Below, piece by piece: positions 1 through 64,000 of a DNA stretch of 64,000 nucleotides (position 1 is the stretch's first letter; each line of letters starts with the position of its first letter). The position numbers and the translations under genes were made by a program. The notes beneath the pieces were generated by a model. It was not told the DNA's origin, searched no databases, and saw nothing but the letters and a program-made list of their open reading frames with translations. The stretch spans positions 404,136 to 468,135 of the forward strand of contig JAUHZK010000001.1 of the NCBI GenBank assembly GCA_030425645.1, in the 5' to 3' direction. The DNA comes from Gammaproteobacteria bacterium. Lineage in GTDB: Bacteria > Pseudomonadota > Gammaproteobacteria > JAPPPA01.

Positions 1-125
1 CGCGCAATGTGCGTTTGGCCGAGGCGCCGAGTCACGGTATTCCTATTATTGAATATGACAGCGGTTCCAAAGGCGCGCATGCTTACTTGGCATTAGCCGG
101 AGAACTATTGAGGAGAGCAGCCTAA
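1..125 (+). CDS. parA: ParA/Soj chromosome partitioning ATPase, C-terminal end (partial, frame starting at base 3)
   Basis: Translation ...[40 protein letters not shown] is a typical Soj/ParA C-terminus; its stop overlaps the parB ATG. Confidence 0.9.
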
Positions 126-1003
126 TGGCCCCTAAACGCCGAGGCTTGGGACGCGGTTTTGACGCCCTGATTAGCAAAGATACGCCGGCGCCTGATAGCC
201 CGGAAGAAAACGCCAGCTTAAAACAGCTGCCGGTCGCCAATATTCAACGCGGGCGCTACCAGCCGCGCTCGGTTTTTGATGAAGCCGCGCTGGCCGAATT
301 GGCCGAGTCGATTAAGGCGCAAGGCATTGTGCAGCCGGTTGTTGTTCGTCCTGTAGGTGAGGCCGAGCATGGCGGTGTGCAATATGAGCTGATCGCCGGT
401 GAGCGCCGTTGGCGCGCCGCGCAGATTGCCGGTTTGCATGAAGTGCCGGCGGTGATTCGCGATGTGCCGGACGAGTCCGCCATTGCAATGGCGCTGATTG
501 AGAATATTCAGCGTGAAAACCTTAACCCCTTGGAAGAAGCGGTCGCCCTGAAGCGGTTGATGGACGAATTCGGCATGACCCATCAGCAGGTAGCTGAAGC
601 GGTAGGGCGTTCGCGGGCTGCTGTCAGTAACCTGTTGCGATTGTTAGAGCTTTCGTTGCAAGTGAAGCCGATGGTTGAAGCTGGCGAAATCGACATGGGC
701 CATGCGCGTGCATTGTTGCCGTTGCCAGTAGAGCAGCAGTTTGCGGTGGCGCAGAAAGTTGTTGCCGGCGGTTTGTCGGTGCGCGCGACCGAAGCCTTGG
801 TGCGCAAGTTATTGCATGGTGGCGAGGCAGCCTCGTCTGCGTCTGAAACCACGGATCCTGATGTGGCGAAATTGGAACGTGATCTTTCTGAGTGCATCGG
901 TGCGCCAGTAAGTTTGCGCTATAACAGTGCTGGCAAAGGCCAGCTAACAATTAAATATAGTTCGCTGGATGAGTTGGACGGTATTCTGGCCCGAATGCGG
1001 TAA
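125..1003 (+). CDS. parB: Chromosome partitioning protein ParB/Spo0J
   Basis: KRRGLGRGFDALI N-terminus, GERRWRAA, ENIQRENLNPLEEA and the HTH region are ParB hallmarks; directly follows parA. Confidence 0.97.
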   Translation: MAPKRRGLGRGFDALISKDTPAPDSPEENASLKQLPVANIQRGRYQPRSVFDEAALAELAESIKAQGIVQPVVVRPVGEAEHGGVQYELIAGERRWRAAQIAGLHEVPAVIRDVPDESAIAMALIENIQRENLNPLEEAVALKRLMDEFGMTHQQVAEAVGRSRAAVSNLLRLLELSLQVKPMVEAGEIDMGHARALLPLPVEQQFAVAQKVVAGGLSVRATEALVRKLLHGGEAASSASETTDPDVAKLERDLSECIGAPVSLRYNSAGKGQLTIKYSSLDELDGILARMR

Positions 1004-1076
1004 TTTTTTTGCACTGCAGCATTGACCGAAAGGGGGCTAATCCATATAATTCGCGCGCTTTTCGCCCCTGTGCATA

Positions 1077-2350
<1,274 letters not shown>

Positions 2351-2375
2351 TCTAGGTTGTCGAATTTTTACTTAA

Positions 2376-2690
<315 letters not shown>

Positions 2691-2739
2691 TTAGAGATTA
2701 TTCTCTAATTTTAGTCTTACGAACTTTAGGAGATTAGCT

Positions 2740-3210
2740 GTGGGTATAAATGCCACAATGTTTGTCCAGATGGCTGTTTTTGCAGCATTCGTCTGGTTCA
2801 CTATGAAGTTCGTATGGCCGCCAATCACTAAGGCGATGGAAGAGCGTCAAACCCGCATTTCTGAGGGTTTGGCGGCAGCTGAGCGAGGCACTCGTGAGCT
2901 TGCGAACGCACAAGGCGAGAAAGACGCCGTGTTGCGTGAAGCACGTGAACAAGCTGCCAATATTGTTGCTCAAGCGAATGCACGCCATGCTGAGATTGTT
3001 GAAGAAGCCAAGTCTGCTGCGCAGGCCGAGGCGGATCGCATCCAGGCTGGCGCTCAAGCAGAGTTGGAACAACAGGTAGCGCAGGCGCGTGAAGCACTTC
3101 GTGCTCAAGTGGCCACGTTAGCAGTTGAAGGTGCAGGTCGTGTGATCAATAAAGAGTTGGACGGTAACGCCCACGCTGCTTTATTGGACGATTTGGCCGC
3201 GCAACTTTAA
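2740..3210 (+). CDS. atpF: F0F1 ATP synthase subunit b (GTG start)
   Basis: MGINATMFVQMAVFAAFVWFTMKFVWPPI N-terminal TM plus a long charged helix; SD-like tttaggagatt upstream. Confidence 0.97.
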   Translation: MGINATMFVQMAVFAAFVWFTMKFVWPPITKAMEERQTRISEGLAAAERGTRELANAQGEKDAVLREAREQAANIVAQANARHAEIVEEAKSAAQAEADRIQAGAQAELEQQVAQAREALRAQVATLAVEGAGRVINKELDGNAHAALLDDLAAQL

Positions 3211-3280
3211 CGCCTATTTATAGTGATTAGCGGTAGTTACGAACAACCGTACTTAACCGCAACGAGCAGGTAGCACGTCA

Positions 3281-3814
3281 ATGGCAGAAGCAAGTAGTCT
3301 GGCTAGACCGTACGCAAAAGCCGTCTTTGAATTGGCCCAAGAAGCGGGCGCATTCAAAGATTGGTCTGGGCGTTTACAGGCCTTAGCGCAGGTAACTGAA
3401 AATGACACGGTGCAGCAAGCAATTGCCGCCCCGGGTGTTGACCAACAACAGTTAGTAGACGCAATTCTTGCTGCCGCAGGCAGTGAAGATGCGCAGACAC
3501 GCAACCTTGTTGCTCTGTTGGCAGAAAACGGACGTTTGACTGCAGTGGCCGATTTGGCTGAGCAGTTTGAAGCGCTTCGTGCCGAGGCAGAGAAAATCAC
3601 AAACGCAGAAGTCGTCTCCGCGGCTGAGCTGAGTGATGCACAACGCGATGCGATTGCGGCTCGCTTAAAAGAAAAGCTGGGCACCGATGTCACCTTAACG
3701 ACATCGATTGATGAAAGCCTGATTGGTGGCGCCATTGTGCGCGCTGGCGATTCGGTTATTGACGGCTCAGTACGTGCGAAGCTTGAACGTTTAGCTTCGT
3801 CATTGACACATTAA
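3281..3814 (+). CDS. atpH: F0F1 ATP synthase subunit delta
   Basis: [13 protein letters not shown]-terminus and [27 protein letters not shown]-terminus. Confidence 0.97.
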
Positions 3815-3827
3815 TAAGGATACGGAC

Positions 3828-5369
3828 ATGCAACTGAATCCTTCAGAAATTTCAGATCTGATTAAACAGCGCATCGGCAACTTTGAGTCGGCCGCTGAAG
3901 CTCGCAACACCGGCACTATTGTCGGCGTAAGCGACGGTATTATCCGCATTAACGGTCTTCAAGACGCCATGTTTGGTGAGATGATCGAGTTGCCGGGTGA
4001 CGCGTTTGCACTGGCTTTAAACCTTGAGCGCGACTCTGTTGGCGCCGTGGTTTTAGGTGATTACAAACACCTTAAAGAAGGCGATGAGGTTAAAACCACC
4101 GGTCGTATTCTTGAGGTTCCAGTAGGTGAAGGCCTATTGGGTCGCGTAGTTAACGGCCTAGGTCAGCCTATCGATGGCAAAGGTGCTGTTGACGCTGCGG
4201 GTAGTGAGCCAATTGAAAAGGTAGCGCCTGGCGTTATTGCTCGCCAATCGGTTGACGAGCCAGTACAAACTGGTTTGAAAGCGATTGATGCGATGGTTCC
4301 TGTTGGTCGTGGCCAGCGTGAGCTAATCATTGGTGACCGTCAAACCGGTAAAACTGCCGTTGCGATTGACGCGATCATTAACCAAAAAGGTACTGGCGTT
4401 AAATGTATCTACGTGGCCATTGGTCAGAAGCAATCTTCGATTGCTAACGTAGTACGTAAGCTAGAAGAGCACGGCGCGATGGATCACACCATTGTAGTAG
4501 CTGCGGCTGCTGCTGATCCTGCTGCGATGCAATTCCTAGCACCTTACGCTGGTTGCGCAATGGGTGAGTACTTCCGTGATCGTGGCGAAGACGCCTTGAT
4601 CGTATACGATGATTTGACCAAGCAAGCTTGGGCTTATCGTCAAGTATCACTATTGTTGAAGCGTCCTCCGGGTCGTGAAGCTTATCCTGGTGATGTTTTC
4701 TATCTTCACTCTCGTTTGCTAGAGCGCGCGGCGCGTGTAAATGCTGAGTACGTAGAGAAGTACACCAACGGCGAAGTGAAAGGTAAGACCGGTTCTTTGA
4801 CCGCGCTACCAATCATTGAAACCCAAGCGGGTGACGTATCTGCCTTCGTACCAACCAACGTAATTTCGATTACTGATGGTCAGATTTACCTAGAAACCGA
4901 CTTGTTCAACAGCGGTATCCGTCCAGCGATTAACGCCGGTCTTTCTGTATCACGTGTAGGTGGTGCGGCGCAGACTAAAGCTGTTAAGAAGCTTGGTGGT
5001 GGCGTACGTTTGGCCTTGGCTCAGTATCGTGAATTGGCGGCTTTCGCTCAGTTCGCATCTGACCTTGATGAAGCGACTCGTAAGCAGCTTGAGCGTGGTC
5101 AGCGTGTAACTGAGTTGATGAAGCAGAAGCAGTATGCACCGCTATCTGTTGCTGAAATGTCAGTATCTCTATACGCCGCTAACGAAGGTTATCTAGACGA
5201 CGTTGACGTAAGCAAAGTAGTTGACTTTGAAGCAGCTGTGCATGCCTTTATGCACGCTAACTACAAGTCAGTATTGGATGCAATCGACGAGAAAGGCGAT
5301 TGGAACAACGACTTTGCGGCGCAACTCACCTCAGCTTTGGATGAATTCAAAGCTAACGGTGTGTACTAG
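3828..5369 (+). CDS. atpA: F0F1 ATP synthase subunit alpha
   Basis: [31 protein letters not shown] Walker A. Confidence 0.99.
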
Positions 5370-5430
5370 AGCGTCCCTAAGGAACCATTACGTCGCTGCA
5401 GCTGCGGCTGCTGCGACGAGGTACTAGTAG

Positions 5431-6294
5431 ATGGCAAACGCAAAAGAAATTCGCACTCAGATCAAGAGTATTAAGAATACGCAGAAGATCACCAAAGCCA
5501 TGGAGATGGTTGCGGCGAGTAAAATGCGTAAAGCTCAAGATCGGATGGCGGCTAGCCGGCCTTACGCCGAGAAGATGCGTAACGTAATCGGACACCTTGC
5601 TGACGCAAGCTCTGATTTCACGCACCCTTACTTGGCTGGCGGCGAAGACGTTAAAAAAGTTGGCATCATTGTGGTGGCAACAGATCGCGGCTTGTGTGGC
5701 GGTTTAAACATCAACCTTTTCCGTAAGACTTTGCAGTTTATGCAAGAGCAAGAGAAGGCCGGTGTTGAGGTTGAGTTAAGTGTAATTGGTCGTAAGGCTG
5801 GAAGTTTCTTCCGCGGCGTTAAGGCTAATATCGTTGCTAGCAAGGAAAACTTGGGCGACACCCCGCACTTGGTCGACATTATCGGTGCCGTCAAAGTCAT
5901 GTTGGACAGCTTTGATAACGGTGATATTGATCGCCTTTATATGGCTAACAACAGCTTTGTTAACACCATGACGCAAAGCCCAGATGTGAAGCAGGTATTA
6001 CCGGTTGTGCCGGTGACCGATGAAGAGCTTCCGCAGCATTGGGACTACCTATATGAGCCGGCTCCAGCCGAATTGCTCGACGGTGTCTTGAAGCGCTACG
6101 TGGAATCTCAGGTCTACCAAGCGGCGGTTGATAACGTGGCCTGCGAGATGGCAGCCCGGATGGTAGCGATGAAAGCTGCCTCTGATAATGCTGGCAACCT
6201 AATTGAAGATTTACAGCTTGTGTACAACAAGGCGCGCCAAGCGGCGATTACGACTGAGTTGACCGAGATTGTGGCAGGTGCCGCGGCGGTATAG
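5431..6294 (+). CDS. atpG: F0F1 ATP synthase subunit gamma
   Basis: [36 protein letters not shown]. Confidence 0.99.
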
Positions 6295-6355
6295 TCGCGC
6301 ACTCGCTAGTAAAGATTTTTTGTATTTAAGTAACGCGTAATAGCGAAACCTCTGA

Positions 6356-7747
<1,392 letters not shown>

Positions 7748-7753
7748 GCCGTT

Positions 7754-7769
7754 CCGGGGCTTGCCCCGG
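7754..7769 (+). other. GC-rich intergenic hairpin between atpD and atpC
   Basis: CCGGGGC-TT-GCCCCGG, a 7-bp perfect inverted repeat just after the atpD stop. Confidence 0.7.
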
Positions 7770-7801
7770 GACTCTTTAGGCTCACAGTAAAGGTTTTTAG
7801 C

Positions 7802-8227
7802 ATGAGCACTATTCAAGTAGACATTGTTAGCGCAGAAGGCGAGATTTTCAGCGGTACCGCTGAAATGGCCATTTGCCCTGCAATACAAGGTGACGTAGGT
7901 GTGACTCCTAAGCACACGCCGTTGCTAACCAAGCTACGTGCCGGCGAAGTGCGTGTTCAAAACGGTGGTAAAGATCAGGAAACTATCTTTGTTACTGGTG
8001 GTATTCTAGAGATTCAGCCGAATCAAGTTACCGTCTTGGCAGATACTGCTATGCGTGCGGACGACATTGACGAGGCGGCTGCACAAGAAGCCAAACAGCG
8101 TGCTGAAGAAGCTGTCGCTAATCAACAAAGCAATGCTGAAGTTGGTACTGCGCAAGCTGAATTGGCTATCGCCATTGCTCGCTTGCGCGTGCTTGAGAGC
8201 TACCGTAAACGCAAGGGTGCTCGTTAG
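7802..8227 (+). CDS. atpC: F0F1 ATP synthase subunit epsilon
   Basis: IQVDIVSAEGEIFSGTAEM, GDVGVTPKHTPLLTKLRAGEVRV. Confidence 0.98.
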   Translation: MSTIQVDIVSAEGEIFSGTAEMAICPAIQGDVGVTPKHTPLLTKLRAGEVRVQNGGKDQETIFVTGGILEIQPNQVTVLADTAMRADDIDEAAAQEAKQRAEEAVANQQSNAEVGTAQAELAIAIARLRVLESYRKRKGAR

Positions 8228-8250
8228 TATTCGCTGACAAGCTCCGTTAA

Positions 8251-8286
8251 AAGCGTCCATGGTTTAGGCCATTGGGCGCTTTTTTG
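8251..8286 (+). terminator. Rho-independent terminator of the atp operon
   Basis: AAGCGTCCATGG...CCATTGGGCGCTTTTTT: stem followed by a T-run. Confidence 0.85.
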
Positions 8287-8353
8287 TATCTGCAATTTAT
8301 AAATGCGTATATAAACACGTACACTGCACTTCAATGCAAAAAGAGATGTTGTT

Positions 8354-9706
8354 ATGTCCCTAAGCGTCGTGATTTTGGCCGCCGGCCAAGGTACCCGAAT
8401 GCGCTCTGCGTTACCCAAAGTTTTGCATCCCGTTGGTGGCAAGCCGATGTTGGGCCACGTAATTAATACCGCATTTGAGTTGGATGCCGATAAGGTTATC
8501 GTGGTTTACGGCCATGCAGGTGAGCGGCTAAAAGCCGAATTTAGCGGCGAGCCGGTGATATGGGCCGAGCAGGCTGAGCAACTAGGCACCGGGCATGCCG
8601 TTAAACAAGCTGTCGAACATTGCGATACCGATCAGGTTTTGGTTTTGTACGCAGATGTTCCCTTGGTTCGAGCTTCCACCTGTCGGACGTTGTTGGCGGC
8701 TCTTGATCAGGCCGACGTTGCTGTGTTGTCGGTCGAGCTTGATCATCCCACCGGTTATGGGCGTATTCAGCGCGACGGTGACCGCCTGGCGGCAATTGTT
8801 GAGCACAAAGATGCGAGCGTGGAGCAGCTCGCGATTTCAGAAGTGAATACGGGCCTGATGGCCTTGAATGGGCAGAAGCTCAATGCTTGGCTAGCGCAGC
8901 TGAATAATAACAACGCCCAAGGTGAATATTACCTAACCGATATTGTTGGGTTGGCGGATACAGATGGGTCTACGGCTGTTGCTGTCGTATGTGATGATGC
9001 TGATGAAGTGGCTGGCGCCAACGATCGTGTGCAGTTGGCCGCTGCCGAACGCGTGTGGCAACACAGACAAGCCGAAACCTTGATGCGCGCTGGCGTAACC
9101 TTGCTGGACCCAGCGCGGGTCGATGTGCGCGGAACGCTCTCGGTAGGGCAGGATATCGAAGTTGATGTGAACTGCGTGTTTGAGGGTGACGTCACGCTCG
9201 GTGATGACGTGCGTATTGGTGCCAATTGCGTTATTAAAGATAGCCGTATAGGCAAAGGGGCTGTTATCAAACCCTTTAGCCATATTGAAGGCGCTTACGT
9301 CGGGGCTAAAGCGGATATTGGTCCTTACGCACGGCTACGTGAGGGTACAGAACTCGCGCCGCAGAGCAAGATTGGCAACTTTGTTGAAACCAAAAAAGCC
9401 ACTATCGGCGTAGGCAGCAAGGTGAATCACCTCAGCTATGTTGGAGATGCTGAAGTTGGCGACAACGTTAATATTGGCGCCGGCACCATTACTTGCAATT
9501 ACGATGGTGCAAATAAACACAAGACCATTATTGCCGACGGTGCCTTTATTGGCTCCGGCAGTAATTTGGTGGCGCCGGTTCAGGTTGGTAAGAATGCGAC
9601 GGTAGGCGCGGGCACTACGCTACGTAAAGACGCGCCTGAGGAGCAACTGACTCTAACCAAAGGCCGGCAGCAATCCCTAGACTGGCTACGGCCCACCAAA
9701 AATTAA
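8354..9706 (+). CDS. glmU: Bifunctional UDP-GlcNAc pyrophosphorylase / glucosamine-1-phosphate N-acetyltransferase
   Basis: MSLSVVILAAGQGTRMRSALPKVLHPVGGKPML and hexapeptide repeats (VGAGTTLRKDAP); usual position after atpC. Confidence 0.98.
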   Translation: MSLSVVILAAGQGTRMRSALPKVLHPVGGKPMLGHVINTAFELDADKVIVVYGHAGERLKAEFSGEPVIWAEQAEQLGTGHAVKQAVEHCDTDQVLVLYADVPLVRASTCRTLLAALDQADVAVLSVELDHPTGYGRIQRDGDRLAAIVEHKDASVEQLAISEVNTGLMALNGQKLNAWLAQLNNNNAQGEYYLTDIVGLADTDGSTAVAVVCDDADEVAGANDRVQLAAAERVWQHRQAETLMRAGVTLLDPARVDVRGTLSVGQDIEVDVNCVFEGDVTLGDDVRIGANCVIKDSRIGKGAVIKPFSHIEGAYVGAKADIGPYARLREGTELAPQSKIGNFVETKKATIGVGSKVNHLSYVGDAEVGDNVNIGAGTITCNYDGANKHKTIIADGAFIGSGSNLVAPVQVGKNATVGAGTTLRKDAPEEQLTLTKGRQQSLDWLRPTKN

Positions 9707-9715
9707 CAAAACCTT

Positions 9716-9741
9716 GGGACAGACCCAAATGGGTCTGTCCC
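9716..9741. repeat. Palindrome GGGACAGACCC-AAAT-GGGTCTGTCCC (RAYT-associated repeat, copy 1)
   Basis: 11-bp perfect inverted repeat flanking the RAYT gene; AAAT loop, i.e. inverted orientation relative to copy 2. Confidence 0.9.
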
Positions 9742-9749
9742 ATTTGCTG

Positions 9750-10355
9750 TTAACAGCTTGCACATCTATCTAAACGTTCTGCGATATGTAGCTTGGTAAC
9801 TTCATCAATGGGCTTGTCGCAGAATAGCTTGCGGTAATGGTTGGTCCGCGCTTTGGCGTTTGCGCCTAAAGCCAAATATTCATCATGGGCGGTGATTAAT
9901 GGATTGGAAGCGCCTAAGGCGTTGTGCTGGTAGCTGCTCCATTGATATTGCCCTGGTTGTTCCGTTAGCTGAGCTCGCACTGGGTTTAGTTCGATGTAGC
10001 GATAACAGATTAGTAGATAGCGCTGGGTTTCTATTAATGAAGACTTATAGCGACCTTCCCACAAAGTACCGCTACGTTTGTAGCGCCCGTTAAAGTACTG
10101 GGTATAACGCTGGCCTAGTCTTTTCATAAACAAACCGGCGGCGGTGTCTTCGGTAGGGGTGATTAGTAAATGGATATGGTTTCCCATTAATACGTAAGCG
10201 TGAAGCAAAACTGCTGTCTCTTCTAAGCAATCCGCTACTCGCTTGAGGTAGGCAAATCTATCTTGGTCATCGTGGAAGCAACATTGTTTGTTGTTGCCTC
10301 GCTGCATCACGTGCAACGGCCACCCTGCGGGCGCTACTCTAGCGATTCTAGGCAT
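9750..10355 (-). CDS. REP-associated tyrosine transposase (Y1/IS200-like HUH, RAYT family)
   Basis: MPRIARVAPAGWPLHVMQRGNNKQ, HAYVLMGNHIHLLITP (HUH motif), YLLICYRYIELNPVRA (catalytic Tyr region). Confidence 0.93.
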   Translation of the reverse strand: MPRIARVAPAGWPLHVMQRGNNKQCCFHDDQDRFAYLKRVADCLEETAVLLHAYVLMGNHIHLLITPTEDTAAGLFMKRLGQRYTQYFNGRYKRSGTLWEGRYKSSLIETQRYLLICYRYIELNPVRAQLTEQPGQYQWSSYQHNALGASNPLITAHDEYLALGANAKARTNHYRKLFCDKPIDEVTKLHIAERLDRCASC

Positions 10356-10380
10356 CGAAGATCTATACCAGACCCCAAAT

Positions 10381-10406
10381 GGGACAGACCCATTTGGGTC
10401 TGTCCC
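10381..10406. repeat. Palindrome GGGACAGACCC-ATTT-GGGTCTGTCCC (RAYT-associated repeat, copy 2)
   Basis: Perfect 11-bp inverted repeat just upstream of the RAYT start. Confidence 0.9.
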
Positions 10407-10421
10407 AAGATGGTTTAGTCT

Positions 10422-10760
10422 TTATAGCCTTTTTTTCTTCAACTCGTGATCAAGTGGAACAGTCACTTCCACTTGCTGTCTGAAGCCGTCGATAGTTTTT
10501 TGTCCAATGCCTTTGATTGCGGCAAGGTCATCGGCGCTACTGAAATAGCCGTGGGCTTCGCGATGACGAACAATGGCGGCAGCTTTTTTCTCGCCAATAC
10601 CAGCTAACTCGGTGAGCTCTTCTGCGGTTGCCGTGTTGATATTAACGCTGTGGTCATCTGCTAAGGCAGCGCCAGTTAGGCCCATGACTAATGCTAGGGC
10701 GATTATTAGGTTGCGAAAAATATACATTCTTGATGTCTCCTTAGATGCTTTTTCGAGCAA
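10422..10760 (-). CDS. ComEA-like helix-hairpin-helix DNA-binding protein with N-terminal signal peptide
   Basis: NLIIALALVMGLTGAALA signal, then SVNINTATAEELTELAGIGEKKAAAIVRHREAHGYFSSADDLAAIKGIGQKTID. Confidence 0.9.
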   Translation of the reverse strand: MLEKASKETSRMYIFRNLIIALALVMGLTGAALADDHSVNINTATAEELTELAGIGEKKAAAIVRHREAHGYFSSADDLAAIKGIGQKTIDGFRQQVEVTVPLDHELKKKRL

Positions 10761-10844
10761 TAATTAAACGATTGGAATTCGATGTCGTCAATATGTCAAA
10801 AAGATATATAACGGGTTGATGTGACGTAACTAAAGAGTGAATTT

Positions 10845-10870
10845 GGGGCAGTCCCATTTGGGTCTGTCCC
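10845..10870. repeat. Degenerate copy of the RAYT-associated palindrome (GGGGCAGTCCC-ATTT-GGGTCTGTCCC)
   Basis: Right arm identical to copies 1 and 2, left arm diverged; lies upstream of rpoH. Confidence 0.75.
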
Positions 10871-10894
10871 AGTACGGGTGAACTTTTTGGGTTT

Positions 10895-10921
10895 TTAGCA
10901 CTCTGTACATGGGAGTGCTAA
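10895..10921. promoter_or_regulatory. CIRCE element (HrcA operator) upstream of rpoH
   Basis: TTAGCACTC-tgtacatgg-GAGTGCTAA: exact match to the TTAGCACTC-N9-GAGTGCTAA consensus, 22 bp before the rpoH ATG. Confidence 0.9.
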
Positions 10922-10943
10922 ATATGCTATAAAAGTACCCGTT

Positions 10944-11807
10944 ATGAATGACTTAGTCCTACAAGGTAATCGCGCCCTAGCTATGCCGTTAACAGCGGCG
11001 AGCCTAGATGGTTATATCCATGCGGTTAATCAGTTGCCAATGCTTTCTCAACAAGAGGAGCAAGACTTGGCGCGTGCTTGGTTGGAAGAAGAGAACACAC
11101 TTGCTGCGCAAAAGCTTGTATTAAGCCATTTGCGCTTTGTGGTTCATATTGCTCGTAGCTACTCAGGTTACGGCTTGCAGCTTGCTGATCTTATTCAAGA
11201 AGGCAATGTTGGTTTGATGAAAGCAGTAAAGCGCTTCGATCCTGATAAAGAGGTTCGTTTGGTCAGCTTTGCCGTGCATTGGATTAAAGCCGAAATTCAC
11301 GAATACGTAATTAAAAACTGGCGTTTAGTTAAGGTGGCTACCACCAAGGCGCAACGGAAGCTGTTTTTTAACCTACGTAAGGCGAAAAAAGGCCTTAACT
11401 GGCTTACAGCTGATGAAACTCAAGCTGTCGCTGATGATCTTGGCGTTAAAGTGGCTGAAGTCCAAGAGATGGAAAAGCGTTTATACAGCCATGATGTGGC
11501 TGTGGATTTATCTCCGGATGAATCTGATGAAGATGCTTGGAAAGCGCCGGCGGCTTACTTAGAGGCTCCTGACTCTGACCCTTCAGTGTTGGTTGAAGAG
11601 GCTGAGTGGTCGCAACAATCTCAAAGTCGTTTGATGTCTGCCCTGCAAACCTTGGACGAGCGTAGCCGTGGCATTATTCAGTCACGCTGGATGGTTGAAA
11701 GCAAAGCAACTTTGCATGACCTAGCGGCTGAATATGGTGTGTCTGCTGAGCGTATTCGTCAGATTGAGGCGCAGGCCATGAAAAAGCTGCGCCAAGCTAT
11801 TGCTTAG
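10944..11807 (+). CDS. rpoH: RNA polymerase heat-shock sigma factor sigma-32
   Basis: QRKLFFNLRKAKKGL RpoH box, DLIQEGNVGLMKAVKRFDP, ERIRQIEAQAMKKLR. Confidence 0.97.
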   Translation: MNDLVLQGNRALAMPLTAASLDGYIHAVNQLPMLSQQEEQDLARAWLEEENTLAAQKLVLSHLRFVVHIARSYSGYGLQLADLIQEGNVGLMKAVKRFDPDKEVRLVSFAVHWIKAEIHEYVIKNWRLVKVATTKAQRKLFFNLRKAKKGLNWLTADETQAVADDLGVKVAEVQEMEKRLYSHDVAVDLSPDESDEDAWKAPAAYLEAPDSDPSVLVEEAEWSQQSQSRLMSALQTLDERSRGIIQSRWMVESKATLHDLAAEYGVSAERIRQIEAQAMKKLRQAIA

Positions 11808-12033
11808 TCCTTAGTCGACTCGCTCCCGGTTTTATTTCCCTACATTTAGTGTTGTAACGGTCTCGTCGGTGCCCGGTATGGGTTCTGATGCTTGTCCGTA
11901 TTCTCAATATTCCCCCGTATTGGCGTTGTTGATTGGCGCTTTTTTACGCAAATTCATAACAAACACCCCAGGTTTTTAGAGAAGAGCATCGTTTTCTTCA
12001 AGTTTTTTTAGTGACTGGATCGCAAGCCTTGCG

Positions 12034-12077
12034 GGTAACTTGTGCATAACTTGTGAGTTACCTGTGAGGTTCCTGTG
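12034..12077. repeat. Four tandem 11-bp degenerate repeats
   Basis: ggtaacttgtg / cataacttgtg / agttacctgtg / aggttcctgtg: core C(T/C)TGTG repeats every 11 bp. Confidence 0.75.
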
Positions 12078-12169
12078 GCTGCTGCGTAATCTCCTAGAGG
12101 CCCCGCCCCGTGGGGCTTTGCAGTAGTTTGTTATCACTCTTCTGAACGACCGCTCGGCGCCGTTTTTGA

Positions 12170-12243
12170 CCGTTTATCGGCTCGCCTGTTAATAAAAAAG
12201 AACCACTTATCTGGATTATTTGGCAATAAAAACCGATAAACGG
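12170..12243. repeat. 11-bp perfect inverted repeat CCGTTTATCGG / CCGATAAACGG with 52-bp spacer
   Basis: Arms at 12170-12180 and 12233-12243 in intergenic DNA. Confidence 0.7.
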
Positions 12244-12516
12244 CTTGATAAGCGGCATTTCCGTTGTTAGTGTTCTGCGTAACCAAAACCAATTTGTGGA
12301 GGTTTTGGTTGATGAAATACCTCTTAGGGGGTGGGTCAACAGCAAATAAATAACGTCCACGTAGACGTTACCGTTACTAAGGCGCTCGCCGGTTTTAGTG
12401 ACAAATACAAGGCCAAAAGGCCACGGGCGCCTGATTAGCAGCCCTTATAAAAAGCAGCGACAGGATGTTGCTGCAATAACAAGAGCAAGACGCTCGCAAT
12501 GGCCATGCCTTAGGGC

Positions 12517-13287
12517 GTGGCGGTAGGTGAAAAAATGACAATAAAGGTGCCGCATGTGCGCCTGGCTTCGTGTTCAGCAAAACCGTTGGGCGCGACGCCT
12601 GACGTATATGCAAAACAAGCAGCTATATTATCGCCATTACAGTGTTTTGCTGTTGGCGGTATGCCTGACAAAAAAACGCCGCTTGCCTGTATCGTTCTGG
12701 CTGCGTTGGTGTTTTGCCGTGCGTTGAGTGGTGCTCTAGTGGGAGTGCTGGTCTCGTGGAAGGCAAACTCTTTTCTCGGTCGCCGTGGTGGGCGGCTAAT
12801 TCTTGCTCTTGCCTGTGTGTTTGGTGCTTGGGGTGCGCAAGCCACCCAGTTGCAGGCTGCGGTTGTGGGGGTTAACTCTCAGTTTCTTCATTCGGATGCT
12901 GCTTCGGCTGAGCTGTCGCAGTGTGATGTGGATGTCTCGGTTGCGTCCGAGTCTTCCGGCGTATCAGTGACACCGGTTATCGATCAATGCGTTAGCGGCG
13001 TTTTGCCCGTGTTTGGTTTTAGTGTTAATCATTCTCGGCCGCACTTTTTAAAAGTTGAGCGGGCCGGTTTGTTGTACGGCACCACTGCTGGGCCGCCTGT
13101 CCGGCAGCAACTCGCTAGTAGTCAATATTTATCAGCCGCCAATCAAGCGGCTTTCGGCGTCTTTGCTATGCCGCCGCAGAACTCTAATTTAAAAACTCAG
13201 AAGCAGAATTATCAGGCTAAGGCGTCAGTGTCTTGGCCTTTTTTGTTGCTGGGTTTGACTCGGGAGGTGGCAAGTGCTGCCTGCTAA
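12517..13287 (+). CDS. Hypothetical protein with hydrophobic segments, upstream of and overlapping the giant frame (start uncertain; ATG at 12535 or 12661 possible)
   Basis: Open frame of 256 codons with RRGGRLILALACVFGAWGAQATQ hydrophobic stretch; ends 14 bp inside the giant ORF. Confidence 0.45.
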   Translation: MAVGEKMTIKVPHVRLASCSAKPLGATPDVYAKQAAILSPLQCFAVGGMPDKKTPLACIVLAALVFCRALSGALVGVLVSWKANSFLGRRGGRLILALACVFGAWGAQATQLQAAVVGVNSQFLHSDAASAELSQCDVDVSVASESSGVSVTPVIDQCVSGVLPVFGFSVNHSRPHFLKVERAGLLYGTTAGPPVRQQLASSQYLSAANQAAFGVFAMPPQNSNLKTQKQNYQAKASVSWPFLLLGLTREVASAAC

Positions 13288-16200
13288 ACAATCTAAAAAG
13301 ATCGCTAAAGCGATTGCCTGTAAGCCTGTAGAGGAAAGCCAAATGGCTAATTCAACACAAAGTACCCGCCGCCGTTCTGTTGCTCGTTTATCGAGAAACC
13401 GGAATGCCCTAATGCTTATGCAGAAGGTGTTGGCACTCTTTGCAGTTCACTCTAAACAGGAGAAACAAATCAACGGGGTTCAACCTGCTTCGACTGGCCC
13501 GGCGCGTCACCGGGAGGGTGGGGTATTGCGTAAGTTCGCAGGCTTCATCATGATCGTTGCTAGCCCAGCGAAGTACCTGCTCATGCGTGCTTCACGCACT
13601 CCGGTTGCTACCCTGGACGGGATTCAGGGCAAGAAACTTGCGTCCAAAAACAACGCCCCTGTAGGAGCGATTTGCAATCGCGATGAGCGGTCCTTTGGCT
13701 ATTCAGCAATGGGGAATCCAAAGCGTGGCTTAAGAACTATGGCCTCTTTGAATCTGGCTTTATTGTTATTGGGTGTGCTCAGTATGCAAGCTGCTAATGC
13801 TGCGAACCCGATTGCGGGTGATGACACAATTGTTGGTGCTCCTGGTGAGACGGTGCGTTTCTTATTGGCGCACAATGACTCTGATCCGGATAATCATGTA
13901 TTAAGTACATATGCATTATCGGGTTGTGCTGGTGCAGTTGCGGATCCTATTGACGTGCATCGCTATTCGCCAACTGGTTCTTTAAACAGCGTGGCAACCA
14001 GTGTTTATTCATTTACTCTGCCGGCCACCGCTGGTACTACAAGTTGTAGCTACACCGTAACAGACTCGAACGGTGAGTCGGATACAGCAACCATTACATT
14101 GGTTGCAACCAATCAGGTGCCAACGGCTGTGCCGGTTGCAAATATTTCCAGCAGTAACTTGGGTACGTCTTATGGGTTGGGTTATAACAGTTACCCCAAA
14201 GTGTCAGAGGGTGTAAATGCTTTTACAACGACCGGCTCTACATTAACAAAAGATTTCGAAGATACGTTGTGGGGTGCGCCGTTGTCTGCGGATCCGAATG
14301 GCCAGGTTGCGTTTATGCATCCTGTATACCATGGGCAGTTTCGCGCAGAAATTACTGGGTTGACCCCAGGGCAGCTATATGAAGCAACGATATATGTGCG
14401 GTACTTGGATGACGCTTGGCGTTCTGGTGACGGTGTAAGCACGCGTAACTGTAGTTATATCGGTGCATTGGCTGAGGGTAATATGTATACCACCTCCTCC
14501 TATACGGAAGGAGGCCCTTGGGTGCCGCTGTCATTGAAATTTATTGCGCCTGGTACGTCGGCTCATATTGGCCGTTGGGGCCGTTCGAACACGCTAAATC
14601 ATTGTATGAACCATGCGGCATATTCGTTTGGTACTAACCAGCCAATGACAGCGGATGACTTTACAATTACTGCGTTGCCGGGTTCTCAGGTTAATAAAGA
14701 TATATTTGGTGATGGCCATGTTGCGGATGCGGATGGTGATCCACGTTGGGAGGTCAGTAACTTCACGTGTTCGGCAGGTATGACGGTGCCGACCGCTGCG
14801 GGCGTCGGGTCTGGAACTTGGGACCGCGTAACTGAATCGGGAACGCATTATGTCTTTGATATTCCTTCGACCCCCGGTACATATACCTGTACCTATACGG
14901 CAAGAGATTTTGGTGCAGAAACAAGCACGGCCACAGGCACAATCACTATTCAATCGCAACTACTAAGTTGTGAGGTTGATCATACGGGTGATGATTCGGG
15001 CCAGGCTTGTTCTTCAGCTGCTGGTGATTGTTCGCTCCGTTCTGCAATTGAGGTTTTAAATGCGGGCAATTGTTCAAATCACACAGTTACCTTTAATATT
15101 CCTGGTGGTGGCGTTCAAACGATTAGTCCTGCGGCTGGTTTTGCGATTACACAGCAGGGCGCGGTTATCGATGCGGAAACGCAACCTGGTTCTACCTGTG
15201 GCGGCGCTCAAGCTGACTTGTCTGATCGTGTAATTAATGTAGAAATTGACGCAGGTAATGCGAGTATATTGTTTGATGTTAAAGCCGATGCCACCATTCA
15301 TGGTTTTGCGATTCACGATGGCACAACGGCTGCCATTCAAGTAAGCGATGCGCAAGCCGATGCCATTGTCACCTGTAACTACATAGGCTTAAAAGCCGAT
15401 GGCACCACTGAGCCAGCAGACTCAGAGCCAAGCTATGGCATCGTGATTGCACAGGCAAGATCCGCCAGAATTGGTGGTGACACCTACAACGATGCCAACG
15501 TCATACTAGGCCATACTCAGGCATTGACCACTCAGCACCCTCCGTCTTCTATCGTTGATTTAGACATTCGAGGCAACCGATTCTCAACCGACAGAACTGG
15601 TGAAGTCAGATTACGTCGAGTAGTGCCGGGTAACTTACCCGATGTCAGTATTGCAACAGTAAGCGGTACATTACAGCTTGGTGGAGCGACCGCGCCAGAG
15701 AAAAACGTATTCGGAGCAAGGGTAGCGCTTGGTGTAGGTTCAACAGCATTTGAAAATGCCAACATTGTCATCGAAGGCAACAACTTTAATGTTGGATTGG
15801 CGGGCACAGCGTCATTAGGCCACCATAGCTGGAGCCTAAAAACGTATTTACCGGCTGCTGGTACGACATTACGAATTGGTGGCGATAGCGTTGGTCAACG
15901 TAACATATTTGGTGGTGATGGCACGGCAACAGAAACCACACCAATACAAATAAGTAACTCAGGTACCGGTGCTACAACTGAGTTTACAAATAACTACGTA
16001 GGTGTGGATGTCACCGGTAACTCGCCGCTTCCTGTAGCAGGCAATGGCTTGGGCTTGCAAGGCGCGCATAACACAACAGTGAAAAACAATGTGTTTGGTA
16101 ATGCTGCGCAATCAGCCGTTTACACCATGGCTCAAAGCGACAATTTAACCTTTACGGGTAACAGAGTTGGTATCGGTGCAGATGATGTAACCGTTATGGG

Positions 16201-16939
16201 TAACGGTGAACATGGTTTACATTTAAGTGCAGCTATAGGCGTAACTGTTGGTGATGGTACGGTTGCGGGTAGAAATATAATTGTTGGCAATACCGATGTA
16301 GGTATCCGCGGTGTAAATCTTGATAATGCAGTAATCGATAATAACTACATTGGTATCAAAGCCGACGGTACTACACCGGCTGGAAATGGTGGGGTTGGTA
16401 TATCGTTATTCCATCTTTCTCAAAGTGTAGCAATCCTAGGTAATAAGATTTCTAGTAACGGCGATTTAGGTATTGACCTAAGTATGGAAGGTGTGACTGC
16501 CAACGATGCTGGAGATACGGATCATGAAGGGCAAAGCCCGGCACGTGCTAACAACGGTATTAACTACCCAGTGATAGACACAGCTGCACCAAATGGTGCA
16601 AATATCGATATCCAGTTTGATCTGGATATCAATGACGGCACTCACCCGGCATATCGTATTGAGTTCTTCTTAAACGATGCTGACACAACTGGTGCAATTG
16701 ATGCTAGCGGTCACGGCGAAGGTGAAATATTCCTAGGCAGCACAGTGGTCACCGGCGATGTAACCGACCAGCAAGTAAGCTTTGCTGGTCCTGCAGGCTT
16801 TAACACTAGCGACTTTGTCAGTGCCACAGCTACCGCTTGTGATAACGCAACATGTACCAGTACATTTAAAGAAACCTCTGAGTTTAGTGGGGCTAAACAA
16901 ATAGATAATGGACCAGAAATATCTGGTCGTGTATTCTAA
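13274..16939 (+). CDS. Giant surface protein, N-terminal segment (1221 codons): signal-like region, Ig-like domain, CSLREA-type domain, right-handed beta-helix; terminated by in-frame TAA
   Basis: Hydrophobic MASLNLALLLLGVLSMQAANA; GDCSLRSAIEVLNAGNC; beta-helix repeats (VIDNNYIGIKADGTTPAGNGGVGI). Likely start ATG 13343 with SD GAGGAA at 13331-13336. Confidence 0.85.
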   Translation: MLPAKQSKKIAKAIACKPVEESQMANSTQSTRRRSVARLSRNRNALMLMQKVLALFAVHSKQEKQINGVQPASTGPARHREGGVLRKFAGFIMIVASPAKYLLMRASRTPVATLDGIQGKKLASKNNAPVGAICNRDERSFGYSAMGNPKRGLRTMASLNLALLLLGVLSMQAANAANPIAGDDTIVGAPGETVRFLLAHNDSDPDNHVLSTYALSGCAGAVADPIDVHRYSPTGSLNSVATSVYSFTLPATAGTTSCSYTVTDSNGESDTATITLVATNQVPTAVPVANISSSNLGTSYGLGYNSYPKVSEGVNAFTTTGSTLTKDFEDTLWGAPLSADPNGQVAFMHPVYHGQFRAEITGLTPGQLYEATIYVRYLDDAWRSGDGVSTRNCSYIGALAEGNMYTTSSYTEGGPWVPLSLKFIAPGTSAHIGRWGRSNTLNHCMNHAAYSFGTNQPMTADDFTITALPGSQVNKDIFGDGHVADADGDPRWEVSNFTCSAGMTVPTAAGVGSGTWDRVTESGTHYVFDIPSTPGTYTCTYTARDFGAETSTATGTITIQSQLLSCEVDHTGDDSGQACSSAAGDCSLRSAIEVLNAGNCSNHTVTFNIPGGGVQTISPAAGFAITQQGAVIDAETQPGSTCGGAQADLSDRVINVEIDAGNASILFDVKADATIHGFAIHDGTTAAIQVSDAQADAIVTCNYIGLKADGTTEPADSEPSYGIVIAQARSARIGGDTYNDANVILGHTQALTTQHPPSSIVDLDIRGNRFSTDRTGEVRLRRVVPGNLPDVSIATVSGTLQLGGATAPEKNVFGARVALGVGSTAFENANIVIEGNNFNVGLAGTASLGHHSWSLKTYLPAAGTTLRIGGDSVGQRNIFGGDGTATETTPIQISNSGTGATTEFTNNYVGVDVTGNSPLPVAGNGLGLQGAHNTTVKNNVFGNAAQSAVYTMAQSDNLTFTGNRVGIGADDVTVMGNGEHGLHLSAAIGVTVGDGTVAGRNIIVGNTDVGIRGVNLDNAVIDNNYIGIKADGTTPAGNGGVGISLFHLSQSVAILGNKISSNGDLGIDLSMEGVTANDAGDTDHEGQSPARANNGINYPVIDTAAPNGANIDIQFDLDINDGTHPAYRIEFFLNDADTTGAIDASGHGEGEIFLGSTVVTGDVTDQQVSFAGPAGFNTSDFVSATATACDNATCTSTFKETSEFSGAKQIDNGPEISGRVF
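13660..13686. repeat. REP-like palindrome TGTAGGAGCGATTTGCAATCGCGATGAG
   Basis: GCGATT-TGC-AATCGC perfect inverted repeat preceded by GTAGGA, the layout of Pseudomonas-type REP sequences. Confidence 0.7.
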
Positions 16940-16993
16940 GATATCATCGGCGAGCTTTTAAGCGACGGATCTATCGGCGATGCGTTAAACCCT

Positions 16994-19900
16994 GTGAAAC
17001 AAGGTGTAACCGTTCGTTTGTTCAATGCGGGCGGAACACAAATCGACACCACAACCACGGCAGCGGATGGTACTTACGGCTTTGACTTGCCAACGGGTGC
17101 GGCTAACTACTTTGTAAGCGTGGACTCAACCGGTGTAACGCCAGAAGCAGGCGGTAGCGGCGTAGCTGAACAAACCTACGGTCCAATCGGTGCGCGTTGT
17201 GCTGATGGTGCTGGTGGTATGGTTGTTCGCGGTGCGCTAGATGGCGCGGGTGCTTGCTACGGTGGTGACGACGGTGCAACTGCGGATAACCCGGGTACAA
17301 CACTAGCTAATAACGAGCACGTAGCCACCATTACTTACGATGGCAGTACCGCTCAAGCAGATGTGGACTTTGGCTTTAGCTTTAATGTGGTGACGAACAC
17401 CGTCTCTGCCAATCAGCAGGGCACATTCGAACGCTTCATCAACAACGCCAACTCGGTCAATGGTCCCAATATGATGCGTTTTGTGCCCACAGTGCCTACT
17501 AACGCTACCGTTAGCGGTGCAACCGGGCAAACCTGCGCCAGCAATGGCGGAAACACCTGGTGGCAAATCGTCATGCGTCCGTCGGGACCGATTGCAACAA
17601 CCACCGGCACTACAGTTGATGGCGCTGCCTACAATCTCATCGATGGTGTATCCGCTTGTAACACCAACCAGGGTCAGTTCGGTACGGGTGGAATTGTTGG
17701 TGTCGGGCCGGATGGCATTGCCGGTACCGGCGATGAAACCGTGCTCGCCCAATTCGACCGCCTTGAGCTAGAACTGGACAAGGCCGACGAAGGTTCCGGC
17801 GGCACCTCCTCAAACCTCAGTACCGCAGGTATCTTTACCGTGCGCAATATCGCCATGATGAACAATGGCGGTGCAGAAACCAATGCAGTGCGGCGCGCAG
17901 GTCGTGGTGACTTTGTCGTTGAAAACAACATCATTGGTGCTCGTGCTGACGGTACCCAACCGATCGCCGCGAATGAGATTTCGCGTGGCGTAAGAATCGA
18001 CGCCGTTTCGGGTGCAGACACCAGCACCATTCGCAACAACTTCTTCGGTTACTGCCGTGAACCGGCTATCGATGTTTTTGATACCGACGACACCATCACC
18101 AACATCACCGGTAATGAAATCGTCAGTTGTGCCATGCGCATACTTCAATACGATGCCGTTGAAACCAATGGCGTCATGCTGATTGATGGTAACCGCATTG
18201 CCGATTCCGGCTTCAGTGGGTCAGGAGACGTTGCTGGTGGTGCGGGCATTGAACTGGGCAGTGCAAACCCGGGGCCGGGTAGTAGTGGGACTGTAAGCAA
18301 CAACACGATTACTGGCAGCCATAACTCTGGCATTACCGCCCATGCTGACGGCGATAACTTTACGATTTCGCAAAACCTTATTACCGGCAACGGTGTGACC
18401 TTTGCCCACGGCGGCATTCGCATCCGCTCCGCAGGTGCAACCAACAACCGCATTACAAAGAACAGCTTCTTCGCCAACAACGGCCTGGGCATTGACCTTT
18501 CGGACGGTTCTAGCACCACTAATGGCGTAAACCCGAACAACGGCACCAAGTCCGTCGGCTCGCTTTCGAACGACGGCATGGACTACCCCGTCATCACCAG
18601 CGCCATCGTTAGCGGCAACAGCCTGCAAGTGCAAGGCTACGTCGGCAGCGCTGCCGGGCAGGCCACCTTTGCCAACAGCACCCTGGAATTCTTCGTCGCC
18701 AATGACGACGGCAACCAGAACGGCGCCACCACTACCACCAGTGGCGACAACGTGCCGCACGGCGAAGGCCAGACCTTCATCGACAGCTGCACCAGCGACG
18801 CAGGCAACGGCAACTTCAACTGCACACTCACCATCCCCGCCGGCGTCACCGTCACCGCCGGCAGCACCGCCATCACCGGCACCGCCACCGACACCAGCAA
18901 CAACACCTCGGAGTTTGGCTCGAACTTTACCCCCACGGGTGCCGTGATTCCTGCGCCGTTGGTTGATACCGATGGTGATGGCGTGGATGATGTCGTTGAC
19001 CTTGATGACGACAACGACGGTATCAACGACATCGTTGAAAACGCAGAACGCGTTGTTGTTGCCGTCTTTAGTCCGGGCTCGCCTTACCCTTGGCCTGGTG
19101 AGACAAGTTCAACATTCACAGTTGCTCATAACGGGAGTACGACAAGCTCGGGTACATTAGCTGCAGGCTTTTCATTTGACGAGCAATACACGAATCTGGA
19201 GGCTGCTGAGCCTTACAGGCTGATTTCGGATGTGTCTGGTGCGCCGATGACGGCGACCTATACATTTAATGCGCCAGTTCCGGCAAATGAAATTGTGTTC
19301 TGTGTAACTAGTCTGGGTTCGGGTGATAGTGCTAATTTCAGCATTACTTCCGGAGCTGCAGACACGGGTGACTTTGTGGGTGGTACATTCCATACGGCAG
19401 CCGAAGCAGCTTATGATCGCAATACCGGTTCGATTACCAGTCCGGGTAGCAACAGTAATTCTTGTTTGTTTGGTGTTTCGGATGATTTGGTTGGCCAAAT
19501 CACAGTGTCAGGAGATGGCACCGGCACCGCGAGCGGTTATGGTTTCATACTGGCTTCGCTGCTCCCGTTCGATCTAGATGGTGATGGCAAAACGAACGCA
19601 CGTGATATCGACGCTGACGGGGACGGTATCCCCGACAACATTGAGGCTCAGGCTACTGGCGGTTATACCGCGCCAGCAAATAGCTACAATGGCAACGGGC
19701 AAGACACCGCCTACGGAGCGGCGGGTCTGGCGCCAGTCAACACCGGCGGCGCAACCGACCCGGATTATCTCGACACCAACAGCGACGGCGACGACCGTAA
19801 CGATGTAATCGAAGGTCACGACCTAAATGGTGATGGCAACATAGTTGGGCCAGCTGAGCGTAGCGCCACCGGATTTGACGCCGATACCGATGGTCTGGAT

Positions 19901-22900
19901 GACGGTTACGACAATGTTAACGGCTTTAATTTGGCATTTAACGCCAACAACGGCAATGGTAATCAGCCAAGCAGCTACCCAGATGCACGCGTATCTGGCG
20001 GCGAGCCAGACTGGCGTGATGATCGTGACCCTAATATCGCGGTACCTGAAACTCTGCCAGATACCGACAATGACGGTGTTGATGATCACCTGGATGTGGA
20101 CGATGACAACGACGGTATTGCCGATTTAACTGAAAATGGCGGCGGCGCTACTATCGTTTCTCCGGGAACGGCGGCTTGGCCGGGTGCTACTAATACCAAC
20201 GTTACGTTGTCTGGTAACACCAGTGTTGTGCATGCTGGGTTCTTTAATGTAACGGGGCAGTACAGCATTCCGGCGCCCGGTAATGGCCAGTGTTACCAGA
20301 AACCTGGTGGTGTGCACGCTGAACGCTTTACAGAGCTCGTCACCGGCCTAGACTTTGTTACACCAGTGCCTGCAAATGAAATTGGTGTGTTGGTAACTGG
20401 CGTTGGTAACAATGGCCCTGTAACTGCGCAACTAAGCTTTAATGGTGGTACAGCGGATGCCGGCGACTTTGTTGCCGCATCTGAGTCTGCAGGCCCAGAT
20501 ATCGCGTACGACCGAACCAATGGCACGTTAACACCACCTATTGGTGCAAATGACCCGGGTGCGTCTATCGCGCTACTAGGTGTAAGTGATGACACGGTTG
20601 ACCAAATCACCGTAAGTTTTGCCAACTCAATTGATGTCGACGGCTACGTGGTTTGCTTCTTTGGTATTAGCTCTCCAGATACAGATGGTGATGGTCTTGT
20701 AAACGAGCGTGATATCGACGCTGATAACGACGGCATTCCGGATCTATTTGAGGCTCAACCCGCCGGCACCGTTAACTTTACCTTGCCTAATGGCGTGGAT
20801 AACGACAACGATGGTATGGACTCTGCCTTTGATACTGATGACAACAATGTGGCGTCAGTCGGTGGGTTAGCTCCAACCAATACTGATTCACAAGATACTG
20901 CCGATTACATTGATCAGGATTCTGATAACGACGGCGTGCCAGACAACGTGGAAGGCCATGACGCCGACCGTAATGGTGTGGCGGACGAAGCGCCGCTGGC
21001 CAATATCGCCGTTATTACCGACAGCGATGGCGACGGTATGGATGACCGTTATGACGACGTTGACTTAAACAACACCGCTAACCCTGAAACCAACCCAGGC
21101 AACGACCGTGACAATACTGGTGAGCCTGAGGTTCAGGACACCGACGGTGACGGCACGCGTGACTGGCGTGATACCGACGATGATGAAGACGGTGTGCTAA
21201 CCACGGCCGAGCCGCCTCCAACAGATAGCAATAGTGATGGCGTTCCGGATTACTTGGATCCGCTAAACGGAACTCCACCTAGTAACGGAAGCTGCAACGT
21301 TAATGCTTGGTCATTAATGACCGGTTTTGGTGGCCAAAACCCATTCACCAATGCTGATGGTGTTCGCATTCAGGTGGTCGGGGGAACGCTAGCCGCCGGT
21401 GGTGTGTCTGGCGCAACAGGATTTTGGCAGTTCAATGCGGGTGCAACATTACCGCCTGCACAGGGCGTAGGCTTAACGTACGCCGAATCTCCCAATGTAT
21501 TGACGTACGACATTACCTGGCCGGTGTTGCAGAACCCCGAAGATGCCATTGTCGCGGCTACCAACGTATTTGGTAACCCCGATAACAACGCGTCTAGTGT
21601 GCAGTTCTTGTTCTATGACGAGAATAATCAACAAATTGCTGGCACGTTCTACAGCCGTTATCGTGATCGCGCAGTGAATCAACCGCTGGCAACCGTCAGT
21701 GGTAGCTTTATGTTTGGTGCTACTGCGAATGGCCGCGATAGTTCCTTTATGGCTTTCCGCCCGGCTGTAACGTCAGGATACGTAGGTATTAGTCGGGCTA
21801 GGTTGATCTTCCGTCCGGCTAACAATGCGACGGGCTCAACCGATCACGTGGGCATGTACGTGATGCAGCCATGTACCGATACTGATGGTGACACCATCCC
21901 GGATATCAACGATCCGGATGACGATAACGATGGTATTCCAGATACCGTTGAAGGCAGTGGCGCGGTTGATACCGACGGCGACGGTGTAGCTGATTCGCTA
22001 GATTTGGATTCTGATAACGACGGCATTAACGACGTTGATGAAGCGGGTCATGATCCTGCCAATGTGGATACCGACCGTGATGGCATGACCGACGGCGTAG
22101 ACGCTGACGGAAATGGCATGATCGACACGCCACAAAACAGCCCGGTGAATACTGATGGCCGTGGCCCTGCTGACTGGCGTGATCTAGATAGCGATGACGA
22201 CAGTATTTCTGACCTAATTGAGGGTGGTTCTAGTTGTACAGACAACTTGAACAACCACGACGGTTCCGACGCAACTGCTAACGGTGGCGACGGTGTTTGT
22301 GACGAAGCCGACCAGGATGGCGACGGTATTCAAGATACCGCTGACGACCTAAATGGCTTTGGTGAAACTGCGAATCCACAACCGACTAATACTGGTCCTG
22401 TGGTTAATGACGCACCTGACTTCCAAAACGTGACCTCAGACGGCACTAACGACGACATTGATGGCACTACCGCGAGTCCTCAAGACGCTAACAATGATGG
22501 TGTGCTAGACGACACTACAGATCCCGATGGCGACGGTATTGTTCTGGCTGCGCCGGACGGCCTACCTAGCGAATTTGGTGGTTTGTCTGCACCACAGCAA
22601 GTGCCGTTGGTTGGTGTGGCAAAAACGATTACCAATCCGACAAATGACAGCATTAACCCGTTTGCGCGTACGGTTACCATCTATCTAGAGAACTTCTCTG
22701 GCTTTACTGCCGCCGGCACCGCCTTTATGGTTGAAGATGACCTTGGTGCTATCGTAGCGCTAGCAAATGTAAATACTGTATCGGTCAGCAATCTGCAGGT
22801 AGTGGCGCAGAGCGCTGGCACTGTGATTGATCTGGCAGACGGTGGTGCAGATGACGGTGGCCAAGCTGGTGAGCCGGTCTACAACGGCATTAGTCAGGTT

Positions 22901-24526
22901 GATTTGTTAGATTCAACGGCGAGTAGCCGTACCAGTATCCCCGCTGGCGGCACGGCGACCATCAGCTTTGATATTTCAATTGACCTAATTAATTCGAATA
23001 CGCCGACCTTGTACTCAAACCAGGCTCGAGTTACAGATTCGGCAGGTGGTTTGATTGACCTGTCAGACGATGGCTCGGATCCTGATCCGAACGCAGATGG
23101 CAACCCGAATGAGGACGCTGGTACTCCGGTATGTCCGAGCTCGGAGGCAGCTGATGGTTGTGAGAACGACTCAAGCCGGGATGGAATCGGCGGCGCCGCG
23201 ACCGCATTCGATTGTGACGTTACGCAAGACGCATACATCATCCAGAATAACGTGCCTACTACGGGTCAAAGCCGCTTGATGCGCGTTAACACCAATACCG
23301 GCACTATGACGGCCGTTGGCACATACAACATCACTTTTGCATCGCTCGGTTACAACGCTACTGACGGTTTCTTGTACGGTTTGCGTACGGCGACAACTAG
23401 CAATGACCAGCGTGATGACCTGTATCGATTTACAAGTAGTGGCGGCCTAACCAAGCACGGCGATATTAGTGGCCTACCTACTGGTGTAGGCGCGTATGGC
23501 AGTGGTGAATTCAGTCCGGACGGTCAGTTCTTCTATACCTCGCGGCCAGCAAACCCGGATCGCGTATACGAAGTTGATTTCGCTACGTTGACGGTAACTA
23601 GAACTATTGGACTTAACGGTGTTACTGCAATACAAAATGACTTTGTATTTAACCCAGGTGATGGACAGTTTTATACCGCTGGTCGAGGTGACACTGGTAA
23701 TGCCAATGAGGTCTATCAAGTCAGTCTTCGTCCTGGTGCGACCAGTGGTGACGTTACGACATTCTCAACGACTGGAGACTTCAATAGTGGATCCATCTTT
23801 GCCGATGATCGATACGTTTATGCGGTTCGTCCTACCGAAACCGTTCGCGTAGAAATTGGCTCTTATGGTGGTGGAGACCGTGTCTCTAGCACTTGGAGTG
23901 CCAACGTATTAGCGCCAAATGGCGGTGATGGAGCTTCTTGCCCGCCGGTCGTTGTAGCGCCTACAGATTTCGGTACTTGTAACGCAGAGGATACGGCCTT
24001 TGTAGTGGATGACACTGCGCCGAGCACGATCTACGGTGCTGTTGTTCAGCAATTCGATACCTCGGCGTCGCCATTTAGCGCTGTGAATACAATTAACTCC
24101 GGTATTCGCCTCAACGGCATGGGGCACAACCCACAAGATAACTTGCTGTACGCTATGCGGCTTGATTCGTTAGACCACCGCAACTTTGTATATCGTGTAG
24201 GCGCAAATGGTCAGATAGAAGATCTTGGCCCCGTTTCTGGTTTGCCGGTTCAGGGCTATGCCAGCGGCGTATTTGATGCGGCAGGAACCATGTACGTTGC
24301 GTCCTCATCGGACCGCGACAACCTGTACGCAGTTAACCTCACTACTATGTCAGCCGCCACTATTGCGCTGACAGGCCGAACTATTGAGTTTGGCGATATG
24401 GTGTTCAATCCGCTTGACGGCCTGCTAACAATAGTTGGGCAGACCTCAGGTGGCGTTAACAAGATTGGCACAATTAATACAGCCACTGGTGCGGTGACAG
24501 AAAAAACGGTCACCGATCAACAGTAA
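16994..24526 (+). CDS. Giant surface protein, middle segment (frame continues from 16940): rest of SdrD_B-like domain, second beta-helix, TSP3-type repeats, beta domains, beta-propeller-like repeats; ends at a second in-frame TAA
   Basis: Same frame as 13274 and 24584 ORFs; [35 protein letters not shown]; repeated DTDGDGVxD motifs. The ORF-track start is a GTG inside a domain with no evident SD. Confidence 0.85.
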
Positions 24527-27500
24527 GGCGCTGCTTTATTCAATGATGAGTCCGGCATCCTGTATGTCCATGACACCGCTGGCGTGTATCGCAGTAATAC
24601 AGGTGCTAACTTGGCTGGAGACGGGTCGATTACGCTGGCCAGCACCGTTCCTGCGATTGCTAATTCTCGTGATGCGGCGGGTTGCTATATCGATAACTCG
24701 CTCGATACTGATAGTGACGGTGTGCCAGATGTCATCGATTTAGATGACGACGACGACGGCATCCCCGACAGCGTAGAGACGAATGGTGGAGTCGATGTTG
24801 ATACTGATGGCGATGGCGCTGTCGATCGCCTAGATCTAGATAGCGACAACGATGGAATCAACGATGTCGATGAGGCCGGTACCGTTGTGGATGCTGATCG
24901 TGACGGTAAAGCCGATGGTGCAAAAACCGATGGTATGGTTAATGCGCCGGCAAATGCTCCAACAAATACAGATAGCCGTGGTCCAGCTGATTGGCGTGAT
25001 CTGGATTCAGATGACGACAGTATTTCTGATCTAATAGAAGGCGGTTCTGGCTGCACCGACGCCCTGAATAACTTTGACGGCAGTGCTGCTGCCGATGGCG
25101 ACGGTGTTTGTGACGAAGCCGACCAAGATGGCGACGGCATCCAAGATACCGCCGATGACTTGAATGGCTTTGGTGAAACCGCGAATCCGCAACCGACCAA
25201 TACCGGTCCTGTGACTAACGATGCACCGGATTACCGCAATGTGACCTCAGATGGGTTGTTTGATGACATCGATACCACTACAAATAGTGGATTGGATGGC
25301 AACGGTGATGGCGTTATTGATGACACCACTGATCCAGATGGCGACGGTATTGTGCTGGCAGCCCCAGACGACTTGCCGAATGAGTTTGGTGGCTTAGGCA
25401 CGCCCGCGTCTGCGCCAGAAAATGGTGAGCTGTGCTTTGTTTCTACCGATCTGAATAACACCAGCTTTAACCATCCGGTATTCGGTAATGTGACCACAAC
25501 GTTTACCAATACAGGCATGGTTAACGGTGGCGGTTTGGTGACAGACCAGAATACCAACGGCACATTGAATTGGTCAGCTGCGGCTGCAGTACGTGGTGGC
25601 GGAGCCCAAACGGGCGGCTCTGGTCCGCATGCTATTACCTACACATTTAGCAATGCTGTACCAGTAGATGACCTATTCTTGTATGTGGGTGGCATTGAAC
25701 GTACTACCGCACAGGTTCGCTTTGGTGTGCCTGGTGGCACGGCCACCAGTATCGGCGCTTTCCCTGGTACGGTAACTGTTACAGGCCGTGGCCGATTCCA
25801 AAGTGATCCAACTGGTTCCGGCAATACCACAGTTAACCAAAACCCTGTTTACATTGAGGGTAATGGCAACGTGGTCGGTAACTTCAATCCGAAGTTCATT
25901 CGGGCGATAGAAGAAAGTACCGGCACTACGGTTACTACTGTACGTATTCAATACCGCTCTGCGGGTGATGATGTAATGGCCGCCCAAGTGGGTGCGTTGG
26001 CTCCTGCAGGCACCTGTCCGAATGATCCGACTGACACTGATGGCGACGGTATACCGAATGTCAGCGATCCAGATGATGATAATGATGGTATTTACGACTC
26101 CGTTGAAGGCGACGGCACAGTAGATACTGACGGCGACGGCATTCCGGACTCGCTAGACTTAGATTCAGATAACGACGGTATTAACGACGTAGACGAAGCC
26201 CAGCTGACCGACAACGACCGCGACGGCATGGCTGAAGACAGTAACGGTGACGAAGGTGGCGAAGGTGCTAACACGAGTGGCGCTATCCCGGCCGCTCAAG
26301 CGCGTGACGACATCAGCGAAATGCCGAACACCGATGGCCGTGGCCCGGCTGATTGGCGTGATCTGGATTCAGATGACGACTCGGTTTCGGATCTGCTGGA
26401 AGGCGGTTCCGGTTGTATTGATGTGGTTCGAAACGACACCGGTGCCGCTGTTGCCGGCGGCGACGGGGTTTGTGATGAAGATGATCCCGACGGCGATGGC
26501 ATCCAAGGTGCAGCAGATGATCTGTCCGGAGCCTTTGGCGATGCCGCTGACACCAACGGAGCACTGGATGCCGCTGGGCCGACCAACTCGGGCCCAGTTA
26601 CAAGCGATGCGCCGGATTTCCAAAATCCGACTTCCGACGGCACAAGCAACGACATTCTCGGCACCAACAACGGACCACTGGATGGCAATGGCGATGGCGT
26701 TATTGATGCCAGCAACGACCCAGATCAAGACGGTATTCAGGACAATATTCCAGATACCCTGCCAGGCATCTTCGGTGGCCTTCCGTTTGAGGCAGGCCCG
26801 CCGGCCGACTGTAATTTCTCCGGCAACCTCGTTACCAATGGCTGTTTTGAACAGCCCGCCACGGGCTGCTTTAATAGCTTCCCGGGTAGTAATCCGAATG
26901 CAATTACTGGCTGGACGGCTGTTAATGCCGGTGGCAGTGGCGGTTGCGCCGTCTACTACGCCGGCCCGCCGGGCTGTGGTCTCGGCGCACACCAAGGGCA
27001 ATATGCGGTAGACCTGCAGTCGCATGGTAATGGCACGGGTAACCAAGGTGGCTGCGAAACTACTCATACTACCGGTATTGGCATTGAGCAGACTATTACT
27101 ACCGTGCCAGGTGCCAACTACAACTGGACCTTCACCGCTCTTGCTCAGGGTGGCGGCATTATTGGTACGGATCTCCAGTTGTATATTGACGGCGCACTTG
27201 TACGTAATATCGACAGTGGCGGGCTGGTTACTGAATTTACCCAGCCATTTACTGCTACTGGTACAGCTACAACTATTCGCTTTGTAAACCGCAATAATGC
27301 TTCTTCTGTTACATCCATCGATCAGGTGCGCGTGATAGAAGATGTTCCGGCGGTAACTCCTGCGCCGCTAAGTGATGTTGATGGTGACTCTATTCCAGAT
27401 GCAAATGACTGGGATGATGATAACGACGGTATTCGCGATGTCATTGAGCACCACCAATTGGTTGGTGTTACTAGCCGTACCGGCACATGGCCGGGCAGTA

Positions 27501-30500
27501 CAACGGCCAACATTACCTATTCAATTACCGGTACAGATGGTGCTAGCGCTGCGGTTGGTACCGCTGTAGCGGGTAACCAATATGCATTGGATTCTTCCGT
27601 GCTGGAGTTTGTTGATTTACGAAACGGCACATTACCAAGAAACATTACCATTACGTTCTCCACACCTATACCGGCTAACCAGCTAGCATTTGGTATTGTC
27701 GGTGTTGAGCCGGGCACTGGGTTTGTATATGACATTGATGTCACGGGCGGAACTGCCGATGTTGGTGATTTTGTAGCAGATGACTACAACAACCGCACTG
27801 AATTTATATACAACCGAACCACAGGCGCGATGAGTGCTACGTCCCGCGCTAGTGGTGTGTTGTTTGGTGTGTCCACAGACACGGTACGCAGTATTACTTT
27901 CGCGCATTTGAATGCGCCTGAGTCTATAGGCTTCATTCCGCTTGCTGTGCCAACTGTTGGCGGTGATGTCGCTGCACGTGATACTGACAATGATGGCAGT
28001 CTGATTGATGCCCTAGATATCGACGCCGACGGCGACGGTATTCCAGATAACATCGAAGCACAGGCAACCGGTAGCTATATTGCGCCGCAAAATACCTATG
28101 ACAGCAATGGTATTGATGATGCTTATAGCAGCTTGACGGCAGCAGGTACTGGCGCTCAAGTTGATGGCACATTGAATCCGGTTAATACCGACAGCACAGG
28201 CAGTGCGGATTACTTAGACACTAACGCCGACGACGATGATCGTAATGACAGCATTGAAGGTCATGACAGTAATGGCGACGGTTCCATTGGTGCTGGCGAA
28301 AATGCAGCCCTAGGCAGTGACTCTGATAACGATGGCCTAGATGACGGCTACGATAACGTTATTGGCTTTGGTACTGACTTCAACGCCAACAACGGCAGTG
28401 GTAATGAACCAGCCAGTTACCCAGATCAACGTACACCAGGTGGTGACCGTGATTGGCGTGATGACCGTGACGATGATGGCTTTGTGCCAGAAGTCGGCCC
28501 AGACACCGATGGTGATGGCATTCGTGATGAAGATGACTTAGATGACGATAACGACGGCATCCAAGATATCGCGGAATGTTCGGCTGTATCTATGTCGACT
28601 TCGGGTAGTGCTTACCCGGGTGATGCAACCAATAGCTATACCTTAAGTGGCGGCTCTATCCAGTCAGCAACTACCTATACCTATGATGCTCAGTTCTCAA
28701 GTGATGGGCAGGATTTGTATGGGGGCAACGCTGCGAGTGCGACGTTTACCTTTACGTTGTCGCAACCAGTTCCTGCCAATGAGCTACTGATCCACTTCGG
28801 TCAATTCAGTAAAGGGGCTCCTGGCTGGAATGGTTCTGTGTCGTTCACCGGCGGTACAGCCGATACCGGCGACTTCCATGAGGTGGCTTCATTTACCTCT
28901 AATGTTGCTGATCTAGAATCCTTCGTTAATTACAACCAGTCTACTGGTACCTTTAACCGCAACGGATTCTCGTCGCAGGCGACTAATCCTCGCCAACAAG
29001 AGAACTTGGCTCTATTTGGTGTCACCAGTCAAACGGTTCAAACCATCACAGGGTCAATTAGCTTCTTGACCGGCGCTGAGCAGATGGTGTTCAACGTCTT
29101 CTATATCGGTGGCCCAGATACCGATGGCGACGGCATAAAAGATTGCTTAGATCTAGATGCCGACAACGACGGTATCAATGATGTTGACGAAGCTGGCGGC
29201 CCTGTTACCGATACTAACCGTGACGGCTTGGCCGACGGTACGCCTAACCCAACGACCGGTGTGGTGCCAAATAACACCACAACTCCGGTTAACACCGACG
29301 GTCGTGGTCCTGCTGATTGGCGTGATCTGGACTCAGATGACGACGGTATTAGTGACCTCGTTGAAGGTGGTTCAGCTTGTACTGACAACCTCAATAACTT
29401 TGACGGCTCAGACGCGACTGCTAACGGTGGTGACGGTCTGTGTGATGAAAACGATCCAGATCAAGACGGTATCCAAGGTGAGGCGGATGACTTGCCAACC
29501 CGTGGTGACGCTGGCGACGGTGGCCCAACGAATACCGGCCCGGTAACCAACGATGCACCTGACTTCCAAAACGTGACGTCAGACGGCACCAATGATGATA
29601 TCGACAACACGGCGAACAGCCCATTGGATAGCAATGACGACGGTGTTATTGATTCAACCAATGACCCTGATCAAGACGGTGTTATTGACGATATTCCAGA
29701 TGATTTACCAACCGAGTTTGGTGGTATTGGTAGCCCAGACCCAGCCGAAAACGGTGAAGTATGTTGGGTCAATATCTCAACTGTGGGCGGTACTTTCGAT
29801 CACCCAACCTTGGGTACGGTGACGTTGTCTAATAACGACGGCATGACTATCTTTACCGGTGATTTGCCAGGCTCAGCCTCTAATGGCGCTGGTCAAACAC
29901 CAGATGGAACGCTGACATGGGATGGTGTGCCTGCACACTATGGCCGTAACAATGGCGGTACGGGTGCAATCACCTTTGACTTCACTAGCCCTGTAACCGT
30001 TGGCGACCTGTTTATCTACTCGTTGGGCGTTGATTTAACAACGAGTTCGTCCAACTTTGGTGTGCCTGGAACGGGTACATCCGGTGTAAACGGATTCCCA
30101 CTGCCAACCATTACCTTCCAAAACCGTGGATTGGCTGGCAACACCGGTACGGTGAATGCTTCAGTGAGTGGTGCTAACACCTTCCGTGTATTGGGTAATA
30201 ACGATGGTGATAACCCACTGGTTGTGTTTGACCTAGACGGTACGAGCACCATCAGTCAGTTACGAAGCAATATGAGCGGTGCAGCGAGCGAAGGCCTGAC
30301 CTTTGCCTTTGGTGCGCTTGCGCCTGCTGGTACATGCCCGGATGGTACTGACACCGACCGTGACGGCGTGCCTGACGTAGATGATGCTGACGACGACGGC
30401 GACGGTATCCCAGATAGCGCTGAAGGCGACGGTACCGTTGATACTGATGGCGACGGCAAACCGGACAGCCGCGATATCGATAGCGATAACGACGGTATTC

Positions 30501-33500
30501 CTGACCTAATTGAAGCGCAGGTTGCCGGTAGTAACTACGTGCCACCTAATGCCTTCGATAACGATGGCGACGGTCTTGATAGTGCTTACGACCAAGACGA
30601 TAACGACGTTAACAACACCAATGGTTTGATTCCGGTTGATACTGACGGTGACAGCATTGATGACTTCCGTGATCCGGATTCGGATAACGATGGTTCGCCA
30701 GATAACGTTGAAGGTCATGACGCTGACGAAAGTGGCGCCATTGATGGTGCTGAGCCAGCGCCGATTAACAACGACTTTGTTGATGCCGACGATGACGGCC
30801 TAGATGACCGTTATGACGTGGTTAATCTGCTAACGGCTGCGAACGCAACCGAGATTGCCGATAACCCAGACAACAACCAAGTGAACACCGGTGTACCGCC
30901 GCTGCCTGATACCGATGGCGACGGCAACCGTAACTGGCGTGATGTGGATGACGACAACGACGGTATTCCATCGCTAACCGAGGCCGACTTGGACGGCAAC
31001 GGCACTCCAGAAACACCTGCGGCTGATACCGATGGTGACGGTGTGCCTGATCGCTTTGATCTAGACAGCGATAACGATGGTATTAACGACGTACGTGAAG
31101 CCGGTGGCCTAGTAGACGCTGACAACAACGGCTTGGCTGACGGCACCGACGCCAATGGCGACGGTGGTATTGATAGCCCTGCGACCTTGCCAGTAAATAC
31201 TGATGACGCCAGCGAACCCGTTGGTCAGAAGATTCCGGATTATCGTGATCTGGATTCTGACAACGACAGTATTTCTGACCTAGTTGAGAACGGCTCAGTT
31301 TGTGCCGACGTACAACGCAACTCTGATGGCGCGGCCGTGACTGGCGGCGACGGTGTCTGCGATGAAAACGATCCAGATGGCGATGGTATCCAAGGCACGG
31401 CCGATGGCCAGCCGAATGATCCAAACGGCTTTGGCGACAGTGGTGACCCAGCACCGCAAAACAGTGATGTAGGTACGCCTGGCCAAGATGCACTGCCTGA
31501 TTACCGTGATCCGGATTCGGATGGCGACAATGTTGATGACATTGACGAGAATGGTAATGCGCCGCTAGATGGCAACAATGACGGCCAGATCGACATTGTT
31601 GATCCAGGTACGCATGACCCAGACGGTGACGGTATTGTTGATCGCATTCCGGATACCAATACCGGCAACCACGGTGGTTTGCCTGCGCCTGCAGCGCCAA
31701 ATGTGGCTGTTAATAAGCGTGATGCATTCCCGAATGGTCAGTTCATGGACAACGGCGCTACCGAAGGTAGTGTCGAGACCAATGATCCGTTCTTGTATGT
31801 GTTCGAGATCACCAACAACTTGGGCAGCCAGCAAAGTGGCGTGACCTTTAGTGACGTGATCCCAGCCGGCATGACCGTTGAGGGCTTCAGCGTTACTGGT
31901 GGCGTTAGCAACCCAGACTGTTCAGGTAACTTCCTACCGTTCGCAGGTAACGGCACCGCTAGCTTCAACTGTAGCTTTGATGTGGCTGCGGTAAGCGCTG
32001 GCACAGTTGCTGGTACCTTTGTACTAGAGGTGGGTGCCCCTGCAACTGCGCAAACCGTCACTAACAACGTAACGGTTCAAGCGCCTGTAGGCCCAACCAG
32101 CACCGATAGCGAAGACACCGTGATTGAAAACGGCGCCAACCTTGCGCTGCAAGTAGTTAAACGTGATCCAACCGACCCAGTAGTGCCGGGCGATCCGATG
32201 ACCTATGTGTTCGATCTGACCAACAATGAGTTGTCTGGTCTTACCGGCGCGGTGTTGTCTGATCTACTGCCTGCAGGTGTGGTTGTTACCGATGTCGATT
32301 ACAACAGTGCAAACGTAACCAACGTTTCTTGTGGTCCGGGCGCTAGCCGCACCGTGATTAATGTTGGTACCGCTGATGAACTGCCAGACTTTACTGGTGA
32401 CGGCACGACCTTCTTTAACTGTGACTTTGAAATGTTGGCCAGTGGTGCTGGCGAGATTACCTTTGAGGTAACCGCGCCAAATACCGCACAAACACTAACT
32501 AACCAAGTCACCGTTATCTTTGGTACCGAAGGTGATACCGACTTTGAAGACACCACGGTAGAGCGCCCAGCGCTTGAGATTGAGAAGCAAGATAGCTTCC
32601 TTGATAACACCGATATGGAAACCGGCCTGACTGCACCAAACGAAGGTGCGGTAAGTGCAGGCAGCCGTTATCGTTATGCCTTTACCCTGACTAACAACAC
32701 GGCTGTGGTGCAAAACGGTGCATCTCTAAGCGATGACCTGCCAGCAGGCGTAACCTTTGTACAAGCCCTAGAAGGCACTGGCATTAACGGCTTGAGCTGT
32801 GCCGCCAGTGGTGTAGGTGGTTTTGTGAACTGTAACTTCAATATGACTAGCACCACGACCGCTAGCATCATCTTTGAAGTTGATGCGCCGGCGTCTGTAT
32901 CAGGCAGCACCTTGCTGACTAACGACATCACCGTTACTGCACAGAACGGCCAAACCGACAGTGACAGCGAGATCACACGTGTTGAGTTGCCACCACAAAT
33001 TGCTGTGTTGGTTGATAAGACTGCGTCACAAGATCCAGTGGCTCCGGGTGCGAGCTTCGACTACGAGTTTGTATTCACTAATAACGAATCGTCTGGCTTG
33101 CTAGGCGTTGAGTTGATGGATGTGATTCCAAGCGGCGTGGTAGTAACCGCTGCAGCACCAGGCTCGGTGGGTAGCATTGCTAACCTCAGCTGTCCTCAGC
33201 TAAGCCCAAGCTTTACTGGCGACGGCGTAACCAGCCTTGACTGTACCTTTGACCTGAACAACACCGGCGCCAACGCAGGTAGTATTGTGTTGACCGTGAC
33301 CGCACCAAATAGCGCGGCCACTTTAACCAACACGGCGCAGGTTCAGTTCAACAACGAGGCTGACTCAGACACGATCACTACCACTGTGCAAACTCCAGCA
33401 GTAACCGTGACCAAAGACGATGCCTTTAGTAACGGCCAACCACAAGATGTTGGCAACACCGAAGGTTCGGTAACCACCGGCGACAGCTTCCGTTACACCT

Positions 33501-36500
33501 TGCAGTTGACTAACAACACTGGTGTTACTCAGAGCAATGTGGCCATTGCCGATGTGATTCCAAACGGCGTCACCGTAACCAACGCGTTGATTTCAAGTGG
33601 CTTAACCACCTTGAACTGTAGCGACAGCTTCGGCTTTGTTGGCGACGGCGTAGACACCTTTGACTGTACCGTGAGCGTATTTGGCCCACCAAGCAGCGGT
33701 GGCACCGTGACTCTAGTCGTGACTGCGCCTAGCGCGGTACCGGCAGGTAACCAGATCACTAACAATGTGACTGTAACCGCGCAAGACGGCAGCCAAACTA
33801 GCAGCAGTGAAGTGACCTTGGTTAATGCACCTAACGTGCAACCAGTTGTGGTTGATAAGCAAGACAGCATCGACCCTGTGGGTGCTGGCGGCAGCTTCAA
33901 CTACACCTTCACGCTAGACAACAACGAAGCCAGCGGCCTGACCGGCGTTGAGCTATCTGACCTTGTACCAGCGGGCGTGGTTATTACCGATATTGACCCA
34001 GGTGCTGGCGTTAGTAACTTGCTATGTAATGGCCAGTTCTTGAGTGGCACCGGCGACGACTTCTCAGACTTTACCGGCGACGGCTCGGCACGTATTGGTT
34101 GTAGCTTCAACCTACTTAACACCGGCCCAAGCGCAGGTACGATCGTATTTGAAGCGATTGCGCCGAATGTAAACGGCACCATTACTAACGAAGTCATGGT
34201 TGAGTTTAATAACGAAGCCAACAGCGACACCGAGGTCACCAATATTGGTGGCGACTTGGATCGTGATGGTGTGCCAGATGCCCAAGACGCCGATGATGAC
34301 GGCGACGGTATCCCAGATGTCGATGAAGGCAATGGCGCGGTAGACACCGACAACGACGGTGTACCAGATAGCCGTGATATTGATGCCGACAACGACGGTA
34401 TTCCAGATGTGATCGAAGCCCAGCCTCAAGGCACGGTGACCTTCACACTACCTAGTGGTGTCGACAACGACGGTGACGGTGTAGATGCAGCGTTTGATGC
34501 TAACGACAACGACGTTAACAACACCGCTGGCCAAACTCCGGTTAACAGCGATGGCCTAGGTCTGCCTGATTATCGTGATACGGATTCGGACGAAGATGGT
34601 GCGCCGGACAACATTGAAGGCCACGACACCAACCGTAACGGTATCTTGGATGGTGCTGAACCAGCCGCTATTAACAACGACTTTACTGACGCTGATGGCG
34701 ATGGCCTAGATGATCGTTATGACAACGTTGATCTAACCGCGCTTAATAGCAGCAACGACCACACCAACCCAACTGGTAGCAATGCGCCGACGCCTGATAC
34801 AGACAGCGACGGCAACCGCAACTGGCGTGATGTGGATGACGACAATGATGGTCTGCGTAGCATTGTTGAAGGTGCCAATATCGACACTGATGGTGATGGC
34901 ATTGCGGATCGTTATGACCTAGACAGTGATAACGACGGCATTAACGACATTATTGAATCTGCTGCTGATCCGCTAACAGCAGATCCTGATGGCGATGGCA
35001 TGTTCCCAGATAGCGCTGATACTACCGGCGACGGTGGCCCAGATGCGCCACAGTCAGCCGTGAACAGCGACAACGATCCGGTGCCTGACTTCCGCGATAT
35101 TGATTCAGATAACGACACAGTGTCTGACTTGATTGAAGGCGGCTCTGGCTGTGCTGACGTTGATGACAACGGTGTTTGTGATCTGAACGACCCAGACCAA
35201 GATGGTATTCAGGGCGCTGCAGATGACAATGTGGGTAACTATGGTGACGCGCCAGACGCGGGCACTCCGTTACCTAACAGCGACACCCCAGGCGCCAATG
35301 CCGACGGTCTACCTGATTACATTGACCCAGACGCGGATGGTGACAACGTTAACGATATTGATGAAGCTGGCAACGGCCCATTAGATAACGACAACGACGG
35401 CCAAGTGGACGGTCCTATTCAGGATTCACCAGACGGTGACGGTGCTGATAACCGTGTCGACAACGATCCAAACAATCACGGTGGTTTGCCAGCGCCTAGC
35501 GCAGCGACTGTTGTGGTTGATAAAGAAGACGTCTTCCTAGACGGCAGCTTTGTGGATACCAATGCTGGCGAAGGTGAAGTCGGCGTCAACGACCTATTCG
35601 GTTACCGCTTCGACTTTACAGTCAACGGTGCTACGCCAGTCAACGGCGTGACCCTAGAAGACGCTTTGCCGAACGGCGTGACTTATGTGGGCGTGGCCCC
35701 GCAAAGTAATAACGTTTCTGCTATCAGCTGTAATGAAGCCTTAGGCACTGTTAGCTGTAGCTTTAACGCTGACCAAGCCAGTGGCTGGTTTGTGGTCCAA
35801 GTGCGTGCTGGCAATAGCACCGGTGATGTCACCAATACGGTTGAAGTGACTGCGCCAGACAATACTCAGTCTAGCGACAGCGAAGACACCACAATCTCAG
35901 CGACCAATGCCTTGGCCGTTGAGTTGGATAAACGTGACAGCGTAGACCCTGTAGATGCAGGTGCTACCTTCGACTACATCTTTGATCTAACCAATAACAC
36001 CGCCGGCACACTGTTTAATGTGCGCCTAGCGGATGTAGTGCCGGTTGGCTTTGAGGTGCTGAGCATTACACCTAGCGTTGGCATCAGCAGCCTAAGCTGT
36101 GATGTGCCGGGCACATTCACAGCCGACGGTATTGATACCTTCGACTGTAACTTCAGCCTAGCTAGCAGCGGCGGCAGCATTACCCTAGGTATGCGTGCGC
36201 CGGCGGCTACCGGTACCTACACCAACCGTGCGGTTGCCATCTTTGACAACAACGGTGATGTAGACGAAGAAACGACCGCGGTTGACCCAGACGACACCGA
36301 TGGTGACGGCGTACCTGACGCGATCGACGAAGACGACGATAACGACGGTATTCCAGACACCGTAGAAGGCGACGGCGCGGTTGATACTGACGGCGACGGC
36401 ATTCCAGATTCATTAGATCTGGATAGCGACAACGACGGTATTAATGACGTAATCGAAGCTGGCGGTGTTGATGCCGATGGCGACGGCTTTGCCGAAGGCA

Positions 36501-37600
36501 GTGGTGGCCAAGAAGGCACCGGCCCAACCGGCATTATTGATACGCCGTTGACTAACCCAACCAACAGCGACAGTGATCCGATTCCGGATTGGCGTGATCT
36601 GGACAGCGACAACGATTCAATTCCTGACTTGGAAGAGAACGGCTCGCCATGCCTAGATACCACACCAAACGATGGTGCCTGTGATGTGAACGACCCTGAC
36701 CAAGACGGTATTCAGGGCGGTGCAGACGGTGACCCAACATTTGGTGACGCCAACGATCCTGATCCACGCAATACAGATGCGCCTGCAGACAACGTGCCGG
36801 ATTACCGTGACCCAGACTCTGACAACGACGGTATTCCAGACGTTGTAGAGCAAGGCAATGGCGCCTTGGATCCAAACGGTGACGGCGAGATCGACAACGT
36901 TAGTGATCCTGACGGCGACGGCCTGCCAAATAACGGCGGCGTAGATAACCTGCCAAATGACTTTGGTGGCGGTGATGATCCTGTTGATACCGATGGTGAC
37001 GGTGTACCTGATCCACGTGATCTAGACAGCGACAACGACGGCATTAACGACGTACGTGAAGCTGGCGGCGACGACCCAGACGGCAACGGCTTAGCCGATG
37101 GCCCAGACGGTAACGACGGTGACGGCGATGGCATGATCGATACGCCGCTAACACCAGTGAACAGCGATAACGATCCGATTCCTGACTTCCAGGATCTGGA
37201 TTCAGACAACGACACCATCTCTGACCTAGTTGAAGGTGGTTCTGGCTGTACTGATAACCTGTCTAACGAGACTGGCGCCGCGGTGAACGGTGGCGACGGT
37301 ATGTGTGACGAGGGTGACAACGACGGTGACGGTATTACCGACAGCGCTGACGACAATGACGGCGTCTTCGGTGAGAACGGTGACCCTGCGCCGCTAGACG
37401 GCCCAGACGGTGACGGCAACCCGAACTTCACCGACCCAGACAGCAATAACGACAACACCCCAGATATTGATGATGTGGGTAACGGCTCGCTAGACGGCAA
37501 CGGTGACGGCCAAGTTGATGGTCCAATCCAAGACCCAGACGGCGACGGTGTTGATAACCGTGTGGATGACGACGATGCCAACTTTGGTGGTCTACCTGCG
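18960..37600 (+). repeat. Asp-rich thrombospondin type 3-like calcium-binding repeats in two long super-repeat classes, mixed with beta domains and DUF11 pairs
   Basis: Dozens of [27 protein letters not shown] motifs; class P ([25 protein letters not shown]...GDGVCDE) about 8 copies, class Q (EGHDxNxDGxxxxxE...GLDDRYD) about 5 copies. Confidence 0.9.
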
Positions 37601-40600
37601 CCAGTAACGGCAACGGTGACAGTCGCTAAAGAAGACTTCTACCCAACCAATGACCCAGTGGATACAGCCAGTGGTGATGGTGCGGTTGAAGCTGGTGATC
37701 CGTTCCGTTATGTGATTGCCTTGGCAACTGCGGCGGCGCCACAAAATAACGTGCAGATCGCTGACATCATTCCAAATGGAATGCGTGTAGAAGCGGTCAC
37801 CGCCGGCACTAATGTGACCATCAATAGCTGCGATGCCAACGGCTTCGTCGGCAATGGTGCAAGCGCCTTTAACTGTAACGTTAACCTGACGGCGGCTGCG
37901 GGCACATTGATCTTTGATGTGATCGCGCCTAGCACCACCGGTACCGTGAATAACCAAGTAACGGTAACCGCCAACGACAACAGCCAAAACTCTGACAGTG
38001 AAACCACTGACATTGTGGCTGGCAGCAGCCTTGCGGTGCAGCTAACCAAGTTGGATAGTGCAGATCCGCTGACCACTGGTCAGGCCTTCACTTACACCTT
38101 AGAGCTGCAGAAAAATGCCGCCGGTACCTTGAACAACGTACAGCTGGACGACGTAGTACCAGCTGGCGTGACGGTAACCGATATTGATCCAGGCACCGGT
38201 GTGTCTAACTTGATCTGTAACGGCACGCTACAAACAGGTACCACCGATAACTTCCCAGATGTGATCGGTGATGGCAGTACGCCAATTACTTGTACCTTGA
38301 CCTTGACCAGCAGCGGTTTGGTAACAGTTGAGGCTACCGCCCCAGTAACACCGGGCGATGTAACCAATAACGCTACCGTGGTGTTTGACAACAACGGTGA
38401 CACTGACAGCGAAACCACCGCAATTGGTGCGCCTACCACGGCTGAAGTCAGCATTGATAAAGTCGACTCGGTAGATCCGATTGCGCAAGGCGGCCAAACC
38501 GTTTACACCATCACGGTGTCTAACGCTGGCCCAGCGGCAGCGACCAATGTCCAAGTTGTGGATGTGGTACCGACTGAATTCAGTAGCTTTACTGTGGCTC
38601 AAGGTGACTTCGACGGCTGTAATACCAATAGCCAAACTGTGACCTGTAACGTAGCTAGCCTGAACGCTAATGCCTTGGCACAGTTCACCGTGACAGTGAC
38701 CGCACCGTTAACAGACGGTGCGTACACCAACACTGTGTCGCTAACTGCTGACAATGATGTTGATCTAGCTAATAACTCAGCTACCCAAACTACCGTGGTA
38801 GGTAACGGTATTGATCTGCAAATTGAGAAAGCCGATAGCACTGACCCAGTGCCACAAGGCAATGCGTTTGCTTACACCGTGACGGTGACTAACTTGAGCA
38901 GCACACAAGCCGCCACCAATATTGTGGTGACCGATGTGATGCCAGCCTTGTTTAGCAACTTCTCAGCGGCACAGGGCGACTTTGACCAGTGCACCATTAA
39001 TGGCCAGGTAGTGAGCTGTGACTTGGATAGCCTAGCTGCCAACGGCACTGCTAACTTCACCATTAATGTGACCGCGCCGAATGTGGACGACCAAGTCACT
39101 AATAACGTGGCAGTGGCGTCTGACTTCGACAACAACGCAGCGAACGACTCTGCCTCTGAAGCCACCACCATTGGCTTGGGTGCAGGTGATAACGCTGACC
39201 TTGAAGTCACTAAGACAGCGGCTACTGCTACGGCAGTGCCGGGTACCGATCTAGACTTCACCATTGTTGTGACCAATAACGGTCCAGATGAGGTTGTTGA
39301 TGCAGCGGTAGTGGATAACTTTGATCCGGCGATCTTTGACCAAGGTCAGATTAGTTGGAACTGTAATATCACTGCGGCAGGCACCGGTTCAGGCAGCAAT
39401 GCTTGTGGCTCGCCTAGCGGCAGCGGTGATATCAATACCACCGTATCGCTTCGCAATGATGCTGTTGCCACCTTTACCGTGACTGCACGCGTATTACCGT
39501 CGGCAACCGGCACCGCTCCGAATACAGCAACCGCGACTGTACCGTCAGGTGTAGCTGATCCGGATACCACCAATAACAGTGGCACCGACGACGATACCGA
39601 CCTGACACCACAAGGCGATGTCACCGTGGTTAAAGCCAACCCTGCAGGTAATGTAGTGGCGGGCAGCAGCACCGTTTACACCGTGACCGTGACTAACGCC
39701 GGTCCTTCAGATGTAGTCGGTCTACGTGTGACTGACGACATTGACGACACTGTATTTGACCAAGCCAATAGCACTTGGACTTGCGTGGCCAGCGCCGGTG
39801 GTGCTTGCAGCAATGCCAATGGCAGTGGCGATATTGATGAGCTGGTTAACGTGGCTGCTAACGGCACCGTAACCTTTGAAATCACCGCGCAAGTGCGTGG
39901 CGATGCCCGTGGCACCGCCAGCAACTCGGTTGACGTGGACGGCCCTGTGGGCACCACGGATACCAACGGTGATCCAATTGACGAAACCAGCAACGATGGT
40001 CCAGACACCATTGATGTGGTCAACGCGCTAACCGTTACTAAGACGGATAACCAGAATAGCTATATGCCTGGCACCGCGGTGACTTACGAAATCGTAGTCA
40101 GCAACGCCGGTCCAAGTACCGCTGTGGCTGCCACCGTAGTGGATAACTTCCAAGCACCGATTACCTCAGTAGTTTGGAACTGTGTAGCTAGTGCGGGTGC
40201 GAGCTGTGAGAGCGGTAGCAACCTAACGACAGACATTAACGACACCGTGACCATTCCAGCGGGCGGCAATGTCACCTACACCGTACAGGCGCAGATTGAT
40301 AACAACGCCTCCGGTGATTTGGTTAACACCGTTACCGTGACCGACACTGTTAATAACGATGTTTACAGCGCTGTCGACACCGATACCTTGGCAACAGGTA
40401 TTACTGACCTAGCTATCACCAAGTCGGGTGGTACTGGAAATGTGATTCCTGGAACCACGGTGAACTACACCGTTGAAGTGACCAATAACGGTCCACAAAG
40501 TGCTGTTAATGCACTGGTTATTGACCAGTTCGATGCCGCGATATTCGATGTCGCGAATGTACTGTGGAGCTGTGTAGCCTCGGCAGGTGCAAGCTGCACT

Positions 40601-43600
40601 ACCGCTGTTAGCAATGGCGACATTAATGACACTGTGCTGTTGCCAGTGAATGGCATCTTGACCTACACCATTGCTGCGCCAGTGTTAAGCAGTGCCACCG
40701 GTACTGTTGAAAACACCGCGCGTATCGTACCGCCGCAATTAGTAGCGGACAGCAACACCAGCAACAACGCTGATACTGTCAGCGGCACGCTAACGCCACA
40801 AGGCGACCTAGTAATGGCTAAGACCACCGACGGCAACCCAGTGGTCGCCGGCGCTGCGGTTAACTACATCATTACCGTGACCAATAACGGCACCTCTGAT
40901 GCAGTTGGCATTACCGTTACCGATACCTTCAGTGCTCAGTTTGAAGCGGGTAGCGTCAGCTGGACTTGTAACGCACCAACTGGCAGCAGTTGTGGCGCGG
41001 CCAGTGGCAACGACAACATCAGCACCACCGTTAACGTGGAAGCCGGTGATGTGGTGACCTTTAACGCTACCGGCACGGTACGTGCAGACCTAACTGCCGG
41101 TCCGGTTAGCAATACTGCTAGCTTGATCTTGAATGGCTTTAACGACACCAATGGTGGCAACAACAGCTTCACCCGCGACGACACCTTGTTGCGTCAAGCT
41201 GACATCGTTGTGACTAAGGATGACGGTCAGTCTAGTTACCTAGCGGGCGGCACTTTGGATTACGTGATTACCGTAACCAACAACGGCCCATCGGATGCTG
41301 ATGCAGTGCGTCTGATTGATACTTTGCCAGCTGGCATTGCATCGGCCAGCACCACTTGCTCTGCCGCCGGTGGTGCAAGCTGCCCAGTGAGTATTCCAAA
41401 TGGCAGCATTGACCAAACCGTGGCGATTCCAGCGGGTGGCGTGCTGACCTTGAATATGACCGCTTCAGTTGATGGTGGCGCGACAGCGGATATCACCAAC
41501 GTAGCTCAAGCCATTATGGTGGGTGCAACTCAGGACCCAGATACCAGCAATAACGAAGGCCGTGACACTGATACCGCGGCGACCTCGCAAGTTGATTTGG
41601 TTATCACTAAGACTGATAACACCACTGTGGCGATACCTGGTAATGACCTGCAGTACGTGATCACTGTGACCAATAACGGTCCGGCTGATGTGCTGGATGC
41701 ACGTGTGGTCGATCTGTTAGATCGCAATGTGTTTGATATGAGCAACGTAAGTTGGGAGTGTCAGGTACAGACTAGCGGAACCGGTGTGGCTAACTGTGAT
41801 GCCTCTGGTACCCAGACTGGCGACGTAGACACTACCGTTGATCTGTCAGCGAATGACCTTGCCAACGGCAATACCGCGTCGGCCGTCATCACGGTAACTG
41901 CCCGTGTTCGCACCGATGCCACCGGCACCATCTCGAATACCGCCACTGTTACCGCGCCAAACGGTGTGGCTGACGTGAACACCGGTAGCAACAGTGCAAC
42001 CGACGATGACACTAACCTGACGCCACGTGTGGATCTGGCGGTTACTAAGTCGAATGACATTCTGAACCCAGCCACACCAGTGAATAGCGTGGTTGCCGGT
42101 GCAGATACCAGCTACACCATTGTGGTTAGCAACGCTGGTCCGTCTGACGCTACCGGCGTGGCTGTGAATGACAACCTTAGCCGGTTCGCGGCTGCTAGCT
42201 GGACCTGTGTTGGCTCCACCACTGAGGCTGACTGTACGGCTAGTGGTAGTGGCTCTATTGCCGAAACCGCGGTTAACATTCCAGCCGGCGAGTCGGTAAC
42301 CTACACAGTGGTAGCGACGGTAGCTGCTGACGCTAGCGGTGTTGTGACTAACCAAGTCACTGTGGGTAGTGCCGCTATCGACACCAACGGTGGCAACAAC
42401 AACGACAGCGATACCGATACGGTAGTGCGTCAGGCCGATTTGAGTGTGACTAAGTCTGATGGCCAAACTAGCTATCTGCCTGGCGGCCAACTGGTTTACA
42501 CCATGGTGGTTAGCAATGCCGGTCCGTCAGACGTGAACGGTGCCCGGATCACCGACGACTTTGATAACAATCAAATCACCAGCGCTACGACGACCTGTAC
42601 GCTAGCGTCTGGCAGCACCGCAACCTGCCCAAGCATCAACCCAATTAGTGGTGATCTGAATGGTGTTAGCTTCAATATTCCAGCCGGTGAGCAGGTAACG
42701 TTCACGTCGACTGTGAATGTAGGCAGTAATGCGGCTAGCTTCGGCGACCTAACCAACCGCGTTGATGTGGCGACAGCTAGCGGTGTGACCGAAATTAATA
42801 CCGGTAACAACTTCGCTATCGACGTCGACAGCCCAGCTACTGGTGAGGCCGATCTGCAGATCACGAAGACTGATAACACCACCGGTGGTGTGGCGGGTGA
42901 AACCGTCACCTACATCATTGATGTGACCAACGCCGGTCCATCAAATGTGTTTGATGCACAGGTGCTGGATCAGTTTGATAGCAGCGTATTTAGCAGCGTG
43001 ACCTGGTCATGCAGTACCCAAGCGGGTGTGGCTAACTGCGATACCGCTAATGGCAATGGTGATATCGACGCCACCGTCGACTTGGCAAATGGTGCGACTG
43101 TACGCTTTGCAGCTATTGCTACCATTGCGGCTGATGCAACCGGTACAGCTGCCAACACTGCGACAGTAGTCGCCCCAGCGGGTACTGCCGATAGCAATGT
43201 AGCTAACAATAGTGCTGTTGATGACGACACCGTGATTAGCCGTGCGGCGGTGATCACCATTGATAAATCTAGCAGCGTGGGTAGCGTCATTGCGGGTGGT
43301 CGTGTGACCTACAGCATCGTGGTTGAGAACGACGGCCCGTCGGATGTGACTGGTGTTGATGTAACCGACACCTTCCCAGCCTCCATTGTGTTGGCTGACA
43401 CCACTTGGATTTGTGCGGCTGGTGCTGGTGCGGACTGCGCCGACGGCCTACAAAGTGCCCAGCACATTAATGACACCGTTAGTATTCCTGCTAACAGCAG
43501 TGTGACTTACACCGTAGATGCGGCGGTGGCAGCTGATGCCAGCGGCACTTTGGTGAACAGTGCGTCGCTAAGCTTGCCTACCGGCGTGGTAGCCCGTGCA

Positions 43601-46600
43601 GGTTCGGTGCTGAGTGAAAATGAAATTGATAGCATCCAGCAATCAGTTGATCTAGCCATTACTAAAGACGATGGCCAGGCCAGCTACTTGCCGGGTGGCA
43701 GCTTGACTTACACCATTGTGGTCACCAACGCCGGCCCATCAGATGCGGCTAGCGCCACGGTTACTGACACCTTTGATAGCAATATCATTGATGTGGCTAA
43801 CACCAGCTGGACTTGTGCCGCTACTGGCTCAGCTAGCTGTAATGGCGGCAGTGCCAGTAACTTGGTAGATACCATTGCTGTGCCTGTGGGCGAAACGGTG
43901 ACCTACACCGTTACCGCACCGATCTTGCCAGGTGCGAGTGGCACCCTAACCAATACGGCGTCTGTGACACCGTCGGGTGTGGCTGACTCAGACACCTCGA
44001 ACAACAGCAACGACGACGTTGATACGCCGGCCACGGCCACCGCTGACTTGGCGATCACCAAGTCTGACGGTGTCTTAACCGCCGTGCCTGGTGACAGCAA
44101 CCCAATTGAGTACAGCATTGTAGTAACCAATGCTGGCCCAGCCGCGGTTAGCAACGCTCGGGTGACCGACATCTTTGACCCAGCCGTCTTTAATGTGGCG
44201 GCGGTGCAGTGGAGTTGTGTAGCTCAATCTAGTGGTGGCGGTAGTGCGAACTGTGACGTCTTTAGCGGCACTGGCAATATCGATACCACCATCGACTTAG
44301 GTGTGCACGGTGGTGCGCAGGTATCTCAAGTGACCTTTACCGTGATGGCGCCAGTATTGAGTGGTGCTACCGGCACGGTGTCTAACACTGCTACGGTGAT
44401 TGCACCATCTGGTACGGCTGATCTTGATACCAGCAATAACAGCTCTACCGATGCTGATACCATGCTTGAGCCTGCGGTTAACGTGAATGTGACCAAGGTT
44501 GATACACCGGCTGTGACACAAGTGGCAGCAGGTGCTAGCACTACCTACGTGATTGAAGTGACTAACAGTGGTCCTTCTGCAGCCACCAATGTGGGTGTTA
44601 GCGATGCGATTCCGGCAGGCGTCAGTGCTATGAGCTGGAGCTGTGCAGGTACTAATGGAGCGGTATGTACTGGTGGTAATAACACTGGTGCGATTACTGA
44701 CAGCATTGACCTACCAGTGAATGGCGTAGCTACCTACACCGTGAATGTGGATGTGGCGGCTGATGCCACTGGCACTATTAACAACGTGGTGAATATCACC
44801 GTGCCTGACCAAACCAACGACGTGAACGCCGTTGAGCAGGCTAGCGATGTGAACAATGTGGTGCGTGACGCTGACATTAGCATTACTAAGACTGACGGCC
44901 AGAACAGCTACCAAGCAGGTGGCAGCCTGACCTATACCGTGACTGTGACCAATAACGGCCCATCTGATGTGGCTGGCATAGTGGTTACCGACGATCTACC
45001 AGCCAGCCATTTGGATGACGTCAACGCGACATGGACCTGTGTAGACAACAGCAATGCTAATTGCGCGGTGGCCTCTGGTACTGGTGACATTAATGAGACT
45101 GTAGCGATTGCTGCGGGCCAGAGCTTGATTTACACCATCAATGTGGATGTGAATCCGGGTGCTAGTGGTGTCTTGACCAACCAGGCCAGCATTACCGTGC
45201 CGACCACTGGTCCTAACGCCGTGATCAACGATGATCCAAACAACAACAGTGCGCTGGATAGTGATACTGAAGCCAGTGGTGTGGCCGACTTACGCGTGAC
45301 GAAGACGGATAACGCCAGCACGGCAACGCCGGGTGAAAGCGTGACTTACACCATCACCGTGGTTAACGACGGCCCTGCGGCGGTCACTCGCGCCGAGGTG
45401 CGGGACATCTTTGATCCGACCTTGTTCGACGTCAGTGGCATTACCTGGTCATGTAGCATTGTCACCGGCGGTGCTGGCAGCGGTACCTGTCATGAGCTGA
45501 CTGGCACTGGCAACATCATTGCTGATGTTGATCTGAGCCCAACTGCGGGTGCCGACAGTGCCTCTGCTAGGTTTACCGTGACAGCGCCAGTATTGAGCAG
45601 CGCCACCGGCAACCTCAGCAACACCGTGCTGGTAACCGCGCCTTCTGGTGTGGCCGACACCGATACCGCGAACAACACAGCGACTGACGACGACACGGCC
45701 CTTGTGGTTGAATCCGACGTTAGTGTGACCAAGACCAATAACAGCGGCACTGCAGTGGCTGGTGAAACCACGACTTATGAAATTGTGGTAGCCAATGCGG
45801 GTCCATCTGATGCGGTAGGCATTAGCCTGACCGATACCTTTGGTGCAGCCTTTAGCGCGGTAGAGTGGAGTTGCAGCGGCAGCGACGCTAGCGTGGTATG
45901 TCCTGCGGCAGATACCGGTAACATCAGCACCACTGTTGATGTGCCTGCCGGCGAGTCGGCTACCTTCACCGCTGTTGCTACGCTAGATAGCGCAGCTACC
46001 GGTAGTCTCAACAACACCGCCACCATTAGTGTGGCTGGCGATACGACTCCGGCGAACAATAGCGACAGCGATAACGGTGATGCGATTACCCAACGTACTG
46101 AGTTAAGCATTACTAAAGACGATGGCCAGGCTAGCTACCTACCGGGTGGCAACCTGAGCTATACCATTGTGGTTAATAACGCCGGTCCTTCGGATGCGGT
46201 CGGCGCTACCGTAACTGACAACTTGGATAGTGACCTAAGCGGTAGCTGGACTTGTACGGGTACCGGTGGCGCCACTTGTGGTTCCGGTAATGGCGATATT
46301 AATGACACCGTTAACATCCCAGCAGGCGAGTCAGTCACATATACATTAGATGTGACCGTTGATGGCGGCGCCTCTGGTGACCTCGAGAACACGGCTACTG
46401 TGGCTAAACCAGCGGCTGCTGCAGAGCAAAATGCGGCCGGTAATGACAATGTCGCGGTTGACCTGAACTCTCAGGCTACCGGTGAAGCTGACCTGTCAGT
46501 AACTAAGACTGACGGTGTTACTGCGGCCATCGCAGGCGGCAGCGTGACCTACACCATTCGCGTGACCAATAGCGGCCCATCGGCTGTGACCGGCGCGACC

Positions 46601-49600
46601 GTGGTAGATACCTTAGATACCTCTATCTTTGATGTGGCGGCTAGCCAGTGGACCTGTAGTATCACCACCGGTACCGGCAACTGTAATGCTGGCCCTGTGG
46701 TAGGCGATATTGACACCACGGTTGATCTAGACAGCGGTGCAGTAGCAACCTTTAGCCTAACGGCCGCCATCCGCAGTGATGCCACTGGCACCGCCGCTAA
46801 CACCGCGCGCGTAACACCGCCGGCTGGCGTTGCTGATCCGGATACCAGCGACAATGTGGTCACTGATGGTGATACTGCTATTTCGCAGTCAGGCACCTTG
46901 GTAATTGATAAGAACGACGGCGTGACAAGCGTTCGTGCAGGCGAAAGTCTGACCTACACGATTTCGGTGACCAATAGTGGTCCATCCGATGCCGTGGGAG
47001 CTCTGGTTAGCGACACCTTGCCGGCTCAAATTGATGCGGCCAACTCTAGCTGGACCTGTTCTGGTTCAGTGGCTGATGCCAATTGCCCAGCAACCGGTAG
47101 CGGCAACCTAAGCAATGTCGTGGTAGACGTTCCTGCGGGCGAAAATGTGACCTTTACTGTCACGGCGCCTGTATTGGCTAGTGCCACAGGCACCATTAGC
47201 AATACCGCTACTGTGACTGCTCCGACTGGCTTTACGGTGGATAGCACTAATGCGACCGATGCCGACACCAACGTAGTTGTGGAAGCTGACCTAGCGATTA
47301 CTAAATCTAACGGCCAGCTAAGTTACGTACCGGGCAGCACAGTGACCTGGCAGGTGACTGTGACTAACAATGGTCCAGCTGACGTGACCGCAGCGGAAGT
47401 GACAGACATCTTCCCTGCGACGCATGTGACTTCGGTTAGCACCAGCTGTACTGCTACTAGCGGCGCTGTGTGCCCAGCGATACCAATCAATGGTGACCTG
47501 AATGCTGTGCTGGTTGATCTAGCAGCGGGTAGCTCAGTGACCTTCGAAGCGACTGCTCAAATCAGCGGCGGCGCTACTGGCGACCTAGTTAATACCGCCA
47601 CTGTGGCAGCCCCAGCGGGTGTGACTGATCCAGCCACGGGTACTAATAACAGTGCTACCGATACTGACACCGTAACTACCGTGGCGACTGATCTGACGAT
47701 TACCAAGTCAGACGGTGCCACCGCGGCAGCACCGGGTACGGATGTGACCTACAACATCGTGGTTACTAACCAAGGCAGTATTGATGTCGACGACGCCCGC
47801 GTGGTTGATACCTTAGATAGTGGTCTGTTCGACTTGTCGCAAACCAGCTGGAGCTGTTCAGTCAGCGCTGGTACTGCTAACTGTGACGCTGGCAGCGGTA
47901 ACGGCAATATCGACACTACCGTAGACCTTGATGCTGGCGCCAGCGTGACCTTTAGCCTAGAGGCGAGGGTGCGGGCAGACGCCACTGGTACCCTAAGCAA
48001 CAGTGTTAGCGTGACGCCGCCTGCAGGTATTGCTGATAGCGATACTTCAAACAACGGTGCTACCGACGCTGATACCGATCTAGAGCCACTGGTTGATATC
48101 GCAATTGCGAAGACCAACGGCGCTAACTCAGTCACTGCAGGTGAAACTACCGTTTACACCGTCACCGTGACCAACGCTGGTCCTTCGGATGCGGTGGGCC
48201 TCACTGTGGAAGACTTACTGCACAGTGATATTGACGTGGCGAATACCACTTGGAGCTGTGCGCCAAGCGTGGGTGCTGTATGCACTACGGGTACGCAAAC
48301 CCAAACCATTAACGACACCGTTACTGTGCCGGCTGGTGGTCAAGTGGTATATACCATTACTGCACCAATCAATGCTGGCGCCACTGGCCCTGTAGAGAAC
48401 ACCGCGACGGTGACCGTGCCTAGTGGTACCACCGATAGCAGTGCTGGTAACGACAGTGCGACTGATTCTGACGCCGTCGATCGTGTGGTTGACCTAGCGG
48501 TAACCAAAGATGATGGCCAGAGCAGTTACCTGCCTGGTGGTCAACTAACCTACACCGTTGTAGTGACTAACAATGGTCCTGGCGATGTTAGTGGCGCGAC
48601 CTTGACCGACGTCTTCCCAGCAAACCAAGTAGATGCGGCCAGCACCAGCTGTGTTGCCTCTAACGGCGCTGCATGTGTTACCGGTGCGGGTCCGTTTAAT
48701 GGCGATCTGAACCTCACGCTTGATCTGCAAGCGGGTAGTTCAGTGACATTAACCTCGGTTGTAGATGTTGCTAGTGATGCCGACACTATCGGCAATGGCA
48801 GCCTAACCAACGTGGTTAACGTGGGTGTGCCAAGTAATGTAACTGATCCTGATAGCACTAATGACAGTGCTAGTGATACCGACTTGCCAGCGACTGGCCA
48901 AGCTGATTTGGCGATCACGAAGAGCGATAGCGTGACCTCAGCTATTCCAGGTGGCAACCTGACCTATAGCATTGAAGTGACTAACTCTGGACCAGGTGAC
49001 GTGAACGCAGCCCGCGTGATCGATACGCTTGACCCAACAGTATTCGACCTTGCGAATAGCAGCTGGGGTTGCGTGATTGTGACGGCAGGTAGTGGTACTG
49101 GTAGCTGTGTAACAACCTCTGGTACCGGCAACGTTGATGTCAATGTTGACCTTAGTGCCAATGCTGGCGGAGACACCGCGCGTGCTGTGATTACAGTGAA
49201 TGCGGCTATCCGTAGCGACGCGACAGGCACCATCAGCAACACCGCGACCGTGATCGCGCCAGCTGGCGTGGCTGACACCGATACCAATAACAACAGTGCG
49301 ACCGATGATGACACTGACCTAGAGCCAACTGGTGATCTAGCAGTGACTAAGACTACGACCAGCGCTGTTGTAGCAGGTAATGAAGTGACCTACCGCATCG
49401 AAGTGACCAACAGTGGCACCTCGGATGCGATCGGAGTGGGCGTTAACGATAACTTCGACAACAGCTTGGCAATTGCCGCTAATGCTAGTTGGAGCTGTAA
49501 CGCGACGGCGGCGAGCCGCTGCGACAATGGCACGGGTACTGGCAATATTGCTGAAACCGTAGATGTGGCCGCTGGTGGCACCGTTACCTTCAGTATCAGC

Positions 49601-52600
49601 GTGCCTGTACGTGCTGATGCCACTGGTACTCTAGGCAATACTGCTACATTGACAGTGCCAGCAGGCTTTACTGACACCGATACCAGCGTGGCTAGTAACC
49701 AAGCGGCTGTATCTGACACTATCGAGCAGCATGTTGATCTAAGCATTAGCAAAGACGATGGCCAATCAAGCTACTTGCCTGGCGGCAACCTTGTGTACAC
49801 CATCGTGGTAGCGAACGCCGGCCCGTCTGACGTGGCGGGTGCTTTGCTGAATGACGACTTTGCTGCGAGCCATATCGCTTCTGCGAACACAGTGTGTGTA
49901 GCGGCAAGTGGTGGAGCTGTTTGCCCAGCGGGAACCGTAGTCGGTGACGTGGTAGACCTAGCCTTGAACTTGCCTGCTAATAGCAGCTTGACCTTTGAGG
50001 CTTCGGTAACCGTCAGTGGTACGGCTTCTGGATCGTTGATCAATACGGCGACCATTGACGTGCCTACCGTTGGTGTTATGGACATCAATGGCGCGAACAA
50101 CACGGCAACCGACACAGATACGGCAGCGACATCGCAAGCTGACCTAAGCATTGTGAAGAGCGACGGCCTGACCTCGGCTGTTCCGGGTGGCGCTGCGGTG
50201 GTTTATACCATTGACGTTAGCAATGCTGGACCGTCTGCGGTAACCGCAGCACGCGTAGTCGATACGCTAGACGCTAATGTCTACGATGTGGCTAACGCCA
50301 GCTGGACCTGTGCGGTAGAAACCGCGGGTGCAGGCACCGATGGCTGCAGCGCTGCTAACGGCAGCGGTAGTATTGATACCTCCGTCGACGTCAGTGACGG
50401 TGCCACGATCCGCTTTGTATTAACGGCGCCAGTATTGCCAGATGCCACCGGCACTTTGGTGAACACGGCAGCTGTGATTCCGCCAGATGGTGTGGCTGAT
50501 ACCACCACTAGTAATAATAGTGCGGTTGATAACAACACCATGTTGTTCCCAACAGGCGATCTAAGCGTAACTAAGACCGATGGTGTGACCGCGGTTAGCC
50601 CAGGTGAAACCCTCACCTACGTGGTAACCGTGGCCAATGCTGGTCCGTCTGATGCTACTGGCATTGGCGTACTAGATACATTGCCAGCGGCCATTGATGT
50701 GGCTAACGCAACCTGGACGTGCGCGGGTAGTGATGCCGATGCCAACTGCAGTGCAAGCGGTACCGGCAATATTAGTGATACCGTCGATATTCCAGCTGGC
50801 GAGAATGTGGTTTACACCATCACGGCACCAGTATTGGCTAATGCTACGGCCGCGCCAGTGAATACTGCCGAACTAGTGTTGCACTCTGGATTTACTGATC
50901 CTAACGGTGGTAACAACTCGGCGACCGACGATGACACCGCATTGGTTGCGGAAGCTGACCTAAGCATCACTAAGGATGACGGTCAGTCTAGCTACTTGCC
51001 TGGTGGCCAAGTGGTTTACAGCATTGTCGTCACCAACAACGGCCCAGCCAATGTCACCGGTGCGCAAGTTGCTGACGTGTTTGACGCACAAGTCACCGCA
51101 GCCTGGACATGTACTGCGGCTGGCGGTGCTGGCTGTGCAAATGCTTCGGGAACTGGCGATATTAACGAGTTGGTTAATATCCCAGCGGGCGACAGTGTGA
51201 CCTTTGAAGCGACCGTCGACATTGATGGTGGTCGTACCGGTAATCTCGTTAATACTGCGACGGTAACCGCCCCGAACGGCGTTACCGACACTGATAGCAG
51301 CAATAATGAAGCGACAGATACCGATACCTTTGGTACGGCGTCTACAGACTTGACCATTAGTAAATCTGACGGTTCTACCACGGCTACGCCGGGCGAGAAC
51401 GTGGTCTACAGCATTGTTGTTGAGAACAGCAGCCCTGTTGCTGTGACCGGTGTTCGCGTGATTGACACCCTAGATGCTGGCTTCTTTGACGTGGCGAATA
51501 GCAGCTGGACCTGTAGTGCCGCGGCTGGTGCGACTTGTTCGCAAACTGGACCGGTTACGGGAGACCTCGATACCACTGTTGATCTGGATGGTTTCGCTAG
51601 CGTTACCTTTAAGTACACCGCAGCGGTGGCTGCGGATGCGACGGGTAGTTTGGCGAACACAGCAACCGTGATTGCGCCAAATGGCGTGGCTGATGTGGAT
51701 ACCTCGAACAACACGGCGACAGATGACGATAGTCAGCTGGTACCAGAGGGCGACCTCTCGATTGTTAAGGAAAATGGTACGGCGACTGTTACCGCGGGCG
51801 GTAGCACCGAATGGACCATCACCGTTAGTAACGCTGGCCCATCTGATATCTCGGGTGCAACCGTAACGGATAACTTGCCAGCCGAAGTTGTGTCGGCAAC
51901 CTGGACTTGCGCTGCTGGCGCTAACAGCAGCTGTACTGGTAACGGCACCGGCAGCATTGCGGATACCGTTAATGTGGCTGCTGGCGAATCGGTTACATAC
52001 ACGTTAACAGCACAAATCTCAGCCAGCGCTAGCACTGAAGTGCGCAATACCGCCTCTGTGGCTGTGCCGAATGGATCAGACGATCCAGACAGCACCAATA
52101 ATTCACAAGAGGATGTTGACGCCCTTGCTGCGCTTGCTGATCTGCAAATCACTAAAGGCGATGGCAGCACTAGTTACCTAGCAAATGGCACTAGCAGTTA
52201 CACCATTGTGGTGACGAATGCTGGCCCAACCAACGTGGTTGGAGCGACCGTTGCTGATGATCTAAGCGATGCACGCATTGCCAGCGTTAGCTGGAGCTGT
52301 GTAGCAGCAGGTGGTGCAAGCTGTGGCGCCAATACCAGCGGCACTACTAGCTTGAATGAAACAGTTGACGTGCCTGCCGGCGCGAGCCTGACATACACCG
52401 TTGATGTCACCTTTACCGGTGCAGCAGCAGGTGATTATGAAAACGTTGCTACGGTAGCGGCGCCAGCAGGTATCACTGATAGCGACACTACTAACAACAG
52501 TGCCTCTGATACGAATACTCAGGGTGCCTTCAGTGCTGACCTGAGTATTACTAAGACTGACGGTAGTACTACCGCAGTGGCAGGCACCGAGGTGACTTAC

Positions 52601-55600
52601 ACCGTTGTGGTCATTAACGCTGGACCAGATGCAGTGACTGATGCTGTTGTCGCTGATCCGCTAGGTGCGCAGTTTGATGTTGCCGCTGCTAGTTGGACCT
52701 GTACCGCAGCCGCTAACGCCAGCTGTGGCGCCGCTAGTGGTAGTGGAGCGCTTGATAGCACAGCCAGCTTAGCCGCCGGCACCAGCGTGCAGTACACAGT
52801 GACTGCACCAGTGTTGAGCTCGGCCACTGGTACGCTGGTGAATAGTGCTAGCGTGACAGCGCCAGCTGGCGTGGTTGATCCGGATGGTAGCGATAACAGT
52901 GCTACGGATAACGACACTGATCTGACTCAAGAAGTCGATCTGACGGTAACTAAGTCTGACGGCGTCGACAGCTACACCGCTGGTGACTCGCTGCAGTACA
53001 CCATCGTAGTCGCTAACCCTGGCCCTTCAGATGTGAGCTCGGTGACCGTCGTTGATGATATGCCGGCCGCTCAGCTGGATGATGCCAACGCGTCGTGGAC
53101 TTGCGTAGCGACTGGCGCGGCAAGTTGTGCCAACGCCAGCGGTAGCGGTGATATCTCTGAGTTGGTTGATATCCCAGCTGGCGAGAGCATTACCTTTACC
53201 ATCGATGTGGATGTGCTTGCTAACGCCAATGGCGCGATTGACAACACCGCCACAGCGACCGTTCCAAATGGAGTGGTTGAGCAAGATGACACTAGCAATA
53301 GTGCGACTGACAGCAATGCAGATGCGACTCAAGTGAACACCGTGTTAGCGATTGATGACCTTAATAACACCGTGGTCGGTGTGTCGGTCACCGGTGATGT
53401 GCTAACCAATGATATTGACGATCAAGGTGACAACATCCGTGTTAACGCCTTGCTTGATGGTGTCGATAACGGTGTCTTGAGCCTAGATGTAAGTGGCGGA
53501 CCGAATAATGGTAGCTACAGCTACACACCTAGCCCAGGCTTCTCGGGTGAAGACAGCTTCACCTATCAAGCCTGTGACGACGGTGTGCCTGAGGCTTGTG
53601 ATATTGCTGTTGTAACGATTGAAGTGATCCCGAATAACGGTGTCAATAATGACTCGCCGATCGCTAATAACGACACTGGACTAACCTTTGTGGGCCAAGT
53701 GTTGACCGGTGATTTGCTGGCCAATGATATTGAGCCAGAAGGTCAGCCGTTGATCATTAACACCACGCCAGTCAACGCGACTGATGCCTCTGCTGTACAG
53801 ATCAATTCTGACGGTACCTTTGAGCTGGATCCGCCAGCGAACTTCGAAGGCGAATTTACCTTCACCTACGAGGTTTGCGACAACATCACCCCAGTACCGG
53901 GTTGTGACCAAGCGGACGTGGTGATTCAAGTAGTGGCCGACAATGACGTTGGCGTGAATGACGCACCGTTTGCAGTAGATGATGCAGCGGCTGCGCTACA
54001 AGGTGCTGACATTACCGGCAACGTATTGGATAACGACTTTGATCCAAATGACCAAAGCAATGCCAATTTGACTGCTTCGCTGGTGACTGGCCCAACTACG
54101 GGTACGTTGCAGCTGTTGCCGAATGGTGACTTTAGCTTCACTCCGGCTAACAACGATGTGGGTGTGGAAAGCTTTGTTTATGAGGTTTGTGACAATGCTG
54201 TGCCACCGGCTTGCGCTTCAGCCACTGTTTACCTGACCTCATTGCCTAGCGATATTGTGAGTAGCCCAGGTGACGACGTGACTATCTCTGGTGTGGTGTA
54301 TGACACCGTCAATACTGATGCGGGTACTGGCACTCTGAAACCAGTGGAAGGTGCTCAAGTGACCTTGTTGCTTGCTAACGGTGACCCTGTGCCTACTGAT
54401 TGCCTAGCACCAGCGGCGCAAACGGTGACTACGGGCGCTAACGGTGTTTATAGCTTCACGATGCCAGACCGCGATATTGCAGGCTGTGACTTCGACTCGG
54501 CGTCTACTGACTTCTTGCTCAGTGTTGTTACGCCAACAGGCTTTGTGTTCCCGACCGCAAATAGCGGCGTGACTCATAAAGCGGCCTTCGAGGCACGTGC
54601 CTTTGGTACGGAAGCGGCGGATGGTGCTAACTGTAGTAACGGTACCGTGGTGCCGCCGGCAGCAGACTTCGTTTGTAGCTTTGGTACCGACGGTGCGCCG
54701 ACTTCGGCCGCTGGTCAGGAGTACTTCGTCTTGATTACCGCGGGTAACCCAAGCGGTAACTACTACGACATTGTGAACAACAATATTCCGCTTGACCCTG
54801 TCGGTGAAATCTTGCTGACCAAAGTCGCCGATAAAGACGAGGCTTACGTAGGTGATATCGTTGAGTACACCATTACGGCAACCAACAACTCTGGCTTCGA
54901 TATGGGCAATGTCACCGTCAGTGACCTAGTGCCTGCCGGCTTCAAACTGGCTTCTGGCAGCGTTCGTCTGGATCGCGCCGGTACCGTTACCGAGCCAGCT
55001 GTAAGCGGTGAGCGCCCAGTGGTCATCACAATTGGTGATCTCGCCTCTGGTGAAGAAGTGACCTTGACCTACTACCTACGCCTAGGTGCGGGTGTGGTGC
55101 CTGGTGACTATGTGAACCGTGCAACACCTCTACATGGTGGTGCGGTAGCCGGTAACGTGGCTTCGGCAACGGTTACCGTGATGCCGAACCCAGAGCTGGA
55201 TCGCACTACAGTGATCGGCAAAGTCTTCCATGACCGTGATGAAGACGGTTGGCAAGACCCTGCGGTTGCTGGTTATGTGACCTTGACTGGTGGCATTGCT
55301 GCCAATAACTATGTGGCCGGTACCACTACCGTTGACTGGGGTGATGGACCGCAGGCCGTACTGGATGATGCTGATGCACTGCCAAATGGTCTGAACCTAG
55401 GTGATATCACTGGTCGCGAAAGTGTTGCCGATGCGCCTGAAGGGCATCGTGTAGTGGTGAGAGCGCAAATTCGCGAAGCGGTAGCAGCACCATTGTTGCT
55501 AACTACCAGCGAAGGTACGCATATCAGCTACGACGAGTCTGGCGCGAAAACCGTGAACCATAGCGGTGACAAAGCGAAAGGCTTGACTGCTCAAGACGTA

Positions 55601-58600
55601 GATCTAGTAACCCGGATCGTGCGTGATAACGCCGGCAACCTAGTCTACGAAGTTGAAGTTACCAACTACGGTGTGCAGGAAGAAGGTATCCCAGGCGTGC
55701 GTATCGCAACCGTGACCGGTCTCTTGATCGAGACTGATCAATACGGTCGCTATCATGTGGCTGATGTGGATTCCGGACGCTTTGACCGTGGTCGTAACTT
55801 TATCCTCAAAGTGGATGCGGCGACCTTGCCTGAAGGTGCTTACTTCACCACAGAGAACCCACGCGTAATGCGTATTACTGGTGGCTTGATGAACCGTATT
55901 AACTTCGGTGTACGGATGCCGAATGAGCGTCTGCCTGAACGTACTATCAATATACGTATGGGCTCAGTGTTCTTTGAGACCGACCGTGATGAAGTACGTG
56001 GGCAGTTCATGCCTGCCCTAGAGAAGGTGGCGGAGCAGATTGGGCGCTACCGTTGTGGCGTGATCACCGTGGAAGGTAATGCCGATTGGCGGAATAGCGT
56101 GGCTTACAACTTGGATCTAGCCAAGCGACGAGCTGAAAATGTATACAAAGCGTTGTTGCCAATGCTTGGGGAGGACCTCATGCGTAATGTTGAATTTAAA
56201 TACGATCAACGCTTACCGCGTGAAACCGATGCCTATGATGTGGACGACAGCTTGTACGACGGATCTGGCCCTCGTGGCGTTACCCAAGATAAGCTTTCTA
56301 GCGTGTCCGGCATGATGAAGAACCTTGGTGGCCTGTTGCTGTCAGCGGTGGTGGGTACTGCCCATGCAGCTTCAGACCCTAACGACCCTAACTGTGCTTT
56401 GGCATCGCAGTGTGCAGATGGTATCCCTGGCTTTTCGATCGAAATGATTAGCCGTGGTGAGTCTGCGCCGCGGTCTACCAATGCTGACTCCGATGGTATG
56501 CAGGATAACCGCCGCGTTGATGTGGGTTTCTCTGGTCGAGTACGCCTGCCAGATGGCGGCGTGATGTGGGCGACGGTAGATGCCGCGGTCACCGATCCAC
56601 GTATGGATGTGATCTCCAATGAGGTCGTTTCAATGGCGAATGGTGTGCTGAATACGCCAATCATCTTTGCCATCTACAACAACTACATGGCCTACGTTGA
56701 GTCGCTGCAGTTGAAAATCTACCGTTCAACCGATGCTGATCTGCTGCGTCCGATTGCAATCCTAGAGACGGAAGGCATGCCTTACGGCGGCATTATTTAC
56801 TGGGACGGCTCTTTAGCTGCTGGAACCCAACCGTTGGCGGCTGGCGAAACCTTGGTTTACCAGCTTGAGGCGAAAGGCGTTGAAGGCAATGTAGATAAAA
56901 CTGCGACCCGTGAGATTTATCTATCAGACAGTTTGCCAGCTGATGACAGCTCTCTATTAGATGAGCGTGGCCTAGCCTATAACGTTTATGGGCAGACCAG
57001 TCTGGCCCAGCAGAACATTTTGGTACGCGGCGCAAGGGTGCGTATTAGCGGTGCTGACCTTGGTTATGGTCATGCGGTTGCTATCTCCGGTGAGCCGGTA
57101 TGGATCGATGAAGACGGCCACTTTGTGGTGGAACGTCATTTACCGCCAGCTAACTATGAAGTCATGATCGAGGTGGTTGATCGCAATGGTGACGTTTGGG
57201 AGCGCCCAATGCGCTTTGAGGTCAAAGGCGAGTACTTCTTTATGGTTGGCTTGGCCGATGTCACCATCGGTGAAAACAGTGTTAGCGGTAATACCGAGAC
57301 CTTGGCGGCGGATGATCACTATGACGAAAGCATGTTCGTTGATGGTCGCTTAGCCATGTACCTAAAAGGCAAGATCAAGGGTAAATACCTATTGACTGCC
57401 CAAGTGGATACCAAAGAAGACGATATCGCTAATATCTTTAGAGATATTCATAAGCGCGATCGTGACGCTCTGTTCCGCAGTCTTGACCCAGATAAGTACT
57501 ATCCGGTTTACGGTGATGGTTCAACCACTACCGAAGATGTGCAGACTCAAGGTAAATTCTATGTGCGCCTTGAGTGGGATAAGTCCGAAGCCTTATGGGG
57601 TAACTTCAATACCGGTCTAACTGGTAATGAGTTAGTGGCTTATAACCGTAGCCTCTATGGTGCCTTCTTTAACTACAACAATGTTAAATCGACTGAGTAT
57701 GGCGATCCGCAGTGGCAATTCACCGCCTTTGGCTCAGAGCCGGGTACGCAGTTGGCTCATAACGAGTTCCAAGGCACCGGTGGTTCGCTCTACTTCCTGC
57801 GTCATCGTGATGTGGTTGAAGGTTCAGCTAAGGTTGCGGTAGAAGTGCGTGAGCGCGATACCGGACGTGCCTCTCAAAACATCACCCTTGTAGAAGGTCG
57901 TGACTACGAGATCGACTATCCAAATGGCCGCATCATTCTGCGTCGCCCATTAACTCAGGTGGCCGACAGTAGTGCGCCCGCCATTGTGCGTGACACGCCG
58001 CGTGATGGTGACCGCGCCTTCTTGGTGGTTGATTACGAATATGTACCAGCTGGTTTTGAACCTAATAACGTGACCTCTGGCGCTCGTGCACAGGGTTGGT
58101 TGGGTGACCATGTTGGTATTGGTGGTACTTATGTATCTGAAAAACGCGATGACACCGATTACGAGTTGACCGGTGTTGATGTCACCTTAAAGGCTGGCAA
58201 GGGTACCTATATTAAAGCTGAGTATGGTGAAACAGAGGCTCGTCAGACCTTTGACAACCTAGTCTCAACAGATGGTGGTTTAAGCTTCGTTGATCAAAAC
58301 GCGTCAACCGATGACCAAGTAAAAGGTGATGCCAAGCAAGTTGAAGTGCGGACTAGCTTTAGCGAGTTGACTGATGGCCGTGTGAATGCTGATGTTGGTG
58401 CTTACTGGCGCCGTAAATCAGCTGGTTTCTCCGCTACTCGCGTGGATAGTGGCGTTGGTAACACCGAATATGGTCTAGATGGCACCTATACCAGTAATAG
58501 TGGTATTGGAGTAAATGCGAGCGTGGCTGTTAACGAGCAGGACGACGCGACATCGACTGAAAGTACTACTAGTACTATTCAAGCCACTGTTCCGATTGGC

Positions 58601-59860
58601 GCGCGTGTCAAGTTGGGCGCGGAAGTGCGTCATCAAGGTCAAGACAGCACCACCACTAACACTTCGGAAACGACAGCTGGCCTGCGTGCCGACGTTCAGT
58701 TAACGCCAGATGTTTCTGTCTACGGTGCTGTACAGAGTCAAGTAGACGCTAGTGCCGATATTCAGAGCAATGACCTAGTAACGTTGGGTGTACAGGCACG
58801 GGCTACAGAGAACATTAACTTGCGAGCTGAGGCCGCCGCTGGCGATCGTGGTGAAGCGGTTAATGTTTCGGCTGACTTTAACTTGTCTGAGAAACAGAAC
58901 CTGACCTTTGGTTATACGGCTGATGTCGACGCCGGCACGCGGGACCGTAAGGACACCTTTAGTATTGGTTCGAGCCGTCGTGTGAGCAACCGCACCGAAG
59001 TCTTTACCGAGCATCAATTCAACCGCAGTAAAAATACGGCGGATGTGGCTCAGGTATACGGCGTTAACTTTGCGCCGACAGAACACCTGAAGTTGGCGTT
59101 GTCTATCCAGTCGAGTCGCATCGACAACAAGACCGGCGCTAACACCGTGCGGGATGCGGCCAGTATTGGGGTTGACTATGCCAAGGCGGCATTAAGCTAT
59201 AGCGGCCGTTTAGAGCACCGTATTGACCGTAATGCGAACAAGTCTAAGCAATGGGTTACTACTAATGACTTGCGCTATAACGTCAGCTCTAGAGCTACTG
59301 TGCAGGCGCGGGCTAATCTGTCGGTTACCAAGGAAAGTGGCGCTAAAGCAGCTCAATTCGCTGAGTTAAGCGTCGGCGGTGCCTATCGCCCGGCCTTTAA
59401 TGACCGCTTGAACATCTTGGGCCGTTACACCTATCTATATGATCTCGGTTCGCCGGGTCAGGAAAATGCCGGTAACGATGAGCGTAGCCATGTATTTGCG
59501 CTTGAAGGAATCTATGCCTTGAACCGCCTCTGGGAGCTTGGTGCCAAGATTTCCTGGAAACAGGGTGACGTTCGTCTAGGTCGCGGCAGCGGTGAGTGGT
59601 TACGAACTTCTGTACTACTGGCTGTTATGCGTGGCCGTTACCACTTAACTAACAAGTGGGATGGCATCCTGGATTACCGCTACCTACGTGTGAATGAAAC
59701 TCAAGATTCAAGGCATGGCCTGTTGGTTGGTGTGGATCGACACATCGGCCGAAACTTGAAAGTTGGTGTGGGTTACAACTTCACTGACTTTAATGATGAT
59801 CTAACAAACCTCGACTTCCAGTCCAAAGGTTGGTTCGTGAATATGCTTGGCAAGTATTAA
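24584..59860 (+). CDS. Giant surface protein, C-terminal segment (11,758 codons): TSP3-type super-repeats, about 48 DUF11 modules, tandem-95 domains, OmpA-like domain, C-terminal outer-membrane beta-barrel
   Basis: One uninterrupted 35.3-kb ORF; the ORF-track start is an internal GTG; the frame is open from 24527. Confidence 0.9.
31696..39190 (+). repeat. DUF11-type modules in alternating X/Y pairs, interrupted by TSP3 blocks
   Basis: X: KxDxFxxGxxxDxGxxEGSVxxGDxF; Y: VDKxDSxDPVxxGxxFxYxFxLTNN. Three XY pairs at 31696-34245, one at 35500-36290, one at 37600-38430, then two Y-like modules. Confidence 0.85.
39194..53330 (+). repeat. Array of 35 DUF11 modules (about 135 aa each) in a three-module higher-order register
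   Basis: Each module begins (A/V/G/T)DLxITKxDG...[15 protein letters not shown] and contains SWxC...C. Confidence 0.93.
53338..54235 (+). repeat. Three tandem-95/cadherin-like domains
   Basis: [13 protein letters not shown]...[27 protein letters not shown]...[26 protein letters not shown]...[12 protein letters not shown]. Confidence 0.85.
55930..56540 (+). other. OmpA-like (peptidoglycan-associating) domain with an insertion
   Basis: [71 protein letters not shown] ... [15 protein letters not shown]. Confidence 0.75.
57280..59860 (+). other. C-terminal predicted outer-membrane beta-barrel
   Basis: Alternating amphipathic strands over the last ~600 residues, [26 protein letters not shown], terminal aromatic residue (...[10 protein letters not shown]). 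Confidence 0.65.
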
Positions 59861-59892
59861 TCAGGCGTGCTGCCAAGCATCTTGCGGAGAAG

Positions 59893-59928
59893 CGGCCGGG
59901 TTCTGTAACAGGGGCCCGGCTTTTATTT
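59893..59928 (+). terminator. Rho-independent terminator after the giant ORF
   Basis: GCCGGG-TTCTGTAACAGGGG-CCCGGC followed by TTTTATTT. Confidence 0.85.
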
Positions 59929-60039
59929 AAACGATTGTTATTAAAGTAAAAATCCCGTCTTGTGATGGCGCTGTTTCGGCTGCTTTAGCGACTTAAGTTA
60001 TTGCTCCCTCTGAAACCCGCAAAATAGCGTTGTTTTTCC

Positions 60040-60068
60040 TTGACAGGCATAGGGTGAATCCATAGAAT
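60040..60068 (+). promoter_or_regulatory. Sigma-70 promoter of the str operon
   Basis: TTGACA-17 bp-TAGAAT upstream of rpsL. Confidence 0.8.
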
Positions 60069-60181
60069 TGCGCCCTCTTTTCGGCAGGCCCATCGTTTTG
60101 GGTCTGTTTTGTTAATACCGAATTTAGCCGCAAACGCTGATAAATAAAGGCGTTTAAGGCAAATCATAGATGGCAAGTTAG

Positions 60182-60556
60182 ATGTCGACTATCAATCAGT
60201 TGGTGCGCAAGCCGCGTAGCCCTAAAACTTATAAAAGCAATGTTCCGGCATTGCAGGCATGCCCGCAGCGTCGTGGTGTATGTACTCGTGTATATACAAC
60301 TACGCCTAAAAAGCCGAACTCGGCTATGCGCAAGGTTGCTCGTGTTCGTTTGACGAACGGTTTTGAGGTGTCTAGCTACATTGGTGGTGAAGGCCATAAC
60401 TTGCAAGAGCACTCAGTAGTGCTTATTCGTGGCGGTCGTGTAAAAGACTTGCCTGGTGTGCGTTATCACACCGTTCGCGGCACCTTGGATTGTGCTGGTG
60501 TTGAATCACGTCGTCAGGGCCGTTCAAAGTACGGCGCTAAGCGTCCTAAGGGTTAA
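60182..60556 (+). CDS. rpsL: 30S ribosomal protein S12
   Basis: [51 protein letters not shown]. Confidence 0.99.
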
Positions 60557-60568
60557 GGGTAGCTTCTA

Positions 60569-61039
60569 ATGTCACGTCGTCGCGTCGCAGAGAAACGAGA
60601 AATTCTTCCAGATCCTAAGTTTGGATCTGAGGTGCTGACCAAGTTCATCAACATGGTAATGGTTGATGGCAAGAAATCAGTTGCTGAGAAAATTGTATAC
60701 GGTGCCATTGAGCACATGGAAGGCAAAGGCATCTCTGGTGCTGACGCCAAGATCACCGAAGTATTAGAGCAAGTTGCTCCTCGTGTTGAGGTTAAGTCTC
60801 GCCGTGTAGGTGGTGCTACTTACCAGGTGCCTGTTGAGGTTCGCCCTCAGCGTCAGGCCACTTTGGCAATGCGTTGGTTGATTGATGCGGCGCGTAAGCG
60901 TGGTGAAAGCACTATGGCTAACCGCTTGGGTGCGGAGATGGTTGATGCGCTAGAAGGTCGCGGTGCGGCTTGTAAGAAGCGTGAAGACACTCATCGTATG
61001 GCGGAAGCTAACAAGGCGTTCTCGCACTTCCGTTGGTAG
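60569..61039 (+). CDS. rpsG: 30S ribosomal protein S7
   Basis: [46 protein letters not shown]. Confidence 0.99.
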
Positions 61040-61097
61040 TTTTGATTTCCTTGGTTTGCCAAGGGGAGTAGCTAGAAATTTAGAGTAGGACAGTATC

Positions 61098-63209
61098 GTG
61101 GCCCGTCAAACACCAATTGAGCTCTATCGCAACATTGGTATCTCGGCCCACATCGACGCCGGTAAGACAACAACGACCGAGCGCATTCTGTTTTACACCG
61201 GCATGTCTCACAAGATTGGTGAGGTGCATGATGGCGCGGCCACCATGGATTGGATGGAGCAGGAGCAAGAGCGTGGTATCACGATCACTTCTGCGGCAAC
61301 CACCACCTTTTGGCCGGGGATGGAAAAACAATTTGAGCCGCACCGTATCAATATTATTGATACACCGGGCCACGTAGATTTCACCATTGAGGTGGAGCGC
61401 TCGCTACGGGTTTTGGATGGGGCGGTGATGGTTTACTGCGCTGTAGGCGGTGTTCAACCTCAGTCAGAAACTGTTTGGCGACAAGCCAATAAGTACCACG
61501 TGCCACGGATTGGTTTCGTGAACAAGATGGATCGCATGGGTGCGGACTTCTTGCGAGTGGTAGGGCAGATTAAAGAGCGGCTAGGTGCTCAAGCGGTGCC
61601 TATGCAAGTCAATATCGGTGCCGAAGAAGATTTCGTTGGTGTGGTCGATTTGATCAAAATGAAAGCGGTCTACTGGGATGAAAAAAACCAGGGCATGACT
61701 TTCAGTGAGGCGGATATTCCCGCCGAGTTGCAGGAGCAATGTGAGCTGCTGCGAGAAGAGTTGATTGAGGTTGCTGCTGAAGGCAGTGATGAGTTGATGG
61801 AAAAGTACCTTGAAGAAGGTGTTTTATCCGTCGAAGAGATTAAAACCGGCATTCGTGCGCGGGTATTGGCAAATGAGATTGTGCCAATGTTTTGCGGTTC
61901 GGCCTTTAAGAATAAAGGCGTGCAAGCGGTGTTGGATGCGGTGGTTGAGTATTTGCCATCGCCAACTGAAGTGCCAGCGGTAGAGGGTACGGAAGTTGAT
62001 GATGAAGATAAGGCGTTAACGCGCGAAGCATCGGATGATGCGCCGTTTTCAGCTTTGGCTTTCAAGATTGCAACGGACCCGTTTGTGGGTACGTTAACGT
62101 TTTTCCGGGTTTACTCGGGTGTGGTAACAACAGGTTCTGCTGTTTATAACGCCACCACCGGTAAGCGCGAAAGGATTGGTCGAATGGTGCAAATGCACTC
62201 AAACGACCGCCAAGAGATTAAAGAAGTCCGGGCTGGCGATATCGCCGCGGCAGTGGGTCTCAAAGATGTCACTACGGGTGACACGTTTTGTGATCAAGGC
62301 GCCAAGATTATGCTTGAGCGCATGGAGTTCCCAGAGCCGGTGATATCGGTGGCGGTAGAGCCCAAAACAAAAGCCGACCAGGAAAAGATGAGCATTGCGC
62401 TCGGTAAGTTGGCCCAAGAAGATCCCTCGTTCCGGGTGCAAACGGACGAAGAGTCAGGGCAAACCATTATTTCTGGGATGGGTGAGTTGCACCTCGACAT
62501 CATCGTTGATCGCATGAAGCGGGAATTCAGCGTTGAGGCGAATATCGGCGCGCCACAGGTGGCGTACCGAGAAACTATCAAAGGCTCAATTGAGCAAGAA
62601 GGTAAGTTTGTTCGTCAGTCAGGTGGTCGTGGTCAGTATGGCCATGTGGTAGTCCAAATCGAGCCAAATGGCGAAGGTAAGGGTTACGAATTTGTTAATG
62701 AGATCGTGGGTGGTGTGGTTCCTAGGGAGTACATACCGGCGGTCGATAAGGGTTGCCAAGAACAATTGCAGAACGGTGTGATTGCTGGCTATCCGATGCT
62801 AGACGTGAAAGTGACGTTAAAAGATGGTTCTTACCATGACGTCGACTCTAACGAGATGGCATTTAAAATTGCTGGTTCGATGGCGGTTAGGGAAGGCTGT
62901 ACCAATGCTAACCCCGTATTGCTGGAGCCCATGATGAAGGTTGAGGTGGAAACGCCGGAGGCCAATATGGGTGACGTAATAGGCGATCTAAATCGCCGCC
63001 GTGGAGTGGTTTTGGGTATGGAAGATATGGCTGCTGGTAATAAGCAGGTATCAGCCCAAGTGCCGCTGGCTGAGATGTTTGGTTATGCCACCGATTTGCG
63101 TTCCGCAACTCAAGGCAGAGCAAGCTACAGCATGGAGTTTGAAAAGTATGCGGAAGCACCGAAAACGGTTTCTGACGTACTGATAAGAAGGTTAAGAGGC
63201 GATATTTAG
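61098..63209 (+). CDS. fusA: Elongation factor G (GTG start)
   Basis: [35 protein letters not shown]; follows rpsG. Confidence 0.99.
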
Positions 63210-63276
63210 TCGCGCTAACCAGGTAACTGACGAGATTGTCGATTGATACGCCCGTAGGGCATTAGAGGCTAGAGTA

Positions 63277-64000
63277 ATGGCTAAAGAAAAGTTTGAACGT
63301 AATAAACCCCATGTGAATGTTGGCACCATCGGCCACGTAGACCATGGTAAAACCACATTGACAGCGGCTCTAACCGTTTGCCAAGCGAAGAAGTTTGGTG
63401 GCGAGACTAAAGCCTACGATCAAATCGACAACGCCCCAGAAGAGCGTGAGCGTGGTATTACCATCTCAACTGCTCACGTTGAGTACGAAACTGAAAACCG
63501 TCACTACGCCCACGTAGACTGCCCAGGCCACGCTGACTATGTTAAAAACATGATCACCGGTGCGGCGCAGATGGACGGCGCTATCCTAGTTGTTAACGCA
63601 GCTGACGGCCCTATGCCTCAGACTCGCGAGCACATCCTGCTTTCTCGCCAGGTTGGTGTTCCATACATCATCGTATTCCTTAACAAAGCTGACATGGTAG
63701 ACGACGAAGAGCTACTAGAGCTGGTTGAAATGGAAGTACGTGAACTACTAGACACCTACGACTTCCCAGGCGACGACACTCCAGTAATCACTGGTTCTGC
63801 TCTGAAAGCCCTAGAAGGCGATACTTCGGACATCGGTGTTCCAGCGATCGATAAACTAGTTGACGCCCTAGACAGCTACATCCCTGAGCCAGAGCGCGCC
63901 GTAGACGGCGACTTCCTGATGCCAGTGGAAGACGTATTCTCAATCTCTGGTCGCGGTACTGTAATTACCGGTCGTATCGAGCGCGGCATCATCAAAGTTG
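63277..64000 (+). CDS. tuf: Elongation factor Tu (partial, runs off the window)
   Basis: ATGGCTAAAGAAAAGTTTGAACG = [31 protein letters not shown]; follows fusA. Confidence 0.98.

Follow-up and report, generated by a model that had tools for sequence, protein, structure and literature searches.

A predicted sigma-E promoter overlapping the HrcA operator upstream of rpoH in a gammaproteobacterial genome and its relatives

The stretch of DNA analyzed here (hereafter, the window) comprises 64,000 nucleotides of a gammaproteobacterial genome. An open reading frame at positions 10944-11807 on the forward strand encodes the heat-shock sigma factor sigma-32 (RpoH, 287 aa); its product matches the TIGR02392 model (rpoH_proteo) with 395.5 bits, above the cut-off of 323.1. 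An RpoH search of the genome returned two other matches (30% and 29% identity), which resemble other sigma-70-family factors; a second, diverged rpoH paralogue was ruled out, and rpoH is present as a single copy.

Upstream, a gene for a comEA-like helix-hairpin-helix protein (10422-10760, reverse strand) lies between glmU and rpoH, together with a gene resembling those of REP-associated tyrosine transposases (9750-10355, reverse strand), which matches Y1_Tnp and falls below the cut-off of NF047646. Copies of a palindromic repeat with the core CCCATTTGGGTCTGTCCC lie on either side of the transposase-like gene (9715-9742 and 10380-10407); a third copy (10851-10871) ends about 8 nt short of the -35 element of rpoH described below, and the core occurs nine times in the genome at ≤1 mismatch. 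In the one congener, glmU is the direct neighbor of rpoH at a distance of about 85 bp, with neither the transposase-like nor the comEA-like gene in between. In the window, these genes and the palindromic repeats separate glmU from rpoH, yet the block containing the rpoH promoter elements and operator is still conserved. Elsewhere in the window, two adjacent, very long open reading frames of the surface-protein type occupy 13274-16939 (forward strand, 1221 aa; bacterial Ig domain and a weak beta-helix match) and 16994-24526 (forward strand, 2510 aa). The latter begins with GTG 54 nt past the end of the former, and the two may represent a single gene interrupted by a frame break.

The operator at 10895-10921 (forward strand) reads TTAGCACTC-TGTACATGG-GAGTGCTAA, and its 9-N9-9 palindrome, TTAGCACTC-N9-GAGTGCTAA, has 0 mismatches to the consensus of CIRCE, the HrcA operator. 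Its end lies 22 nt from the rpoH ATG at 10944, which confirms the perfect CIRCE that a preliminary description had placed directly upstream of rpoH; the site thus stands beside a heat-shock gene, as is characteristic of an HrcA/CIRCE regulon. No other match at ≤3 mismatches occurs in the window, and a chance origin was ruled out by shuffles, which gave 0 matches. We used pattern searches to scan the whole genome (2.75 Mb, 99.5% complete); at ≤3 mismatches, this analysis identified two CIRCE sites, the one at rpoH and one upstream of groES.

The preliminary description had suggested looking for hrcA elsewhere in the genome and for the palindrome in close relatives, and both were found. An intact hrcA gene (PF01628, 220 bits, no internal stop) sits in an hrcA-grpE-dnaK-dnaJ cluster, and the rpoH palindrome is kept in the congener (L087) and across the class, the conservation that characterizes a regulon site. 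The genome scan at ≤3 mismatches found no CIRCE near hrcA or at its cluster, and autoregulation of hrcA via CIRCE was rejected on that ground. Because the two CIRCE sites of the genome precede groES and rpoH, the predicted HrcA regulon of this organism consists of groESL and rpoH. A sigma-32-like promoter (CTTGAAC-N12/13-CCCCT) lies directly before the groESL CIRCE, and sigma-32-like sites also occur upstream of grpE and dnaK. No sigma-32 promoter match at ≥10/12 was detected near rpoH, and sigma-32 autoregulation of rpoH was likewise rejected.

For a wider comparison, we cross-matched CIRCE positions (≤2 mismatches) with rpoH positions in a family sample of 37 genomes, made up of this genome, its congener and single representatives of 35 further families in the class. 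hrcA was found in 23 of the 37. Of the 22 hrcA-bearing genomes that have rpoH, 20 carry CIRCE a short way upstream of that gene, against 3 of the 13 without detected hrcA (Fisher p = 8e-5); two of these three are incomplete assemblies (62% and 86%), and the third (G017) has a same-genus relative (G166) that carries hrcA. Among 80 named loci, CIRCE is present at rpoH in Alcanivorax, Parahaliea, Sediminihaliea, Methylobacter, Plasticicumulans and several Woeseiaceae metagenome-assembled genomes (MAGs), and none was found at the rpoH loci of Pseudomonas, Halomonas, Kushneria, Cobetia, Salinicola, Marinobacter or Marinomonas. Given the 20/22 hrcA-bearing genomes and the named loci that carry it, CIRCE at rpoH is a common feature of Gammaproteobacteria that have hrcA and not a peculiarity of this genome. 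In most relatives, it lies about 20-50 nt from the rpoH start codon. Some loci vary in copy number: L106 (G011:C61:202567-202625) has a tandem CIRCE pair with 0 and 1 mismatch, separated by 5 nt, in front of rpoH, a Kangiellaceae MAG (L060) also has a second, weaker CIRCE, and one genome has two rpoH genes (G033:C289 and G033:C325), of which only one is preceded by CIRCE.

Sigma-E promoters have a GGAACTT-like -35 element and, after about 16 nt, a TCnnA-like -10 element. We aligned 67 distinct rpoH-CIRCE loci on the operator and compared them with 12 groES-CIRCE sites. Three features are conserved at the rpoH loci and absent from the groES sites: GGAACTT about 16 to 10 nt before CIRCE, TAA (or CAA or AAA) as the first three bases of the CIRCE spacer, and AAT next to the end of CIRCE. 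The three spacer bases, together with the final two nucleotides of the left CIRCE arm, make up a sigma-E-like -10 element, with TCTAA, TCCAA or TCAAA at this place in most relatives; GGAACTT and this element combined read GGAACTT-N16-TCTAA, the layout of a sigma-E promoter. A GAAC core occurs 14-17 nt before CIRCE at 49 of the 67 rpoH loci (shuffle mean 0.76, largest 5) and at 13 of 22 sites in the family sample (shuffle mean 0.28, largest 3), against 0/12 groES sites at the same offset and GAAC counts of only 0-3 in other four-base offset windows upstream of CIRCE. The elements are also coupled, with AA at -10 positions 4-5 in 37/49 sites that have the -35 element and 3/18 that lack it (p = 3e-5). 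Because the GAAC and coupling counts run over related sequences, p-values serve only as guides; the family sample agrees in direction.

Of 229 genomes in the class, 53 contain the composite pattern GAAC-N10-13-CIRCE, with one site each; a reversed control gave 0 matches in the same 229. Among 30 composite loci that were checked, 29 are rpoH and one is groES. Based on a table read by hand, hrcA is present in 51/53 composite genomes, compared with 163/229 overall (p = 6e-7); the two that lack it are G006 (62% complete) and G105 (85%), and it occurs in each of the 45 composite genomes with ≥90% completeness and ≤5% contamination. Some genomes belong to both this set and the family sample, so the composite scan is largely, not wholly, independent. 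The -35 element is absent at 9/22 family-sample CIRCE-rpoH sites, and therefore not every CIRCE-rpoH promoter is of the sigma-E type. Conversely, many rpoH genes without CIRCE retain a sigma-E-type promoter (e.g., L022, L036, L077 and L100), and in Gilvimarinus (L062) intact GGAACTT-N16-TCTAA-like elements lie over a CIRCE with 4 mismatches. This series would fit a history in which the sigma-E promoter was retained and the operator lost, the direction of change being conjecture.

In the window, the putative sigma-E -35 element is TGAACTT (10879-10885, forward strand), its GAAC at the offset shared with relatives, and the putative -10 element is TCTGT (10902-10906, forward strand), which takes its first two bases from the end of the left CIRCE arm and the other three from the spacer, at 16-nt spacing from the -35. 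Each element deviates once from the consensus, the -10 at its last base, which departs from A; we accepted this near-match as a sigma-E-type promoter, the agreement being strong in relatives. The corresponding elements of the congener read TGAACTA-N16-TCTGT, and the block from the -35 (GTGAACT) through CIRCE is kept between the two genomes, whereas the DNA upstream differs. The genome also encodes rpoE-rseA-rseC, with an RpoE match over the cut-off (TIGR02939, 265.6 bits) and RseA_N and RseC_MucC matches, and rpoE itself is closely preceded by a GAACTT-N17-TCTCA site. Genome-wide, GAAC-TT-N16-TCTRW has 7 matches, near the estimated chance number of about 5, and the pattern was rejected as proof from this genome alone; the case for sigma-E consequently rests on the relatives.

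A second, possible promoter of the housekeeping type consists of a weak -35 element, TGTACA, in the CIRCE spacer (10904-10909, forward strand; identical in the aligned congener) and a possible -10 element, TATAAA (10928-10933, forward strand; kept in the aligned congener). If used, TGTACA-N18-TATAAA might give a near-leaderless rpoH mRNA; the leader would be very short, and no Shine-Dalgarno sequence is evident. At rpoH loci, CIRCE is directly followed by AAT, with T at position 30 (counted from the CIRCE start) in 65/67 compared with 1/12 groES sites, and TTAGCA-N18-TAAAAT in relatives is perhaps a housekeeping promoter built from the CIRCE arms. The window departs from this pattern at 10922-10924 (positions 28-30), reading TAAATA rather than TAAAAT.

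We consider it likely, on the sequence evidence, that the HrcA operator is superimposed on the rpoH promoter and that HrcA represses sigma-E-driven, and probably also housekeeping, transcription of rpoH. HrcA activity depends on GroEL, as established in other bacteria. RNA polymerase carrying sigma-E, and probably the housekeeping holoenzyme too, would initiate rpoH transcription from elements in and around the palindrome, and HrcA bound to CIRCE would obstruct the sigma-E -10 region along with any start located within it or immediately downstream. Occupation of GroEL by unfolded protein would cause HrcA to be released, derepressing rpoH and groESL together. Sigma-32 would then drive transcription of groESL, grpE and dnaK, restoring GroEL and with it HrcA activity, a negative feedback. 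For the sigma-E promoter to drive rpoH at full output, envelope stress, which frees sigma-E of RseA, and relief from HrcA would both be required. We infer each of these steps at rpoH, namely HrcA binding, repression, sigma-E dependence and GroEL feedback. Since hrcA is present and the palindrome is kept both in the congener and class-wide, the best reading is HrcA control of rpoH, and in this the core interpretation of the preliminary description is very likely right. The linear cascade from HrcA to sigma-32 that it proposed is incomplete, since the operator sits on a sigma-E-type promoter like E. coli rpoH P3, making a two-input node, and HrcA is predicted to act on groESL directly beside the cascade. 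The recurrence of the compound switch in many gammaproteobacterial families apparently marks an old, widespread circuit and not an oddity of one genome.

A reading that keeps HrcA repression would make the promoter under CIRCE solely a housekeeping one in this genome, with the sigma-E-like motif as a remnant. The off-consensus -10 (TCTGT) points that way, as do TGTACA-N17/18-TATAAA, kept between the two congeners, and the TAAAAT-like hexamer located at the CIRCE end in relatives, whose T at position 30 is rare at groES. We nevertheless regard this as unlikely: the GTGAACT block persists in the congener although the DNA upstream has changed, the sigma-E motif is widespread, and a sigma-70 consensus scan called no promoter, TGTACA/TATAAA included.

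Two further readings deny the palindrome a role as an operator. The decayed CIRCE under the intact promoter of Gilvimarinus offers a precedent for a relic without regulatory function; here, however, all 18/18 operator bases are intact in both the window and the congener, hrcA is present, and CIRCE is rare in genomes without hrcA, which makes a relic very improbable. That the palindrome instead functions at the RNA level, as a hairpin in the leader of rpoH serving as a thermosensor or stability element, we find hardly credible. A transcript starting within or upstream of the palindrome would include part of it, and the usual distance of CIRCE from the start codon would suit such a role, but the letters of the HrcA consensus are strictly conserved beyond what pairing alone would demand, and the presence of CIRCE tracks that of hrcA. 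Moreover, the predicted starts fall inside or after the palindrome, so its left arm would usually be untranscribed.

HrcA/CIRCE regulons of beta-, gamma- and epsilon-proteobacteria were reportedly surveyed comparatively by Permina and Gelfand in 2003. For Geobacter sulfurreducens, a CIRCE at rpoH was predicted in 2004 at position -51 (PMC545781, Table 8). In the parts of that account consulted, this deltaproteobacterium resembles the genome studied here in having the exact CIRCE consensus just upstream of rpoH and a CIRCE at groESL, and it differs in having CIRCE also at hrcA-grpE-dnaK-dnaJ; those parts mention no sigma-E element beside the rpoH CIRCE (PMC545781). In open-licence literature, we found no description of a sigma-E promoter overlapping CIRCE at rpoH; the part that appears new here is the sigma-E/CIRCE composite and its class-wide recurrence, although its priority is uncertain. 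At groESL, in the same and related genomes, the operator and the repressor are the same as at rpoH, but the promoter (-35 CTTGAC or CTTGAAC) lies upstream of CIRCE, and 0/12 sites have a sigma-E -35 at the rpoH-type offset.

Most of what is taught about sigma-32 comes from E. coli, in which rpoH is transcribed from several promoters, its mRNA acts as a thermosensor and chaperones control the stability of its product. The E. coli rpoH P3 promoter is sigma-E-dependent, and rpoHP3-lacZ is a standard sigma-E reporter (PMC2215328). P3 (L155) reads TGAACTT-N16-TCTGA, compared with TGAACTT-N16-TCTGT in the window, where the -35 has the same letters. Unlike the window's promoter, P3 lies about 120 bp upstream of rpoH, and E. 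coli has no hrcA match in a control search and no CIRCE at rpoH (best candidate, 8 mismatches). We tentatively propose, at somewhat less than even confidence, that rpoH in Gammaproteobacteria has long had a compound sigma-E promoter with its -10 element built into the HrcA operator, that sigma-32 synthesis is thereby a node responding to two signals, folding stress in the envelope and in the cytoplasm, and that the enteric P3 is a remnant left after loss of HrcA and CIRCE. If true, many Gammaproteobacteria place HrcA over the sigma-E promoter of rpoH, so that GroEL status would set both the synthesis and the activity of sigma-32; this would caution against regarding HrcA and sigma-32 as alternative heat-shock systems, and the rpoH layout of E. 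coli would be a derived, simplified one.
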